From: Nitrospirota bacterium
GTDB lineage: Bacteria > Nitrospirota > JACRHJ01
Assembly (NCBI GenBank): GCA_021784575.1
Contig: JAJYHX010000001.1
Location: forward strand, 477,917 to 539,994
DNA length: 62,078 nucleotides
Reading direction: 5' to 3'
The first letter of the stretch is position 1, and each line of letters starts with the position of its first letter. The notes under the pieces are model-generated. The model ran no database searches and was not told where the DNA came from. It saw nothing but the letters and a program-made list of their open reading frames with translations. This document shows positions 1 to 62,078 of the stretch, piece by piece. The position numbers and the translations under genes were made by a program.

Positions 1-2
1 GG

Positions 3-185
3 AAGGCCGACGCGGCAATAATCCCCGCCATTGCCATGCGCGACGGCGCGGGCGTGTTCCTCGACGACCTGACGCCAAAGGACGTCGAGCGGGAGACGGG
101 AATAAAAATAATTATGACAGAGCCGACGGCGCGCGGGCTGATTGAAACCGTGTTATCATTACCTCGCCGGCTGCCCACACTTTAG
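3..185 (+). CDS. DUF512 family protein, C-terminal fragment (5' partial)
   Basis: An open frame runs in from the window edge and stops at TAG 183-185, giving the last 60 residues. The segment reads ...IIPAIAMRDGAGVFLDDLTP... followed by a short helix and a G-I-K-I-I-M-T strand. This is the usual end of DUF512 proteins, where a FLDD motif sits close to the C-terminus. DUF512 proteins often carry a PDZ-like domain and a radical SAM-like core, but those parts lie outside the window. The function of the family is not established. The assignment rests on the short motif only. Confidence 0.6.
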   Translation, partial: KADAAIIPAIAMRDGAGVFLDDLTPKDVERETGIKIIMTEPTARGLIETVLSLPRRLPTL

Positions 186-286
186 AGGCGTAATTTATTG
201 CGCCCGGCACCGGTTATGCCGGGACAGGCTCCGTCAGGCGCAGGGTGACGGGTAGGGGCATTCTCAAGGAGAATGTCACTCCCGTC

Positions 287-1642
287 TTACTCGCCCGTGT
301 CCTTTCTCTCACTTCTCTCATCCGCGCCCTCCGCCACATGCGAGCTACGCTTCGCGCAGCATATTTCGAGGAAAACCTTCACTATCTCCGGGTCGAACTG
401 GCTTCCGGCGCAGTATTTCATCTCCTGTATCGCGTTATCCACGCCTATTGACGGCCTGTAGGGCCTGTCGTACGTCATTGTGTCGAACGAGTCTGCAACT
501 GCCAGCGCTCGCGCCATGAGCGGTATGTCGCCCTCCTTGAGGCCGGCCGGATAACCTCTGCCGTCCCAGCGTTCGTGGTGATGGCGCACCGCGGGCAGGA
601 TGTCGGCAAGCTCCTTTATGGGCGAGAGGATTTCGCAGCCCTTGTCGGGATGTTTTTTTATAAGTTCAATGTCCTCGGGAGTAAGTTTTTCCGTCTTTTC
701 GAGGAGCGTGTCGTAGGTGCCTATTTTGCCGATGTCGTGCAGAAGACCGGCCAGGCGTATCCGCTCTATCGACCTCTGGTCCATCCCCAGCCGCTCGCCT
801 ATCGACGCCGCATACTCGGATACCCGCTCGGAATGGCCTTTCGTCCAGTGGCTTTTCGCGTCGATGGCGGAAGACAGGGCATGGATGATGTTCATCGAGA
901 GGCTTTCGAGGTCGGATATTAGCCTGTTGTTCTGTAAGGCTACCGAGATCTGGCGCGCCACGCCCTTAAGAATGCGCATGTCCGACGCGGAAGGCAGGAT
1001 GTTCGGCGGCAGATAGAAATTCATAACCCCAAGGACGGCGTCTTCGGACTTTATCGGCACTATTATATGCCCGTGGGCCTTCATGCCGTTGTAGCTCGTG
1101 GTATGGTCCGGGTCGTCCATGCAGTTGCGCGAGATTATGCTCTTTCCTCCCAGGGCGGCCTTGCCGCACAGGCAGTGCCCCAGGGGGATGCATTCTTCCT
1201 CTTCGGTCAGCTCGGGGTCCAGGTTCAACGACGCGGCCATCCGAAGCCCTTGCCCTTCCACGAGGAAGATAACCCCTTTTTTCATAACGTCAAGGAAATG
1301 CAGGTTTATCACCTCTCCCAGGGTTTCTTCCAGCATCTTTCCCTGGTCTTTGTTTTTTGAGATTATCCTGGATATGGAGTTGATCGCGGAAAGCTCGCGG
1401 TTTCTTTGTATTACCTCTTTTTTCTTCCTGTGGTCGTCATAGCACACCTGCCCGGTCACGGCCCCGGTAAAGGCAAAAACAACCACTGCGCCAAGAAGAT
1501 AGAGCCTGAAAACAGGCGGGCTGTCGATGCGGATGGACGGGAGAAATGCGTTGATAAGGGAATAAAACAGTAAACCGGTGGCGCCGATTGCCGCGCCAAC
1601 CAGGGCGAATTTTACAGGCAGGCCAAGACTCAATCTTCGCAA
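287..1642 (-). CDS. Membrane-anchored GAF / HD-GYP protein (probable c-di-GMP phosphodiesterase)
   Basis: A 451-residue protein with two N-terminal membrane segments (about residues 11-30 and 45-65), a GAF domain (about 85-240) and an HD-GYP domain (about 250-430). The HD-GYP domain shows LLHDIGKIG and HHERWDGRGYP, so the metal-binding HD and the GYP signature are intact. The family hydrolyses cyclic di-GMP. The GAF domain contains a C-x-C-G-K cluster (GHCLCGKA), as in many sensory GAF domains. The start is TTG 1642, preceded by TAAGG at good spacing. A consensus promoter (TTGACA-N17-TAAATT) lies about 50 nt upstream. The gene is divergent from ftsH. The stimulus is unknown. Confidence 0.85.
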   Translation of the reverse strand: MRRLSLGLPVKFALVGAAIGATGLLFYSLINAFLPSIRIDSPPVFRLYLLGAVVVFAFTGAVTGQVCYDDHRKKKEVIQRNRELSAINSISRIISKNKDQGKMLEETLGEVINLHFLDVMKKGVIFLVEGQGLRMAASLNLDPELTEEEECIPLGHCLCGKAALGGKSIISRNCMDDPDHTTSYNGMKAHGHIIVPIKSEDAVLGVMNFYLPPNILPSASDMRILKGVARQISVALQNNRLISDLESLSMNIIHALSSAIDAKSHWTKGHSERVSEYAASIGERLGMDQRSIERIRLAGLLHDIGKIGTYDTLLEKTEKLTPEDIELIKKHPDKGCEILSPIKELADILPAVRHHHERWDGRGYPAGLKEGDIPLMARALAVADSFDTMTYDRPYRPSIGVDNAIQEMKYCAGSQFDPEIVKVFLEICCAKRSSHVAEGADERSERKDTGE

Positions 1643-1693
1643 TGATATAACCTTATTGCCCCGTATTAGTTTCTCGTTTAACCTGACCGGAGC

Positions 1694-1722
1694 AATTTAC
1701 TATAACCAAAAGGAACTGTCAA
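1694..1722 (-). promoter_or_regulatory. Sigma70-like promoter for the GAF/HD-GYP gene
   Basis: On the minus strand TTGACA (1722-1717) and TAAATT (1699-1694) are separated by exactly 17 nt. The predicted transcription start is near 1687, about 45 nt before the TTG start codon at 1642. Confidence 0.7.
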
Positions 1723-1740
1723 CCTAAAAGGCGTCCTGTT

Positions 1741-1774
1741 TTGTATTGTTTATGCATTCGCAATATGTTATATT
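1741..1774 (+). promoter_or_regulatory. Possible ftsH promoter region
   Basis: Two overlapping weak matches are visible: TTGTAT (1741-1746) with TATGTT after 17 nt, and TTGTTT (1747-1752) with TATATT after 16 nt. Either would start transcription 25-35 nt before the ftsH ATG at 1809. The match is poorer than at other promoters in this window. Confidence 0.35.
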
Positions 1775-1808
1775 TTATTGTTAAATCGTGTAATTCGACG
1801 GAGGGTTA

Positions 1809-3709
<1,901 letters not shown>

Positions 3710-3710
<1 letters not shown>

Positions 3711-4660
3711 TGGACCGCGGCGCCTCGGCAGTAGCCAGACCCAGCCTCCGGACAAAAGACGGCGTCCTCGACCTCTCAAGGACGCGCGTCATGGGCATCA
3801 TAAACATCACGCCCGATTCCTTCTCCGACGGGGGCAGGTTCGGGGGCCGCGGGGACGGGGTTTTAAACAACCTTGCAGGGTGCGCCGCCCACGGTGGAGC
3901 AGCTTCAGGCGCGCCGGCTTTCCGCCCGGATTATTCCAGCGCTATAGAGGCCGCGCTCAGGATGGCCGAAGAGGGCGCGGACATACTCGACATAGGCGGG
4001 GAGTCCACAAGGCCGGGGGCGGGGGCCGTTTCGCAGGAAGAAGAAATCGCCCGTGTCCTGCCGGTTATAGAGGGGATTAGAAAGCGCTCCGCAATCCCCG
4101 TTTCGATAGACACCTTCAAATCCGCAACGGCGCTGGCCGCAATCAAAGCCGGGGCGTCCATAATAAACGACATAAGCGGTCTTCGGTTCGACCCGAAAAT
4201 GGCCGGAGTTGCGGCGAAAACCGGCGCTGCGGTCGTTATCATGCACATAAAGGGAACACCCGCCGGCATGCAGGCCGAGCCGCGATATGACGACCTTCTG
4301 GGGGAAGTAAAAGGATATTTAAAGGCCGGCATCGACATGGCGCTTGCGGCCGGAGTCCCGGCGGATAAAATATTAATCGACCCCGGCATAGGCTTCGGGA
4401 AAACGCTTGAGCATAATCTGGAGCTTATTGCAAGGCTGGGCGAAATAGCGGGGTTCGGTTATCCGGTGGTTTTGGGGGTTTCGAGGAAGGCTTTCATAGG
4501 AAAACTGACCGGCGGGGCGCCAGTTTCGGACAGGCTGGAGGGCACTATCTCCGCATCGGTACTGGGGATTGCCGGCGGCGCGAACATCATCCGCGCGCAC
4601 GATGTCAAGGCCGTCCGCCGGGCGGCGGATGTCGCCGACGCGATACTGCGGGCGTATTAA
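3710..4660 (+). CDS. folP: Dihydropteroate synthase with an insertion near loop 1
   Basis: A 316-residue enzyme that condenses 6-hydroxymethyl-dihydropterin diphosphate with p-aminobenzoate in folate synthesis. Recognised motifs are MGIINITPDSFSDGG, ILDIGGESTRPG, IPVSIDT, IDPGIGFGKT and the C-terminal IIRAHDV. Between DGGRF (about residue 44) and the first helix (AIEAALRMAEEG) there are about 32 residues rich in Gly and Ala, where most DHPS proteins have about 5. This makes the protein roughly 25-30 residues longer than usual. The extra segment follows the flexible loop that contacts pABA and pterin. The reading frame is uninterrupted on both sides. The ATG overlaps the ftsH stop (TGATG). Confidence 0.95.
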
Positions 4661-4671
4661 CACGGAGCTTT

Positions 4672-5436
4672 ATGCTTGAGGCAATAAGGGACATCCGCGT
4701 ATGGGATGTGCTGGACATCCTCGTCGTCGCGTTCATACTCTATCGCGTGTTCCTCCTTATCAAGGGGACGCGGGCGGTGCAGATGATGTTCGGCATGGGG
4801 ATAATCCTGCTCGCGCTGATATTCTCGCGCTGGGTGGGGCTTTATACCCTGAACTGGCTCGTCCAGAGCTTCATGACGCAGATAGTCCTCGTAGTCCTGG
4901 TCCTATTCCAGCCGGAGCTTCGGCGCGCGCTTGCGCGCATGGGGGAAAACACGCTCTTTTCGTCGCTCTCGCCGATAGAATCATCTAAGTTCCTCGACGA
5001 GATTGTCAAGGCGGCGGTATCGCTCGCCAACAGGCGCATAGGCGCGCTTATAGTCCTTGAGCGGGAGACGGACTTAAAAAACATAATCGACATGGGCACG
5101 CCGCTTGAGGCTAAGGTAAGCAAGGAACTGCTCCTCAGCATATTTCACCCGACATCGCCCCTGCACGACGGCGCGGTAGTGGTGCAGGAGGGCAGGATTG
5201 CCGCGGCGGGCTGCTTTCTGCCGCTTTCCATGAGCCCGTCGGTGGCAAAGGAGCTCGGCACGCGCCACAGGGCGGCCTTGGGCCTGACGGAGGAGACGGA
5301 CGCCTTCGTCATAGTCGTCTCCGAGGAGACCGGGACGATATCCGTCGTGCAGGGCGGAAGGCTCGTCCGCGATCTCGACGCCGTAACGCTCAGGCGCGCC
5401 CTCACGGGGATCTTCAAGACCACGAAGAAGAAATGA
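4672..5436 (+). CDS. cdaA: Diadenylate cyclase CdaA (c-di-AMP synthase)
   Basis: A 254-residue membrane protein that makes c-di-AMP from two ATP. Three hydrophobic helices occupy about residues 10-80 and the DAC domain follows. Catalytic signatures are visible: PLHDGAVVV (DGA at about 166) and GTRHRAALG (RHR at about 198). GGAG precedes the ATG by 4 nt. It lies upstream of a YbbR-like gene and glmM, the order cdaA-cdaR-glmM known from many bacteria, in which YbbR/CdaR and GlmM bind and tune the cyclase. Here one extra membrane-protein gene is placed between cdaA and the ybbR-like gene. Confidence 0.95.
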   Translation: MLEAIRDIRVWDVLDILVVAFILYRVFLLIKGTRAVQMMFGMGIILLALIFSRWVGLYTLNWLVQSFMTQIVLVVLVLFQPELRRALARMGENTLFSSLSPIESSKFLDEIVKAAVSLANRRIGALIVLERETDLKNIIDMGTPLEAKVSKELLLSIFHPTSPLHDGAVVVQEGRIAAAGCFLPLSMSPSVAKELGTRHRAALGLTEETDAFVIVVSEETGTISVVQGGRLVRDLDAVTLRRALTGIFKTTKKK

Positions 5437-5450
5437 AGGGAGGATCGCAA

Positions 5451-7037
5451 ATGTCTTTTTCCGGCAGGTTAGGAGCAGCAGACGGAAGAATACCGAGGAT
5501 GCTCCCGCCTATCAGCGTTATATTATTCCTGATGTTCTTTTTGTTTATGCTCCTCCACGGCTCGTGGCTGCTCATCGACGGCGACACCGGCTGGCATATA
5601 ATAAACGGCGAAAGAACACTCGCCACCCACGCGTTCCCCCATGCCTATCCGTATTATTACACCATGAGCGGCGCGCACTGGCAGGACTTTGAATGGCTGT
5701 CTGAGGTACTGATGGCCCTTTTTTATAAGGCGATGGGGCTGAACGGGGTTGTGCTGCTCACCATATCCGTCATAACCCTGACTATTGTGTCCCTTTACAG
5801 GTTCATGCTGCACAGGGGCGTGAATCCGGTATCGGCAGCAATTTTCACCATCCTCGCGGCTATGGTCACCGCCATTCACTGGCTGGCGAGGCCGCATATC
5901 TTTTCCTTCCCGATGACGCTCGCCTTCTTTGCAATACTCGACACCTATCAGCGCGGCGGAAAGGACCGCCTGCTCCTTCTGCCCCTGCTTACCATACTGT
6001 GGGTCAATCTGCACGGGGGTTATATCCTCGGGATATTCTTCATTGCCGTTTACGCGGGCGGGAACCAGCTCCTGTCCGTAATATCCACGGGCGACAGGCG
6101 CGGCTACCGGACGAAGGCCGTGAAGCTTTGGCTTATCCTTGCGCTATGCGTCGCGGCCGCCTGCATAAACCCTTACGGCACGGGGCTCCTGACCCTGCCA
6201 TTCCGCCTTGTCGGCAACAAGTTCCTGGTGAATCATATATGGGAGTTTCAATCCCCGAACTTCCACTACGAATTGCCGGCCGAGCTTATGCTCCTGGTAT
6301 CGGGCGCGATATTTGTAATCGCCGAAAAAAAGCCGGACCTGTTCGAGGGGGCGATTATACTCCTTCTTGCCCATATGTCGCTTTTCGCGATGAGGTTCTT
6401 GCCGCTCTTTGCCCTGGTGGTTACACCGATTGCGGCGGCAAGGCTTGAGGACGCGCTCTCGCGCATCCGGGCCGGCGCAAGGGACTCAAAAATATTGGAG
6501 AGGATGGGACAGCGGCTTAAAAAGGCCGGAGAGAACATGGCCGCGCTCGAGATGCGGCCCGCATGGCGCCTTCCGATAATTGCCTGCCTGGCCATAACCT
6601 TCGCCATAGCGGCCAACGGAGGGAAGGTCATGAACACGAAGGTAATGAACATGCGCTTCAACACCAAGGTAGTCCCGGTAAATGCCGTAAACTTTGTGCT
6701 GGATAACAACATAAAGGGCAACATGCTCAACGACTTCGGCTGGGGCGGCTACATTGATTACAGGGCGTATCCGCGCTACAAGGTCTTCCTTGACGGCAAC
6801 TGGTACGGTCTGCCCATGATGCGCGATTACTTGAAGATGATGGACGGGAGATCCGGATACGAAAAGCTTCTTGAAAAATATAATGTGAACTGGGTGATTG
6901 TCTACCCGCGCGAGCCGATAGTGCATGTCCTGCTGGCGACCGGGAAGTGGAAGATGGTTTACAAGGACAAGACCGCCGTGGTCATCCTGAAGGATGTTCC
7001 GGAAAACCAGGAAATAATCAGGAAATATATAATCTGA
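5451..7037 (+). CDS. Polytopic membrane protein, GT-C glycosyltransferase-like, function unknown
   Basis: A 528-residue protein with about ten hydrophobic segments. The first is followed by LLIDGDTGWHIINGE, which resembles the Asp-containing first loop of GT-C type (polyprenyl-phosphate-sugar dependent) glycosyltransferase-like proteins. A soluble C-terminal domain of about 130 residues follows the last helix and includes MLNDFGWGGYIDYR and KVFLDGNWYG. An upstream ATG at 5433 overlaps the cdaA stop, but AAGGGAGG lies 8 nt before the ATG at 5451, so I chose 5451. I do not know its substrate. Its place between cdaA and the ybbR-like gene suggests an envelope role, which is an inference. Confidence 0.75.
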   Translation: MSFSGRLGAADGRIPRMLPPISVILFLMFFLFMLLHGSWLLIDGDTGWHIINGERTLATHAFPHAYPYYYTMSGAHWQDFEWLSEVLMALFYKAMGLNGVVLLTISVITLTIVSLYRFMLHRGVNPVSAAIFTILAAMVTAIHWLARPHIFSFPMTLAFFAILDTYQRGGKDRLLLLPLLTILWVNLHGGYILGIFFIAVYAGGNQLLSVISTGDRRGYRTKAVKLWLILALCVAAACINPYGTGLLTLPFRLVGNKFLVNHIWEFQSPNFHYELPAELMLLVSGAIFVIAEKKPDLFEGAIILLLAHMSLFAMRFLPLFALVVTPIAAARLEDALSRIRAGARDSKILERMGQRLKKAGENMAALEMRPAWRLPIIACLAITFAIAANGGKVMNTKVMNMRFNTKVVPVNAVNFVLDNNIKGNMLNDFGWGGYIDYRAYPRYKVFLDGNWYGLPMMRDYLKMMDGRSGYEKLLEKYNVNWVIVYPREPIVHVLLATGKWKMVYKDKTAVVILKDVPENQEIIRKYII

Positions 7038-7094
7038 AACCATGCTGATACGGGACCGGCACGATGTCCGGCCCCTGTCAACCGGGCCGTAACC

Positions 7095-7787
7095 ATGATT
7101 CAGCGATTAAGGCATCTGATATTCGACAATATCGTCATAAAGATATTCTCGCTCGTATGCGCGATAATATTATGGCTACATGTCTCCACGCGCGGAACCT
7201 CGGAAGTCAACTTTATGGTGCCGCTTGAGCTTAGGGACATACCTAACAGAATGGCCGTGGTCGGGAACGTGCCGGGGCTTGTGGATGTCCGGGTGCAGAC
7301 GCGCGAGACTTTCTTAAGGAGGCTTACGGCGCGGGATTTCGCCGCCTTCATAAGCCTCGCAGGCGCCAATCCCGGCGATTCCGTATATACCCTGACCCCG
7401 TCCAACGTCCGCGCTCCGGGTAATGTCAAGGTAAAAAGCGTAAGTCCCACCGAGGTGCGGCTGAGGCTGGAGAAGCTTGCCAGGAAAGTCCTGCCGGTAA
7501 GGGCGGAACTCTCAGGCCGGCTTCCGAACGGTTACCACATCCGCAAGGTGGAGGCCAACCCTGATTCCGTCACGGTCGAGGGGCCCGAGAACCTCGTCAG
7601 GAAGCTTGAGGATATACGGACGGAGAGAATCGACATAAGCGGGATAACCGGCAAGGTCGAAAAGATGGTTTCGCTCGTATCTCCCGAAGAAGGAGGCGGC
7701 GAAAACGTCAGGCTTTACGACGACAGCGCCGAGATAATCATAACCGTTTCAAGGGACAGGCAGCCGGTCAGCCGGCGGCGCCGTTAA
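7095..7787 (+). CDS. YbbR-domain protein (CdaR-like c-di-AMP cyclase regulator)
   Basis: A 230-residue protein with one N-terminal membrane anchor (about 12-32) and about two YbbR repeats facing out of the cytoplasm. The N-terminus, with NIVIKIFSLVCAIILWLHVS, is typical of YbbR proteins, as are repeated segments such as ELSGRLPNGYHI and VTVEGPENLV. In Gram-positive bacteria the homologue CdaR contacts CdaA and GlmM. Here it lies directly between these genes' neighbours and 9 nt before glmM, so the same role is likely. The family usually has more repeats; this one is short. Confidence 0.85.
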   Translation: MIQRLRHLIFDNIVIKIFSLVCAIILWLHVSTRGTSEVNFMVPLELRDIPNRMAVVGNVPGLVDVRVQTRETFLRRLTARDFAAFISLAGANPGDSVYTLTPSNVRAPGNVKVKSVSPTEVRLRLEKLARKVLPVRAELSGRLPNGYHIRKVEANPDSVTVEGPENLVRKLEDIRTERIDISGITGKVEKMVSLVSPEEGGGENVRLYDDSAEIIITVSRDRQPVSRRRR

Positions 7788-7796
7788 AGGGGTAAA

Positions 7797-9146
7797 GTGA
7801 GAAAACTTTTCGGCACGGACGGCGTAAGGGGGGTCGCGAACATCCACCCCATGACTACGGAGATGGCCATGAAGCTTGGCCGTGCGGCGGCCTATGTCTT
7901 CAGGAACAGCCGCGCCAGGCACAGGATAGTCATAGGCAAGGATACCCGTCTCTCCGGATACATGCTGGAGTCCGCTCTCACATCCGGCATATGCTCGATG
8001 GGTATGGACGTCCTACTCGTGGGGCCGCTCCCCACTCCGGGCATAGCGTTCATAACGCGGAGCCTGCGGGCGGACGCAGGCGTGGTCATATCCGCCTCGC
8101 ACAACCCGTACGAGGACAACGGCATCAAGTTTTTTTCCCGCGACGGGCTGAAGCTTCCGGACGACGTGGAGGACAGAATCGAGGAGCTTATCACCTCCGG
8201 CGGGATAGACCACATACGCCCGACAGCCGAGGAGGTCGGCAAGGCCTTCAGGGTGGACGACGCGGTCGGACGCTATATCGAGTTCGCCAAGAGCACCTTC
8301 CCGAAAGGAATGACACTTGAGGGCCTGAAGGTTGTGGCGGACTGCGCCAACGGCGCGGCATATAAGGTTACTCCGCGTGTATTGAAAGAGCTTGGGGCCG
8401 AGGTGTATGTGCTGAACGACAAACCGAACGGCTCCAACATAAACGCCGGATGCGGCTCGCTTCATCCGGAGATAATCCGGAACGCCGTCGTGGAGCAGGG
8501 CGCGGACATCGGCATAGCGCACGACGGAGACGCCGACCGCGTCATATTCTGCGACGAAAAGGGCCGGGATTTCGACGGCGACAAGGTATTGGCCCTGTGC
8601 GCAATCGACATGAAAAAGCGAAGATGCCTCGCAAAAAATACCGTCGTCGCCACGGTTATGAGCAACCTCGGGCTTGAAATGGCGCTCAAGGGGGACGGAA
8701 TAAAGCTCCTGAGGACCGCCGTGGGGGACCGTTACGTGGTGGAAGAGATGCTTAGGGGAGGCTATAACCTCGGCGGAGAGCAGTCCGGCCATGTGGTTTT
8801 CATGGACTACAACACCACCGGCGACGGCATAATAACCGCGCTCCAGGTGCTCTCGATAATGAAACGCAAAGGCCGGAAACTATCCGCCCTGGGCAAGGTA
8901 ATGACCACCTACCCGCAGGTGCTTGTCAATGTAACTGTGCGTGAAAAAAAGGAAATAAAGGACGTCCCCACGCTGGCCGAAAAAGTGAGGAGAGCCGAGG
9001 CTTCTCTTGACGGGACGGGTAGAATCCTGATAAGATATTCCGGTACCGAGCCCAAGCTCCGCATAATGGCCGAAGGGAGCGACAAGGCCTTTATCGAAGA
9101 CATGGTTCACGACCTGGCCAGCGCGGTGCAGAAGGAGCTGGGGTAA
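7797..9146 (+). CDS. glmM: Phosphoglucosamine mutase
   Basis: A 449-residue enzyme converting glucosamine-6-phosphate to glucosamine-1-phosphate for UDP-GlcNAc and peptidoglycan synthesis. The N-terminus (LFGTDGVRG), phosphoserine loop ([17 protein letters not shown]), metal loop (DGDADR), sugar-specificity loop (GGEQSGH) and phosphate-binding loop ([13 protein letters not shown]) are all present. The start codon is GTG at 7797, after an AAAGGGG ribosome site. It is the last gene of the ftsH-glmM run. A short repeat follows the stop at 9161. Confidence 0.97.
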
Positions 9147-9160
9147 CGTCAATTTTGACC

Positions 9161-9190
9161 GTCATTCCCGCGAAAGCGTGAATCCAGGGA
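9161..9190 (+). repeat. Dispersed palindromic repeat, type B (GTCATTCCCGC family)
   Basis: Reads GTCATTCCCGCGAAAGCG, then TGAATCCAGGGA, an imperfect inverted repeat. A second copy is at 23947. Similar short palindromes are common between genes in many bacterial genomes. Confidence 0.7.
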
Positions 9191-9264
9191 CTTTAAAAGT
9201 CGGCTTAAGCCCTCGTTTTCACGGGGGTAGCAACCTTTAAGAGAATCATCGTTACGAGAGCCTT

Positions 9265-11778
9265 ATGCTTGCAAAAGACCTGCATCTCCACGAGCTGAAA
9301 GAACTTTTCTTCGCAGTAATGCAGCTCATAAAAAATGTCTACATAATCCAGTTTTACCACATCCGCATCCTTAGAGACATCTTTACCGCCATCCCGTCCT
9401 GGGCCTATCTGTTCATCGCGGCGTTCACGCTCTGGCTTTTCTATATCATACTGAAGTTCATAATCTCCAGAACATACCGCTTCATAATGAGCAGGTTCCA
9501 CGGCTCATCGCTCAGCATGTCCATCGAGAAGAGAAAGATGTATTCCCAGGCCAGGAAACTGGCCGGCAAAAAACAGTTTGACCGCGCGGCGGATCTGTAT
9601 ATGTCTCTGCACGAAGACGTCATGGCCGCCAAGGTGCTTGAGAAGGGCGGCCTTATCGCCAAGGCAGGGCAGATTTACGAGAAGCTGGGCAAGGTAGACC
9701 AGGCGATAGAACTCTACGAGAGGGCCGGAGAGCATTCCTGGCACGCCGAGGCCCTGATGAAACAGGAAAAATACGCCCAGGCTGCGGAGGTCTTCAGAAA
9801 GGCGGGCAAACCCATCCTGGCGGCCGAGGCCTACGAAAAGGCGGAGATGCACTCGGAGGCGGCCCGGCTTTTCGAGGAGGCGGGGCATACGTTATTTGCC
9901 GCCATGCATTTCGAGAAGGCCGGGAACCTCGACAAGGCCGCCATGTATTACGACCGCGCCTTTGTCGAGACGACGTCTTCCAAGGAGATGAACGTCGCCA
10001 ATATAGAGAAATACAATCAGTATTCGATAAAGGCGGGGCAGTATTACCGCGAAATAGGGCAGTACCCGAAGGCGGTGGAGTGCTACGCCCGCGTTAAGGA
10101 GTATATCGAGGCCGCGGAGTGCGCTCTCCTGGCCGGAGACAAGACCAGGGCCGCGGAGCTTTTCGAGTCCGGGAAGCTCTACGAGAAATCCGCCGAGATA
10201 TTCCGCGAACTTGGAAATACCCGCCGGGCAGCGGAGCTTATGTCGGACAAATATTTCGCTGACGGCAACTACGCGGCGGCGGCGGACATGCTTGCGGAGT
10301 CCGGAGATTTCGTCAAGGCGGCGGAGCTTTATAACGGCGCCGGCGAATATGCCAAGGCCGGGGAATGCTACATGCGCCAGCGCGAATATTACGACGCGGC
10401 GGCGATGTTCGAGAAGGCGGGGGAAGACCTCAAGGCCGCCCAGGCCTACGAGAAAAACGGAGATTTCAAGATTGCCGCCGAACTCTACATGAACCTTGGG
10501 GATGTCGTAAAGGCGTCGTCCATGGTCGAGGCCGCCGGGGAGTATTTCGCGGCGGCGGAGATGTACAGGAAGGCCAACCTCCCGGCGAAGGAGTTCTCGT
10601 CTCTTCAGAAGGTGCGCCAGGGCGACCCCGGATACCTGAACGCCTGCGGCAGGATGGCGGACATCCTGCGCGAGCAGGGAAAGCTCGACGTCGCGGAGCA
10701 GAAATACATAATCGCAATCGGCCAGTCCGAGCCGGACGAGGAAAACGTTGGCTATTTCTACGGCCTGGCCACGATATACGAATCCGACGGGAAGTTCAGG
10801 GAAGCACTGGGGATGTACAAGAAGATACAGCTTGTTGACATCGCATACAAGGACGTCGAGGAGCGCGCTAAGAGATGCGAGGCCCAGGCCGGGGCATCGC
10901 AGGCCGGCATGTCCCGTCCCGCAAGCTCCGGCGCTGGAAAGCCGGCGGACGTCAGGCCGTCCTCGGCGACATCGGACTCCGCTAGGAGATACACAATCCT
11001 CCAGGAGATAGGCCGGGGTGGGATGGGCGTCGTCTACAAGGCTATGGACAATACCTTAAACCGCGTAATAGCCATAAAGCTCCTGCCAAAGAGCATCAGC
11101 GAAAACCCAAAGGCCATTATGCGCTTCTCCGCCGAGGCCCGCTCTGCGGCCCAGCTCCAGAGCCAGAACATTGTTACGCTTTATGACTTCCAGCAGGCCG
11201 GCGGCAGAAGCTTTATAACGATGGAATACGTGGAAGGCGTAACCCTGAAGAAGCTCCAGACAATGGTGGAGAGCCTGCCGCTTAACAAGACCCTCAAGAT
11301 TATCTACCAGTGCTGCCAGGGGCTGGATTACGCGCACAAGAAGGGCATAATACACCGCGACATAAAGCCCAGCAACATTATGATAAGCAAGCAGAACGTG
11401 GTAAAGATAATGGACTTCGGGCTGGCAAAAAGCCCCGGAGAAGAGACCATTACGGACGCAGGTTCCATAAGCGGCACGGTAATGTACATGTCTCCGGAAC
11501 AGTTGCAGGGCAAAAAACTCGCCCCCACCACGGACATCTACTCGCTTGGCCTCGTCCTCTACGAACTGGCCGCCGGGAAACACCCGTTTTCGGACGGAGA
11601 CGCGGCATATCAGCACATCCACACCCAGCCCGTGCCGCCTGTCCGGATAAGGCCGGAAATTCCGGGGAAGTTAAACGAGATAATCCTGAAATGCCTCGAG
11701 AAAGACCCGTCCGGGAGGTTTGAAAGCGCCTATCATCTCGCAATGGCGCTCCGCGAGGTGCCGTTGAAACAAGCCTGA
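9265..11778 (+). CDS. Membrane-anchored TPR-repeat serine/threonine protein kinase
   Basis: An 837-residue protein. A membrane segment sits at about 46-66. It is followed by roughly 450 residues of TPR-like helical repeats of the A-x-x-Y-E-x-A-G type (such as AAEAYEKAEMHSEAA), a Pro/Ser/Ala linker (about 545-570), and a eukaryotic-type kinase domain (about 573-832). The kinase motifs are complete: glycine loop GRGGMGVVYKA, lysine in IAIKLL, catalytic HRDIKPSN at about 698, DFGLAK at about 716, and the APE-equivalent MSPEQ. It is therefore expected to be active. The order of repeats before the kinase is the reverse of many bacterial kinases, which carry TPRs at the C-terminus. The substrates are unknown. 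It stands alone between glmM and comEC. Confidence 0.9.
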   Translation: MLAKDLHLHELKELFFAVMQLIKNVYIIQFYHIRILRDIFTAIPSWAYLFIAAFTLWLFYIILKFIISRTYRFIMSRFHGSSLSMSIEKRKMYSQARKLAGKKQFDRAADLYMSLHEDVMAAKVLEKGGLIAKAGQIYEKLGKVDQAIELYERAGEHSWHAEALMKQEKYAQAAEVFRKAGKPILAAEAYEKAEMHSEAARLFEEAGHTLFAAMHFEKAGNLDKAAMYYDRAFVETTSSKEMNVANIEKYNQYSIKAGQYYREIGQYPKAVECYARVKEYIEAAECALLAGDKTRAAELFESGKLYEKSAEIFRELGNTRRAAELMSDKYFADGNYAAAADMLAESGDFVKAAELYNGAGEYAKAGECYMRQREYYDAAAMFEKAGEDLKAAQAYEKNGDFKIAAELYMNLGDVVKASSMVEAAGEYFAAAEMYRKANLPAKEFSSLQKVRQGDPGYLNACGRMADILREQGKLDVAEQKYIIAIGQSEPDEENVGYFYGLATIYESDGKFREALGMYKKIQLVDIAYKDVEERAKRCEAQAGASQAGMSRPASSGAGKPADVRPSSATSDSARRYTILQEIGRGGMGVVYKAMDNTLNRVIAIKLLPKSISENPKAIMRFSAEARSAAQLQSQNIVTLYDFQQAGGRSFITMEYVEGVTLKKLQTMVESLPLNKTLKIIYQCCQGLDYAHKKGIIHRDIKPSNIMISKQNVVKIMDFGLAKSPGEETITDAGSISGTVMYMSPEQLQGKKLAPTTDIYSLGLVLYELAAGKHPFSDGDAAYQHIHTQPVPPVRIRPEIPGKLNEIILKCLEKDPSGRFESAYHLAMALREVPLKQA

Positions 11779-11825
11779 CAGCAGTTCCTGGATTTATCCG
11801 CGGTTAATTCAGTTCCACGGCTACG

Positions 11826-14441
11826 ATGAGTTCCACGACCCGCAAACACGCATCCCGGCCACTCCTTGTCCCCGCCGCCGCCCTGGCCTGCGGCATAGCC
11901 GCGGCGAAAGGTTTTGAATATCTTCCCTATACCGTCTCGGCGCTCTCGGCAATCTCTCTTTTAGTATTTTCCCTCGTTTCAAAATCGTTTTATAAATCAC
12001 GGGCACGGATAACGATTATCGCGGCCCTGTTTTTTCTGGCCGGTTTCGCATCGTTTTACCTCTACGGCCCCGGCGCCCCTTCCGTCTCCGCCGGACTTGC
12101 GGGAAAGGGCCCCATCCGCCTCACGGCGGCGGTCGTGCGTCCGCCTGAGGAAAGCGGCGGGTTTACCCGGCTTGTTGTGGAGCCGTCCGCGCCGGCGCCA
12201 TTCCCCGGAAGAAAAGGTCTTATACTCCTCGCGATTAAAGGAACCGGCACGGGCGTCCGCTATGGGGACATTGTGTCCGGGGTTATCTCCCTGGAGAAAC
12301 CGGGGGGCTTCAGGAACTTCGGGGAGTTCGACCGTGGCCGCTACGACGAAGACGAGTGCCGGGACGCGGAAGGGTATGCAAACCCGGGGGATATTTCCAT
12401 AATCGCCCGCGGACGCGGTATGCTCTCAGGTCTTTACGCCTTCCGGCTGAGGCTGTCGAGGCTTGCCATTGCTAACCTTCCCCCGGAGCAGGCGGCGCTT
12501 TTCAACGCCATGGTGCTGGGGGACGAGGGCGCGGTATCGGACGGGATGCGGGATGAGTTCTCCGCGTCCGGGGCCTCGCACCTGCTGGTCGTATCCGGCG
12601 CGCACGTGGCGCTGCTCGCCTCGCTTGTGTTCGGGCTTGTCATCGCCGTTTCGTATATCATCCCATACCGCCTCGCGCTTCGGTTCAGCCTGCTAATGGA
12701 CAGGAACAAGGCCGCGGCCCTGGCCGCGATACCTGCCGCGATGGCGTACGCGCTCCTTGCCGGTATGCACGTATCGACCGTGCGCTCCATCCTTATGATA
12801 ACGGTCTTTCTTTCGTCCGTTATCCTCGACCGGGAGCGGGACAGCTTAAACGTCCTTGCCGGGATCGCCTTGCTGGTTCTTTTAATCGACCCGTCCTCCC
12901 TTTTCTCCATTTCCTTCCAGCTCTCCTACTCCGCCGTCCTGTTCATGGCCCTTGCGATCAACAAGCTCAAGGACTACACCGGGAAAAGGGGCGAAGGCCT
13001 TTTTTCGGTTGTAAAAAGCCGCCTTTTCCTGCCCGGCGTCATCACGCTCGCCGTTACCGCCGGAACGGCCCCCCTGGCCGCCGAATACTTCAACTCGTTC
13101 TCGTGGGTATCAATGCCCGCGAATATCATACTTATGCCGTTATCCGGCTTCATACTCATCCCGCTCGGGCTTCTGGCGGCCATTTTATCCGCCGTCCATC
13201 CATCCGCCGTCCTGCCGCTTCGGGGTATGATATCGTTTTCTTATGGCGCGTTCTACAGGGTTGTGGAGTTCTTCGCCGCCGCGCCTCATGCCAACCTCCG
13301 CCCGCCCGCGCCGGCGCTGCCGCTTCTCATGGTAATTTATGTCGTGTTGTTTTTGTTTCTTGTTAGGAGAAAACCGCCCGATGAATCGGGCAGCCGCGGA
13401 AATAAAAAATCCGGACCGGGCGCAAAGATAACGCAGTTCTTCGGCCAAGGTGGCGCGCGCAGGAGGAATACGGCCATCGCGGCAGGCGCGGCGGTTTTCC
13501 TGGCGTTCGGCCTTTTCCCGGCGGTGCCGGAGCATGAAAAAAAGATGGAGGTGTCATTCCTCGACGTGGGGCACGGGGATTCCTGCCTTCTGTCCCTGCC
13601 TGACGGGAAAAACATCCTGGTGGATGGCGGCGGAAAGGATTTCAATGCCTCGACCGGCCTCGACCCGGGCAGGGCCGTCGTCGCGCCATACCTCTGGAAC
13701 CGGGGGATAAGGCGGCTCGACGCTGTGCTCCTGACGCATCCCCACCCGGACCACATGAACGGGCTGGTATACATATTAAAAAATTTCGACGTCGGCGAGC
13801 TCTGGGAGTCCGGTCTTGCGTCGCGTTCGGACGCTTACAGAGAGCTTCAGACGCTTGCGATAGAGAAGGGAATCCGCCGGATAATCTTCCGGGGCAGGGG
13901 AAGCTTCAACGTAGACAATGTTCAGTTCCAGGTATTAAACGACGCCGCATGTCCGGTCGCGGACTCCGGGAAGCCTGTATACTGGCTGGAGAACGACCGC
14001 TCGGTGGTGCTCAGGGTAAAATACCGGAAGGTCTCGTTCCTTCTTGGGGCCGACATGCAGGATGAGGCGGAAGAGGCGCTGCTTGACGCAAGACCGCCCC
14101 TGCCCCTCAGGTCCACTGTCTTGAAAGTCCCGCACCACGGCGGGAGGACGGCGATGTCGCTTAAGTTCGCGGCGGCAATCCGGCCCGAATACGCGGTTAT
14201 TTCCGAAGGTAATATAAAGGCTTACCCTGCTCCGTCGCCCGAAGCCGTGGCCGACTTGAGGGCCGTCGGCGCGAAGGTTTTCTGCACGCGCTGGAACGGC
14301 GGAGTTATTTTCCGCACGGACGGGAAGACCATCGAGGGCGCGTCCTGCGAAGACATTGCCCTGGAACACGCGAAATGCCTCGAAGACGAGAGGGAAAACA
14401 TCCTCCGGCTGAAGGAGAGGCTATCCTATGATTTCCTTTAA
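11826..14441 (+). CDS. comEC: DNA internalization / competence protein ComEC (Rec2)
   Basis: An 871-residue inner-membrane channel protein for uptake of single-stranded DNA. In order: N-terminal helices with a DUF4131-type soluble region (about 1-200), a Competence domain with many helices (HLLVVSGAHVALLAS at about 255, then MHVSTVRSILM), and a C-terminal metallo-beta-lactamase domain (about 575-850) with VGHGDSCLL, LTHPHPDHMNG, LGADMQ and VPHHGG. All three expected modules are present and metal ligands are intact. The 3' end overlaps the convergent phosphatase gene by 21 nt. Confidence 0.93.
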   Translation: MSSTTRKHASRPLLVPAAALACGIAAAKGFEYLPYTVSALSAISLLVFSLVSKSFYKSRARITIIAALFFLAGFASFYLYGPGAPSVSAGLAGKGPIRLTAAVVRPPEESGGFTRLVVEPSAPAPFPGRKGLILLAIKGTGTGVRYGDIVSGVISLEKPGGFRNFGEFDRGRYDEDECRDAEGYANPGDISIIARGRGMLSGLYAFRLRLSRLAIANLPPEQAALFNAMVLGDEGAVSDGMRDEFSASGASHLLVVSGAHVALLASLVFGLVIAVSYIIPYRLALRFSLLMDRNKAAALAAIPAAMAYALLAGMHVSTVRSILMITVFLSSVILDRERDSLNVLAGIALLVLLIDPSSLFSISFQLSYSAVLFMALAINKLKDYTGKRGEGLFSVVKSRLFLPGVITLAVTAGTAPLAAEYFNSFSWVSMPANIILMPLSGFILIPLGLLAAILSAVHPSAVLPLRGMISFSYGAFYRVVEFFAAAPHANLRPPAPALPLLMVIYVVLFLFLVRRKPPDESGSRGNKKSGPGAKITQFFGQGGARRRNTAIAAGAAVFLAFGLFPAVPEHEKKMEVSFLDVGHGDSCLLSLPDGKNILVDGGGKDFNASTGLDPGRAVVAPYLWNRGIRRLDAVLLTHPHPDHMNGLVYILKNFDVGELWESGLASRSDAYRELQTLAIEKGIRRIIFRGRGSFNVDNVQFQVLNDAACPVADSGKPVYWLENDRSVVLRVKYRKVSFLLGADMQDEAEEALLDARPPLPLRSTVLKVPHHGGRTAMSLKFAAAIRPEYAVISEGNIKAYPAPSPEAVADLRAVGAKVFCTRWNGGVIFRTDGKTIEGASCEDIALEHAKCLEDERENILRLKERLSYDFL

Positions 14442-15086
14442 GTCCTCTACACGCTCGGCGAAGAAGTCCGGCCCCGCCTCTTTAAGCTTCGTTTTGTCTC
14501 CGTAGCCGTACCCCACAAGACAGCACTTCATCCCCGCGGCGCGCGCGGCAAATAGGTCGTTCATGCCGTCTCCCACCATGACGGAATCTCCGGGAGATAT
14601 GCCCAGATCCCCCAGCGCGCGCAGAAGTATCGCCGGGTCCGGCTTTACCGGGAGGCCGGGAACCCATCCCTTAACGCAGGCGAAGAGCCTTGACAAATCA
14701 AGGCCGTTCAAGATAATCCGGGCGTGCGTCAGGGGCTTGTTCGTCGCCACGCAGAGCTTAATACCGTCAGCGCCGGAAAGCGCCAGAAGCGTCTCCCGTA
14801 TTCCGGCATACGGGATTGTGGTGTCGAGGACGTGGTCTTTGTATATGCGCCAGAACCTCTCGACCCCCTCGTCCACAAGATCCGAGGCCGGTTTGCCGGT
14901 TACGGACTCCGAGGGGAACGACGCCAGGACGAGCTTGTGTATCCCTCCGCCGATGCAGCCGTAAATCTCCCCGTTGTCCCGCGTGGGGAAACCCATTTCC
15001 TTCAGCATCCGGTTCACGGAGACTGCTATGTCCTTCCGGGAATCCACCAGCGTCCCGTCGAGGTCGAAGAGAACCGCCTTTGTCAT
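14421..15086 (-). CDS. gph: HAD-family phosphatase, phosphoglycolate phosphatase-like (Gph)
   Basis: A 221-residue HAD hydrolase. Motif I is LFDLDGTLVDS, motif II is CVATNK, motif III is the lysine in PVKPDP, and motif IV is MVGDGMNDLFAARAAG. The cap matches the Gph group, which dephosphorylates 2-phosphoglycolate, though related enzymes such as pyrophosphatases look much the same. The -10 element of a possible promoter ends only 8 nt before the ATG and no ribosome site is seen, so the transcript could be leaderless. If it is Gph, it would feed the glycolate oxidase-type enzyme encoded at 38594-41262; that link is speculative. Confidence 0.75.
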   Translation of the reverse strand: MTKAVLFDLDGTLVDSRKDIAVSVNRMLKEMGFPTRDNGEIYGCIGGGIHKLVLASFPSESVTGKPASDLVDEGVERFWRIYKDHVLDTTIPYAGIRETLLALSGADGIKLCVATNKPLTHARIILNGLDLSRLFACVKGWVPGLPVKPDPAILLRALGDLGISPGDSVMVGDGMNDLFAARAAGMKCCLVGYGYGDKTKLKEAGPDFFAERVEDLKEIIG

Positions 15087-15093
15087 ACTCAGG

Positions 15094-15123
15094 ATTATAA
15101 TTTATATTCGATGACAATTGCAA
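15094..15123 (-). promoter_or_regulatory. Possible promoter of the Gph-like gene
   Basis: On the minus strand TTGCAA (15123-15118) and TATAAT (15099-15094) are 18 nt apart. Transcription would begin near 15087, next to the ATG at 15086. An alternative pairing uses TTGCAT with TATAAA at 16 nt. Confidence 0.5.
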
Positions 15124-15146
15124 TGCAAAATAAAAATGCCCTTTTT

Positions 15147-15175
15147 TTGACACTATGTTCCTTTTTTGTTATATT
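15147..15175 (+). promoter_or_regulatory. Sigma70-like promoter for the DUF4912-GH57 operon
   Basis: TTGACA (15147-15152) and TATATT (15170-15175) are separated by 17 nt. The predicted start is near 15182, leaving a leader of about 56 nt before the ATG at 15238. Confidence 0.8.
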
Positions 15176-15237
15176 TTTTTAAGTTGTAGGCAGCTGTTTA
15201 CCAATCTACTGCTTAAAGCCAATGCGGGGCTGGATCA

Positions 15238-16341
15238 ATGAAAAAGTCTGTTCTGGAAAAGCTTGAAGAACGCGAGCTTATGGAGCTTGCCCAAAAGCTC
15301 GGAATAAGTGTCAGGAAAGGGGCTAAACAGCCTGAAATCATTAAACTTATAAAATCCGCACAGGCCGCTTTGACGCCTCCTGCCGTTAAACCCCGCGCGA
15401 AGCGGGCGCCGTCCGCTCCGGAGACGGGCAGGTCTGCCGCCCGTCAACATGCCGAAGCCGCCCAACCTGCCCGGAACAGCTCGCAACAGGAGGTGGAAGA
15501 GAGCAAGTTCTATACCGGAGCGCCGCCGGAGGAGTTCCGCCTGCCCTCTGAACTCCCATACCATTACGGGGACGACCGCATTGTCCTTCTTGTCCGGGAC
15601 CCGTACTGGGCATATTCCTACTGGGAGGTATCCCAGAAGAAGCTGGAAATCGAACGCGGGAATCTCGGCAGGGCCGGGGAGGACGCATACCTGGCGCTTC
15701 GGGTATACGACGTAACGGACGTTCGCTTCGACGGACAGAACGACCACGGCCATTACGACATAGGCATCTACGACAGGGTCGGGAACTGGTATGTAAATAC
15801 GGGTATGCCCGGAAGGTCGTTTATCGTGGACCTGGGGCTTAAGACGCAGGACGGGCGGTTTGTAACCCTTGCCCGCTCGAACGCCGTCCGGACGCCAAGG
15901 GACTCCGTCTCCGACGTCCTGGACGAGGAATGGATGGTCCCGGACAGCGATTTCGAGAGGATCTTCGCGCTTTCCGGGGGCTTAAGCGCCCTCACCGGCG
16001 CTTCCTCGGCGGACGTGCGGCTGGCCGGCGGGGGTAAACTGCCCTTCGGCATCGCATCGCCCGGCATGGGCTCGCTTGCGCTTATGTCGCCCGTCAAGAA
16101 GAAGCAGAGGGCGTTCTGGTTCGTGCTCAACACCGAACTGATAGTCTATGGCGCGACCGAACCCGACGCGAAGGTGAGCGTCCAGGGGCGGCCCGTGCCG
16201 TTGCGTCCCGACGGCACCTTCACGCTCCGTTTCGCCCTTCCGGACGGGAAGCAGATTATAGAGTGCTCCGCCATCTCGGCGGACGAGGCGGAGACAAGAT
16301 GCATAACGCCGGAAGTAAGCAGGTCAACCAAGGTCAGCTAA
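15238..16341 (+). CDS. DUF4912 domain protein
   Basis: A 367-residue soluble protein. Residues 1-40 form a SAP / Rho-N-like helical motif (LEERELMELAQKLGI). A Pro/Ala-rich linker follows, and the DUF4912 domain spans about 100-215, with LPYHYGDDRIVLLVRDPYWAYSYWEV broken here as LPYHYGDDRIV and RDPYWAYSYWEV. The C-terminal third (about 285-360) looks like a second, beta-rich domain (TEPDAKVSVQGRPVPLRPDG). The gene is 3-12 nt upstream of a GH57 gene, a pairing seen in other genomes. The DUF4912 domain is thought to be carbohydrate-related, but its activity is not known to me. Confidence 0.8.
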   Translation: MKKSVLEKLEERELMELAQKLGISVRKGAKQPEIIKLIKSAQAALTPPAVKPRAKRAPSAPETGRSAARQHAEAAQPARNSSQQEVEESKFYTGAPPEEFRLPSELPYHYGDDRIVLLVRDPYWAYSYWEVSQKKLEIERGNLGRAGEDAYLALRVYDVTDVRFDGQNDHGHYDIGIYDRVGNWYVNTGMPGRSFIVDLGLKTQDGRFVTLARSNAVRTPRDSVSDVLDEEWMVPDSDFERIFALSGGLSALTGASSADVRLAGGGKLPFGIASPGMGSLALMSPVKKKQRAFWFVLNTELIVYGATEPDAKVSVQGRPVPLRPDGTFTLRFALPDGKQIIECSAISADEAETRCITPEVSRSTKVS

Positions 16342-16353
16342 GAGGTGTCTGGT

Positions 16354-17943
16354 TTGGAGAAGGGTTATCTCTCTATAGTTCTGCACGCGCATCTTCCATT
16401 CGTAAGACACCCGGAATACGAGGATTTCCTTGAGGAAGACTGGCTCTTCGAGGCCATAAGCGAGACATATATCCCGCTCATAAACGTCTTCGATTCCCTC
16501 GCCGCCGACGGTGTTGACTTCCGCCTTACGATGAGCCTGACGCCCACGCTCATCGCAATGCTCACGGACCCGTTACTCCAGGAGCGCTACCTCCGCCACA
16601 TAACGCGGCTTATCCAACTATCCGAGAGCGAAGTCGAGCGCACGCGATGGCAGCCGCAGTTCCACGAGCTCGCACGCATGTACCGGGAACGGTTCAACAA
16701 CTGCAAATACGTCTTCGAGACGAAATACGGCAGGAACCTTGTCTTGGCGTTCAAGAAATTTCAGGACATGGGAAAGCTCGAAATAATCACCTGCGCCGCC
16801 ACGCACGGCTTTCTGCCCCTGATGGAACTTAACCCGAACGCCGTGCGCGCCCAGATAGCCATAGCCGCGCAGAACTACGAGAAGCACCTTGGCCGCCCGC
16901 CGAGAGGCATCTGGCTCCCTGAGTGCGGCTACTATTCCGGCCTGGAAGAGATACTCAAACAATACGGCATAAAGTTCTTCTTCACGGACAGCCACGGGGT
17001 GCTGTACGGTTCCCCTCGGCCCAAATACGGTGTCTTTGCACCGATATACTGCCCGAACGGCGTTGCCGCCTTCGGACGGGATCTTGAGTCCTCCAAACAG
17101 GTCTGGAGCGCCCAGGAAGGCTATCCCGGAGACTACTGCTACAGGGATTTTTACAGGGACGCAGGCTTCGACCTCGACTACGACTACATTCGCCCATACC
17201 TGCACGGCGACGGCGTGAGGACGAACCTCGGCGTGAAGTATTACCAGATTACCGGCCCGACGGACCATAAGGAGCCTTACGTCCGCGTCCGCGCGCTCGG
17301 CAAGGCGGCGGAACACGCCGGGAACTTCATGTTCAACCGCGAGAAACAGGCGGAATATCTCCAATCCATCATGGACAGGAAGCCGATAATCGTCTCCCCC
17401 TATGACGCGGAGCTTTTCGGGCATTGGTGGTTTGAAGGGCCGGAGTGGCTGGACTTCCTCTTCCGAAAGCTGCACTTCGACCAGGACAACATCCGGCCAA
17501 TCACGCCGATGGAATACCTCGACGAAAACCCGAAGAACCAGAAGGCCACGCCGTCGCTTTCGTCATGGGGATACAAAGGTTATGCCGAGGTATGGCTGGA
17601 AGGCTCCAACGACTGGGTATACCGGCACCTGCACAAGGCGGCGCAGAGGATGGTCGAGCTTGCAAGGAACAATAACCCGAAAAATCCCACGGACGGCCTG
17701 ACCCTGCGCGCGCTGAACCAGGCGGCAAGGGAGCTTCTTCTCGCGCAGGGCTCGGACTGGGCGTTCATAATGAAGACCGGCACGATGGTGCAGTATGCGA
17801 TTAAACGCACCAAAGACCACGTGAACAGCTTCAACGCGCTCTACGGAATGATAAACGAAAAGAGAATAGACAGGAAGTTCCTCGAAGACCTGGAGAACCG
17901 GGACAATATATTTCCGGAACTGAATTACAAGGTATACGCGTAA
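16354..17943 (+). CDS. Glycoside hydrolase family 57, probable 1,4-alpha-glucan branching enzyme (DUF1957 type)
   Basis: A 529-residue protein of the GH57 branching-enzyme group. The N-terminal barrel begins LSIVLHAHLPFVRHPEYEDFLEE. The nucleophile Glu is in GIWLPECGYY, the general acid Asp is in YDAELFGHWWFEGPEWL, and the C-terminal helical DUF1957 region includes the SDWAFIMKTG stretch. It probably makes alpha-1,6 branches in a glycogen-like polymer, though some relatives are amylases or glucanotransferases. Start choice: GTG 16345 is possible, but TTG 16354 has AGAGG 8 nt upstream, so I prefer TTG. It is co-transcribed with the DUF4912 gene. Confidence 0.88.
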   Translation: MEKGYLSIVLHAHLPFVRHPEYEDFLEEDWLFEAISETYIPLINVFDSLAADGVDFRLTMSLTPTLIAMLTDPLLQERYLRHITRLIQLSESEVERTRWQPQFHELARMYRERFNNCKYVFETKYGRNLVLAFKKFQDMGKLEIITCAATHGFLPLMELNPNAVRAQIAIAAQNYEKHLGRPPRGIWLPECGYYSGLEEILKQYGIKFFFTDSHGVLYGSPRPKYGVFAPIYCPNGVAAFGRDLESSKQVWSAQEGYPGDYCYRDFYRDAGFDLDYDYIRPYLHGDGVRTNLGVKYYQITGPTDHKEPYVRVRALGKAAEHAGNFMFNREKQAEYLQSIMDRKPIIVSPYDAELFGHWWFEGPEWLDFLFRKLHFDQDNIRPITPMEYLDENPKNQKATPSLSSWGYKGYAEVWLEGSNDWVYRHLHKAAQRMVELARNNNPKNPTDGLTLRALNQAARELLLAQGSDWAFIMKTGTMVQYAIKRTKDHVNSFNALYGMINEKRIDRKFLEDLENRDNIFPELNYKVYA

Positions 17944-17982
17944 GCCCCCTCACCCCCTGCCCCTCTCCCGGAAGGCGAGGTG
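17944..17982 (+). repeat. Dispersed repeat, type C (CCCCTCTCCC family)
   Basis: A short C-rich repeat containing CCCCTCTCCCGGAAGGCGAG. Related copies lie at 30951, 41934 and 44336. It separates the convergent GH57 and aspS genes. Confidence 0.6.
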
Positions 17983-17988
17983 GTAAAG

Positions 17989-19758
17989 TTATGTTAACAC
18001 GTCCAGCTTAATGTGCAATTCCTTTAACTGGGCCTTGTCAACATCGGACGGCGCATCGGTCATAAGATCCGTCGCCTTCTGCGTCTTCGGGAACGCTATG
18101 ACATCGCGGATGGAGTCCGCGCCCGTGAGTATCATGGAGAGCCTGTCCAGTCCAAAAGCAATTCCGCCATGCGGTGGCGCTCCGTATTCCAGCGCTTCAA
18201 GCAGGAATCCGAATCTCTCTTTAGCCCGTGTCTCGTCTATCCCAAGCGCTGTGAACATTGCCGACTGAACAGCCATCCTGTGTATACGGATGCTTCCGCC
18301 GCCAACCTCGCTTCCGTTCAGAACGAGGTCATACGCCCGCGCCCTTACGCCTTCCGGGTTGCTCGTTAGAAGCGGCACGTCCTCCGGCCTCGGCGCGGTG
18401 AACGGGTGATGCATCGCCTCCCATCGTTTCTCGTCCTCGTTGTACTCGAACTGCGGGAAGTCCGTAACCCATAGGAAATTGAACTTCGTGTCGTCTATCA
18501 ATCCAAGCCTCTTCGCCACTTCGAGCCTGAGCCTGCCAAGTACGTCGTCCGCGACTTTCTTTTTGTCCGCGACGAACACCAGCAGGTCGCCCTCTTCCGC
18601 ATCAAGAACTTTTGATATATCAGAGAGCGTTGATTCGTCGAAGAACTTCTTTATTGGCGACTCTATCCCCTGTGCCGTCACCTTCATCCATGCCAGCCCC
18701 TTCGCCCCGAAGGATATTGCGGTATTTGTAAGGTCTTCGATTTCCTTCCTTGACATAGAGGCCAGGCCCTTGGCATTCATACCCTTCACTACTCCGCCGG
18801 AAACCAGTGTGTTTTTCATTACTTGGAACTCCGTCGTTTTCACGATTTCGGATAAATTTTTAAGCTCCAGCGCAAAGCGTGTGTCCGGCTTGTCGGAGCC
18901 GTATCTCTCCATCGCGTCGGCGTAGCTCATGCGCGGGAACGGTATCGGCAAATCGACGCCTTTTATTTCGCGGAATATGTCCTTCATCATGTGTTCGATA
19001 AGAAAATATATATCCTCTTCGTCTATGAACGACATTTCCATGTCTATCTGCGTAAACTCCGGCTGACGGTCTGCCCTCAGGTCTTCGTCGCGGAAACACT
19101 TTACAATCTGGTAATACTTTTCAAACCCGGAGACCATCAGTATCTGTTTGAAAAGCTGCGGCGATTGCGGGAGCGCGTAGAATTTCCCGGCATTCACTCT
19201 CGACGGGACGAGATAGTCCCGCGCGCCTTCCGGTGTGCTTTTGGTAAGCATCGGCGTCTCGACTTCTATAAACGCCTCTTTGTCCAAAAAACTCCTGACT
19301 ATCGAGCATATCCTGTGCCGCGCCATGAGGGATTTTAAAAGTGGCCTTCGGCGCAGATCGAGATAACGGTACTTGAGCCGGAGCGCCTCGGATGCGTCGG
19401 TGTCGTCCGTCAGCGGAAACGGCGGAGTCTTGGATGTGTTAAGTATCTCGATTTCGTTTATATATACCTCAATATCTCCCGTAGGAAGCTCCGGGTTCGC
19501 CGTCCCTTCGGGCCTTAAATATACCTTGCCCTTTACGGCAACAACATATTCCGAGCGCACCTTGTCGGCAATGGCAAGCGCGTCCTTGTCCGTATCCGCG
19601 CTGAAGGCAATCTGCGTAATGCCCGCCCTGTCGCGCAAGTCTATGAATATAAGCCCGCCGTGGTCGCGCCGTGTATCAACCCATCCGGCGAGGACGACTT
19701 CTTTACCCGCGTCAGATGCGCGTAGGCTCCCGCAGTCGTGCGTGCGTTTCAAGTTCAA
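17989..19758 (-). CDS. aspS: Aspartyl-tRNA synthetase (bacterial type)
   Basis: A 589-residue class II synthetase of bacterial length. The N-terminal OB fold ([26 protein letters not shown] split as [14 protein letters not shown]), motif 2 region ([18 protein letters not shown]), the GAD insertion domain (about 290-420) and motif 3 ([13 protein letters not shown]) are all visible. The start is TTG at 19758, with AGGGAG 7 nt upstream. I cannot tell from the sequence whether it also charges tRNA-Asn. A palindromic element (19780-19840) separates it from the upstream rluB-type gene. Confidence 0.96.
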
Positions 19759-19779
19759 TATTCGCTCCCTATTATTTTC

Positions 19780-19840
19780 ATAACTCCCCCGGCTTCGCCT
19801 CCCCCTCTTAGCTTAAGAGGGGGACAGGAGTGGGCGCTAC
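19780..19840 (+). repeat. Dispersed palindromic element type A, copy 1
   Basis: Runs from ATAACTCCCCC to GGGCGCTAC, with an inner hairpin CCCCCTCTTA-GCT-TAAGAGGGGG. It lies between the aspS start and the end of the pseudouridine synthase gene. It is one of six copies in this window. Confidence 0.8.
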
Positions 19841-19851
19841 TTTATGATAAA

Positions 19852-20631
19852 TCACCCCGCCGCCCTTTGCTTATCCGGCTCTTTCCCCGCCGCCTTAAGC
19901 AGCGCCCGCACTTCCGAAGGCGTAAGCTCACGGTATCCGCCGGGCGGAAGCGCACCCATGCTCACCGGTCCGACTTTTGTCCGTTTCAGTTTCTGCACCG
20001 GGTGGCCGAGGGCCTCGCACATGCGTCGCACCTGGCGGTTCCTGCCCTCGTGTATCGTAATCTCTATCCAGGAATTCGCCTCCGCGAGCTTCCTCTTCCG
20101 TACCTTCGCCGGGGCCGTAATGCCGTCCGAAAGCCTCACGCCGCCTGCCAGCCGATTAAATTCCGCATCGCCCATCACGCCCTTGACTTTCACCTCGTAT
20201 GTCTTCTGCACCTCTTTCGACGGGTGCATTACAGCGTTGGCAAAATCACCGTCGTTCGTAAGGATAAGCATCCCCTCGGAGTCGTAGTCCAGCCTGCCCA
20301 CGGGATATACGCGCGCGCCGCCCGTCGATCGGTCTCCGGCGGATAGGCCCCGGCCAAGGAGTTCCATCACGGTTTTCCGCCCCTGCGGGTCTTTTGTGGT
20401 GGTGACATACCCTTTCGGCTTGTTTAAAAGCAGATATATTTTTCTGCCGGATTCCCGGCCCACCACGCGGTTTCCGACCTTTATGACGTCCTTCCCGATG
20501 TCCGCCTTCTGGCCGAGCTCGCTTACAATGCGCCCGTTTACGCGCACCTTGCCCTCAAGGATAAGCTCTTCTGCCTCCCTTCGGGAGCAGACGCCTGCGG
20601 CGGACAGAATCTTTTGGATGCGTTCCAACAA
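19852..20631 (-). CDS. rluB: RsuA/RluB-family pseudouridine synthase
   Basis: A 259-residue enzyme with an N-terminal S4 RNA-binding domain (about 1-60: RIQKILSAAGVCSRREAEELI) and the catalytic domain with GRLDYDSEGMLILTND, whose Asp is the nucleophile. Other motifs are LLNKPKGYVTT and EGRNRQVRRMCEALGHPV. Length and S4 domain fit RluB, which modifies 23S rRNA U2605 in E. coli, but RsuA or RluE-like specificity cannot be excluded. The start codon is TTG at 20631 with AGGT upstream. Confidence 0.85.
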   Translation of the reverse strand: MLERIQKILSAAGVCSRREAEELILEGKVRVNGRIVSELGQKADIGKDVIKVGNRVVGRESGRKIYLLLNKPKGYVTTTKDPQGRKTVMELLGRGLSAGDRSTGGARVYPVGRLDYDSEGMLILTNDGDFANAVMHPSKEVQKTYEVKVKGVMGDAEFNRLAGGVRLSDGITAPAKVRKRKLAEANSWIEITIHEGRNRQVRRMCEALGHPVQKLKRTKVGPVSMGALPPGGYRELTPSEVRALLKAAGKEPDKQRAAG

Positions 20632-20650
20632 GTTTTACCTATTCCTTCAA

Positions 20651-20688
20651 CCCCCTTTAGAATAAGAGGGTGAGCGAGGTGGCGTTAT
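20651..20688 (+). repeat. Dispersed palindromic element type A, copy 2 (degenerate)
   Basis: CCCCCTTTAGAATAAGAGGG is followed by TGAGCGAGGTGGCGTTAT. The left outer arm is missing. It lies between guaB and the pseudouridine synthase gene. Confidence 0.65.
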
Positions 20689-20715
20689 GAGAGACGCTGG
20701 GTTCCTGATTAAACC

Positions 20716-22200
<1,485 letters not shown>

Positions 22201-22226
22201 CTATCGCATTTTTTATGGAATTAGGA

Positions 22227-22255
22227 AATTTACCACAAAAAATATGCGTATGCAA
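22227..22255 (-). promoter_or_regulatory. guaB promoter
   Basis: On the minus strand TTGCAT (22255-22250) and TAAATT (22232-22227) are 17 nt apart, giving a leader of about 40 nt. The -35 abuts the T-tract of the terminator at 22257-22281. Confidence 0.6.
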
Positions 22256-22256
22256 T

Positions 22257-22281
22257 AAAAAAGCCCCGGACAGGCCGGGGC
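22257..22281 (-). terminator. Rho-independent terminator after the DUF2795 gene
   Basis: On the minus strand the stem GCCCCGG / CCGGGGC with a 5-nt loop is followed by TTTTTT. It is about 50 nt past the stop of the gene at 22334-22579. Confidence 0.85.
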
Positions 22282-22301
22282 GGGAAATGACGAACAAGGG
22301 C

Positions 22302-22325
22302 GGGCGCGATTAGTTGCGCCCCTGC
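22302..22325 (+). repeat. Short dispersed hairpin, type E (GGGCGC...GCGCCCC)
   Basis: GGGCGCGATTAGTTGCGCCC forms a 6-bp stem. A near-identical copy is at 44290 and a variant with GGGCCG/CGGCCC arms is at 24983. All end in CCCC(T)-rich sequence. Confidence 0.55.
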
Positions 22326-22333
22326 ACGAAAAC

Positions 22334-22579
22334 TTACGCCGCCAGCTTCTCTCTCGCCTGCTCATAGCTCTTCATAACGTCGGCCATGTTCGCGTATTGC
22401 CTGTTCGGCATGTTCTGGAGCAGGTTTATCACCGTCTGGTTCGCGTTGTTCTGCCTTGCCTGTTTTATCAGGTCGTTCCTGTTGCAGGGGAAACGGCATC
22501 CCTTCAGGTGCTGCGTGATATTGGCCGGAGGCTGGCCTGTCGTCCTGCCATGACCACCCTGTTCATCCTGTTTCGGCAT
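22334..22579 (-). CDS. DUF2795 small protein
   Basis: An 81-residue protein. After an N-terminal Gly/Gln-rich tail, residues 23-75 match the DUF2795 pattern: a hydrophobic start, C-N-R-N-D-L-I-K-Q-A-R, then N-Q-T-V-I-N-L-L-Q-N-M-P-N-R-Q-Y and N-M-A-D-V. The family has no established biochemical function. The start is well supported by GGGAGGTGA 5 nt upstream. It has its own promoter (22673-22701) with a GC-rich leader of about 85 nt, and its own terminator, so it is a single-gene unit. Confidence 0.8.
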   Translation of the reverse strand: MPKQDEQGGHGRTTGQPPANITQHLKGCRFPCNRNDLIKQARQNNANQTVINLLQNMPNRQYANMADVMKSYEQAREKLAA

Positions 22580-22672
22580 GTTTCACCTCCCGATAATAAT
22601 ACGGCCGGCGGCCCCGGCGCTCCTCTAAAGAGCCGCCCCGCGTCACCCGGCCCTTGACGGATTACGCTCCAA

Positions 22673-22701
22673 ATTATAGCAACCGGGCGGGGATTCCGCA
22701 A
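22673..22701 (-). promoter_or_regulatory. Promoter of the DUF2795 gene
   Basis: On the minus strand TTGCGG (22701-22696) and TATAAT (22678-22673) are 17 nt apart. Confidence 0.65.
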
Positions 22702-22733
22702 CCAGGCCCCCGCAACATAACGCCCGTTTTTTA

Positions 22734-22762
22734 TTGACTTCACGCCCCGGCCAAGATATATT
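22734..22762 (+). promoter_or_regulatory. Promoter of the isocitrate dehydrogenase gene
   Basis: TTGACT (22734-22739) and TATATT (22757-22762) are separated by 17 nt. Transcription would begin near 22769, so the palindromic element at 22783-22837 lies in the 5' leader. Confidence 0.8.
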
Positions 22763-22782
22763 TTCACTTTTAAATCATTATC

Positions 22783-22837
22783 ATAACTCCCCCGTCCCCC
22801 TCTTAGTCTTAAGAGGGGGGATAAAAGGGGGCGTTAC
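22783..22837 (+). repeat. Dispersed palindromic element type A, copy 3
   Basis: Complete copy: ATAACTCCCCC at the left end, inner hairpin CCCCCTCTTA-GTCT-TAAGAGGGGGG, and GGGGGCGTTAC at the right end. It sits in the leader of the isocitrate dehydrogenase gene, ending 19 nt before the ATG. Confidence 0.85.
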
Positions 22838-22856
22838 TTAAAAAAGGAGATACTTA

Positions 22857-23939
22857 ATGGCATACCGCGTTACCTTTATCCCCGGCGACGGCACCGGGCC
22901 TGAGATTGCCGAGGCGACGAGGAGAGTCCTCGAAGCCACCGGCGTGAAGTTCGACTGGGACGTCCAGGAGGCGGGCATCGACGTCTTCGAGAAGGAAGGG
23001 ACGCCGCTCCCCGACAGGGTCGTCGAATCCCTGATAAAGAACAAGGTCGGCATAAAAGGCCCCGTTACCACACCCGTCGGGACGGGTTTCCGGAGTGTCA
23101 ACGTAACGCTTCGGCAGAAGCTCGACCTGTACTGCTGCCTGCGGCCATGCAGGACGTACGAGGGCGTCCGCTCGCGTTACGACAACATCGACCTCGTCAT
23201 CGTAAGGGAGAACACGGAAGACCTCTACGCCGGGATAGAATACGAGAAGGGCTCCGACGGCGCAAGGGCGATAATCGACACCGTTAAGGCGCACGGCGGG
23301 CGCGAGATAAGGCCGGATTCCGGCATCAGCATAAAGCCCATATCCGTCGCGGGAACGGAGCGGATTGTAAGATTTGCGTTCGATTACGCCAGAAAGAGCG
23401 GGCGCAAGAAAGTCACGTCCGTGCACAAGGCCAACATAATGAAGTTCTCCGACGGCCTGTGGCTGGAGGTCTCGCGCGAGGTGGCGAAGGACTTCCCGGA
23501 CATAGAGTTCGAGGACAGGATTGTAGACAACATGTGCATGCAGCTCGTCCAGAAGCCGGAGCTCTACGACGTCATCGTCCTGCCGAACCTCTACGGCGAC
23601 ATCCTCTCGGACCTCTGCGCAGGGCTTATCGGCGGCCTGGGCGTGGCGCCCGGGGCGAACATCGGGACGATTGGCGCGCTCTTCGAGCCGACACACGGCT
23701 CCGCGCCGAAGTATAAGGGCCTAAACAAGGTCAATCCCGTCGCCATGATGCTCTCCGGCGTGATGATGCTGGAATACCTGGGCGAACGGGACGCGGCTTC
23801 GAGGATGCAGACGGCCATTGCCGAAATCATCCGCGAGGGCAGGGACGTTACCTACGACCTGAAGCCCCGCCCCGACGACCCGACCGCCGTCGGCACCTCC
23901 CAGATGGCGGATGCGATAATTAAGAAGATGAAGGGATAA
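22857..23939 (+). CDS. NAD-dependent isocitrate dehydrogenase-type decarboxylating dehydrogenase
   Basis: A 360-residue member of the isocitrate/isopropylmalate dehydrogenase family. It has [10 protein letters not shown] at the N-terminus, substrate-binding [22 protein letters not shown], the catalytic K in [12 protein letters not shown], metal-binding Asp residues in [11 protein letters not shown] and the cofactor region [11 protein letters not shown]. The S-x-N-x-x-L-R pattern favours isocitrate over isopropylmalate. Length (about 360) and lack of NADP-specific features suggest an NAD enzyme; homoisocitrate dehydrogenase is the main alternative. A strong AAAGGAG site precedes the ATG. A terminator follows at 23988. 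Confidence 0.88.
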
Positions 23940-23946
23940 AAAGCTT

Positions 23947-23979
23947 GTCATTCCCGCGCAGACGGGAATCCAGGAATTT
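23947..23979 (+). repeat. Dispersed palindromic repeat, type B, copy 2
   Basis: GTCATTCCCGCGCAGACG followed by GGAATCCAGGAA, with arms TTCCCG / CGGGAA. It closely matches the copy at 9161. Confidence 0.7.
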
Positions 23980-23987
23980 AAATAAAA

Positions 23988-24016
23988 GCCCGCAGCGAAT
24001 GTTGCGGGCTTTTCTT
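23988..24016 (+). terminator. Rho-independent terminator after isocitrate dehydrogenase
   Basis: Stem GCCCGCA / TGCGGGC with an 8-nt loop is followed by TTTTCTTC. An A-rich run on the left (AAAA) may let it work in both directions, also ending the minus-strand gene at 24035. Confidence 0.8.
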
Positions 24017-24034
24017 CTGATAGCAAGGGGAAAA

Positions 24035-24349
24035 TTAATTTAATGCTTTTCTTATCTTATCTATTTTTTCTTGATTAGACTTATGTTGTTCATAAAGGTG
24101 CCAGGTTAAATCGTGTAGTTCCTGGATTATAGCTTTTTGTTCCGCTCTTGTCGCAGTTTGAATAGATTTCAACCTGATTGCTATCATTTTTTTAATACCT
24201 AAAGCGCCTCGTTCTCCGTTACCGTATACTTCACAATAAATGTCCGAATAATTATATTCGGGAAAATTTTCCTTCCATATTTTTGCAATCTGTTTTCCCT
24301 CCTTAGCAAGCATTACCATTTTCTCACTATCTTTCTTGGGAACGGCCAT
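24035..24349 (-). CDS. Hypothetical 104-residue protein
   Basis: A charged, mainly helical protein that I do not recognise. It starts MAVPKKDSEKMVMLAKEGK, has a central segment E-Y-N-Y-S-D-I-Y-C-E-V-Y-G-N-G-E-R, and ends in a long amphipathic helix. The A-K-I-W-K-E-N-F-P-E / I-Y-C-E-V region could be helix-turn-helix-like, but this is weak. AAAGGAGGT lies 6 nt before the ATG, strong support for translation. It is clearly richer in A and T than the genome around it. It lies 87 nt after the small membrane protein gene at 24437-24658 on the same strand, and the two are probably transcribed together. Confidence 0.7.
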   Translation of the reverse strand: MAVPKKDSEKMVMLAKEGKQIAKIWKENFPEYNYSDIYCEVYGNGERGALGIKKMIAIRLKSIQTATRAEQKAIIQELHDLTWHLYEQHKSNQEKIDKIRKALN

Positions 24350-24436
24350 ATCGTACCTCCTTTTTGCAACTCACCAATAAATAAGAATAAAGAAAAGAAA
24401 ACTACATAGAATGCGGTTATAAATTTCCTTACCCGA

Positions 24437-24658
24437 CTATACCACCGCCTCTTCCAGACATGAAATCGCAAAAACAAATAGTTCAAACCCAGCACGATAG
24501 CCAACTTGCTTTAAAAAAATATCAACGGGATTTTTCCCAAACACAAAAAAGCTTGATGACTTATACCAATTAATCATAGGTGGGCGCACTATCCTTAAGC
24601 TTACTAATCCGGCAATCAACATGTAAATGGCAATAATCCAAACAAGCGTATTGCTCAT
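24437..24658 (-). CDS. Small membrane protein, 73 residues, unknown
   Basis: A hydrophobic helix at about residues 4-23 (LVWIIAIYMLIAGLVSL), a short loop with FFVFGKNPVDIFLKQVG, and a second weaker hydrophobic stretch (ELFVFAISC) near the C-terminus. GGAGGT lies 6 nt before the ATG. The gene is AT-rich, and its promoter overlaps that of the divergent ribbon-helix-helix gene. Another frame (24313-24504, from TTG) continues with a further hydrophobic stretch, so a frameshift in an originally longer protein is possible, but no simple one-base shift joins the two frames. Confidence 0.55.
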   Translation of the reverse strand: MSNTLVWIIAIYMLIAGLVSLRIVRPPMINWYKSSSFFVFGKNPVDIFLKQVGYRAGFELFVFAISCLEEAVV

Positions 24659-24702
24659 AAAACACCTCCGCTTTTTTAATAATGAATAAAATTTGATTAC
24701 AA

Positions 24703-24732
24703 AGAATACTATGTATTCGTTGATGTTGTCAA
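24703..24732 (-). promoter_or_regulatory. Promoter of the small membrane protein operon
   Basis: On the minus strand TTGACA (24732-24727) and TATTCT (24708-24703) are 18 nt apart. It overlaps the opposing promoter at 24720-24748 and an inverted repeat at 24704-24718. Confidence 0.55.
24704..24718. promoter_or_regulatory. Operator-like site 1 (GAATAC-TAT-GTATTC)
   Basis: A perfect 6+3+6 inverted repeat covering the -10 region of the minus-strand promoter. A near copy, 12 of 15 bases identical, is at 24733-24747, start-to-start distance 29 bp. Direct repeats of short sites are typical for ribbon-helix-helix repressors, one of which is encoded just downstream. Confidence 0.5.
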
Positions 24733-24748
24733 GAATATAATGTATACA
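24720..24748 (+). promoter_or_regulatory. Promoter of the ribbon-helix-helix gene
   Basis: TTGATG (24720-24725) and TATACA (24743-24748) are separated by 17 nt. A TATAAT at 24736-24741 is an alternative -10. In both cases transcription starts 0-10 nt before the ATG at 24757. Confidence 0.5.
24733..24747. promoter_or_regulatory. Operator-like site 2 (GAATATAATGTATAC)
   Basis: Second copy of the site at 24704. It overlaps the -10 of the plus-strand promoter and the -35 end of the minus-strand promoter, and contains the palindrome TGTATACA just beyond its start. Confidence 0.45.
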
Positions 24749-24756
24749 ATCCTCAT

Positions 24757-24921
24757 ATGAAACAAGAAATCGTTATAACCATCAGAGTAACATCTGAGAT
24801 AAAATCGATTATCCAGAAGCTTGCCGAGAAAGATGACAGAACTATCGCATGGATGGCGAGAAAACTTATCGTCGAGGCCCTTGAAAAGCGACGACTCCTT
24901 AAACCTCAAAAACAATCCTGA
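24757..24921 (+). CDS. Ribbon-helix-helix (CopG/Arc-like) DNA-binding protein, 54 residues
   Basis: A 54-residue basic protein. It begins with a short alternating strand (EIVITIRV), then T-S-E-I-K-S-I-I-Q-K-L-A-E-K, a turn (DDRT), and a second helix I-A-W-M-A-R-K-L-I-V-E-A-L-E-K. This strand-helix-helix layout is that of ribbon-helix-helix repressors such as CopG and antitoxins of that fold. No clear ribosome site is present, and the predicted transcript starts within about 10 nt of the ATG. The gene is AT-rich, divergent from the small membrane protein gene, and its own promoter is covered by repeated operator-like sites, so it probably represses both itself and the divergent genes. Confidence 0.7.
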   Translation: MKQEIVITIRVTSEIKSIIQKLAEKDDRTIAWMARKLIVEALEKRRLLKPQKQS

Positions 24922-24936
24922 TTGTCCCTTTTTGCC

Positions 24937-24966
24937 TTGACACAGTGGCAGTAATGATTAGATAAT
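24937..24966 (+). promoter_or_regulatory. Possible promoter of the CDF-like transporter gene
   Basis: TTGACA (24937-24942) is followed by TAGATA (16-nt spacer) or GATAAT (18-nt spacer). The leader would be about 55 nt and contains the hairpin at 24983. Confidence 0.5.
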
Positions 24967-24982
24967 TCAGAGAGAATAAAAA

Positions 24983-25017
24983 GGGCCGACACGCGCTTCG
25001 CTTGGTACGGCCCCTAC
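24983..25017 (+). repeat. Short dispersed hairpin, type E variant
   Basis: GGGCCG and CGGCCC arms with a 19-nt loop containing ACACGCGCTTCGCTTGGTA, followed by CCTAC. It ends 8 nt before the transporter ATG and could affect translation. Confidence 0.5.
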
Positions 25018-25024
25018 AATTAGG

Positions 25025-25654
25025 ATGAAAGAAAAATACCTTAAACTCGCCTATGCACTTGCGGTAATCACGATAATCTATAACATCGCGGAGGGGATCG
25101 CCTCCGTCTGGCTCGGCTGGGACGGCGGGGCGTTCTCGCTTATCGGCTTCGGGCTGGACTCATTCGTCGAGGTCGTCTCCGCCGCGGGCATCCTGCACAT
25201 GATAAGGAAAAGCCGCCTGCACGAGCAAGGGCGCGACCAGTTCGAGAGGCGCGCGCTGACGATTACCGGCGGCGGGTTCTATATCCTTGCGGCGGGGCTT
25301 GCGGCGACGTCTGCCTACAACTTCTACACGGGCCACAAGCCGGACACCGCATTCTGGGGCATCGTCATCTCCGGGCTTTCCATATCCTCGATGTGGCTCC
25401 TCATGGGGCTTAAGCTGAAGGCCGGGCGCGCGCTCGGCTCGGACGCTATAATTGCGGACGCCGCATGCACGAAGACCTGCCTCTACCTCTCCGTCGTCCT
25501 TCTCGCCGCAAGCCTTGGCTACGAGCTTACGGGATACGGCTGGCTGGATTCACTTGGCGCGTTCGGCATCGCCGTGCTCTCGTTCAAGGAAGGCCGCGAG
25601 GCGTTCGGAAAGGCGAACGGTAAGGCGTGTTCCTGCTGCTGCGGCAAAGGCTGA
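25025..25654 (+). CDS. Cation diffusion facilitator-like membrane transporter
   Basis: A 209-residue protein with about six membrane segments and no large C-terminal domain. The pattern GFGLDSFVEVVSA in helix 2 and DAIIADAACTKTC in helix 5 corresponds to the metal-binding helices of CDF/TMEM163-like transporters, which export divalent cations. The C-terminus ends with a cysteine cluster (CSCCCGKG) that could bind a soft metal. The specific ion cannot be predicted. It stands alone after the AT-rich island, and codon use returns to the GC-rich norm here. Confidence 0.75.
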   Translation: MKEKYLKLAYALAVITIIYNIAEGIASVWLGWDGGAFSLIGFGLDSFVEVVSAAGILHMIRKSRLHEQGRDQFERRALTITGGGFYILAAGLAATSAYNFYTGHKPDTAFWGIVISGLSISSMWLLMGLKLKAGRALGSDAIIADAACTKTCLYLSVVLLAASLGYELTGYGWLDSLGAFGIAVLSFKEGREAFGKANGKACSCCCGKG

Positions 25655-25743
25655 CGGCGGCTCTTTTCCGGGACTTCTTTTGCGGCGGCGAGGGCGGCCT
25701 TTGGACCGGAAAAGTGGCCGGCGGATGCACCCTATAAAATTCT

Positions 25744-25772
25744 TTGACAAACAGAACGGTTCCATTTACAAT
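25744..25772 (+). promoter_or_regulatory. Sigma70-like promoter for the GAF-GGDEF gene
   Basis: TTGACA (25744-25749), exactly 17 nt, TACAAT (25767-25772). Its -10 overlaps an in-frame ATG at 25771, so the next ATG at 25783 is the more likely start, giving a leader of 0-5 nt. Confidence 0.75.
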
Positions 25773-25782
25773 GTCCGAGATT

Positions 25783-26946
25783 ATGAAAATTCATACCCTC
25801 GGCAAAGGCAGGATTGACAAGTTCTTGAGAAGGCTTATGAGCCAGAACGCGCGCGGTTCTGCCCCGAAACTCGACGAGGTATTAAAAGAAATACTCATAA
25901 AAGCAGATGAATTTGTCCCGTCAGAGGCCGGCTCCATACTCCTTGACGACCCTTATATAAAGTCCGAACATATCGACGACCCCTTCAAGAACCAGCTTCA
26001 TTTTGTGGCGTGTTTCGGGCCGGTGGCCGAAAAAGTCCTGGGCATGACCATCCCCGCAACATACGGCATCGCCGGTAAGACATACATCGCCGGACGCCCT
26101 TACATGAACGAAAACGGCAAAAAACACGAAGACTTGCATGATGCGGTAGATAAAAAACTGGCCACGAGTACCCGTTCGATTCTCTGCGTCCCCATCGTGC
26201 TTGGCCGCTCGACTTGCGGGGTCATAGAGCTCATAAACCGGAAGGGCAAAAAGAGCTACAGCAAGGACGAAATGAAACTCCTGGAGATATTCGCCGGCTA
26301 TACCTCCACGCTCATCCAGAACGCCCTTGACGCGAACAGAAACGAGGAGCTAACCAAACGGGACGACCTGACAGGGCTGTTCAACGACCGTTTCTTTCAC
26401 CGTCAGCTATCCGAGGAACTGAAAAAGGCGAAACGCTCCGGCAGGCATATTTCCCTTATATTTCTCGACCTTGACAACTTCAAGCAGGTCAACGACAGCT
26501 ACGGCCATCTTGTCGGGAGCCGCACGCTGGCAGAAGTGGGGCATCTGATACGCGACGCCCTCGAAGGCGAAAACGCAAGCATTGTGCGCTACGGGGGCGA
26601 CGAATTCGCCATAATACTTCCCGGCAGATCCCGCGACGAGGCGTATCTCCTTGCCGAGCGCGTGCGGGGCGTTATCCAGCATGCGGTCTTCCTTAAGGAA
26701 AGAGTGCGCGGCGAACAGCCTTACAACATCGCCGGAGTCATAACGTGCAGCGTCGGCATCTCGTCTTTCTTCGAGGACGGGCTTGAGGGCGGAGCGCTGG
26801 AAGAGGAAAAGATTGCCTTCATACGCCACGCGGACAAGGCGATGTACATCGCAAAGGAAAACGGCAAGAACAATATCAGTTTTGGAGAGAAACAGGGTGG
26901 AAGCGCGGCCGCATCACATCACGCGGCGCGCAGGGCCGACTGGTAA
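25783..26946 (+). CDS. GAF-GGDEF diguanylate cyclase
   Basis: About 387 residues: an N-terminal GAF domain (about 20-185) and a GGDEF domain (about 205-365) with VRYGGDEFAIILPG intact, so it should make cyclic di-GMP from GTP. D-D-L-T-G-L-F-N-D-R begins the cyclase domain. No inhibitory RxxD site is evident at the usual position. The frame is open from TTG 25744, but that codon is the -35 box, and ATG 25771 lies in the -10, so I chose ATG 25783; the transcript would then be nearly leaderless. The 3' end overlaps the convergent Usp gene by 28 nt. Confidence 0.85.
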   Translation: MKIHTLGKGRIDKFLRRLMSQNARGSAPKLDEVLKEILIKADEFVPSEAGSILLDDPYIKSEHIDDPFKNQLHFVACFGPVAEKVLGMTIPATYGIAGKTYIAGRPYMNENGKKHEDLHDAVDKKLATSTRSILCVPIVLGRSTCGVIELINRKGKKSYSKDEMKLLEIFAGYTSTLIQNALDANRNEELTKRDDLTGLFNDRFFHRQLSEELKKAKRSGRHISLIFLDLDNFKQVNDSYGHLVGSRTLAEVGHLIRDALEGENASIVRYGGDEFAIILPGRSRDEAYLLAERVRGVIQHAVFLKERVRGEQPYNIAGVITCSVGISSFFEDGLEGGALEEEKIAFIRHADKAMYIAKENGKNNISFGEKQGGSAAASHHAARRADW

Positions 26947-27848
26947 GGCCGCGGCAGGAACATGACAGGCGCCGGAGAGTGTTTCAGCATCTCCTCCGCC
27001 ACGCTTCCGATTACCCTGCCTTCCACGTCCGCTCCGCCTCTGCCCGCTCCGCCCCGCGTATTTTCCATGCCTATTTTTACCCTTCTGCCCCTGGACGGCA
27101 TTATAATCATCCCGGTCTTCTCCTCCACGGCAATCTCTATTATGCCCGAAGGCGCCTCTCCGCGATGTACGTGGACGGTCGTCTTAAGCCCTTCGCTCTC
27201 GAACTCCCCGGCGTAATCCGCAAGCGCGCCCTCAGCCGCAGCCTCGAAATCATGCTGGATTTCTCCGGACGTCCCGGCCTCCACCACGTGCGCCAGGACG
27301 ACTTCATGCACGACAACGCCCGCGAGGGGCCTGAGGAACCTCGCCGCCTCGCCGGGGAAATCCGTTATGTCCACCGGGACGAGCACCTTGCCGACAGGCC
27401 AGAGCGGCGCCTTCAGGACGTGCCCCCGCGCGTTAACCGAGTGTTTCTCGATAAGCACCGGGATGGCCGACTCCCGGACTACTTCCACGGACACGCCGGC
27501 TGTGACGATGTCTTCTATGACGCCCTTGTCCACGCGGCTGATTATTATGACGGAAGCGCCCCACTCGGCGGCCTCCTTCGTTATCTCCCGCGGGACTATG
27601 CCCTCGCGCACGCCCGTTTCCACGGAGACGCCTGCCGCTTCCAGGTCGTTTTTTATCTTCTCAAGGCCGCCCAGGGCGTCCTCTCTTGCCGCCTGGCGCC
27701 TTTCCTTTTCTTCCGGGGGAACCACGTAGAGCATCCGCATCTTCTTTATAAGTCCGCTCTCCCGCACGAGGGCCAGTTCCCTGAAGACCTCGCTGCAGCC
27801 CCACGAGAGGTCCGTCGCGCAGAGAATCCTGTCGAAAACGGTATCCAT
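26919..27848 (-). CDS. Tandem universal stress protein (Usp), second gene of pair
   Basis: A 309-residue protein of two Usp domains. The first (about 1-145) begins FDRILCATDLSWGC and has lost the usual G-x-x-G ATP loop (VIIISRVDKGVIEDI). The second (about 155-305) begins KVLVPVDITDFPG and has an extended loop with MPSRGRR and a Gly-rich insert before VIGSVAEEMLKH. Thus nucleotide binding is doubtful in domain 1. The ATG at 27848 is 4 nt after the stop of the other Usp gene, with GGGGT before it. Role in stress response is inferred from the family. Confidence 0.8.
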   Translation of the reverse strand: MDTVFDRILCATDLSWGCSEVFRELALVRESGLIKKMRMLYVVPPEEKERRQAAREDALGGLEKIKNDLEAAGVSVETGVREGIVPREITKEAAEWGASVIIISRVDKGVIEDIVTAGVSVEVVRESAIPVLIEKHSVNARGHVLKAPLWPVGKVLVPVDITDFPGEAARFLRPLAGVVVHEVVLAHVVEAGTSGEIQHDFEAAAEGALADYAGEFESEGLKTTVHVHRGEAPSGIIEIAVEEKTGMIIMPSRGRRVKIGMENTRGGAGRGGADVEGRVIGSVAEEMLKHSPAPVMFLPRPYQSALRAA

Positions 27849-27852
27849 TTTA

Positions 27853-28731
27853 TTACCCCATCTTCCCGACCAGCACACTGTTTCGCGCATGTTTTACAAC
27901 CCTCTGCGATACGTCGCCGACGAGGATCCCCTTGATCCCGCGCATTCCGGACGACCCCATCACCGTTATGTCCGGGGCCATCTCGTCTATCGCCGAGAGT
28001 ATCTCGGATTCCGGCGCTCCCACCGTCACATGCTCCCGTACGGTCCTGAAGCGGTCCCTCAGGGCCTTTGCGTCCTCCGCTACATATCCTTCCGCCTGCT
28101 CCATGAGATGCCCCCTCAGCTCCGCCATCATCGTGGAGGTCTCGCTGTAGGGGTAATACTGCTCAGGCAGGCTCGAAACCTGCATGTCCGCCACGCTTAG
28201 CACGTCCACCTCCGTATCGGGCGGAAACGGAAGCCTCATAAACAGGTCGCGCGCGTATTTCGCGTGTAGCGAGCCGTCCGTGCAGTAAAGCGCCTTCACG
28301 GGCTTGCCGGACATCCTGCCACGGACTATCAGGACGGAGCTTTCGCCGTGCCGCATCACGTTGTTCGAGACGCTGCCGAGCAGGAACCTGCCGAGTCCCG
28401 TATGCCCCTTGTGCCCCATGACGGCCAGCTCCGGCCTGAACTCCGCTATTGCCTCCGTTATCTCCTTCGCGGGGTCTCCCTCGCGGACGACCTCCTCGGC
28501 ATCGAGACCCGCGCCCCTGAACTTCTCCGCGACATCCGCCACGAGTCTTTTCGCGGCGGCCTTGCCGGCTTTGCGGAAGTCCCGGTTCGGGTCTATGGTG
28601 TCCGGCAGGACGAACTCCTTCAGGACGTGAAGGATTGCGAAGCTGTCTTCCGGCCCGAACTCCAGAGACAGCAGCAGGTCCATCGCCTGGAGCGACGGTT
28701 CGGAGCCGTCCGTTGCAAAGAGAATGCGCAT
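27853..28731 (-). CDS. Tandem universal stress protein (Usp), first gene of pair
   Basis: A 292-residue protein of two Usp domains. Both show the ATP-binding loop: VMGHKGHTGLGRFLLGSVS and VMGSSGMRGIKGILVGDVS. The frame is open upstream to 28839, but the ATG at 28731 has GAGGCGG before it and begins the normal Usp strand MRILFATDGSEPS. It is co-transcribed with the Usp gene downstream and is divergent from the histidine kinase gene at 28893. Confidence 0.85.
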   Translation of the reverse strand: MRILFATDGSEPSLQAMDLLLSLEFGPEDSFAILHVLKEFVLPDTIDPNRDFRKAGKAAAKRLVADVAEKFRGAGLDAEEVVREGDPAKEITEAIAEFRPELAVMGHKGHTGLGRFLLGSVSNNVMRHGESSVLIVRGRMSGKPVKALYCTDGSLHAKYARDLFMRLPFPPDTEVDVLSVADMQVSSLPEQYYPYSETSTMMAELRGHLMEQAEGYVAEDAKALRDRFRTVREHVTVGAPESEILSAIDEMAPDITVMGSSGMRGIKGILVGDVSQRVVKHARNSVLVGKMG

Positions 28732-28845
28732 ATCCGCCTCAAGAATATATCGGCCGAATCTTACGGCCTTCGATAAAAGTATAACAGATAAAAACGTCCG
28801 GGCCTTGTTCCTGGAGGGCTTTTTTATAAGCAATAACATCAGTTA

Positions 28846-28874
28846 TTGACTAAAATGGCTTATATTATTATAAT
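28846..28874 (+). promoter_or_regulatory. Strong sigma70-like promoter for the receiver-histidine kinase gene
   Basis: TTGACT (28846-28851), 17 nt, TATAAT (28869-28874). Transcription should begin near 28881, and the GGAG ribosome site follows at 28882, so the leader is about 12 nt. Confidence 0.85.
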
Positions 28875-28892
28875 TTTAAAACGGAGAACAAC

Positions 28893-30929
28893 ATGTATCA
28901 GCCGAGACTTCTGATAATAGACGACGACCCGGAAATCAGCGGCTACATGAAGGCGATGCTGACCCATGACGCGCCCCACTTCCGCATAGACATACTTGAA
29001 AGCGCCGGCGATTGCCTGGAATACCTGAAAAATAACGAGGTCGACTGCATCCTCTCCGACTACCAGATGCCCGGCATCAGCGGCATGGATCTCCTTGAAA
29101 CCCTGCGCGGCGCCGGCAGCGACATCCCGTTCATTTTCATAACCGGCCAGGGTTCCGAGGAAGTCGCGCGAGAGGCGTTCAAGCTGGGAGCCAACGACTA
29201 CTTCACGAAAGACATCGGATTTGCCCATTTCCCCCGCATAATCAATTCCATAGAGCAGGCTGTAAAGAACCGGGAGGCCAACCGACAGAGAAGGCTCGCG
29301 GACGAGCGGATAGGCCATCTTTACCGGCTTTATTCCGTGATAAGCGGAATAAACAAGGCGATAGTCCGCACGCGCGACAGGAACATCCTCATGGAGAACG
29401 CCTGCCGGATAGCCGTGGAGAACGGCCTTTTCAAGCTGGCGTGGGTCGGTATGCTGAACCCGGAAGACCTCAGCGTCATCCCTGTTGCGAAATGGGGAAA
29501 CGACGAGGGCTATCTGAGCGAGATAAGGCTCTCCGCCAAAGACGATCCGGTGGGACGCGGGCCGGTGGGAAAGGCTATCCGCTCCGGGGCGCCGCATGTG
29601 GTAAACGACGCCGCCAACGACCCGGATACGCCCTGGAAGGAAAAGGCTATTCCCAGGAACTACCTTTCGATAGCCTCGTTCCCTATAAAATTATCCGGGA
29701 AAACCGTGGGCGCATTCACGGTATACTCAGGCGAGGTCGGCTTTTTCAGCGAAGACGAAGCCGCCATGATGTCGGGTCTTGCCGACGACATCTCTTACGC
29801 CCTGGAGGCCATAGAGCACGAGGAGAAGAGGATCCTGGCCGAGAACGCCCTAAAGGATTCCGAGCGCCGTTACAAGGACCTTGTGGAGCTTTCCGCGGAT
29901 TTCATATACCTCTCGGACGTTCACGGAAACCAGCTATTCATGAACAGCGCCGCATACAGGATGCTTGAGACATCTCCCGGCGAGGAGAACGGACAGCCCT
30001 GGATGAGGTGGATACATCCCGAAGACATAACGAAGTCCGTGGAGGTTTTCCGGGAGATGCTGGCGAAGGGCAGCGACACCTTCAATTTCGAGAACCGCTT
30101 CGTATCGAAAAGCGGGAAGATAATTTATGTCATGCACAACATCCGGGTGCTCAAAGACGAGCACGGGACGGTATTTGGCGTCCAGGGCATTGCGCGCGAT
30201 ATCACCGAGAGGAAGCTCGCGGAGCTGGCGCTCAAGGAGGCCCAAAAAGAGAAGGATGCGGTCTTCCATATGCTGACGCACGACATAAGAGGCCCGCTTT
30301 CCATAATATACGGCTACTGCGACATACTGAAGACCAAGGGCGGCAGGACGGCAAAGATAATGGAGGAGATTCAGAAGGCCGCAAAGAGGATTTCGCTCCT
30401 GATAGACGACATGCTTGCGATCTCCAGGCTCGAATCGGACGAGGCGGGGCTTATGCTCCAGCCGGTCTCCGCCACGGAGCTCATAGAGCAGGCCGTCAAG
30501 GACTGCGAGATGTTCGCGCGGGAGAGGCGGGTGGAGATAAAAATCGAGGTTGAGCCGAAAATGCCCGGTATTTACGCAGACAGCGCCCAGATAAGGCGCG
30601 CGGTTACGAACCTGCTTTCCAACGCCGTGAATTATAACAGAGAGGGCGGGACGGCGCTCATCAGGGCCGGCGGCGTCCAGAATGACCCGATGAAGATATT
30701 CATAGAGGTCTCAGACAACGGGGACGGGATTTTCGAGGAAGACCTGCCCCGTCTTTTTGAAAAATACTACCGCGGGAAGAACGCGCTCAAGCGGCGCGGC
30801 ACGGGCTTGGGGCTTGCAATGGTAAAGGCGGCCGTGGACGCGCACGGCGGGAATGTAAGCGTGTCGAGCAGACGCGGCGAAGGCTCCAGGTTCACGATGG
30901 TACTGCCTGTAAAGCCGGGGATAACGTGA
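28893..30929 (+). CDS. Receiver-GAF-PAS-histidine kinase
   Basis: A 678-residue cytoplasmic signalling protein. The receiver domain is at about 5-120 with acidic DDDPE and the phospho-acceptor Asp in CILSDYQMPG. A GAF domain follows (about 150-310), then PAS (about 325-445) with its PAC end, HisKA with the H-box MLTHDIRGP (His at about 461), and HATPase_c (about 570-675) with NLLSNAVNY, DNGDGI and GTGLGLAMVK. All catalytic motifs are intact. Having the receiver first implies it takes phosphate from another kinase and then signals through its own His. No membrane segment is seen. It is divergent from the Usp pair. Confidence 0.92.
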   Translation: MYQPRLLIIDDDPEISGYMKAMLTHDAPHFRIDILESAGDCLEYLKNNEVDCILSDYQMPGISGMDLLETLRGAGSDIPFIFITGQGSEEVAREAFKLGANDYFTKDIGFAHFPRIINSIEQAVKNREANRQRRLADERIGHLYRLYSVISGINKAIVRTRDRNILMENACRIAVENGLFKLAWVGMLNPEDLSVIPVAKWGNDEGYLSEIRLSAKDDPVGRGPVGKAIRSGAPHVVNDAANDPDTPWKEKAIPRNYLSIASFPIKLSGKTVGAFTVYSGEVGFFSEDEAAMMSGLADDISYALEAIEHEEKRILAENALKDSERRYKDLVELSADFIYLSDVHGNQLFMNSAAYRMLETSPGEENGQPWMRWIHPEDITKSVEVFREMLAKGSDTFNFENRFVSKSGKIIYVMHNIRVLKDEHGTVFGVQGIARDITERKLAELALKEAQKEKDAVFHMLTHDIRGPLSIIYGYCDILKTKGGRTAKIMEEIQKAAKRISLLIDDMLAISRLESDEAGLMLQPVSATELIEQAVKDCEMFARERRVEIKIEVEPKMPGIYADSAQIRRAVTNLLSNAVNYNREGGTALIRAGGVQNDPMKIFIEVSDNGDGIFEEDLPRLFEKYYRGKNALKRRGTGLGLAMVKAAVDAHGGNVSVSSRRGEGSRFTMVLPVKPGIT

Positions 30930-30950
30930 ATACAAAGGGTGTCGGGCGAG

Positions 30951-31000
30951 CCATCACCCGGCGCCAAGCGCCACCCTCTCCCGCAAGGAGAAAGGGTAAA
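30951..31000 (+). repeat. Dispersed repeat, type C, copy 2
   Basis: CACCCTCTCCCGCAAGGAGAAAGGGT within a GC-rich spacer between convergent genes, preceded by a small CCGGCGC/GCGCC arm. Related to 17944 and 41934. Confidence 0.55.
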
Positions 31001-31002
31001 AT

Positions 31003-31857
31003 TCAGGGGCGCAGCGCCCGGCGCAAAAAGCCTTTGCCCGCCTTAAGCAGGCGTTCCGCTTCCGCTTTCGATACTCCCCCCGCAATCATCACACATGCGG
31101 TCTTTGGCCGCATCCCGGATTTCTTAAGGTAATCTTCCGCCTTCCCGGCGTCGCAGCCCGTAACCTCGGATATAATGTCCACCGCACGCCTTACCAGCTT
31201 GCGGTTCGTCGGCATCACGTCCACCATCAGCTCTCCGTATACCTTGCCGAGCATTATGAATGCGGCGGTGGTTATGCGGTTCAGCGCGAGCTTCGTGGCC
31301 GTCCCGGCGGCGAGCCTTGTGCTTCCCCGTACGACCTCGGGCCCGGTATCGAGAAGGATTTCATTTGTCTTTGCCTGTCTCCCGCCGCCTGCCTCCTGAC
31401 ATTTTATTATCCATGTCTCTGCGCCGCGCCTTTCCGCCTCGGCAAGCGCCGCAAGGACATAAGGCGTCGTCCCGGATGCGGTTATGCCGATAACCACGTC
31501 TTTCCCGCATGTCGTGATGCGCGTTATTGCACTCCTGCCCGCCGCCTCGCTGTCCTCGGCCCCCTCGACGGCCCCGGTCAGGGCCTTCTTTCCGCCGGCC
31601 ATGATTCCGATTACCTGTCCCGGCGCGGCGGAGAATGTCGGCGGACACTCCGAGGCGTCGAGCACGCCAAGCCTGCCGGACGTGCCGGCGCCGACGTATA
31701 TCAGCCTTCCCCCCGAGCCTATCGCCCTGGCGGCGGCTCCGGCGGCCATTGCAACGGCCCCCCGCGCGCGCCTTACGGCTGAAAGCGCCCTTTCGTCCGC
31801 CGTGTCCATAAGGGCCATGATTTCTTCGGGCGGCATGTATTCCAGAGGTTTGTTCAT
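31003..31857 (-). CDS. murQ: N-acetylmuramic acid 6-phosphate etherase
   Basis: A 284-residue SIS-domain enzyme that splits the lactyl ether of MurNAc-6-phosphate during peptidoglycan recycling. Signatures are LIYVGAGTSGRLGVLDASECPPT (seen as YVGAGTSGRLG and DASECPPTF), the Glu in EGAEDS, VIGITASGTTPYV and the C-terminal helical part with GCDAGKAEDYL. Slightly shorter than the usual 295-300 residues, mostly at the N-terminus. No MurNAc transport or kinase gene lies nearby. Confidence 0.93.
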   Translation of the reverse strand: MNKPLEYMPPEEIMALMDTADERALSAVRRARGAVAMAAGAAARAIGSGGRLIYVGAGTSGRLGVLDASECPPTFSAAPGQVIGIMAGGKKALTGAVEGAEDSEAAGRSAITRITTCGKDVVIGITASGTTPYVLAALAEAERRGAETWIIKCQEAGGGRQAKTNEILLDTGPEVVRGSTRLAAGTATKLALNRITTAAFIMLGKVYGELMVDVMPTNRKLVRRAVDIISEVTGCDAGKAEDYLKKSGMRPKTACVMIAGGVSKAEAERLLKAGKGFLRRALRP

Positions 31858-31948
31858 TTATAATAATTAGTACATTATAATCGCTTTTTAAACAAGCGAA
31901 AAATTGAATCCCCGCGTCCATTATGATTGACATTGCAGGCATTGTTGT

Positions 31949-31964
31949 GTTAAGTTGTTTTAAC
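31949..31964. promoter_or_regulatory. Inverted repeat GTTAA-N6-TTAAC upstream of the first CxxCH HD-GYP gene
   Basis: GTTAA (31949-31953), six bases, TTAAC (31960-31964). The same motif with the same spacer is upstream of the paralogous gene at 54911. It overlaps or follows a possible promoter (TTGACA 31927-31932 with a poor -10 TTAAGT), so it would suit a repressor site. Confidence 0.5.
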
Positions 31965-31996
31965 TTTTCAACCGGCAGTATCGAAAGGTTTTTTTC

Positions 31997-33880
31997 TTGA
32001 AATATCCAGGCAGGTCGGGCGCGTGGGGCAGTTCGGGTGCAGCGGGCGGGTCGGAGGGGATGGACGATGAAGGCAGGTTGTCATCAAGACCCGGCAGGCC
32101 CGGTTTTAAAAATCCGCTTAAAAGTCTCCGGATAAAATCCGTTCTCATCATCTCTTTCTCCTTCTTCCTCTGTGCCGCGCTGGGGTTAAAGCTCCTGGTG
32201 GACTTCCAGACGCGTCAGCTACTTAATGAAGCCGACAAGGAGGCCGGCTCGCTCGCCTCCATGATAAGCGAAGACATCATGGACGCCATGCTGAAGGGAA
32301 GCCCCTCGGAGGCATGGAAGTCCATCCGGAAGGCTGCGGAAGACGGCAGGAACAGGGCCTGGCTCACCGACTACAGCGGCACGATAATAGCGTCTTCCGT
32401 CCGGCAGGACATAGGCCGGAGGGCCTCCAGCCTCTTCGAGATAAGGCACGGCGGCATCTCCGACATCCTGAAAAGAGGCCCCAGGGCGGCAAGCGGAGGG
32501 CAGTACATACTCTCCCGGACGGTTGCGATACGCAAGAAGCCGCAGTGCGCGGGCTGTCATTACAACAGCCCCGCCGTCCTGGGCTGGCTCACCGTAGGCG
32601 TATCCTACACCAAGACCCTGACGGCGCTAAACAGGCTAAAGCGCCTCTTTGTCCTGGGCGCGATCGCCCTCGGCGCGGTACTGGCCTGCGTGCTGATTAT
32701 ATTCCTCACCGGCACGGTGGTAAAACCCGTCCGGAGGATGACAGACGCCATCCAGGGCGACCTGGACGAGAAGGTGAAGAAACTTACCTCCCTCTCTGAC
32801 ATCAGCCGATCCATGAACATAATACACAAGCAGGGCGACCTCCTCCGGATGGTAATCCACTCCGCAGTCCGGGAACTGGACGCCGACAGAGGCTCCGTGA
32901 TGCTCCTCGAAAAAAAGGTGGACGAGCTTTTCATCCATACCGGGAAGGGCCTCTCGCCGGAGACGCACCGCAAGAGCAGGTTCAGAATGGGCGAGGGGAT
33001 TGCGGGCTGGGCGGCCAAAAACAGAATCCCGGTGATGATAGAAGACGTCCTGGAAGACCCGAGGTTTATATCCGGCAGGGGTTTTCCTGTCCATGCCTCC
33101 ATGCTCAGCGTGCCGCTAATCGGCGCAAGTTCGGAGCTTCTCGGCGTAATCAACATCGAGCGCGGCCCGACGAGGCCGTCGTTCCGAAAGGGCGAGATGG
33201 AGTACCTGCTCGCCATCGCGGGCCAGGCATCCGTCGCCATAGAGAATGTGGAGCTTATACAGAACCTCGAGAAAAGCTACTACGACACCATCTCCGCGCT
33301 CGCCCAGGCGGTCGAGGCCAAGGACCCCTACACCCTCGGCCATTCAGACAGGGTCACGCAGCTTGCGATAGCCATCGGCGAGGACATGGGGCTTCCGAGG
33401 GAGGACATAGCCGTCCTGCGCTACGGAGCCATTCTGCACGACGTTGGGAAGATAGGCATAGACGAATCCGTGCTGAACAAGCCCGGCAAGCTTACAAACG
33501 AGGAGTTCCTTCACATGAAGGAGCACCCGGAGATAGGGGAAAACATCGTCCGGGGGGTGGATTTCCTCCAGAAAGTCCGGCCAATCATACGCCATCACCA
33601 GGAACGCTACGACGGCCTGGGCTATCCGGACGGGCTGAAGGGCGACGAAATCCCGCTTATGGTCGCCATCGTCACGGTCGCGGACGTCTTCGACGCCCTG
33701 ACCTCCGACAGGCCCTACAGAAAGGCGAAGCCCGCCGCCGAGGCGGTTACGATGATAAAGACAGAATCCGGCAGGCAGTATAATCCCAGCGTGGTCAAGT
33801 CGTTCCTGAGGATATTCGCGGAAGAGGACGCGCCGGTTTGCGGCCGGATGGCCCGGGACGCCTCCGCCTCGACCGCCTGA
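31997..33880 (+). CDS. Membrane sensor with CxxCH motif, GAF and HD-GYP domains
   Basis: About 627 residues. A membrane helix at about 50-70, an extracytoplasmic region of about 150 residues ending in PQCAGCHYNSPAVLG (a CxxCH c-type heme motif), a second membrane helix (about 220-240), a GAF domain (about 290-425) and an HD-GYP domain (about 435-600) with ILHDVGKIG and HHQERYDGLGYP. It should be a c-di-GMP phosphodiesterase controlled by a heme or redox signal outside the membrane. The start is uncertain: TTG 31997 has AAAGG upstream, ATG 32059 has GGAGGGG but at very short spacing. It begins the long plus-strand run; larE follows after 10 nt. Confidence 0.85.
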   Translation: MKYPGRSGAWGSSGAAGGSEGMDDEGRLSSRPGRPGFKNPLKSLRIKSVLIISFSFFLCAALGLKLLVDFQTRQLLNEADKEAGSLASMISEDIMDAMLKGSPSEAWKSIRKAAEDGRNRAWLTDYSGTIIASSVRQDIGRRASSLFEIRHGGISDILKRGPRAASGGQYILSRTVAIRKKPQCAGCHYNSPAVLGWLTVGVSYTKTLTALNRLKRLFVLGAIALGAVLACVLIIFLTGTVVKPVRRMTDAIQGDLDEKVKKLTSLSDISRSMNIIHKQGDLLRMVIHSAVRELDADRGSVMLLEKKVDELFIHTGKGLSPETHRKSRFRMGEGIAGWAAKNRIPVMIEDVLEDPRFISGRGFPVHASMLSVPLIGASSELLGVINIERGPTRPSFRKGEMEYLLAIAGQASVAIENVELIQNLEKSYYDTISALAQAVEAKDPYTLGHSDRVTQLAIAIGEDMGLPREDIAVLRYGAILHDVGKIGIDESVLNKPGKLTNEEFLHMKEHPEIGENIVRGVDFLQKVRPIIRHHQERYDGLGYPDGLKGDEIPLMVAIVTVADVFDALTSDRPYRKAKPAAEAVTMIKTESGRQYNPSVVKSFLRIFAEEDAPVCGRMARDASASTA

Positions 33881-33890
33881 GAGAGGGCGC

Positions 33891-34703
33891 ATGAAGGATC
33901 CCGTTTTGCGGCTGGACAGCCTGATAGATTATTTCAGGAATTTCAGGGGCGCGGCTGTGGCCTTCTCAGGCGGCGTGGACTCCTCCGTCGTGGCGGCCGC
34001 GGCTTTTCAGGCTCTTGGGGAAAGGTCGGTCGCCGTTACGGTGGCGTCCGAGTTCGTGCCCGCCTCCGAGATCGGGCAGGCGGCTTCGGTCGCGGGGGCT
34101 ATCGGCATCCGGCACGAGGTCTTGCGGTTGAACGTCCTGGAAGACGAGAAAATAGCCTCCAACCCGCCGGAGCGGTGCTATTACTGCAAGAGGGGCGATT
34201 TCGGCGCGATACTGGAAATCGCGGAACGGCGCGGTCTGGAAGTCTTCGACGGCACGAATGCCGACGATGCCAGGACAAGGCGGCCCGGCCTTAAGGCCCT
34301 CCTGGAGATGGGGATCAAAAGTCCGCTCAATGAGCTTAACATCGGCAAGGACGAGGTCAGGGAGATTGCGCGCCGGCTGAAGCTTCCTAATGCCGAGAGG
34401 CCCTCGTCTCCATGCCTGGCGAGCCGCTTCCCCTACGGGATGAGGATTATTGAGGACGACCTCGAACGCGTGGGTCAGGCGGAAGAGTTTCTCCGGTCGC
34501 TCGGGTTTTCCGAGCTTCGGGTGCGTCACCACGGCGCCCTGGCGAAGATAGAGCTTCCCGCGGGCGATATGCCGCTTGTCATGGCCCCGGAGACAAGAGA
34601 AAAAATTGTGGCAAAGCTCCTCTCGCTGGGTTATAATTACGTCGCCTTGGACCTTATGGGCTTCAGAAGCGGGAGCATGGACGAGGCTCTCCCGCCGGAG
34701 TAA
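33891..34703 (+). CDS. larE: ATP-dependent sacrificial sulfur transferase LarE
   Basis: A 270-residue PP-loop protein. The PP-loop is AFSGGVDSSVVAAAA. The RCYYCKRGD segment and the sulfur-donating cysteine region SSPCLASRFPYG match LarE, which sulfurates the pyridinium dicarboxylate precursor of the nickel-pincer cofactor of lactate racemase. LarB, LarC and LarA are not in the window. A flavin-linked 2-hydroxyacid dehydrogenase (38594-41262) is encoded downstream in the same run, and a link to lactate or another 2-hydroxyacid is possible but not shown. Confidence 0.88.
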   Translation: MKDPVLRLDSLIDYFRNFRGAAVAFSGGVDSSVVAAAAFQALGERSVAVTVASEFVPASEIGQAASVAGAIGIRHEVLRLNVLEDEKIASNPPERCYYCKRGDFGAILEIAERRGLEVFDGTNADDARTRRPGLKALLEMGIKSPLNELNIGKDEVREIARRLKLPNAERPSSPCLASRFPYGMRIIEDDLERVGQAEEFLRSLGFSELRVRHHGALAKIELPAGDMPLVMAPETREKIVAKLLSLGYNYVALDLMGFRSGSMDEALPPE

Positions 34704-34759
34704 CTGCGACAGGCCGGCCATTTCGGCAGCCGGCAGACCGACCCGCCCGGAGGAATTTA

Positions 34760-35356
34760 ATGTTTTCAAGAAGTTTTCCGATATTTTTCGCCATCTCTCT
34801 CCTTATAGCCATGCCATTTGTCTCCTGCGCAAAGAAAGAAACCAGGGAGGCCACCCTTGGCAATGCGTCCATAACGGACTTCCCGCAGGAGGCCGAGATG
34901 ATGGAAACCGCCCTGAAGAACGACCCGAAGAACGTGGACATCCTCATCCAGCTCGGGAACCTCTACTACGACTGGGGCCAGGACGAGGTGGACAGGGAGG
35001 GGAATTCGGCGCAGCCTTACGACAAATGGATGCGCGGCATAAGCTGTTACGAGCGGGCGCTTGAGATAGACCCCGGCAACGTGAACGTCCGGACGGACAT
35101 GGCCACACTCATGCGATATGCCGGACAGATTGACCAGGCCATCTCCGAATACCGCACCGCCCTGAAACTCGACCCGCGGCACCCGCAGGCGAGGATAAAC
35201 CTCATCCTTGCGCTCGGCGAGTCGAAGCATGACTACAAGGACGCGCTCTCCGAATACGACAATCTCATAAAGGAAGTCCCGGACCAGAAGGAAAACCTTG
35301 AGCTGAGCCAGGAGGTTGGCGCCTTCCGACAGGCGATGAAGGATGGTGAAAAATAG
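34760..35356 (+). CDS. TPR-repeat lipoprotein
   Basis: A 198-residue protein with a lipoprotein signal peptide (hydrophobic stretch ending FVSC, lipidated Cys at about 22). The rest is three to four TPR units, such as ALEIDPGNVNVRTDMATLM and ALKLDPRHPQARINLILAL. Such proteins act as scaffolds at the membrane; the partner is not known. GGAGG precedes the ATG by 7 nt. The gene end overlaps the start of the next small gene by 4 nt. Confidence 0.85.
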   Translation: MFSRSFPIFFAISLLIAMPFVSCAKKETREATLGNASITDFPQEAEMMETALKNDPKNVDILIQLGNLYYDWGQDEVDREGNSAQPYDKWMRGISCYERALEIDPGNVNVRTDMATLMRYAGQIDQAISEYRTALKLDPRHPQARINLILALGESKHDYKDALSEYDNLIKEVPDQKENLELSQEVGAFRQAMKDGEK

Positions 35357-35631
35357 AACGGATAATCCTCCTCCTTATCCTTGCCGGGTCTTTCTGGTTT
35401 TTCCTCGACAGGCTGCTTAAATTCCTTACGGGCCACGGCCCCGGCGGCGCGTCCTCGGGCGGCCATGTCCCGCAAGCGCGCAGCATAGAGGGCGACGAGA
35501 TGGTTTCGTGTATGCAGTGCAAGGTCTACGTGCCTGTCTCCCGCGCCGTGAAGAAGACCTTCGGCGGCAACACGCTCCATTTCTGCTCCGATGACTGCGC
35601 GAGAAACTTCCTGAAGAGGATAGACCGATGA
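35353..35631 (+). CDS. Small membrane-anchored protein with four-cysteine metal site; apparent ATA start
   Basis: A 92-residue frame with no ATG, GTG or TTG until 35500. Read from ATA 35353 it gives (M)ERIILLLILAGSFWFFLDRL, one membrane helix, a Gly-rich linker, and a C-terminal CMQC-x25-CSDDC cluster with a conserved VYVPVSRAV between. This resembles TRASH-like / PP0621-type zinc-binding domains. AAGGA lies 9 nt before the ATA, the ATA overlaps the preceding stop (ATAG), and the TGA stop overlaps the ATG of the methyltransferase (ATGA). The translated frame is therefore very likely real even though the start codon is unusual. An error in one base at the start is the main alternative. Confidence 0.65.
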   Translation: MERIILLLILAGSFWFFLDRLLKFLTGHGPGGASSGGHVPQARSIEGDEMVSCMQCKVYVPVSRAVKKTFGGNTLHFCSDDCARNFLKRIDR

Positions 35632-37253
35632 ACCAGCTCTATTTCGGCGACAACCTCGACGTCCTCCGTAAGGACATCCCCGACGACAGCGTCGATTTGA
35701 TATACCTCGACCCGCCGTTTAATTCCAAACGCGATTATAACCTGCTCTTTAAATCCCCGAAGGGGCACGACTCCGACGCGCAGATTACGGCGTTCGAGGA
35801 CTCATGGCACTGGGGCGAGCAGGCCGAGCGCGAGTTTGCCGAGATAATGCATCAGCCGAATACGGACGTCTCCGAGATAATGCAGGCGTTTCGCTCCTTC
35901 CTGAAAGAGAACGACATGCTGGCATACCTGACGATGATGGCGAACAGGCTCCTGGAACTTCACAAGGTGCTTAAGCCCACCGGCAGCCTATACCTGCACT
36001 GCGACCCGACCGCAAGCCATTACCTGAAGATCGTCCTGGACGGGGTGTTCGGGAAAGAGAATTACCGCACGGAAATTAGCTGGAAACGCTCAAGTGCCCA
36101 TAGTGACGCGAAACAGGGCAGGACACAATACGGCAATATCCGAGACATTATCTTCTTCTATACTAACAGCAAAAAATGGAAGTGGAATCAGCTTCACACC
36201 CCGTACAATCCGGAATACATAGAGAGCATGTATAGGTATAAAGAAGATGAAACGGGGAGAATATATCGCTTAGATAATTTAACGGGACCGGGCGGTGCGG
36301 GTAAAGGTAATCCCGCTTATGAAGTAATGGGAGTAACAAGATATTGGCGTTATTCTAAAAAGAAAATGAAAGAGTTAATAAAGCAGGGGCGGATTATTCA
36401 AACAAAGCCGGGTGGTGTCCCTGCTTATAAAAGATATTTAGATGAGATGCCCGGTGTCGCATTACAAAATGATTGGCAGGATATTAGCCCTTTATCGGGA
36501 AATGAATATCTCGGCTACCCGACTCAAAAACCCCTTGCGCTGCTTGAACGCATAATCATGGCGTCATCGAATGAAGGCGACACCGTCCTCGACCCTTTCT
36601 GCGGCTGCGGCACGGCAGTCCACGCGGCGCAGAAACTGAACCGCAGGTGGATAGGAATCGACATCACGCACCTTGCAATATCGCTAATCGAGAAACGGAT
36701 GCGGGACGCCTTCAAAGACGCCTCGCCGCCGCTGAAGTTCGATGTGCACGGGACGCCGAAAGACCTGGACGGCGCGCGCGAGCTTGCGGCCCGCGACAAA
36801 TATGAATTCCAATACTGGGCGTGCTCGCTTGTGAACGCGCAGCCTTACCAGGGAAAGAAAAAAGGCGCGGACAGGGGCATAGACGGCCTGATATTCTTCC
36901 AGGACGACAAGGGCCCTTCCAAGAAAATAATAGTATCCGTAAAGGGCGGCGAGAATATAAGCGTTGCAATGATACGCGACCTGGGGCATGTCATAGAGCG
37001 GGAAAAGGCGCAGATTGGCCTGTTCGTTACCCTTGCGGGCCCGACAAGGCCGATGGAGAGGGAGGCCGTAAGCGCGGGATATTACGAATCGCCGCATAAC
37101 GGCAATTTCCCGAAGATTCAGATTTTGACAATCGAGGGGTTGATGAACGGAACGGAGAAGCCGCGCTACCCGGATTTAAGCTCCGGCGGCCTTACCTTCA
37201 AACAGCCGAAAAAAGAAATTTATAATATCGAACAAGAGACGTTATTCGAATAA
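35628..37253 (+). CDS. Site-specific DNA methyltransferase fused to a C-terminal Mrr-like nuclease domain
   Basis: A 541-residue protein. The methyltransferase part is of beta order: motif IV LIYLDPPFNS at about 23, then the target-recognition region (about 145-300), then motif I with VLDPFCGCGTAVHAA at about 323. A C-terminal domain (about 385-500) has GADRGIDGLIFF and IIVSVKGG, the pattern of PD-(D/E)xK nucleases of the Mrr type. One chain could thus both methylate and cut, but it may also be only a methylase with a decayed nuclease. The DNA from about 36090 to 36530 (the recognition region) is far richer in A and T than the rest of the gene. ATG overlaps the previous stop. Confidence 0.85.
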   Translation: MNQLYFGDNLDVLRKDIPDDSVDLIYLDPPFNSKRDYNLLFKSPKGHDSDAQITAFEDSWHWGEQAEREFAEIMHQPNTDVSEIMQAFRSFLKENDMLAYLTMMANRLLELHKVLKPTGSLYLHCDPTASHYLKIVLDGVFGKENYRTEISWKRSSAHSDAKQGRTQYGNIRDIIFFYTNSKKWKWNQLHTPYNPEYIESMYRYKEDETGRIYRLDNLTGPGGAGKGNPAYEVMGVTRYWRYSKKKMKELIKQGRIIQTKPGGVPAYKRYLDEMPGVALQNDWQDISPLSGNEYLGYPTQKPLALLERIIMASSNEGDTVLDPFCGCGTAVHAAQKLNRRWIGIDITHLAISLIEKRMRDAFKDASPPLKFDVHGTPKDLDGARELAARDKYEFQYWACSLVNAQPYQGKKKGADRGIDGLIFFQDDKGPSKKIIVSVKGGENISVAMIRDLGHVIEREKAQIGLFVTLAGPTRPMEREAVSAGYYESPHNGNFPKIQILTIEGLMNGTEKPRYPDLSSGGLTFKQPKKEIYNIEQETLFE

Positions 37254-37271
37254 AAACAGGAGGCAATCCCA

Positions 37272-38591
37272 ATGTCCTTTGAGCGCGACCTGATCCGCTT
37301 CCCGGAGGCGGTAGACACGGAAGACTACGTCGTAGCGACATACTATCTCGAAACCCCGATGGACTTATACCAGGCCGCGAACGCCTTCGCCGCCGAGCAG
37401 TCCACGGGCACCTGGCAGAGGGTCGGCTACGAGACGGACGAAGTCCGCGAGAAGCACGGAATAAAGGTTCTGGGAATCTACCCTCTGCCCTATGAGCCCG
37501 CGTCTCCGAACCTCCCGACCGGCACGAAGATGACAGAGTTCGGCGCCGGTTCCGGCAGGATAAACGCGGCAGTGCTCCGGCTTGCCTTCCCGCACATAAA
37601 CTTCGGGCCGAAGATTCCGAACCTCCTGACGGCCGTAGCCGGGAACCTCTACGAGATGGGCGCGTTCACGGCAATCAAGCTTATCGACCTTGAATTCCCG
37701 AAGTCCTTCCTCAAGGACTTCACCGGGCCGCGCTTCGGGATAAAGGGGACGCGGGAGCTTGTCGGTGTCCACGGCCGCCCGCTTGTCGGCGCGATAATCA
37801 AGCCCTGCGTGGGGATAAGCGCAAAACAAATGGCCGAGCTCGCATACCAGGGCGCCAAGGGCGGCCTCGACTTCATAAAGGATGACGAGCTTATCGCGGA
37901 CACGTCTTACAATTCGCTCAAGGAGCGCGTGAAGGCCGTAACGGGCGCCTTGAAACGCGCGGAGGAGGAGACGGGCGGGAAGACGATGTATGCATTTAAC
38001 ATAACCGACCGCATGGACAGGATAAAATGCCTGCACGATATTGTCGTAGAGGGCGGCGGCATATGCGTTATGATAAACGTGGCGACGGCGGGGCTTGAAG
38101 CCATGCGCGAGCTTGCCGAGTATACGAAGGTGCCGATACACTGCCACAGGGACTTCGCCCCGATGTGGGCGCGCTCGCCCTACCTTGGCATAAGCTTCGC
38201 GTGCCTGACGAAGCTCTTCCGCCTGTGCGGGGCCGACCAGACGCACTGCGGCGCGATTTCCGGCAAACTCTACGAGACGGACGAGGAAGTCCTGGGGAAC
38301 ATGCGCGCCTGCATACACGGCTTCGGGAATATCGCCGAGACGATGCCGGTGTCATCCGGCGGGCAGTGGGCCGGCAAGGCGCCCATAAACAGGCGGAAGA
38401 TTGGCCACCTCGATTTCATCCACCTCTCCGGCGGCGGGATATACGCCCATCCGGGCGGGGCCGAGGCCGGGGCCAGGAGCGTGCGCGACGCCTGGGACGC
38501 GACGCTGAAGGATATACCCCTTGAGGAATACGCCAAAGACCACCCGGCCCTGAAAGCCGCGATGGAACATTTCGGCAGACCAGTGTATTAA
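37272..38591 (+). CDS. RuBisCO-like protein (form IV), large-subunit type, with most active-site residues kept
   Basis: A 439-residue protein with the full RuBisCO large-subunit fold. Residues matching the RuBisCO active site: Glu in AAEQSTGTW (42), Asn in AGNLYE (125), Lys in IIKPC (177), carbamate Lys and metal ligands in IKDDE (203, 205, 206), His-Arg in CHRDF (292, 293), His in ADQTHCG (325), loop-6 Lys in ISGKLY (332), and phosphate-binding SSGG and SGGG. Two differ: the Lys of KPK is Cys 179 and the His after HRxx is Ala 296. The body (FGPKIPNLLTAV, GLDFIKDDE, FNITDRMD) looks most like form IV proteins of the Chlorobium type. AGGAGG precedes the ATG. No phosphoribulokinase or small subunit is present. 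Confidence 0.88.
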   Translation: MSFERDLIRFPEAVDTEDYVVATYYLETPMDLYQAANAFAAEQSTGTWQRVGYETDEVREKHGIKVLGIYPLPYEPASPNLPTGTKMTEFGAGSGRINAAVLRLAFPHINFGPKIPNLLTAVAGNLYEMGAFTAIKLIDLEFPKSFLKDFTGPRFGIKGTRELVGVHGRPLVGAIIKPCVGISAKQMAELAYQGAKGGLDFIKDDELIADTSYNSLKERVKAVTGALKRAEEETGGKTMYAFNITDRMDRIKCLHDIVVEGGGICVMINVATAGLEAMRELAEYTKVPIHCHRDFAPMWARSPYLGISFACLTKLFRLCGADQTHCGAISGKLYETDEEVLGNMRACIHGFGNIAETMPVSSGGQWAGKAPINRRKIGHLDFIHLSGGGIYAHPGGAEAGARSVRDAWDATLKDIPLEEYAKDHPALKAAMEHFGRPVY

Positions 38592-38593
38592 AA

Positions 38594-39997
38594 TTGGGAC
38601 CGGACCTCGAAGAAAAACTGACCTCTCTCCTCTCGCCGGAGGAGGTCGTGACCGGGCCGGAGGCGGCTGTCCTCTACGGCGGGGATTCCACCCGCGTATC
38701 CGGGCGGCCGGATGCCGTCGTGCGGCCCGCTTCCGCAGAATCCATCCGGCTGGTCATGGAATACGCCGCGAGGGAGCGCGTCCCTGTTACGCCGCGCGGA
38801 GCCGGGTCGGGGCTTTCCGGCGGATGCGTCCCGGCAAAGGGCGGTGTTGTCGTTTCCACCGAGCGGCTGAACCGCATAATCGACATCGACACGGCGGACC
38901 TGATTGCCGTTGTCGAGCCGGGGGTAATAACCGCGTCGCTCCATTCGGCGTCCGAGGCCCTGGGATTTTTCTATCCGCCCGACCCCGGCAGCTCCGCGTT
39001 CTGCACGCTGGGCGGGAACGTCGCCGAAAACGCCGGGGGACTGCGGGGCCTCAAATACGGTGTCACGCGCGATTACGTCATGGCGCTCGACATCGCGCTC
39101 CCGGACGGGCGGACTTTTACGGCCGGTTCGCGCACGCGCAAGAACGTAACCGGCTACGACATGGCCCGGCTTTTCACCGGCTCGGAAGGGACGCTTGGGT
39201 TTATTACGAAGGCCGCGCTCAGGCTCATCCCACTCCCGGAGGCAAGGGCGGGCTTCCTCGCCGCGTTCGATACGCTTGAGGCGGCGTCCGGGGCCGTGCT
39301 CATGATTATAAAATCCGGCATCACTCCCTCGACGCTTGAGATAATGGACGCGGTAACGCTCAAGGCCGTGGCGTCATACCTCCGCGCCAACTCGCCCTTT
39401 GACGGGAGAGGGGACGGCGGAAATGGTGCGCCGGGCGCGCTCCTGCTGATTGAAGTGGACGGCTCCGAGGCGGACGTTGTCAGGCAGTCCGGGAGGCTTC
39501 TGGACGCGCTGAAGGATTCGGGCGCGAAGGAACTTCGGCAGGCGAAAGACACGGCGGAGCAGGAGGAAATCTGGGCGGCAAGGCGCGCGGCGCTCACGGC
39601 GCTGGCGAGGATTTCGCCCTCCGTCATCCTTGAAGACGCAACCGTGCCTAGGAAAGAGATTCCGGCGATGGTAAGGGCTATTCGCAATGTCGCGGAAAAA
39701 TATTGTCTTCTCATCGGCACGTTCGGCCATGCGGGCGACGGGAACCTGCACCCGACGATAGTCACGGATCTGCGCGTCGAGGAAAATAAGAATAAAGTCA
39801 AGGCCGCCGTGGGCGAGATATTCGACGCGGCGCTGAGTCTCGGCGGGACGCTCTCCGGCGAGCACGGCATAGGGATTATGAAATCGGACTACATGGAGCG
39901 GGAACTCGGAGAGGCGGGAGTCTCCGCCATGCGCAAGGTCAAGGACGCCCTCGACCCGCAGGGGATAATGAACCCCGGGAAGATATTTAAAGGTTGA
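38594..39997 (+). CDS. glcD: FAD-linked 2-hydroxyacid oxidase subunit (GlcD-like)
   Basis: A 467-residue flavoprotein of the glycolate oxidase / D-lactate dehydrogenase group. The FAD-binding PCMH domain has VTPRGAGSGLSGGCVP, GGNVAENAGGLRGLKYG and GSEGTLGFIT. The C-terminal domain has TFGHAGDGNLHPT and SGEHGIGIMK. The TTG start lies 2 nt after the RuBisCO-like gene. It pairs with the iron-sulfur subunit gene that follows, so the enzyme oxidises a 2-hydroxyacid (glycolate, D-lactate or similar) and passes electrons to the membrane quinone pool or another carrier. No GlcE subunit gene is present. Confidence 0.92.
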   Translation: MGPDLEEKLTSLLSPEEVVTGPEAAVLYGGDSTRVSGRPDAVVRPASAESIRLVMEYAARERVPVTPRGAGSGLSGGCVPAKGGVVVSTERLNRIIDIDTADLIAVVEPGVITASLHSASEALGFFYPPDPGSSAFCTLGGNVAENAGGLRGLKYGVTRDYVMALDIALPDGRTFTAGSRTRKNVTGYDMARLFTGSEGTLGFITKAALRLIPLPEARAGFLAAFDTLEAASGAVLMIIKSGITPSTLEIMDAVTLKAVASYLRANSPFDGRGDGGNGAPGALLLIEVDGSEADVVRQSGRLLDALKDSGAKELRQAKDTAEQEEIWAARRAALTALARISPSVILEDATVPRKEIPAMVRAIRNVAEKYCLLIGTFGHAGDGNLHPTIVTDLRVEENKNKVKAAVGEIFDAALSLGGTLSGEHGIGIMKSDYMERELGEAGVSAMRKVKDALDPQGIMNPGKIFKG

Positions 39998-40008
39998 CAA
40001 AACCAGCA

Positions 40009-41262
40009 ATGTCTAATTTAACGAACTACTCCGACGAGATATTCAAGTGCATACGATGCGGGGCGTGCAGGGCGGTATGTCCGACGTTCGGCGAGGAGCT
40101 TGACGAGATCGCCGTCGCCAGGGGCAGGATGGCGCTAATCGAGGCCGTGACGGGAGGCGAGCTTGCCCTCACGGACGCATTCGAGAAGGCGGTCTTTGAC
40201 TGCGCGATGTGCGGGGCCTGCAAGGCCGGGTGTCCCTCCGGCGTGGACGTGCCCGCCGTTATCGAGGCCGCGCGCGCGGAGCTTGTGGAGAAGAAGCGGA
40301 GCGAGGGGCTTATCCGTTTCCTGGCCCGTAAGTCCCTCAGGGACAAGAAGTCCCTCGACCGCGCGTTCTCCCTGATGGCCCTTGGGCGCGCAGCATACGG
40401 CCCGCTTGCCGCGACGCCTCTTGCGAAATACCTGCCTTACCAGTACGAGGACTTCAAGCGCAACTTCCCGAAGATCCCGCGGAAACCCCTGTCGAAGCGC
40501 ATCCCGCCCGTATCGCGCGTCCGGAACGCGAAGGGGACCGTGCTCTTCTATGCCGGGTGCGTCATAAACTACGTGTATCCGGAAATCGGCGTTGCGGCGG
40601 TGAAGGTATTGAACCACGCGGGGTACGATGTCGTGTTTGCGAAGGAAGAACCGTGCTGCGGCAAGCCTCTCCTGTCCCTCGGCGAGACCGGGGTTTTCCG
40701 TTCCGTCGCCGAAAAGAACGTATCCCTGCTCTCAGGCGTGGAGGCGGATTTTATCGTATCGGCATGTCCTACATGCTCCTTGACATTGAGGGACGACTAT
40801 CCTACAATCTTGACCGAAACCGCCTCGGACAAGGCTGCGGCAATATCGGCGAAGGTGCGCGATATAAACGAATTCCTCCTGCACGAGACGGATTTCATAG
40901 CAAGGCTCGACGCGGCGGAGATGATTATCACATACCATGACCCGTGCCACCTTGCGCACGGGATGGGCGTGAAAAAAGAACCGCGCGAGCTCCTCGACGC
41001 GGCGACTCTCGGCGGCTTGGTGGAGATGCGGGAGGCGTCGCGTTGCTGCGGGTTCGGGGGCAGCTTCAGCTTCCTGAACTACGAACTCTCCGGCAGGATT
41101 GCGAACAGGAAGGTCAGGAATATCATAAATACCGGCGTGCCCGCAGTCGTTACGGCGTGCCCCGGGTGCATGATGCACATAGGTGACGCGCTAAGGCAGT
41201 CCGGCTCGGATGCTGTCGCTTTCCATACGCTCCAGATATTCGAGAAGGCCATCAAAAGATAA
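40009..41262 (+). CDS. glcF: Iron-sulfur subunit of 2-hydroxyacid oxidase (GlcF-like)
   Basis: About 417 residues. Two ferredoxin-type clusters are present at the N-terminus, [12 protein letters not shown] and [12 protein letters not shown], followed by two CCG domains (EEPCCGKPL and ASRCCGFGG), the layout of GlcF and heterodisulfide reductase D-type subunits. It receives electrons from the GlcD-like flavoprotein. The frame is open from TTG 39994, which overlaps the previous stop, but ATG 40009 fits the family's usual N-terminus better; neither has an ideal ribosome site. Confidence 0.9.
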
Positions 41263-41276
41263 GGGGGAATATCCGC

Positions 41277-41927
41277 ATGAAATTTTTTATCGACACCGCA
41301 AACGTGGAAGAAATACGCGAGGCCGTGAGCCTCGGGGTGATAGACGGCGTTACGACGAACCCGTCGCTTGTCGCAAAGGAGAAGCGCGATTTTAAAGAGC
41401 TTATCTCCGAGATCTGCACCATCGTCGACGGCCCCATATCCGCCGAGGCGGTAAGCCTCGACGCGCCGGGGATGATCGCCGAGGGCCTGGAGCTTGCGAG
41501 TATGGACAAGGACAAGATCGTCGTGAAGATACCCATGACGAAGGAGGGCCTCAAGGCCTGCAAGCAGCTCAGCTCCCTGGGGATCAAGACCAACGTGACG
41601 CTTGTTTTCTCGCCCTCGCAGGCGCTCCTTGCGGCCAAGGCCGGCGCGACTTACGTCTCTCCATTCGTCGGCAGGCTCGACGACATCTCGCACGACGGCA
41701 TGGACCTAATCGAGAAGATTGTGACAATCTTCGGGAACTACGATTATAAATCGGAGGTCATCGTTGCGTCTATCCGGAACCCGCTACACGTAATCGACGC
41801 GGCGCTGATGGGCGCGCACGTGGCGACGATTCCGTTCAGCGTCATCGACGCCCTCGTGAAGCACCCGCTCACGGACATCGGCATCCAGAAGTTCCTCAAG
41901 GACTGGGAGAAAGTGCCGAAGAGGTAA
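41277..41927 (+). CDS. Fructose-6-phosphate aldolase / small transaldolase (TalC/FSA type)
   Basis: A 216-residue class I aldolase of the short transaldolase family. Motifs are [24 protein letters not shown], the Schiff-base Lys in [12 protein letters not shown], and [10 protein letters not shown]. Members act either as transaldolase or as fructose-6-phosphate (dihydroxyacetone-using) aldolase, and sequence alone does not decide. GGGGG precedes the ATG. It lies 14 nt after the GlcF-like gene, so the RuBisCO-like protein, oxidase and aldolase are probably made together. Confidence 0.92.
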
Positions 41928-41933
41928 ACGCAT

Positions 41934-41976
41934 AACCCTTACCCCCGGCCCCTCTCCCGAAGGGCGAGGGGTGAAA
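41934..41976 (+). repeat. Dispersed repeat, type C, copy 3
   Basis: TACCCCCGGCCCCTCTCCCG followed by AAGGGCGAGGGGTGAAAG. It closely matches the copy at 17944 and fills the gap before the FmdB-type gene. Confidence 0.6.
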
Positions 41977-41981
41977 GAAAA

Positions 41982-42203
41982 ATGCCAATCTACGAATATA
42001 AATGTCCCCGGTGCGGGGAGGAGTTCGAGAAGCTGGTCTACGGCGGCGCGGAGGTAGTCTGCCCGAAGTGCGGCTGCGCAAAGCCGGACAAGAAGATGTC
42101 CGCGTTCGGCATGGCGGGCAAAAGCGAGAAGGGCGGCTCTCTGGCGTCGTCCGGCTCGTCATGCTCCGGGTGCGGCTCGTCCTCCTGCGCGGGCTGCAAG
42201 TAA
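41982..42203 (+). CDS. FmdB-type zinc ribbon protein
   Basis: A 73-residue protein. MPIYEYKCPRCGEEFEKL and VVCPKCGCAKPDKKMSAF form the two CxxC halves of the zinc ribbon typical of FmdB-family regulators. The tail is Ser/Gly/Cys-rich (CSGCGSSSCAGC), as is common in the family. The function is unknown; a regulatory or RNA-binding role is often proposed. Confidence 0.88.
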   Translation: MPIYEYKCPRCGEEFEKLVYGGAEVVCPKCGCAKPDKKMSAFGMAGKSEKGGSLASSGSSCSGCGSSSCAGCK

Positions 42204-42287
42204 CTTATTCAATTCGTGGCCTTTTTGAGAAAGGCGGCGCAAAAAACCTTCAAACCTGCTAAACTTAATTAGTCCCGCTTTCTTTTG

Positions 42288-42319
42288 GTTGCTTTCTTTT
42301 CGCGCGAAAAGAAAGCAAC
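42288..42319. repeat. 32-bp perfect palindrome
   Basis: GTTGCTTTCTTTTCGC (42288-42303) and its exact reverse complement GCGAAAAGAAAGCAAC (42304-42319). It lies 33 nt before pgi. It lacks a T-tract. Similar palindromes occur between genes in other genomes. Confidence 0.8.
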
Positions 42320-42351
42320 GAAGTTCCAATTTCAATACACGGAGGCTATAG

Positions 42352-43773
42352 ATGGACTGGCGCGACGAGGCCTGGCGGGAGAATCTGAGGATAGCTCTCG
42401 ATTACAACTCCGTAACCACCCGTTTTATTGGAAAAAACGGCATCTCAGAGGCGGAGATTAAAGCGCTTCTGCCTAAGGCGCGGGAGGCCCGCGAATCGCT
42501 TTCAAAGGGCAGGAGCGAGGGAATTTACCCGTTCTTCGACCTCCCATACCAAGACACCTCGCTCATAAAACAACTTGCCGACGACATAGCTAACCGGGCG
42601 GAAAATTTCGTTTTATTGGGCATCGGCGGCTCGGCCCTGGGGCCGATTGCCCTGCACACGGCCTTAAGGCATCCATACCATAACCTGCTCACGCCCCGGG
42701 GACGCGGGAAGCGCCCCAGGATGTTCTTTATGGACAATGTTGACCCGGACGCCTTCGGAAGCCTCCTTGAGCAATTAAACCTCGATAAAACAATCTGTTG
42801 CGTCGTTACAAAGTCCGGCGGGACAGCCGAGACGATGGCCCAGTTCATGGTCGTGCGCTCCATCATGCAGAAGGCGCTCGGCAAGAGAGAACTTAAAAAA
42901 CATTTCGTCTGCATAACCGACCCTGTGAAGGGGAACTTAAGAAAAATAGTGCAATCTGAAAGGCTTACGTCTCTTGAAGTCCCGCCTGGCGTAGGCGGGA
43001 GGTTCTCGGTATTTACGCCTGTCGGGCTGCTCCCGGCGGCGGTTTCCGGGATCGACATAGACGAGCTCCTGGCGGGCGCGGCGGATATGGACAGGCGGAC
43101 TCGTGAGCGGGATTCCCTTAAAAATCAGGCGGATATGCTTGCCATGCTGCAATATCTCGCGGACAGGAAGGGCCGGCATATCTCGGTTATGATGCCGTAT
43201 TCCAGCGCGCTCAGGGATATTGCGGACTGGTACAGGCAGATTTGGGCGGAATCCCTGGGGAAACGCCTTGATTTAAAAGGGAATATAGTGCATACCGGCC
43301 AGACGCCCGTGAAGGCCCTTGGGACGACCGACCAGCACTCGCAGGTCCAGCTATACATGGAAGGCCCAAGCGATAAAATCTTTATTTTTCTTAGGGTTGA
43401 AAGCTTCGGGCGCGAGCTTCCGATACCGAAAATATATAAGGATATTGATGGGATAGCATACCTCGGCGGACATACGATGGCCGAGCTTATCAATGCGGAA
43501 CAGGCGGCGACAGAGGCCGCGCTGGCAAGGGCCGGGCGGCCTTCCATGACAATCCGCATACCGGAGGCGCGGCCCTTCACAGTGGGCCAAGTCCTTTATT
43601 TGCTTGAGGTTTCCACGGCTATGGCCGGGGGGCTTTACGGCATTAATCCGTTCGACCAGCCGGGCGTCGAGGAAGGGAAAATTCTGACTTACGCGATGAT
43701 GGGCAGGCCGGGCTTCGAGGAAAAGCAGGCGGAACTTGAGAAGGTGAAAAAGAGGCCGGAATACGTGATTTAA
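42352..43773 (+). CDS. pgi: Glucose-6-phosphate isomerase
   Basis: A 473-residue enzyme interconverting glucose-6-phosphate and fructose-6-phosphate. It has GIGGSALGPIALHTAL, VVTKSGGTAETMAQF, the catalytic region GTTDQHSQVQLYMEG, and a C-terminal GINPFDQPGVEEGK. This is the shorter Pgi form found in many anaerobes. GGAGG stands 7 nt before the ATG. Separated from the preceding run by 148 nt with a long palindrome, so it may have its own promoter. Confidence 0.95.
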   Translation: MDWRDEAWRENLRIALDYNSVTTRFIGKNGISEAEIKALLPKAREARESLSKGRSEGIYPFFDLPYQDTSLIKQLADDIANRAENFVLLGIGGSALGPIALHTALRHPYHNLLTPRGRGKRPRMFFMDNVDPDAFGSLLEQLNLDKTICCVVTKSGGTAETMAQFMVVRSIMQKALGKRELKKHFVCITDPVKGNLRKIVQSERLTSLEVPPGVGGRFSVFTPVGLLPAAVSGIDIDELLAGAADMDRRTRERDSLKNQADMLAMLQYLADRKGRHISVMMPYSSALRDIADWYRQIWAESLGKRLDLKGNIVHTGQTPVKALGTTDQHSQVQLYMEGPSDKIFIFLRVESFGRELPIPKIYKDIDGIAYLGGHTMAELINAEQAATEAALARAGRPSMTIRIPEARPFTVGQVLYLLEVSTAMAGGLYGINPFDQPGVEEGKILTYAMMGRPGFEEKQAELEKVKKRPEYVI

Positions 43774-44196
43774 AAAATTTTACAGGTAAAATACGTTTAA
43801 ATATCAGATAGTTACAAGATTGGAGCATTCATGTCGACTATTGTTTATAAATAACCAATTCCTTGCAAATCAAGCGGAATTACCATCTTCCCGCAAAAAC
43901 GCGCCACCTGTCCCGCGCCCTGTTTTACCCCCGGAATCGCACCCTGCCCGACGCCCGGTTTTTGGCCCAAAATCACGCCTTCCCCGCGCCCCCTTTTTGC
44001 CCTGAAATTGCCAAAAAACGGCCCGTTTTCGAGCCGCTTTCGATGCCGCCCTGAAAACGCCGTTTTTTCTTTTTTTGCTTTAATAATCGAAAGGTTGCGC
44101 GACTAATCCGGAATAACATCCAACAGTGAACTTCGCCTACCGATGAGGATTGCTCACGGGTGTTTGGGCTGAAGTATTAGTAAATAGCATTGCCAT

Positions 44197-44240
44197 TCAT
44201 CCCCCTCTTAAGATAAGAGGGGGAACGAGGGGGCGTTATG
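44197..44240 (+). repeat. Dispersed palindromic element type A, copy 4
   Basis: Inner hairpin CCCCCTCTTA-AGA-TAAGAGGGGG and right end GAGGGGGCGTTATG. The left outer arm is lost. Confidence 0.75.
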
Positions 44241-44289
44241 ACAACTGTAGAATGACAGGCGTGGAGGGCGGGAATGACGGGCCAATGCC

Positions 44290-44313
44290 GGGCGCAACAA
44301 GTTGCGCCCCTAC
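44290..44313 (+). repeat. Short dispersed hairpin, type E, copy 2
   Basis: GGGCGCAACAAGTTGCGCCC followed by CTAC. The arms extend to GGGCGCAAC / GTTGCGCCC, a 9-bp perfect stem with a 2-nt centre. Confidence 0.65.
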
Positions 44314-44335
44314 GATGAGCAGGTCGACGGTGAAC

Positions 44336-44455
44336 CCTCTCACGGCCTGTGGCCACCCTCTCCCATGAAAGGGCGAAGGGTGAAAAGCTCTGACCCTCCC
44401 CCGCCACTGGGGGAGGGGGAACCGGCTCCCGACGGTGGGAGAGGGCCGAGGGCCG
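44336..44455 (+). repeat. Dispersed repeat, type C, copy 4 (compound)
   Basis: Several CCCTCTCCC / GGGAGAGGG segments in tandem, including CCACCCTCTCCCATGAAAGG and CCCTCCCCCGCC facing GGGGGAGGGGG. Confidence 0.6.
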
Positions 44456-44628
44456 GGCGCAAGTGAGCGGCCATGCGGCGCGTATGTGTGACGAGCAACA
44501 ATAACGGCGTGGCAATGGCGGGCATTGGCGAGTTTACGGAAAATGCGGAACCACGAATAAGATTGACAGCATGTCCCGCTTAATCTATTATTTCCGGGAA
44601 TCGAAATATGGAAAGGCGGAGGGGTAAG

Positions 44629-45009
44629 ATGATAAAGACGATACTGGCGCTGGCGGTCGGGCTGTGTTTCGAGTCGGTCGGGAACGTCCTTTTAAGAAAA
44701 GGGATGATGAAGGTGGGGGAGATAAAGTCCTTTTCGGTTCCCGCGCTCTGGGATGTGTTCATAAAGGGCGTGACGAACCCGACCGTCATCTCGGGCGTGG
44801 CGCTCGATGCGCTCTTCTTCGTGTGCCTGCTCTTTGCCCTTTCCTGGACGGAGGTCAGCGTCGTTATGCCGATAACCGCGATAGGTTATGTCACCACGAC
44901 AATAACCGCGAAGATAATCCTGCACGAGGACATCTCGTCGCTTAGGTGGGCCGGGACAATAGCCATAGTCTTCGGCTGCATGATGGTCGGGAAGAGCGGC
45001 CTGCACTGA
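44629..45009 (+). CDS. Small EamA/DMT-superfamily membrane transporter
   Basis: A 126-residue protein with four membrane segments, comparable to half of an EamA transporter or an SMR-like unit. ALSWTEVSVVMPITAIGYV and the Glu in HEDISSLRWAGTIAIVFG match DMT-superfamily repeats. It probably works as a dimer; the substrate is unknown. The frame also has ATG 44608, but GGAGGGG lies 4 nt before ATG 44629. A palindromic element follows the stop. Confidence 0.75.
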   Translation: MIKTILALAVGLCFESVGNVLLRKGMMKVGEIKSFSVPALWDVFIKGVTNPTVISGVALDALFFVCLLFALSWTEVSVVMPITAIGYVTTTITAKIILHEDISSLRWAGTIAIVFGCMMVGKSGLH

Positions 45010-45013
45010 TTTC

Positions 45014-45061
45014 ATAACGCCCCATCGGCCCCTCTCTTGTCTTAAGAGGGGGGGCGAAGGT
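45014..45061 (+). repeat. Dispersed palindromic element type A, copy 5
   Basis: ATAACGCCCC at the left, inner CCCCTCTCTTGTCTTAAGAG and a G-run; the right outer arm is degraded. It lies between the stops of two convergent genes. Confidence 0.7.
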
Positions 45062-45691
45062 TTAAAAATATCTGCCGATTTCCACCAGCCCAAGAAGGTA
45101 ATTCTGGCCCCTGTTCGGCTCCCTGATGCCGGCGTTGGAGAGGTGCAGGAACCTGCACTCGGCGCCAATCGTCCACCTGCCAGATATGAAATACTGCGCG
45201 CCTATCGCGGGGGCTATGATGAAGTTGTATTTCGTCCCCTGCACCGCGCGCGGAACATCCAGATACACCATTCCGAGCGAGAGCGACGCGTAGGGGACAA
45301 GCCTGCCGCGAAGCCCCGTGAAGTCATACCGGAAGCCTGCGGGGCTCAGGCCCGCCATGCCGCGGTCGCCGAGAGTCGTAATCAGCCCGAGCGGCACCTC
45401 CAGCTTGTATTCCAGCACGCCCCTCGTAATCCAGTTCTTCATTATGACACCGGTCAGGGGGACGGTGAAATACGGCTGGAGGAGCGCGGTATTGAGGCGG
45501 AAGTGGTTGTTGTCCCAGACCTTGTATCCGTCTCCGCCCTGGATGCCGACGGAGCAGTCATTGGAAATGATATTTTCGTAATTCGTGATGGGTTCGGGGC
45601 CGCCGGGCGGGGCCTCATGCGCATGACACCGGGCCGGGAAAAGCGCAATTGAAAAAAACAGGACGATGAGCGGCGGAAGAATCTTTTTCAT
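45062..45691 (-). CDS. Outer-membrane acyloxyacyl hydrolase-like protein (PagL-type lipid A deacylase)
   Basis: A 209-residue protein with a signal peptide (about 1-24, ending CHAHE) and an eight-strand beta-barrel pattern. Near the C-terminus it has R-F-L-H-L-S-N-A-G-I-R-E-P-N-R-G, matching the PagL active-site His-Ser pair, and ends in an aromatic Phe. PagL removes the 3-O-acyl chain of lipid A. The ATG 45691 is chosen because it starts the signal peptide; the frame is open upstream to 45799 only because it overlaps hpnI. Last gene of the minus-strand envelope cluster. Confidence 0.78.
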   Translation of the reverse strand: MKKILPPLIVLFFSIALFPARCHAHEAPPGGPEPITNYENIISNDCSVGIQGGDGYKVWDNNHFRLNTALLQPYFTVPLTGVIMKNWITRGVLEYKLEVPLGLITTLGDRGMAGLSPAGFRYDFTGLRGRLVPYASLSLGMVYLDVPRAVQGTKYNFIIAPAIGAQYFISGRWTIGAECRFLHLSNAGIREPNRGQNYLLGLVEIGRYF

Positions 45692-45705
45692 CGATGGTAA
45701 CCCGG

Positions 45706-46890
45706 TTATATTTGTTTTCTCACTATCCTTCCCTCTCTTTTTATTTCGAAGCTCTCGCCCTTCCATCTCACGCTGCTCCCGGTGAAGCTCAAGGCCCATG
45801 TCAGCGCGCCGGCAATGTCCCTAAAGGGCAGAAGCCAGTAGTATCTCAGCGCGCCCGGAGCCTTGATATGTTTACTCTCCAGCCAGACGGCGAGGGAGTT
45901 CCGAAGCGTCAGATCCGCGCCGAGTACCGCCCATCCAGCGGGCGAAAACCCGGACGCCAGGAGAAAAAGCGCGGCAATGGCCGTCCCCTTCGTAAGGCCG
46001 GCGAAGAAATAGCTCACCGGCCTGCACGCCCGGTACGTCCTGCCCCACCTCAGCTGGTGCGCAAAGTATTCCGCGAAGCTCTCGCGGCCCTGGACGCTGT
46101 CCACGACGCAGCGCGAGAGCTTAAGCTTGTAGCCCGCCCTGTATATTTTGTTTCCAAGCTGATAGTCGTCCGCGAGGAAGTCCTTAAGCGCCTCGAAAGA
46201 GCCGATTTTCTCAAGCGCCTCCCGCCGGGCAGCCATGGTCGCGCCGAGGGCGAAGCTTATCCCCTCGAGCCTCTCGGCCACCGTTACCGACGGCAGGAAA
46301 TCCGCGTTTATTGAAAGTGTCTCGAATGCTGCGCCGACGCTTCCGGGATAACAGCCCCGGTACGGACACGTGACAAGGCCCACGGACGGCTCGGAGAAAC
46401 CTTCCGAAACACGGGCGAGATAATCCCTCCCGACCCTCATGTCGGCGTCGGCAATCAAAATTATATCATATCTGGAAAAAGCATACATGGCCGCGAGGTT
46501 CGAGACCTTGCGGTTCGGCGAGAGGGCCGGGCCCGTCTCCACGGCGAGCAGTTCCCGTTCCGGATATTCAGAGACGAGCCTCTCGGCGATTTCGTATGCC
46601 GGGTCGGAGCGCTCCGATATGCCGAAGATTACCTGGAAACGGGGATAGTCCTGCTCGACGAAGCTCTTCAGGTTTTCGTAGAGGGCGTCGTCCGCGCCCT
46701 TTATCGGCTTCAGGACGGTGATTGGGGGATAGGAAGTAACGCCCCCTCCTGTCCCCATCTTAAGATAAGAGGGGGATGGGGGAGTTATGAAAGAATTCTT
46801 ATAAAACGACCTCAGGCACCATGCGGAGATTATGTAATACGCGGCGGAAGAGAGCCACAGAAGAAGCAGGATGGCAAGGACGACATGCAA
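45706..46890 (-). CDS. hpnI: Hopanoid-associated glycosyltransferase HpnI-like, with an in-frame palindromic element
   Basis: A 394-residue membrane GT2 glycosyltransferase of the ceramide glucosyltransferase-like group. An N-terminal helix (about 3-24) is followed by the catalytic domain starting PPITVLKPIKGADD, with IILIADADMRV (the D-x-D region), D-D-Y-Q-L-G-N and Q-L-R-W-G-R-T, then C-terminal membrane segments. HpnI adds N-acetylglucosamine to bacteriohopanetetrol. Residues 35-52 (ITPPSPSYLKMGTGGGVT) are encoded by a complete copy of the dispersed palindromic element, inserted between anchor and catalytic domain without breaking the frame. Pairing with hpnJ supports the hopanoid role. 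Confidence 0.85.
   Translation of the reverse strand: MHVVLAILLLLWLSSAAYYIISAWCLRSFYKNSFITPPSPSYLKMGTGGGVTSYPPITVLKPIKGADDALYENLKSFVEQDYPRFQVIFGISERSDPAYEIAERLVSEYPERELLAVETGPALSPNRKVSNLAAMYAFSRYDIILIADADMRVGRDYLARVSEGFSEPSVGLVTCPYRGCYPGSVGAAFETLSINADFLPSVTVAERLEGISFALGATMAARREALEKIGSFEALKDFLADDYQLGNKIYRAGYKLKLSRCVVDSVQGRESFAEYFAHQLRWGRTYRACRPVSYFFAGLTKGTAIAALFLLASGFSPAGWAVLGADLTLRNSLAVWLESKHIKAPGALRYYWLLPFRDIAGALTWALSFTGSSVRWKGESFEIKREGRIVRKQI
46736..46788 (+). repeat. Dispersed palindromic element type A, copy 6, inside hpnI
   Basis: GTAACGCCCCC at the left, inner CCCCATCTTAAGATAAGAGGGG (one mismatch), and GGGGGAGTTAT at the right. Both outer arms are present. It lies wholly in the coding region of the HpnI-like gene. 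Confidence 0.85.
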
Positions 46891-46892
46891 CC

Positions 46893-47627
46893 TTAGCTTG
46901 CCTCCTTGAGAAGTTTTACGGCCTTTGCCTTGGTCCCGGCGTCGTCGGTGTCGCCCTTTTTCGCGGGGGCTTGAATTACGTATTGAAGCTCCGTGCGGGC
47001 GTTTGCCTTCATGCCGTTTTTCAGGTACGCCTGGGCGAGGTAGAGGCGGTTCACGAGGTTTCCGGGCGCAATGTTCACGGCCCTGACGAGGAGTTCGAGG
47101 CCCTTCTTCTTATCGCCTATCAGCGACCAGGCGGGGGCCTCTATTAGCACCTTGCCCCGGCTCCTGAATGCCCCGGCGCCGTCGTAAGCCGGCGCGCTTT
47201 TCGAGACGGTCTTCAAATCCCTCAGCGCCTCCCTCACATCCGAGAGCGCCCCCAGTCCTCCGACGACATCCGCCTCCTGGAGTAGCGCCATCGCCTTCCA
47301 GTAAAGCGATACGGAGTCCGACGGGTCATCGGCAAGCGCCGTCTTCGATGCGGCAAGCGACCTGCCGAGGTAATCGAGCTTCCGCCTGTCGTCCTTCTCG
47401 CCCTCGCCCAGGAGGTAGAGCGCGCGGCCGAGCTGTTGCCATACTCCCTGGGACGGGGCGGATTTTGCCAGCGTGTCGAGCCGTGCCACCTGCCTTACGA
47501 TGTCGTCTTTCGTCCTGGCCTTGTCGAGCGCGGACGTTATGGCGCCGACCGGCGAATGCTGCGCGGCGAAAGACGCGGCGGGGAGGGCCGAAACAAACAC
47601 GAGAATTGCCGCCGCGATTGCCTTCAT
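46893..47627 (-). CDS. Secreted TPR-repeat protein in the hopanoid cluster
   Basis: A 244-residue protein with a signal peptide (MKAIAAAILVFVSALPAAS, cleavage near AAQ). The rest consists of helical pairs of TPR type, such as NLVNRLYLAQAYLKNGMKANA at the end. The start ATG 47627 overlaps the hpnJ stop by 4 nt (ATGA), so translation is coupled; the open frame continues upstream only as an overlap with hpnJ. It lies between hpnJ and hpnI. The exact family is not recognised; a periplasmic helper role is an inference from position. Confidence 0.75.
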   Translation of the reverse strand: MKAIAAAILVFVSALPAASFAAQHSPVGAITSALDKARTKDDIVRQVARLDTLAKSAPSQGVWQQLGRALYLLGEGEKDDRRKLDYLGRSLAASKTALADDPSDSVSLYWKAMALLQEADVVGGLGALSDVREALRDLKTVSKSAPAYDGAGAFRSRGKVLIEAPAWSLIGDKKKGLELLVRAVNIAPGNLVNRLYLAQAYLKNGMKANARTELQYVIQAPAKKGDTDDAGTKAKAVKLLKEAS

Positions 47628-49045
47628 CCCTTCAGCGCCTCGCGCCGCTTGGCGATGAAGCCGTAGAACTCCTTCGCCTCCCTGTATATCCGCTTCATCT
47701 CCTCCTTGTCGGAGAACGCCTTCTTCAGCACCTTGATTACGTATTTCGGGCGGTAGTAGAACTTCTTGTAGAATTTCTCCACCGCCATGAATATCTCCTC
47801 GCTCGAAATGGACGGGTAGTTTATTACGCAGCTCTGGTAGCCCTTCTCCGAGACGAGGCTCTCCGGATTGAAGTAGCCTTCTTTCACGCACATGTCGAAG
47901 AACTTCGTGCCGGGATAAGGCGAGGCGAGCGAGACCTGTATCGTTTCCGGGTCCATATCGCAGGCGAACTTGATGGAGCGCTCGACCGTCTGCCTCGTCT
48001 CGCCAGGAAGACCCAGGACGAACGCGCCGTGGATGGTTATTCCGAGCTCCTTGCAGTTCTTCGTGAAAGTCCTCGCCTGCTCTATCGTAGTCCCTTTCCG
48101 GACGTTATTGAGTATGGCCTGGTCGCCCGTCTCGTAGCCGACCATGATGACGCGCATCCCGCCTTCCTTCATGGCCTTCAGCGTCTCGTATTTCGCCGTT
48201 ACCTTGGAGTTGCAGCCCCAGCTTATGCCGAGCGGGCGCATTAGCCTGGCAATCTCAATCGCCCTTGGCTGGTCCTCGCAGAAGTTGTCGTCGTCGAAGA
48301 AAATCTCCTTCACGTCCGGAAACGCCTTCAGCGCGTATTTCACCTCTTCGATTACGTTTTCCGGGCTTCTCGTCCGGTATGCGTTCCCGGAGTATGTCTG
48401 GGGCCAGAGGCAGTATACGCATTTCGACGAGCAGCCGCGCCCGGTATAAAAAGAGATGTAGGGATATTGTATCCAGGGTATCTCGTATTCCCGGAAGTCG
48501 AGGTCTCGCTTGTAGACCTCCGTTGCGAACGGGAGCTTGTCCAGGTCGTGAATAAGTCCCCTGTCGGGGTTATGGACGATTTTATTCCCGTTCCGCCGGC
48601 TGATGCCCTTTATCCCGGCCGGTCCGCCGCCCGCCGCAACCTCCGGAATCGCATGGTCGAACTCGCCCCGCACGACAAAATCCACCGCAGGCGCGGCGCC
48701 GAGCGTCTCATCCGGCAGGACGCTGGGGTGCGGCCCGACGAAACACACGAGCGCGCCCGGGTTCTGTTCCTTTATCCTTGCGGCGAAGGCGGAGTCGTTT
48801 TTAAGCGAAGGCGTGCTGGTATAGAGGACGAATAGGTCGTAGTCCCTGGCAATATCGAGCGTTTTCTGCACGTCGAGGCCGGACGCCGGGGCGTCGAGTA
48901 TACGCGAGCCGGGCAGCATCCCCGCCGGGTATGCAAGCCATGTAGGATACCAGAACGAGCGCACCTCGCGCGTGGCCTGGTAACGCGAACCCGCGCCGCC
49001 GTCGAAGTCCTCGAAGGACGGCGGGTTCAGGAACAATGTCTTCAT
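47624..49045 (-). CDS. hpnJ: B12-binding radical SAM protein HpnJ-like (hopanoid cyclitol ether formation)
   Basis: A 473-residue protein. The N-terminal cobalamin-binding-type domain (about 1-165) has LFLNPPSFEDFDGGAGSR and CFVGPHPSVLPDE. The radical SAM core has GRGCSSKCVYCLWPQ, the C-x3-C-x2-C motif for the 4Fe-4S cluster. The sequence matches HpnJ, reported to contract a sugar ring to the cyclitol ether on bacteriohopanepolyols. The ATG at 49045 overlaps the ispH stop by one base (TGATG). A related BchE-like function is the main alternative. Confidence 0.87.
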   Translation of the reverse strand: MKTLFLNPPSFEDFDGGAGSRYQATREVRSFWYPTWLAYPAGMLPGSRILDAPASGLDVQKTLDIARDYDLFVLYTSTPSLKNDSAFAARIKEQNPGALVCFVGPHPSVLPDETLGAAPAVDFVVRGEFDHAIPEVAAGGGPAGIKGISRRNGNKIVHNPDRGLIHDLDKLPFATEVYKRDLDFREYEIPWIQYPYISFYTGRGCSSKCVYCLWPQTYSGNAYRTRSPENVIEEVKYALKAFPDVKEIFFDDDNFCEDQPRAIEIARLMRPLGISWGCNSKVTAKYETLKAMKEGGMRVIMVGYETGDQAILNNVRKGTTIEQARTFTKNCKELGITIHGAFVLGLPGETRQTVERSIKFACDMDPETIQVSLASPYPGTKFFDMCVKEGYFNPESLVSEKGYQSCVINYPSISSEEIFMAVEKFYKKFYYRPKYVIKVLKKAFSDKEEMKRIYREAKEFYGFIAKRREALKG

Positions 49046-49893
49046 CACTCGTCCCCTCCGAAACTCTTTATCCGCTCGATGACTCCGTCGATGAGGATGT
49101 CCGGCGTCGATGCGCCCGCCGTTACCCCCACCTTGCTCACGCCCAAAAACCACTCCCGTTCGAGTTCCTGGGCGTTGTCCACGAGATACGACTTGGGCGC
49201 GACCGTTTTGGCCACTTCCTGGAGCCTCTTGGAATTCGCGCTGTTCCTGGAGCCGACGGTAATCATTATCTCCACCTTGCTGCCGAGCTCCATCGCCGCG
49301 GTCTGACGCTTTTCCGTGGCGTCGCAGATGGTGTCGTATATCTCGGACTGCGGGTAGCGGGCCTTTATTTTTTTTACGACTTCCTCGAAGAACTTTATGT
49401 TCTGTGTCGTCTGGGACACCAGAGCGACCGGGCCTTCCACGAGGGGCAGATTGCCTATTTCCTCCAGGAAACGGAAGACGTGCGTCACATCCGGCGCGAC
49501 GGCCTTCAGGCCCTTCACCTCCGCGTGGTCCTTGTCGCCCAGTAGGAATATCGTATGGCCGGAGCCTGTTAGCTTCGTTATTATCCGGTCTATCTTGCTG
49601 ACAAGCGGGCAGGTGGTGTCCACGACCTTCAGGCCCTTGGCCTTGGCCTTCTCGATAACCTCCGGCGCGGCCCCGTGCGCGCTTATTATGAGCGTGCCCT
49701 CGTCCACCTCGTCCACGCTGTCAACGGACTTGACGCCCCTGGCCGCCAGGTCGCTCACGACGCTGTTGTTATGCACAATCTCGTGCAGGACGAAGACCGG
49801 CGCGGCCTCCTCGGAGGCCGTCTTGTGCGCGAGGTCGATGGCCCTCTGCACACCCATGCAGAAACCGGCGTATTCAGCCAGAAAGACTTTCAT
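49045..49893 (-). CDS. ispH: 4-hydroxy-3-methylbut-2-enyl diphosphate reductase IspH
   Basis: A 282-residue 4Fe-4S enzyme, the last step of the MEP isoprenoid pathway. The three cluster cysteines are in AGFCMGVQRAI, VDTTCPLVSK and DTICDATEKRQ. The HGA loop (SAHGAAPE) and the S-x-N motif (GSRNSANSKRL) are present. ATG 49893 is chosen over TTG 49899; it lies 2 nt after the stop of the barrel protein gene. Placing ispH next to hopanoid genes fits supply of isoprenoid precursor. Confidence 0.95.
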   Translation of the reverse strand: MKVFLAEYAGFCMGVQRAIDLAHKTASEEAAPVFVLHEIVHNNSVVSDLAARGVKSVDSVDEVDEGTLIISAHGAAPEVIEKAKAKGLKVVDTTCPLVSKIDRIITKLTGSGHTIFLLGDKDHAEVKGLKAVAPDVTHVFRFLEEIGNLPLVEGPVALVSQTTQNIKFFEEVVKKIKARYPQSEIYDTICDATEKRQTAAMELGSKVEIMITVGSRNSANSKRLQEVAKTVAPKSYLVDNAQELEREWFLGVSKVGVTAGASTPDILIDGVIERIKSFGGDE

Positions 49894-49895
49894 AA

Positions 49896-51104
49896 TCAAA
49901 ATGGAAAATCCAGCCCCACGAACGCGTTCAAGCCTTCCTTGCTGTAGCCCAGGTCAACCCGGCCCACGACATTCGGCTGGACTATCGCCCGAAAGCCTAT
50001 GCCGGGGTTTACCTGGTAGTCCTCAAGCGGCTCTTTCCGGAGCGAGCTGTACACCCGGCCAATATCGACGAAAGGCGCCGTCTCCCATTCGCTCCATACG
50101 CCGAAGAGCCTGAGCTTGAAGAGCCTTATCCTCTCCTCGGCGTTAAACAGTATATACCCTTTGTCGTAATAACGGTAGTCCCCAAAACCCCTGAGCGTGT
50201 TCTCGCCGCCGATGTTGCTGAGCTCGAAGAAAGGTATGTCGTGCCCGCCGGTCATCTCGAAGGCGCCCTTCAGGACAGTTACGTATCTCTTGTCGTCCGC
50301 GGAGATAAACGTCCTGCCGTTTATTCCCACACGCGAAAACATCCTGTTGTGGGCGAAGTTCTGCCCGAGCATCCCGTAGAGGTTGGAGTACCAGCCCATT
50401 GTCGGGAAGAGACGGTTGTCCCGCGTGTCATATGTAAGCGTCAGCCGCCGCTCGATTACCGCGCCGCCGTTTATCCCCTGGAGCGTCGGGAACTTGTCCT
50501 TTATGTAGGGGAGGCCCTTCACCGTGCCGCGGCGGATGGTTACCCAGTGCAGCGCCTCTCCGTAGGAGAGCAGCAGGTGGTGCGGGAGATAATATCCGAG
50601 GACAAACTTCGGCGCCATCTCCACGTCGGAATAGTTCGTTTCGGCGTCTTCCGGGCTGCTCGCGGACAGGCCGAAGAAGCGGTAGGTGGAGTCCCGGAAG
50701 AACGTGAACCTCCCGTATATCATGAAGTTGCCGCCAAATATCCTGTGGTTCCAGTATTCCCCGGTATATTCCTGGTCAACCTTCGTCGAGCGGTTTATGA
50801 ATATATTGTAGTTCTCGTCCGTGGTAGGATAGCCAAGGTAGCGGAAGGTGATATTCACGCCGGTATCGGCGTTGTACACCACCGACGGGGCGACGATGCC
50901 GTAGATGTAGCCGCTGTTCTCCTTGAGAAGCCATACGGGCATGACACCGTATTCGCCTCCGCCGTTCCTGGAGGTATCGTAAACCGGGAGGGGGATAAGG
51001 GAGGTGTCCGCGCGCGCCCGCGGCGCGGCGGCCCCAAAAAGCAAAAGCAAAGCCGCGGCAAAAGCCGGCGCCGCGGCCTTCAAGCTAAGCCTCGACCTCT
51101 TCAA
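49896..51104 (-). CDS. BamA/Omp85-family outer-membrane barrel protein (surface antigen)
   Basis: A 402-residue protein with a signal peptide (hydrophobic 10-26, cleavage near ARA) and a 16-strand barrel-like pattern. The signature NIGGENTLRGFGDYRY corresponds to the (V/L)RGF motif of the inner loop, and the chain ends with an aromatic residue (DFPF). No POTRA domain is seen, so it is a short, POTRA-less member of the bacterial surface antigen family rather than BamA itself. The start is TTG 51104 with a G-rich ribosome site. First gene of the minus-strand ispH-hpnJ-hpnI run. Confidence 0.85.
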   Translation of the reverse strand: MKRSRLSLKAAAPAFAAALLLLFGAAAPRARADTSLIPLPVYDTSRNGGGEYGVMPVWLLKENSGYIYGIVAPSVVYNADTGVNITFRYLGYPTTDENYNIFINRSTKVDQEYTGEYWNHRIFGGNFMIYGRFTFFRDSTYRFFGLSASSPEDAETNYSDVEMAPKFVLGYYLPHHLLLSYGEALHWVTIRRGTVKGLPYIKDKFPTLQGINGGAVIERRLTLTYDTRDNRLFPTMGWYSNLYGMLGQNFAHNRMFSRVGINGRTFISADDKRYVTVLKGAFEMTGGHDIPFFELSNIGGENTLRGFGDYRYYDKGYILFNAEERIRLFKLRLFGVWSEWETAPFVDIGRVYSSLRKEPLEDYQVNPGIGFRAIVQPNVVGRVDLGYSKEGLNAFVGLDFPF

Positions 51105-51198
51105 ACTCGCCCGCCCCCCGTTTTATTGCCGTAATGGACATGAGGGCAGATATTATCATACCCTCATCCCCGTTGGCAATAGCGTTTTGGCCGGTTGA

Positions 51199-51270
51199 CC
51201 GGCTTCGGGCCGGTAGACCGGCCTCGAACTGGTCTGCTGGTCCGAAAACGGTCTACCGGCCCGAAGCCGG
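51199..51270. repeat. 22-bp perfect inverted repeat with 28-nt loop
   Basis: CCGGCTTCGGGCCGGTAGACCG (51199-51220, given here in full as 22 bp split: CCGGCTTCGGG + CCGGTAGACCG) pairs exactly with 51249-51270. The arms are themselves partly palindromic. It ends right at the tpx stop and may terminate transcription or be a mobile repeat. Confidence 0.8.
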
Positions 51271-51271
51271 C

Positions 51272-51814
51272 TCAGGCCGCGGCTTTTCTCTTCTCCGACG
51301 TCAGGTCCCGGATGACCTTGAGCGCGGCGTCGAAATCGGGGAATTCGCCCATGTCCCGGACATATTCGGCGTGTTTTATCACGTCGTTTTTATCCACCAC
51401 GAACACAGCCCGCATGAGGAGCCTCAGGTCCTTCACAAGCACTCCCCAGTTCTCCCCGAACGAGGCGTTTTTGTAGTCGGATAACATCGTAATACCGCGC
51501 ACGTCCTCGTCTTCCAGGAAGCGTTTCTGGGCGAAGGGCAGGTCCATGCTGACAACCAGCCAGGCTATATCCGGGTTGTCGAAGTTCTCAGCCTCGTCGC
51601 CCCAGCGCATGGCCTCCTTGCTGCATACGGAGGTGTCGAGCGAGGGGACGGAGGCGATGAGCCTTACCTTGCCCCTCGTTTTGTCGAGGGTGTGTTCGTT
51701 CAGTTTTGTGTCCGTGCACGTAAATTCAGGCGCCCTGTCGCCTTTTTTAAGCTCCGGGCCAAGCAGGGTCAGACTCTCGCCCCTCATAGCGGCGACGCCC
51801 TTTCTCTCCATCAT
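51272..51814 (-). CDS. tpx: Thiol peroxidase (Tpx-type), apparently lacking the resolving cysteine
   Basis: A 180-residue atypical 2-Cys peroxiredoxin family member. The peroxidatic Cys is in SVPSLDTSVCSKEA, and the Arg in VSMDLPFAQKRF is kept. The family normally has a resolving Cys directly after that R-F; here it is Leu (RFLEDED), and I see no other likely Cys later in the chain. The protein would then be recycled by an external thiol. GGAGGT lies 6 nt before the ATG. It is slightly longer at the N-terminus than E. coli Tpx. Confidence 0.9.
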   Translation of the reverse strand: MMERKGVAAMRGESLTLLGPELKKGDRAPEFTCTDTKLNEHTLDKTRGKVRLIASVPSLDTSVCSKEAMRWGDEAENFDNPDIAWLVVSMDLPFAQKRFLEDEDVRGITMLSDYKNASFGENWGVLVKDLRLLMRAVFVVDKNDVIKHAEYVRDMGEFPDFDAALKVIRDLTSEKRKAAA

Positions 51815-51908
51815 GGCGTTACCTCCAATACATGCTTAAATTTTTTGTTTTTCCTGCTACACAAAGAGTAACACCCGGACGGGGTTGGCGCAAGTCCGGA
51901 CAAGGGCT

Positions 51909-52631
51909 TTAAAGGCCGTAAAACTCCCTCATCTCTGCGGTATATTCCCTCTCGCTTTCGTATACGAAAAGCGGAGGAAGCGCCTTCATGCCGGGGGCTG
52001 CGTCCTTCACAGCCTCGATGAGCATCATCCTGGCCCCGTCCCCCTTGCAAGAGTGGACGAACCTGAGCCTCTTGGGCTCAAGGGAGCGCGTCTTCATAAG
52101 CGTTATCAGCTCGCAGAGGCGTTCCGGGTGATAGACGACGCAGAGCCTCCCCCGGTTCTTCAGCATAATCCCCGCGGTTTTGACCGCCTCTTCTATCCCG
52201 CCCTTAAGCTCGTGCCGGGCCGCCGCGCGCTCGCCGCCGGTGCTTATCCTGCCCGTGCCGGTCTTCCGAAACGGCGGGTTCATAACGCATAGCTCGAAAG
52301 ACCCGGGCTGCAGTATTTTCGGGAGTTCCCGTAGGTCTGAATGGATAAAACCCACCCTGTCCGGGAGGTTGTTCAGCTCCGCGCTCCTTGCCGCGCGGCG
52401 GTAGAGCGATTCCTGTATCTCCACGCCGGTAACATGCGCCCTGGGGTATTTCAGGGCCAGCAGGAGCGACACGACGCCGCTCCCCGCGCCGAGTTCGAGA
52501 ATGGACTTGCAGGACTTCAGCGCCGGGAAATCGGCCAGAAGGAGCGCGTCGAGCGAGAAGCGGTATCCGCTTTTGGACTGGTAGATTTTTACTTCAAAGT
52601 CGCGGATTTTTATGGAATCGAGGGTTTCCAA
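51909..52631 (-). CDS. tRNA1(Val) adenine-37 N6-methyltransferase-like protein
   Basis: A 240-residue SAM-dependent methyltransferase. The SAM motif is ILELGAGSGVVSLLLA and the catalytic motif is CVMNPPFRKTG, the NPPF of N6-adenine methylases. An F-S-L-D-A-L-L-L-A-D-F segment typical of TrmN6/YfiC precedes it. Target specificity is inferred from this group. The start is TTG 52631, 5 nt after the priA stop, so it depends on priA transcription. Confidence 0.82.
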   Translation of the reverse strand: METLDSIKIRDFEVKIYQSKSGYRFSLDALLLADFPALKSCKSILELGAGSGVVSLLLALKYPRAHVTGVEIQESLYRRAARSAELNNLPDRVGFIHSDLRELPKILQPGSFELCVMNPPFRKTGTGRISTGGERAAARHELKGGIEEAVKTAGIMLKNRGRLCVVYHPERLCELITLMKTRSLEPKRLRFVHSCKGDGARMMLIEAVKDAAPGMKALPPLFVYESEREYTAEMREFYGL

Positions 52632-52636
52632 AATAT

Positions 52637-54661
52637 TTACATAACCCCCTGCGGGTCCACGTCCACCTCTACCTTGCAGGCCGGGGCGGCCTTTTTATGC
52701 TCGATTAACTTAAGCCCGGCGTCGAGGACTTCGTGCAGCTTCCCGTGGCTCTTCGAGCGCAGGGTTATGAAATACCGGTACTTCCCGCGCACGCGGAATA
52801 CGGGCGCCGGGGCCGGCCCGATTACCTCCACGCCCCTGCCCCGCGCCTCGTTTTTGAATATCTCGGAGGCCCCCGCCGCGCCGCTTTGGGCCTTCTCCGG
52901 CTTCACGCCCCTGACCACGACAAGCGCGAGCCGGGAGAACGGCGGGAGGTTCAGCTCCCTGCGCAGTTTTATCTCCTCGGCGTAGAACGACCTGTAGTCG
53001 TGCCGGGACGCGCACTCGATGCTGTAATGCTCCGGCATGTATGTCTGGATTATGACCTCGCCGGGGATGTCTCCGCGCCCGGAGCGGCCCGCCACCTGCG
53101 TCATCACCTGGAAGGTTCGCTCCGCCGCCCGGAAGTCCGGCTGGTTGAGGCCGTAGTCCGCAAGCGCCACGCCGACAAGTCCTATGCCCGGCAGGTCGTG
53201 TCCCTTGGACACCATCTGCGTCCCGACGACAATCCTCGTCTCGCCGCAGGCCACGGAGTCGAGGAGCTTTACGAAGCCGCCGCCCTGGGCTATGCTGTCT
53301 TTGTCTATGCGCGAAACGCTTAAATCCGGGAAGAGGCGCATGAGCTCCCTCTGGAGCTTCTCCGTGCCGCCGCCGACGTATTTTATCCTGTCCCCGCCGC
53401 ACTTCGGGCAGACGGAAGGCGCGGGATGGGCCGCGCCGCACCAGTGGCATTTGAGCTGCCGGGCCTTCCTGTGAAACGTCATCGGGACGGAGCACGAGCC
53501 GCATTTCGGGACATCCCCGCAGTCCCGGCAGATTATGAAGTCGGAGTAGCCCCTCCGGTTAATAAAGAACAGGACTTGCTCTCCGTTATCGAGCCTCTTC
53601 TTTGCGGCGTTAATCAAAGGCTCCGCAAGCTGGCCGCCCTGAGGCCGGTCTGCCAGCTCGGACGCCGGTCTGCCGGCCTTCAGGTCTATCAGCCGCACCT
53701 CGGGCATGGGCCTGCCGGATACCCTGTCCGGAAGCTCAAGAAGCGTATATTTCCCGGCGAGGGCGTTATGATAGCTCTCAAGAGACGGCGTCGCGCTGCC
53801 GAGGATTACCGGGCAGCCTTCGAGCTTCGCGCGCATGACCGCCGCATCCCGCGCGCTGTAACGCACGCCCTCTTCCTGTTTGTAGGACGCGTCGTGCTCC
53901 TCGTCCACGACAATCATTCCGACACTCTCAAAGGGCGCGAAGACGGCTGAACGCGCCCCGACGGCGACCGCGGCCTCTCCCTGCCGGATCCGGCGCCACT
54001 GCTGCCGCCTCTGCGAAGGCGTCAGGCCGCTGTGCAGAACCGCGACCCTGTCTCCGAACCTGCCGCAGAACCGGCGGACAAGCTGGGGCGTAAGCGAAAT
54101 CTCCGGCACGAGGACGATTGCGCCCTTCCCGGCCTCGATAACGGGCTTTATGGCCCTTAAGTATACCTCCGTCTTGCCGCTCCCCGTCGCGCCGTGCAGG
54201 AGGAACGGGACAAAGCCGCCCGCCCCCGAGATTTTCCCAAGCGCCTCTTCCTGCGGAGCGGTTAATACAAACTCCCGCCCGCCTTCCGACATTCCCGAAG
54301 CCGGCTGGCCGGCCTCGCGCACCTCTTTCCGGGGGCGGGAAGGCTTGTCTTCCTCCACGCCGGGGGCGACTGCCGCGGCCAGAACCATGCCCAGGGGGGC
54401 CATGTAATATTCCGAAATCCACCCGGCAAGCCTGAGCAGTCCGTCCGGCACCAGGGGCGAGGAATCCGGGAGGTCGGCAATCTCCTTGTAGTCGAAAGGC
54501 CCGTCTCCGGAGGAAAAGCCGACGATAAAGCCGGTCTTCGTCCCGCCGGAAAAGGGGACAACGGCCCTCTGCCCGGGGCGGGCCTTTTCCATGAGACGTT
54601 CCGGGACTTTATAAGTGAACGTTTTTCTTGACGCCAGTCCTATGGCAATTTCGGCATACAT
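52637..54661 (-). CDS. priA: Primosomal protein N' (replication restart helicase PriA)
   Basis: A 674-residue superfamily 2 helicase. The N-terminal DNA-binding domain occupies about 1-110. Walker A is GATGSGKTEVY at about 161, the DEAH-type box is VDEEHD, and the zinc-binding insert has CRDCGDVPKCGSCSVPM and CHWCGAAHPAPSVCPKCGG. Helicase motifs V-VI are VGTQMVSKGHD and QVAGRSGRGD. It restarts stalled replication forks. Length is slightly below the 730 residues of E. coli PriA. Confidence 0.95.
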   Translation of the reverse strand: MYAEIAIGLASRKTFTYKVPERLMEKARPGQRAVVPFSGGTKTGFIVGFSSGDGPFDYKEIADLPDSSPLVPDGLLRLAGWISEYYMAPLGMVLAAAVAPGVEEDKPSRPRKEVREAGQPASGMSEGGREFVLTAPQEEALGKISGAGGFVPFLLHGATGSGKTEVYLRAIKPVIEAGKGAIVLVPEISLTPQLVRRFCGRFGDRVAVLHSGLTPSQRRQQWRRIRQGEAAVAVGARSAVFAPFESVGMIVVDEEHDASYKQEEGVRYSARDAAVMRAKLEGCPVILGSATPSLESYHNALAGKYTLLELPDRVSGRPMPEVRLIDLKAGRPASELADRPQGGQLAEPLINAAKKRLDNGEQVLFFINRRGYSDFIICRDCGDVPKCGSCSVPMTFHRKARQLKCHWCGAAHPAPSVCPKCGGDRIKYVGGGTEKLQRELMRLFPDLSVSRIDKDSIAQGGGFVKLLDSVACGETRIVVGTQMVSKGHDLPGIGLVGVALADYGLNQPDFRAAERTFQVMTQVAGRSGRGDIPGEVIIQTYMPEHYSIECASRHDYRSFYAEEIKLRRELNLPPFSRLALVVVRGVKPEKAQSGAAGASEIFKNEARGRGVEVIGPAPAPVFRVRGKYRYFITLRSKSHGKLHEVLDAGLKLIEHKKAAPACKVEVDVDPQGVM

Positions 54662-54937
54662 GATTTTATTGCTCTTATTTGTTGAGCGTTTACGAGCAGA
54701 AATGCCAGGTAAAAACGCGCATAAAATAATACAAATGTATTACATCGCGCTCTTTTTTGCATACCGCTAATCCTACCGGGTATTGTAAATCTTAATAAAG
54801 TTTAATTTTTATAGCCGGTTATACTATGCCAATAAAAATAATTCCTTTTAAAATTCAAAGGGCCCGGAACTTGCATAAGCAATGTAATGGTCTGGTATTG
54901 CCAAAAGGATGTTAACCTGCTTTAACATTTGGTGATT
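54662..54937. other. AT-rich intergenic region between divergent priA and the HD-GYP gene
   Basis: About 276 nt, richer in A and T than its surroundings. It should hold promoters for both genes, but no box pair has convincing spacing; the best for the plus strand is TTGCAT 54871 with TGG-TATTGC 54893-54901. It contains the inverted repeat at 54911. Confidence 0.4.
54911..54926. promoter_or_regulatory. Inverted repeat GTTAA-N6-TTAAC upstream of the second CxxCH HD-GYP gene
   Basis: GTTAA (54911-54915), six bases, TTAAC (54922-54926), ending 11 nt before the ATG at 54938. Same arms and same spacer as the site at 31949, upstream of the paralogue. Confidence 0.5.
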
Positions 54938-57328
54938 ATGAAGCAACTGCTCTTTAAAATCAACAGCAATCTAAAGGCGAAAATAGTAATATTCATCGCT
55001 GGTTCCATTATTCTCTTCCTCGCCGGATCCACCTTCGGCAACATCAGTTCGGAGCGCCGTTTCTACAGGAAATCCGTGGAAAATAACCTCCGCCTCCTCT
55101 CAAACACCATAGAATCCGGCCTTGTCCAGGACATGCTGCGGGGCGAGCGCCAGGAAGTCCAGAACTCATTAGAGCAGATAGGCAAAAACAAGGGCATCGA
55201 GGACGTCAGGATTTTCGGCGTCAACGGGATCATCCTGAGCTCTTCCAACCCCGCCGAGATAGGCAGGCCGGTGGACGCCGAAAACTACACGAAATACAAA
55301 CAGGCCGTAAGGACCTTCGTCTTCGACAAGAACGGCCAGAACAAGCTCTTCCTCGTAAAACCCATCCTGAACCGCCCGGCGTGCTACGGCTGCCACAACA
55401 GGAACCAGCGCGTCAACGGCGTTTTGGAAGTAAGCTATTCCCTTGTTAGAGCCGACGCCGCCATAAACAGCCGCTTAAAGCAGCTCATGGTATCCGGAAT
55501 CCTGCTGTGCCTTGTCCTTGCGGCGGCTGTCTTTGTCGTGCTGGAGATCCTCGTCAACAGGCCGGTAAGAAAGCTCAATGCGGCAATGGAGAAGGCCGAG
55601 CGGGGCGAGGACGTGGAACTGGACAATACCGGGAGCGACGAGCTTGGGCGTCTCCAGAGGGAGTTTGTTGATATGCTCGGGCGCATCCGCGAACTGAACC
55701 AGGAAAACAGCCGCAAGGAAAATGAAATTGTAAGGAACCTTGAAATATCCAACTCGCACGCCCGCCTGAAGAGCATGATGGAGGCGATGCCGGACGGCAT
55801 TTCCATCCTCGACCGGGATATGATAATACAGGACATGAACCCCCGCAACATGGAAATATTCCCCGGCGTGCGCGCGGGAGACAGCTGCTACAGGAGCATC
55901 CACGGCAGGAACAACCCCTGCCCGCACTGCGGGGTCATCAGGGTCTTCGAGGACGGCGTAGTCCACGAGCACCAGTCCTCATTTTACCTCTCCGACGGGA
56001 AGGAGAGGATAGTCCAGAGCATCTCCGCGCCCATACGGGACATGAACGGCAATATAACCCATGCGATCGAGGTCGTCCGGGACATCACCGAAAAAATAAA
56101 GGCCGAAAAGGCGCGGATGGAGACGGAGCAGAAGCACAAGCGCGAGCTTGAGTCCATTAACCTTCAGCTGACGGCGCGGATAAAGGAAGTCGAAGAAGCC
56201 AACAACCAGATAGCCATGCTCATAAAAGACCTCGCCCACAAGAACTCCGACCTGGAGAAGGTCGTAGAGCGGCTCACCACGGTCAACCACATCGGCAATA
56301 TCCTGAACTCGGTTGTAGACAAGGACAACATTGTCGAGGTCATAGTCAAGACGATTGCAAAGACCATGAACGCGGAGATATGCTCGCTCATGCTCATCAA
56401 CGACAGCCTGGGCGAGATGGAAGTCGCTTATTCCGTCGGCCTGGAAGAAGGCATCAGGCTCCGCAAGGTAAAGATTGGCGAAGGCATCTCCGGCTACGTG
56501 GCAAAGGAAGGGAAACCGCTCCTGGTTGCGGACATAGAATCCGACCCGCGCTTCAACCAGCCGAACGACTTGCAGTACTCTACCACATCCCTTGTGGCGG
56601 CGCCGCTTTTCATCAAGGGCAAGGTCATAGGCGTCCTCAATATCAACAACAAGCAAAACGGCGAGCCTTTCACCCATGACGACCTGAACCTCCTTACAAC
56701 CGTGGCTGGCCAGGCCGCTATAGCCGTCGAGAATTCAAACCTCTACAAGGACATCAGGTCGAGCTATTTCAATACCGTCCGGGCCCTTGTAAACGCGCTC
56801 GAAGCCAAGGACAAATACTCCAAGGGCCATTCCGAGCGCGTGACGCTTCTTGCCATGATGATAGCCGAGGAGATGGGGCTGCCGGAGGACAGAAAGCAGG
56901 CGCTCCAGCACGCGGGCGTCCTGCACGACATCGGCAAGATAGGCATAGCCGCGAATATCCTCAACAAGGCCGGCAAGCTCTCCAGCGAGGAATACGACCA
57001 GATAAAGGACCACCCGGCCATAGGCGAGAAGATACTCGACCCGATAAACTTCCTGAAAGACGTCAAGGTGATTGTCGGCCAGCACCACGAGCGCTACGAC
57101 GGCAAGGGCTATCCGCACCAGAAGAGCGGCAGCGAGCTGTCGCTCGAAGCGCGCATACTGGCCGTGGCCGACACCTTCGACGCCCTCACCTCCGACAGGC
57201 CCTACAGGAAGGCGCTTCCGTTCGACGATGCCGTGGCCGAGATAAAGCGCTGTTCCGCCAGCCAGTTCGACCCTGAAGTCGTAGACGTATTCCTCAAGAC
57301 CATCGGCGTCTCGGAGTCTGTCCATTAA
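54938..57328 (+). CDS. Membrane sensor with CxxCH motif, HAMP, PAS, GAF and HD-GYP domains
   Basis: About 796 residues. A first membrane helix (about 15-35), an outer domain with VRIFGVNGIILSSSNP and ending RPACYGCHNRNQRVNG (c-type heme motif CxxCH), a second helix (about 185-205), a HAMP-like linker (about 205-260), PAS (about 275-395) containing a CYRSIHGRNNPCPHCG cysteine cluster, a coiled coil (about 395-450), GAF (about 455-600) and HD-GYP (about 615-780) with VLHDIGKIG and HHERYDGKGYP. The frame is open from TTG 54929 but ATG 54938 starts the natural N-terminus. It shares the outer domain, GAF, HD-GYP and an upstream inverted repeat with the gene at 31997. Confidence 0.88.
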   Translation: MKQLLFKINSNLKAKIVIFIAGSIILFLAGSTFGNISSERRFYRKSVENNLRLLSNTIESGLVQDMLRGERQEVQNSLEQIGKNKGIEDVRIFGVNGIILSSSNPAEIGRPVDAENYTKYKQAVRTFVFDKNGQNKLFLVKPILNRPACYGCHNRNQRVNGVLEVSYSLVRADAAINSRLKQLMVSGILLCLVLAAAVFVVLEILVNRPVRKLNAAMEKAERGEDVELDNTGSDELGRLQREFVDMLGRIRELNQENSRKENEIVRNLEISNSHARLKSMMEAMPDGISILDRDMIIQDMNPRNMEIFPGVRAGDSCYRSIHGRNNPCPHCGVIRVFEDGVVHEHQSSFYLSDGKERIVQSISAPIRDMNGNITHAIEVVRDITEKIKAEKARMETEQKHKRELESINLQLTARIKEVEEANNQIAMLIKDLAHKNSDLEKVVERLTTVNHIGNILNSVVDKDNIVEVIVKTIAKTMNAEICSLMLINDSLGEMEVAYSVGLEEGIRLRKVKIGEGISGYVAKEGKPLLVADIESDPRFNQPNDLQYSTTSLVAAPLFIKGKVIGVLNINNKQNGEPFTHDDLNLLTTVAGQAAIAVENSNLYKDIRSSYFNTVRALVNALEAKDKYSKGHSERVTLLAMMIAEEMGLPEDRKQALQHAGVLHDIGKIGIAANILNKAGKLSSEEYDQIKDHPAIGEKILDPINFLKDVKVIVGQHHERYDGKGYPHQKSGSELSLEARILAVADTFDALTSDRPYRKALPFDDAVAEIKRCSASQFDPEVVDVFLKTIGVSESVH

Positions 57329-57377
57329 AAAAACATATTGAAATCGGCGCCAGATTGTGCGTTAATTACTCTTCGAA

Positions 57378-57830
57378 ATGGACAACCGCCACATAATCGA
57401 GTCGTTCAGCAAGTACTGCCGCAGGTGCGAGGGCAGGTGTTGCAGCGGAATAATGGTCGGCCTCTTCGACTGGGAACTCCCCAGGACGAAGGGGCACAAT
57501 CTCCCTTCTTCTCCAAAAAACGGCGTCTTAAACATCACATTTAAAAAAGACTGTCTCTTACTTAAAGACCGCAGGTGCTCCCTGGCATCCGGTGAGAGGC
57601 TCCTCGACTGCCTTAGCTACCCGGTCTATCCGAAGATAGAGGACGGCAGGGTGGCGGGGTTAATCATCCACAAGGGATGCCCCTACCACGCTGAAATTGC
57701 CCGGGATGCGGAACTTACGGGCATGGTGAGGCTGATGTGGGAGGAAAACCTCGGCAGGCTGAGGCCAAAGCAGGCCGCCGAGTTTTTCTCAGGCGAGTTC
57801 TGGGACGGGGAAATGTTTATGGAAATATGA
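57378..57830 (+). CDS. YkgJ-family cysteine cluster protein
   Basis: A 150-residue protein beginning with the cluster YCRRCEGRCCSG. Further cysteines (KDCLLLKDRRCSL, LDCLSYPVYP, HKGCPYH) are spaced as in the YkgJ/UPF0153 group, which is thought to bind zinc or an iron-sulfur cluster. P-V-Y-P-K-I is a typical motif. The biochemical role is unknown. It lies 50 nt downstream of the HD-GYP gene on the same strand. Confidence 0.75.
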   Translation: MDNRHIIESFSKYCRRCEGRCCSGIMVGLFDWELPRTKGHNLPSSPKNGVLNITFKKDCLLLKDRRCSLASGERLLDCLSYPVYPKIEDGRVAGLIIHKGCPYHAEIARDAELTGMVRLMWEENLGRLRPKQAAEFFSGEFWDGEMFMEI

Positions 57831-57858
57831 GCATTTTTCCCGGGTCTGGTGTATAATT

Positions 57859-58098
57859 ATGGGTATGCAGAGTCGTATGGTAACCATGGTCACGCCGTCC
57901 CAGAGGGCGAAGATTCGTGAGCTCGAGGAGTACTTGGGCTGGGCGCAGACGCCCGGAAGGCTCCGGAGTTTTATACTGCGCAGGATAGGCACGGAACGCG
58001 TCCTGACCTCCGAACAGGCGAAGAGAGTTATCGAGGGCCTTACGGAGCTGGTCGAGGAAATGGAAAATCCGCCGGAAAAGGGGCAGGGGCGGGGGTAA
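57859..58098 (+). CDS. GemA-like (DUF1018) small protein
   Basis: A 79-residue protein. T-P-S-Q-R-A-K-I-R-E-L-E-E-Y-L-G-W, then P-G-R-L-R-S-F-I-L-R-R-I-G and L-T-S-E-Q-A-K-R-V-I-E-G-L follow the pattern of the GemA/DUF1018 C-terminal region known from Mu-like phages and their hosts. It is much shorter than phage GemA, so this is a domain or relic. A TATAAT lies 2 nt before the ATG, and no ribosome site is seen. No other phage genes are nearby. Confidence 0.55.
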   Translation: MGMQSRMVTMVTPSQRAKIRELEEYLGWAQTPGRLRSFILRRIGTERVLTSEQAKRVIEGLTELVEEMENPPEKGQGRG

Positions 58099-58121
58099 AA
58101 GAGGGCGTCTCAAAAGAGGGT

Positions 58122-58230
58122 GTCATTCTGAGCCCGTTCGGCTGCCCCTTCGGCTTTGCTCAGGGCTACGGCTTACCAGGGCAGGCTCCGCGAAGAATCT
58201 GTCTTTAATTCTTTTACTGTGGATTCTTCG
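58122..58230 (+). repeat. Dispersed repeat, type D (GTCATTCTGAGC family), extended copy
   Basis: GTCATTCTGAGC at 58122, CGAAGAATC at 58191-58199 and its reverse complement GATTCTTCG at 58222-58230. The same start and end words occur in a compact copy at 61777. Confidence 0.6.
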
Positions 58231-58251
58231 GGCAGGCCATCGGAACGACAA

Positions 58252-60171
58252 TCAAAAATCAGCATGACCTGGGTTATGGTATATCCTTTCCTTGTCCCTT
58301 CTTATCTTCGCCGCAAGCTCATAATACGCAGTGGATTTCCTGTCGAGCTTCGACAGCCGGGCCTCGGCGGCCTTCAAGCCTTTCTCGTTGTTTCTTAAGC
58401 TTTCCATGTATTTCCTGTATTTCTCCCTGTCCGGGAGCGGGATCGAGAAATCCCCCGGCAGGCTCCAGATATTCTTCAGATACATCCACGCGGCATAGTC
58501 CCAGGGGTTCACGTCGCCCAGCGGCCTGGGTTTGGACGTCTCCCGGATGCCGGAAATCCTGAGGCCTTTTTTGTCCCCGGTTATCTCCTGTGCGCCCGTG
58601 AACGGCAGAGAGCCGGCATATTCCAGGTATTCCCAGGAAGCCGTCGCCCGTTGCTCAGCCGACGCATGGCAGGAGGCGCACGGCCTTGACTTTCCGATTC
58701 CATGCCCTACGGCCTCGAACTGCATCCATGCGAGGGCCTTGTTCGCCGCCGGGAGCGAGGAGTAAGTCCCGATTATCGCATATGCGTCCTGCGTCTCGCC
58801 GCCGGGCCAGCGCCACTTAAGGCCCGAAGGATGCGCGTCTCCCCTGAAGTTTGTCGCAATGTTCGGCCAGACCTTGTAAGGCGTATACATCCCCTTTTCG
58901 TCCTTTACAAGGAGCGGCGGCGAGAACACGCCGTAGTAGAGGCTGTATTTCATGAACGGGCTTTCCCGTCCGGCGATTATCCCCTTGCCCCAGACGGTCA
59001 TCTGGTAGCCGCCGAGCCTTGAGATGTGGCAGGCCTGACACCGGACGTTTTTGTGCGGGCCTTCGGAATTCGCTTTCCATGCGGCGTAGTGGCACCCGCC
59101 GCAGTCCACCTTACGGCTTATGTCGCCCATGCCTTTCCCGCCGTTCTCGTGGCAGTCTATGCACTGCATACCGGCCCTGACGTGCGCGTCCGGCGGGAAA
59201 CCGGGAGGCTGGGAGAACTCCGCGCCGAGGTAGCTGTCGCCCCTCCTTCGCTCCTGGCTCCCGGAGTGGCACATGCCGGTGCCGCGCCCGCCGCCCGTGC
59301 AGTTGACGGCCGGGACATGTCTGGTGAAGTTGTGAACGCCGTCTTTGGCCGTCGGATAGTAGTGGCAGTCGATGCACCCGGCGTGGCAGACATTGCAGAA
59401 ACGCTGGCGGTCTTTCGCGTTCTCAAAGCTCGAAGGACACGAGGTCTCGGCCTTTACGAGCTCGTAGTTCTTCATCGAGAAGCCCGCCCCGGCGCCGGGC
59501 GGCATATCGGCAAACGACGGGCCGCAGTTGTTCGGCCCGTGAATGTCCGTCCATTTACGCATGGAGCGCTGGCGGACGTTCCCGCCCATTATCGTGCCGC
59601 TGAACTGCTTCACCTCAAGCGGATGACACCCGCGCCTGCCGCAGGTCTCTTTTGCTATTTTCGGGTCGAAACCGAGGGTCTTTCTGTCCCTGTCGTGCCA
59701 GAGCACGGTAAAGACGTCCGGGTTGGGCTGCCGGTCGACCGGCTTCGGGCCGTCCGGGATCTTCGGGAAAAGCGCGTACATCCTGTTTTGGCCGGTCGGG
59801 ATAAGGCTGTCGAGTATGCCCTTCCTTGGGACGATATGCGCGTTGTTGTCTATCACGAGTGGCGCGAGGAGTCCCTTGTGCGCCTCTTTTCCGTCATGGC
59901 TTGCGCCGTTGCCGAGGTGGCAGTCCGTGCATCCCGCGCCGGGCATTTTCGTCTCTTTTTCCACCTCTTTTGCCGTCATGTAATACTGCGGATAACCCGC
60001 CTTTGCCATCTTCGCCCTGTCCGCATGGCAATACAGGCAGCCGGCGTCTCCGCTTCTGGCGTGATATGCCGAAGCGAAGAGGACAAGGACGATGAACTGC
60101 GCGAAGATTAAGATAACCGGGATGGGCCTTGAGAACAGGCTTGAGAGGAGTCCTATTGATAACTTCTTCAT
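58252..60171 (-). CDS. Membrane-anchored multiheme c-type cytochrome
   Basis: A 639-residue protein with an N-terminal anchor (about 15-35) and the remainder outside the membrane. Eight standard heme motifs are seen: CLYCH, CTDCH, CNVCH, CIDCH, CIDCH, CGGCH, CQACH and CASCH. Two further candidates are unusual: CGRRGCH (CX4CH) and C-T-GGGRGTGM-CH (CX9CH). Hemes 4 and 5 are only five residues apart. It likely moves electrons between the quinone pool and a periplasmic partner; I do not recognise the exact family. The C-terminus is heme-free and helical. The ATG follows a promoter -10 by 9 nt without a ribosome site. Confidence 0.88.
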   Translation of the reverse strand: MKKLSIGLLSSLFSRPIPVILIFAQFIVLVLFASAYHARSGDAGCLYCHADRAKMAKAGYPQYYMTAKEVEKETKMPGAGCTDCHLGNGASHDGKEAHKGLLAPLVIDNNAHIVPRKGILDSLIPTGQNRMYALFPKIPDGPKPVDRQPNPDVFTVLWHDRDRKTLGFDPKIAKETCGRRGCHPLEVKQFSGTIMGGNVRQRSMRKWTDIHGPNNCGPSFADMPPGAGAGFSMKNYELVKAETSCPSSFENAKDRQRFCNVCHAGCIDCHYYPTAKDGVHNFTRHVPAVNCTGGGRGTGMCHSGSQERRRGDSYLGAEFSQPPGFPPDAHVRAGMQCIDCHENGGKGMGDISRKVDCGGCHYAAWKANSEGPHKNVRCQACHISRLGGYQMTVWGKGIIAGRESPFMKYSLYYGVFSPPLLVKDEKGMYTPYKVWPNIATNFRGDAHPSGLKWRWPGGETQDAYAIIGTYSSLPAANKALAWMQFEAVGHGIGKSRPCASCHASAEQRATASWEYLEYAGSLPFTGAQEITGDKKGLRISGIRETSKPRPLGDVNPWDYAAWMYLKNIWSLPGDFSIPLPDREKYRKYMESLRNNEKGLKAAEARLSKLDRKSTAYYELAAKIRRDKERIYHNPGHADF

Positions 60172-60180
60172 ACGAGGGCC

Positions 60181-60209
60181 ATATTACATTAAAAAAATGG
60201 CGGGGTCAA
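60181..60209 (-). promoter_or_regulatory. Promoter of the multiheme cytochrome gene
   Basis: On the minus strand TTGACC (60209-60204) and TAATAT (60186-60181) are 17 nt apart. Transcription would start near 60174, 3-4 nt before the ATG. Confidence 0.7.
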
Positions 60210-60239
60210 AGCTATTTAAATTTTCCGCTGTTTGTGTTT

Positions 60240-60245
60240 TAATAT
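60240..60245 (+). promoter_or_regulatory. Possible -10 element of the DUF2318 lipoprotein gene
   Basis: TAATAT ends 4 nt before the ATG at 60250. No good -35 is seen at 17 nt (TAAATT), and there is no ribosome site. If used, the mRNA would be leaderless. Confidence 0.35.
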
Positions 60246-60249
60246 CCCC

Positions 60250-60681
60250 ATGCATAAACTGTTTCTTATGCTCATAGCCTGCGCGCTCGTTTTCTCCGCG
60301 TGTTCCCTGAGGGAAAAGGCGGAGCCTGTAATCCCATCCGGAGACTCGGTTGTCGTCAACGGGGCGTCCATACGGCCGGGAGAGGCGAAGTTCTTCGAGT
60401 ATAAGTTCCGGGGCAAGGAGATACGGTTTATCGTCGGGCGCACGGACACCGGGGCCTTTGTCACGGCGTTCGACGCATGCGCCACGTGTTATGTCTATAA
60501 AAAGGGCTATCGCGCCGAGCCCGGCTGCGTCGTCTGCAACGAATGCGGCTCCCGTTTCAGGCTGGGCGAAATGGAGAAGGGCTTGGGGAACTGCGTCCCC
60601 ATAGCCCTCCCGCACACGGCTCAGGGCGACAAGGTAACCGTCAACCTTGGCGATTTGCAAGCCGGATATAAATATTTTTAA
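60250..60681 (+). CDS. DUF2318-like iron-sulfur/metal-binding lipoprotein
   Basis: A 143-residue protein with a lipoprotein signal (LVFSAC, Cys at about 17). The body has F-D-A-C-A-T-C-Y-V-Y-K-K-G-Y and V-C-N-E-C-G-S-R-F, then G-L-G-N-C-V-P, the cysteine pattern of the DUF2318 domain, which is predicted to bind a metal or Fe-S cluster. It is divergent from the multiheme cytochrome, which suggests a shared redox role. The start at 60250 is chosen because it begins the signal peptide. It overlaps the convergent barrel gene by 4 nt. Confidence 0.8.
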   Translation: MHKLFLMLIACALVFSACSLREKAEPVIPSGDSVVVNGASIRPGEAKFFEYKFRGKEIRFIVGRTDTGAFVTAFDACATCYVYKKGYRAEPGCVVCNECGSRFRLGEMEKGLGNCVPIALPHTAQGDKVTVNLGDLQAGYKYF

Positions 60682-61727
60682 AACATATACCGCATACCGA
60701 CCGTCGTCGTAAAACGCGGCACAAGCTGGACTCCGTTCACGTCCTGGTATAGCGGCACCTGGACAAATCCATACAAAAGCAGATGCCGGCTGACTACCGG
60801 GACGGACACGCCGGGGCTTAAATACAAAAGCGTTCCGCCGGTAGAGTACCTGTCCGCGCTGGCCCCCGAATCCCGGTTGGCGTATTTGAAATTAAACTGC
60901 ACCAGCGGGCTGAAATAAGAGATGCCCGCGTATCTCATGCCGACGCTACAGTTCACGCTGTCGCCCGGCCGGTAATCCTCCCGGAAGTCGAGCGCCCTCT
61001 GGTAAAGCACCGACCCGAAATAATCCCAGTTTTCGGCTATGTCATTTGAATAATACGCTCCGAGCATGATGTCCGTCGTGCCGCTGCCGGGCTGAAGCCC
61101 GCGGTCGATGGAGACCTCTCCGGGCATCATCGGATCCGTCGATGTCCCTTTCTCGGTGAAGCTGCCGGTAGGGAGCTTTATCCCGCCCATGACACCCAGC
61201 GTGCCCCAGGCGCAGTCCCGGAGAATGCCCTGATAGCGCCCCATTATCCTTATATCCCCTATGCCGTCCGTGCGCGAATTATACGACATCCCGTCCCCGT
61301 AGAGGTTGGGCGTGATGCCGTTCGAGGCCGTGCCGAGCGTGCTGTGCCTGCGGTCGATAAACGGCACCTGGACGTTTATTCCCCAGAGCCTGTCGATTGC
61401 GTAGTCCATCCCGAGCGTAACGTAGTTGTTCTGCGTGAACTTCTCCACCTCCTGCGGGCTCCCGTCGTTTGTTATCTTGCTTGCGTCGATGGCGGATATG
61501 CTGCCCGTGCCGTGCCGGAGCTGGTCCTGGTCGAGGTAGTCGTAGCGCAGGTCTATGCTCAGGCCCGGCTTGAAAGTGATCGCGGTTCCGGACGATTGCA
61601 TATTTTCCCAGTCCGAACTGAGCGTGCAGCCGCAGCTTGCGCAGGCAAACGCCCTTTTTTCGGCGAACGCGGCAAGACAAAGCAAAGCCGCGCAGACAAG
61701 ACATAAAGCTCTTATGAGGTTCCTCAT
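60678..61727 (-). CDS. Outer-membrane beta-barrel protein with N-terminal cysteine motif
   Basis: A 349-residue protein with a signal peptide (about 1-28). The mature N-terminus is C-A-S-C-G-C-T-L-S-S-D-W, a C-x2-C-x-C cluster, followed by alternating beta-strands such as LSIDLRYDYLDQDQL and ending T-T-V-G-M-R-Y-M-F, with a terminal Phe as in outer-membrane proteins. It is probably a 12-16 strand channel. The cysteines could hold a metal or link to the redox proteins encoded next to it. The substrate is unknown. The convergent neighbour overlaps by 4 nt. Confidence 0.8.
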   Translation of the reverse strand: MRNLIRALCLVCAALLCLAAFAEKRAFACASCGCTLSSDWENMQSSGTAITFKPGLSIDLRYDYLDQDQLRHGTGSISAIDASKITNDGSPQEVEKFTQNNYVTLGMDYAIDRLWGINVQVPFIDRRHSTLGTASNGITPNLYGDGMSYNSRTDGIGDIRIMGRYQGILRDCAWGTLGVMGGIKLPTGSFTEKGTSTDPMMPGEVSIDRGLQPGSGTTDIMLGAYYSNDIAENWDYFGSVLYQRALDFREDYRPGDSVNCSVGMRYAGISYFSPLVQFNFKYANRDSGASADRYSTGGTLLYLSPGVSVPVVSRHLLLYGFVQVPLYQDVNGVQLVPRFTTTVGMRYMF

Positions 61728-61776
61728 GGTGTAAGGCTCTCCTTATCCATAAATTGCATCATGCGCATTAAACGAT

Positions 61777-61802
61777 GTCATTCTGAGCGCAGCGAAGAAT
61801 CC
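61777..61802 (+). repeat. Dispersed repeat, type D, compact copy
   Basis: GTCATTCTGAGCGCAGCG followed by AAGAATCC; compare 58122-58230. Confidence 0.65.
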
Positions 61803-61903
61803 ACAGCAATATCCCTGGCGCAAAGCAAATTCAAAAGTGGGCCCTTCGGCTTCGCTCAGGACGACAGATTCGGAAAGGTTTTGCGGGGCGAAAGGCCCCG
61901 GGA

Positions 61904-62077
61904 TTACGCCTTGGGAGGGATATCTATTTCTCCCGGAAGGGCCTCGGCGGAGGTCTCGTCCGGGGCTGGAGGAAAGCTTAAGGAGACAAGATAGCAGCGG
62001 TAACTTATGTCCTGGAAGAGCGCGGGCCCAAGCCCGGTCTGGTTTATCGACTGCCCGCCGTGGCCGCAGACATCGAG
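61904..62077 (-). CDS. Unrecognised protein, C-terminal fragment (partial)
   Basis: An open minus-strand frame enters from the window edge and stops at TAA 61906-61904, giving 57 residues. It contains LDVCGHGGQSINQTG, L-F-Q-D-I-S-Y-R-C-Y-L-V-S-L-S-F and a Pro/Glu-rich tail ending IPPKA. I do not recognise the family. Codon use is GC-rich like the neighbours, and the frame is free of stops, so it is probably real. Confidence 0.5.
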   Translation of the reverse strand, partial: LDVCGHGGQSINQTGLGPALFQDISYRCYLVSLSFPPAPDETSAEALPGEIDIPPKA

Positions 62078-62078
62078 G

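Follow-up and report, generated by a model that had tools for sequence, protein, structure and literature searches.

The window analysed here, a 62,078-nucleotide stretch of a contig from a Nitrospirota bacterium, carries on its forward strand a 439-residue open reading frame (37272–38591), preceded on the same strand by an AGGAGG ribosome-binding site read from the sequence (37258–37263). Its product is a RuBisCO-like protein (RLP) that matches Pfam RuBisCO_large (2.6e-66) and RuBisCO_large_N (1.3e-12), both above cut-off, and these two domains together with the large-subunit α/β-barrel fold place it within the RuBisCO superfamily. The solved folds closest to its AlphaFold2 model (mean pLDDT 92.3) are the RLPs 1YKW/1TEL, 2QYG and 3NWR, with form III RuBisCOs next, and TM-scores to RLP and RuBisCO structures span 0.82–0.93. 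A chance reading frame is excluded by the existence of homologues at 48–95% identity and by a pN of 0.030 against a pS of 0.458, measured on the 95%-identical homologue L003; strong purifying selection acts on the gene. It is the sole RuBisCO-family gene found in its genome (2.1 Mb, 97% complete).

Four further genes follow on the forward strand. A GlcD-type FAD-linked 2-hydroxyacid dehydrogenase with FAD_binding_4 and FAD-oxidase_C domains (38594–39997) begins 2 nt past the RLP stop codon, and is overlapped by 4 nt by a GlcF/LdhH-type iron-sulfur partner subunit (39994–41262) with a 4Fe-4S and two CCG domains. A TalC/FSA-type transaldolase of the fructose-6-phosphate aldolase family (41277–41927; TIGR00875, 333 bits, cut-off 246) lies 14 nt after glcF, and a glucose-6-phosphate isomerase, Pgi (42352–43773), follows talC after a gap of 424 nt that makes its operon membership uncertain. 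The resulting order is RLP–glcD–glcF–talC–pgi. The pgi order is kept in the same-genus loci L002 and L003, and talC is also linked to the RLP gene in L007 and L016. The window GlcD scores 467.5 bits against TIGR00387, below the cut-off of 567.9, and is best described as a family-level homologue whose substrate could therefore be another 2-hydroxyacid; all GlcD and GlcF scores lie under their equivalog cut-offs. Upstream, a DNA methyltransferase with an Mrr-type domain (35628–37253) ends 18 nt before the RLP gene. Identity to its counterpart in L003 is only 41%, against 75–95% for the genes on either side, a contrast that exchange of a restriction-modification gene would produce. Farther out, 2.6 kb ahead of the RLP gene and the neighboring 2-hydroxyacid dehydrogenase, is a LarE-type sulfur transferase (33891–34703; 287 bits, cut-off 150); proteins of this type are associated in other bacteria with the cofactor of lactate racemase.

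To compare catalytic residues, the RLP was aligned with MAFFT to crystallized RuBisCOs of forms I, II and III and to RLPs, and 19 canonical active-site residues were counted identically in all groups, using spinach numbering. The window RLP retains 17 of these 19. With its own numbering given first, the matched residues are K177 (K175), K203 (K201), D205 (D203), E206 (E204), H292 (H294), R293 (R295), H325 (H327), K332 (K334), S362-G363-G364 (S379-G380-G381) and G387-G388 (G403-G404), as well as E42 (E60), T47 (T65), W48 (W66) and N125 (N123). Apart from the last four, all of these stand in the first-pass annotation, which had listed the two lysines with their acidic metal ligands, the His-Arg pair, the second histidine, the loop-6 lysine and the glycine-rich phosphate sites as retained, and had noted that Cys 179 and Ala 296 replace a lysine and a histidine of RuBisCO. 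It had allowed that these residues, matched by eye, might be misaligned; the alignment reproduces every one of the assignments and identifies the two substitutions as K177C and H298A. At these two positions the protein departs from the full complement of 19 residues that serves as the criterion for RuBisCO forms I–III. Spinach numbering is used hereafter.

Set against other families, the retained set is what one section of form IV usually shows and is not unique to the window RLP. True RuBisCOs keep 18–19 of the 19 sites. The clade formed by the RLP and its closest relatives (the window clade) keeps a mean of 15.8 and a maximum of 18 (L012); the OiaX/XacX group keeps 11–15, with a mean of 14.3, and an Actinomycetota RLP group 13–15, with a mean of 14.8. 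The earlier generalization that form IV proteins usually lose more of these residues thus holds for the IV-Photo, MtnW, DeepYkr and Leptospirillum-type RLPs, each with 9–10 sites, and does not extend to the OiaX/XacX and Actinomycetota groups. Because the whole OiaX/XacX group keeps 11–15 residues, the pattern is less exceptional than had first appeared. Within the window clade Cys at 177 is near-invariant (Asn in L016), and K177 is missing from every member while being kept by every RuBisCO in the set. Position 298 is variable, occupied by Ala, His, Phe or Ser. The L012 RLP (L012:2637-3902) has His at 298, so that Cys in place of K177 is its single difference from RuBisCO among the 19 sites. 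At the other extreme, the divergent members L014, L017, L089 and L090 lack E60 and N123, and the clade may therefore not be functionally uniform. In another Nitrospirota family, L091 and L092 encode a large subunit resembling true RuBisCO with Tyr at H298, the L092 copy being broken by a TGA codon.

Among 84,980 scanned species genomes, 16 loci (L002–L017) show ≥47% identity to the window RLP; their hosts are metagenome-assembled genomes labelled Nitrospirae, Bacillota, Actinomycetes, Chloroflexota, TA06 and Goldiibacteriota. Below these, identity drops to about 40–47% in Cohnella/Paenibacillus and others. Among Nitrospirota the clade is present in 10 of 396 genomes, one of them as a fragment, in three families. 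Separately, most members of the Nitrospirota family f10 (L094–L109) encode several divergent RLPs, two or three in each genome. In the IQ-TREE phylogeny the window clade is monophyletic (support 94/84) and lies on short branches near the form IV/RuBisCO split. The best tree places it as sister to the OiaX/XacX apiose-pathway RLPs (96/87) and outside that group, whose own stem is supported at 100/100; the IV-Photo and Leptospirillum-type RLPs occupy a different branch, and MtnW, DeepYkr and the Actinomycetota RLPs group with one another, likewise apart from it. The DeepYkr sequences (L197-type) were recognized from their similarity to PDB 3QFW (2.7e-122), which we take to be R. palustris RLP1. 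An approximately unbiased (AU) test rejects the joining of the window clade to the Cys-177 Actinomycetota group (p = 0.0004), ruling out a single clade for all Cys-177 RLPs. By contrast, it does not reject true RuBisCO as the sister group (p = 0.15), and the clade may therefore hold a position intermediate between form IV and RuBisCO. Profile scores fall below the curated cut-offs as well: its best NCBIfam match, OiaX NF042437, reaches 325.6 bits against a cut-off of 700, and MtnW TIGR03332 228 bits against 513.6. The best tree supports the earlier description of the protein as form IV-like, and places it outside every characterized clade. No published assay of any clade member was found in the literature, and the window RLP belongs to a real, conserved and uncharacterized RLP clade.

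Each of the better-known relatives resembles the window RLP in part. RuBisCO forms I, II and III share with it the 17 active-site residues and a fold at a TM-score of about 0.85, yet differ at K177 and H298, are 28–38% identical, and stand apart from it in the best tree, which places it in form IV. The IV-Photo proteins of Chlorobaculum tepidum (1TEL/1YKW) and Rhodopseudomonas palustris (RLP2, 2QYG) are, of the solved structures, the closest both in fold and in sequence score, at about 38% identity, but keep 9 of the 19 residues and sit elsewhere in the tree. MtnW and DeepYkr, of methionine salvage, have the fold and the carbamate lysine in common with it, but keep 10 of the 19 without R295, H327 or K334 and form a separate branch. 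A second uncharacterized group with Cys 177, the Actinomycetota RLPs (L208–L224, except L212), also features Ala or Ser at 298; in these, however, R295 is replaced by Met or Leu and H327 by Val or Ile, giving a hydrophobic distal phosphate site. The Actinomycetota gene usually follows an FGGY xylulokinase-like gene, as in six of the loci examined, and the RLP gene of L229 has rhamnulokinase-, aldolase- and isomerase-type genes near it.

The closest comparison is with the RLPs of the D-apiose pathway, the 3-oxo-isoapionate-4-phosphate decarboxylase OiaX and the transcarboxylase/hydrolase XacX (PMC6302742). The window RLP is 36–47% identical to these proteins, and the core residues K175, K201, D203, E204, H294, R295 and K334 are retained in both groups. 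It differs from them in having W66 and S379-G380-G381, where OiaX/XacX typically have Phe and SS(G/A), and Cys rather than Ser or Asn at 177. The XacX reaction yields glycolate and 3-phosphoglycerate. The two groups also differ in genomic content: a DUF1537 kinase (PF07005), the four-carbon acid sugar kinase normally encoded next to OiaX/XacX genes, was detected in 0 of 19 window-clade genomes and in 8 of 8 OiaX-group genomes, and a homologue occurs in the neighborhood of 56 of the 67 OiaX-group loci. This absence rules out the known apiose pathway for the window clade.

Gene context is the best clue to the function of the RLP. GlcD-type genes lie no more than two genes from the RLP gene in five lineages, namely the window genus (with L002 and L003), L005, L009, L010 and L011. 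In L009, a Bacillota genome, the RLP neighbor is a GlcD–GlcE fusion followed by GlcF. In L012 the RLP gene runs off its contig and the same genome holds a similar GlcDE–GlcF set cut at a contig start, making RLP–GlcDE adjacency plausible there too. The RLP-linked GlcDs do not form one orthologous cassette in the GlcD tree, in which several branches are weak and two sequences long; this tree lends no support to a single, vertically inherited RLP–GlcD cassette, and suggests instead that the association arose repeatedly. Linkage was found at 5 of 13 dereplicated window-clade loci, against 2 of 67 OiaX/XacX loci with GlcD plus GlcF (Fisher p = 0.0009, approximate, since the loci share ancestry and are not fully independent). 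At the other eight of the 13 loci the RLP gene lies amid housekeeping genes rather than beside GlcD. The Nitrospirota also have a second GlcD paralogue that is unlinked to the RLP.

Known RLPs have enediolate formation in common and vary in the later steps, which include reprotonation, oxygenation and transcarboxylation (reviewed in PMC10176493). The set of residues for enolization, carboxylation and hydrolysis is complete in the window RLP (E60, N123, K175, K201, D203, E204, H294, H327 and K334), and the protein is probably metal-dependent and carbamylated. E60, N123 and H327 are absent from the annotated OiaX decarboxylases L112 and L113, and are kept by most of the OiaX/XacX group and of the window clade. 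This retention, together with the adjoining GlcD/E/F genes, makes an XacX-like reaction the best supported of the readings considered, and we tentatively propose that the RLP is an enediolate enzyme that carries out carboxylation and hydrolysis to release a 2-hydroxyacid, probably glycolate, for oxidation by GlcDF. In such a reaction, Mg2+ held by the carbamylated K201 with D203 and E204 would bind a small ketose phosphate or 3-keto-acid phosphate, and K175 and the metal center would form the enediolate. CO2, either free or derived from the substrate's own carboxylate, would be positioned by the loop-6 K334, and hydrolysis of the resulting β-keto acid across C2–C3 would yield 3-phosphoglycerate together with a 2-hydroxyacid, of which glycolate is the likeliest. 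Oxidation of the released acid would fall to the GlcD/GlcF-type dehydrogenase, and talC and pgi would connect these steps with the sugar phosphates of central metabolism. The suggestion in the first-pass annotation that the protein may act on a sugar phosphate other than that of RuBisCO is the likeliest reading. Further considerations weigh against the XacX-like proposal, besides the housekeeping neighbors at eight loci and the divergent members: GlcD-type enzymes also accept D-lactate and other 2-hydroxyacids, and the K177C and H298A substitutions may have cost the protein some steps of the RuBisCO cycle.

Other reactions would fit parts of the same evidence. The RLP might do no more than decarboxylate, epimerize or enolize a sugar-acid phosphate, OiaX-like without cleavage, in which case the linkage to GlcDF would be incidental central metabolism. 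The annotated members of the sister OiaX family are decarboxylases and RLP neighbors at many loci are housekeeping genes, and we regard this as the most serious competitor, albeit an unlikely one: the association with GlcD is seen in five lineages whose GlcDs are not orthologous, and most members retain the residues needed solely for carboxylation and hydrolysis. There is a slim chance that the clade includes true carboxylases acting on some ketose monophosphate instead of RuBP, with GlcDF again oxidizing a 2-hydroxyacid product; erythrulose-phosphate, for example, would give 3-phosphoglycerate and glycolate, and 5-deoxyribulose-1-phosphate would give 3-phosphoglycerate and D-lactate. Such enzymes would be CO2-fixing form IV proteins in several phyla. 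That the RLP truly carboxylates RuBP and represents a divergent branch of RuBisCO, as its 17 of 19 residues, the 18 of 19 in L012 and the AU result for sisterhood with true RuBisCO (p = 0.15) might suggest, is highly improbable given that the whole clade lacks the K177 that every RuBisCO in the set keeps and that the best tree unites it with form IV. Moreover, the sole PF01008 protein of the window genome is MtnA, with a score under the cut-off for ribose-1,5-bisphosphate isomerase; this way of making RuBP is therefore not in evidence, and a nucleotide-type RuBisCO pathway was set aside.

Salvage of a by-product of S-adenosylmethionine was also considered, with the RLP acting after MtnA as an enolase or isomerase on a derivative of 5'-methylthioadenosine (MTA), 5'-deoxyadenosine or S-adenosylhomocysteine, in the manner of MtnW and DeepYkr. 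One MtnA-type (PF01008) protein is encoded in 18 of 19 clade genomes, and that of the window genome qualifies as a genuine MtnA (TIGR00512, 443.6 bits, cut-off 279); however, PF01008 occurs in 375 of 396 Nitrospirota, so that the MtnA count is uninformative. MtnB/Ald2-type aldolases (PF00596) are absent from 15 of the 19 clade genomes, including all eight of high quality, but in families f1 and f23 the genomes that lack the RLP are likewise missing from the PF00596-positive set, and this absence is independent of the RLP. At one Actinomycetes locus (L010:175-3548) the RLP gene comes third in a row after genes for purine nucleoside phosphorylase and adenosylhomocysteinase, yet that phosphorylase is of the inosine/guanosine type rather than MTAP. 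Pathway genes in common were not found in the MtnA neighborhoods. R295, H327 and K334 are replaced in MtnW and DeepYkr, and the first two of these in the Actinomycetota group, whereas most of the window clade keeps all three and with them a polar distal phosphate site; the tree likewise places the clade apart from MtnW and DeepYkr. On these grounds 5'-deoxyadenosine/MTA salvage was demoted, and we consider it improbable.

Reactions are known for few RLPs, and the clade may bear on the relationship between carboxylation and the superfamily's other enediolate chemistry. The window clade combines a near-full catalytic set with a recurrent link to 2-hydroxyacid dehydrogenases that points to a class of product. 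The L012 relative, one of 19 sites away from RuBisCO, makes the effect of K177 directly testable, and the clade would gain much interest if any of its members carboxylates a substrate. Should the RLP indeed carry out carboxylation or transcarboxylation with C–C cleavage, RuBisCO-type chemistry would survive on other sugar phosphates in form IV.
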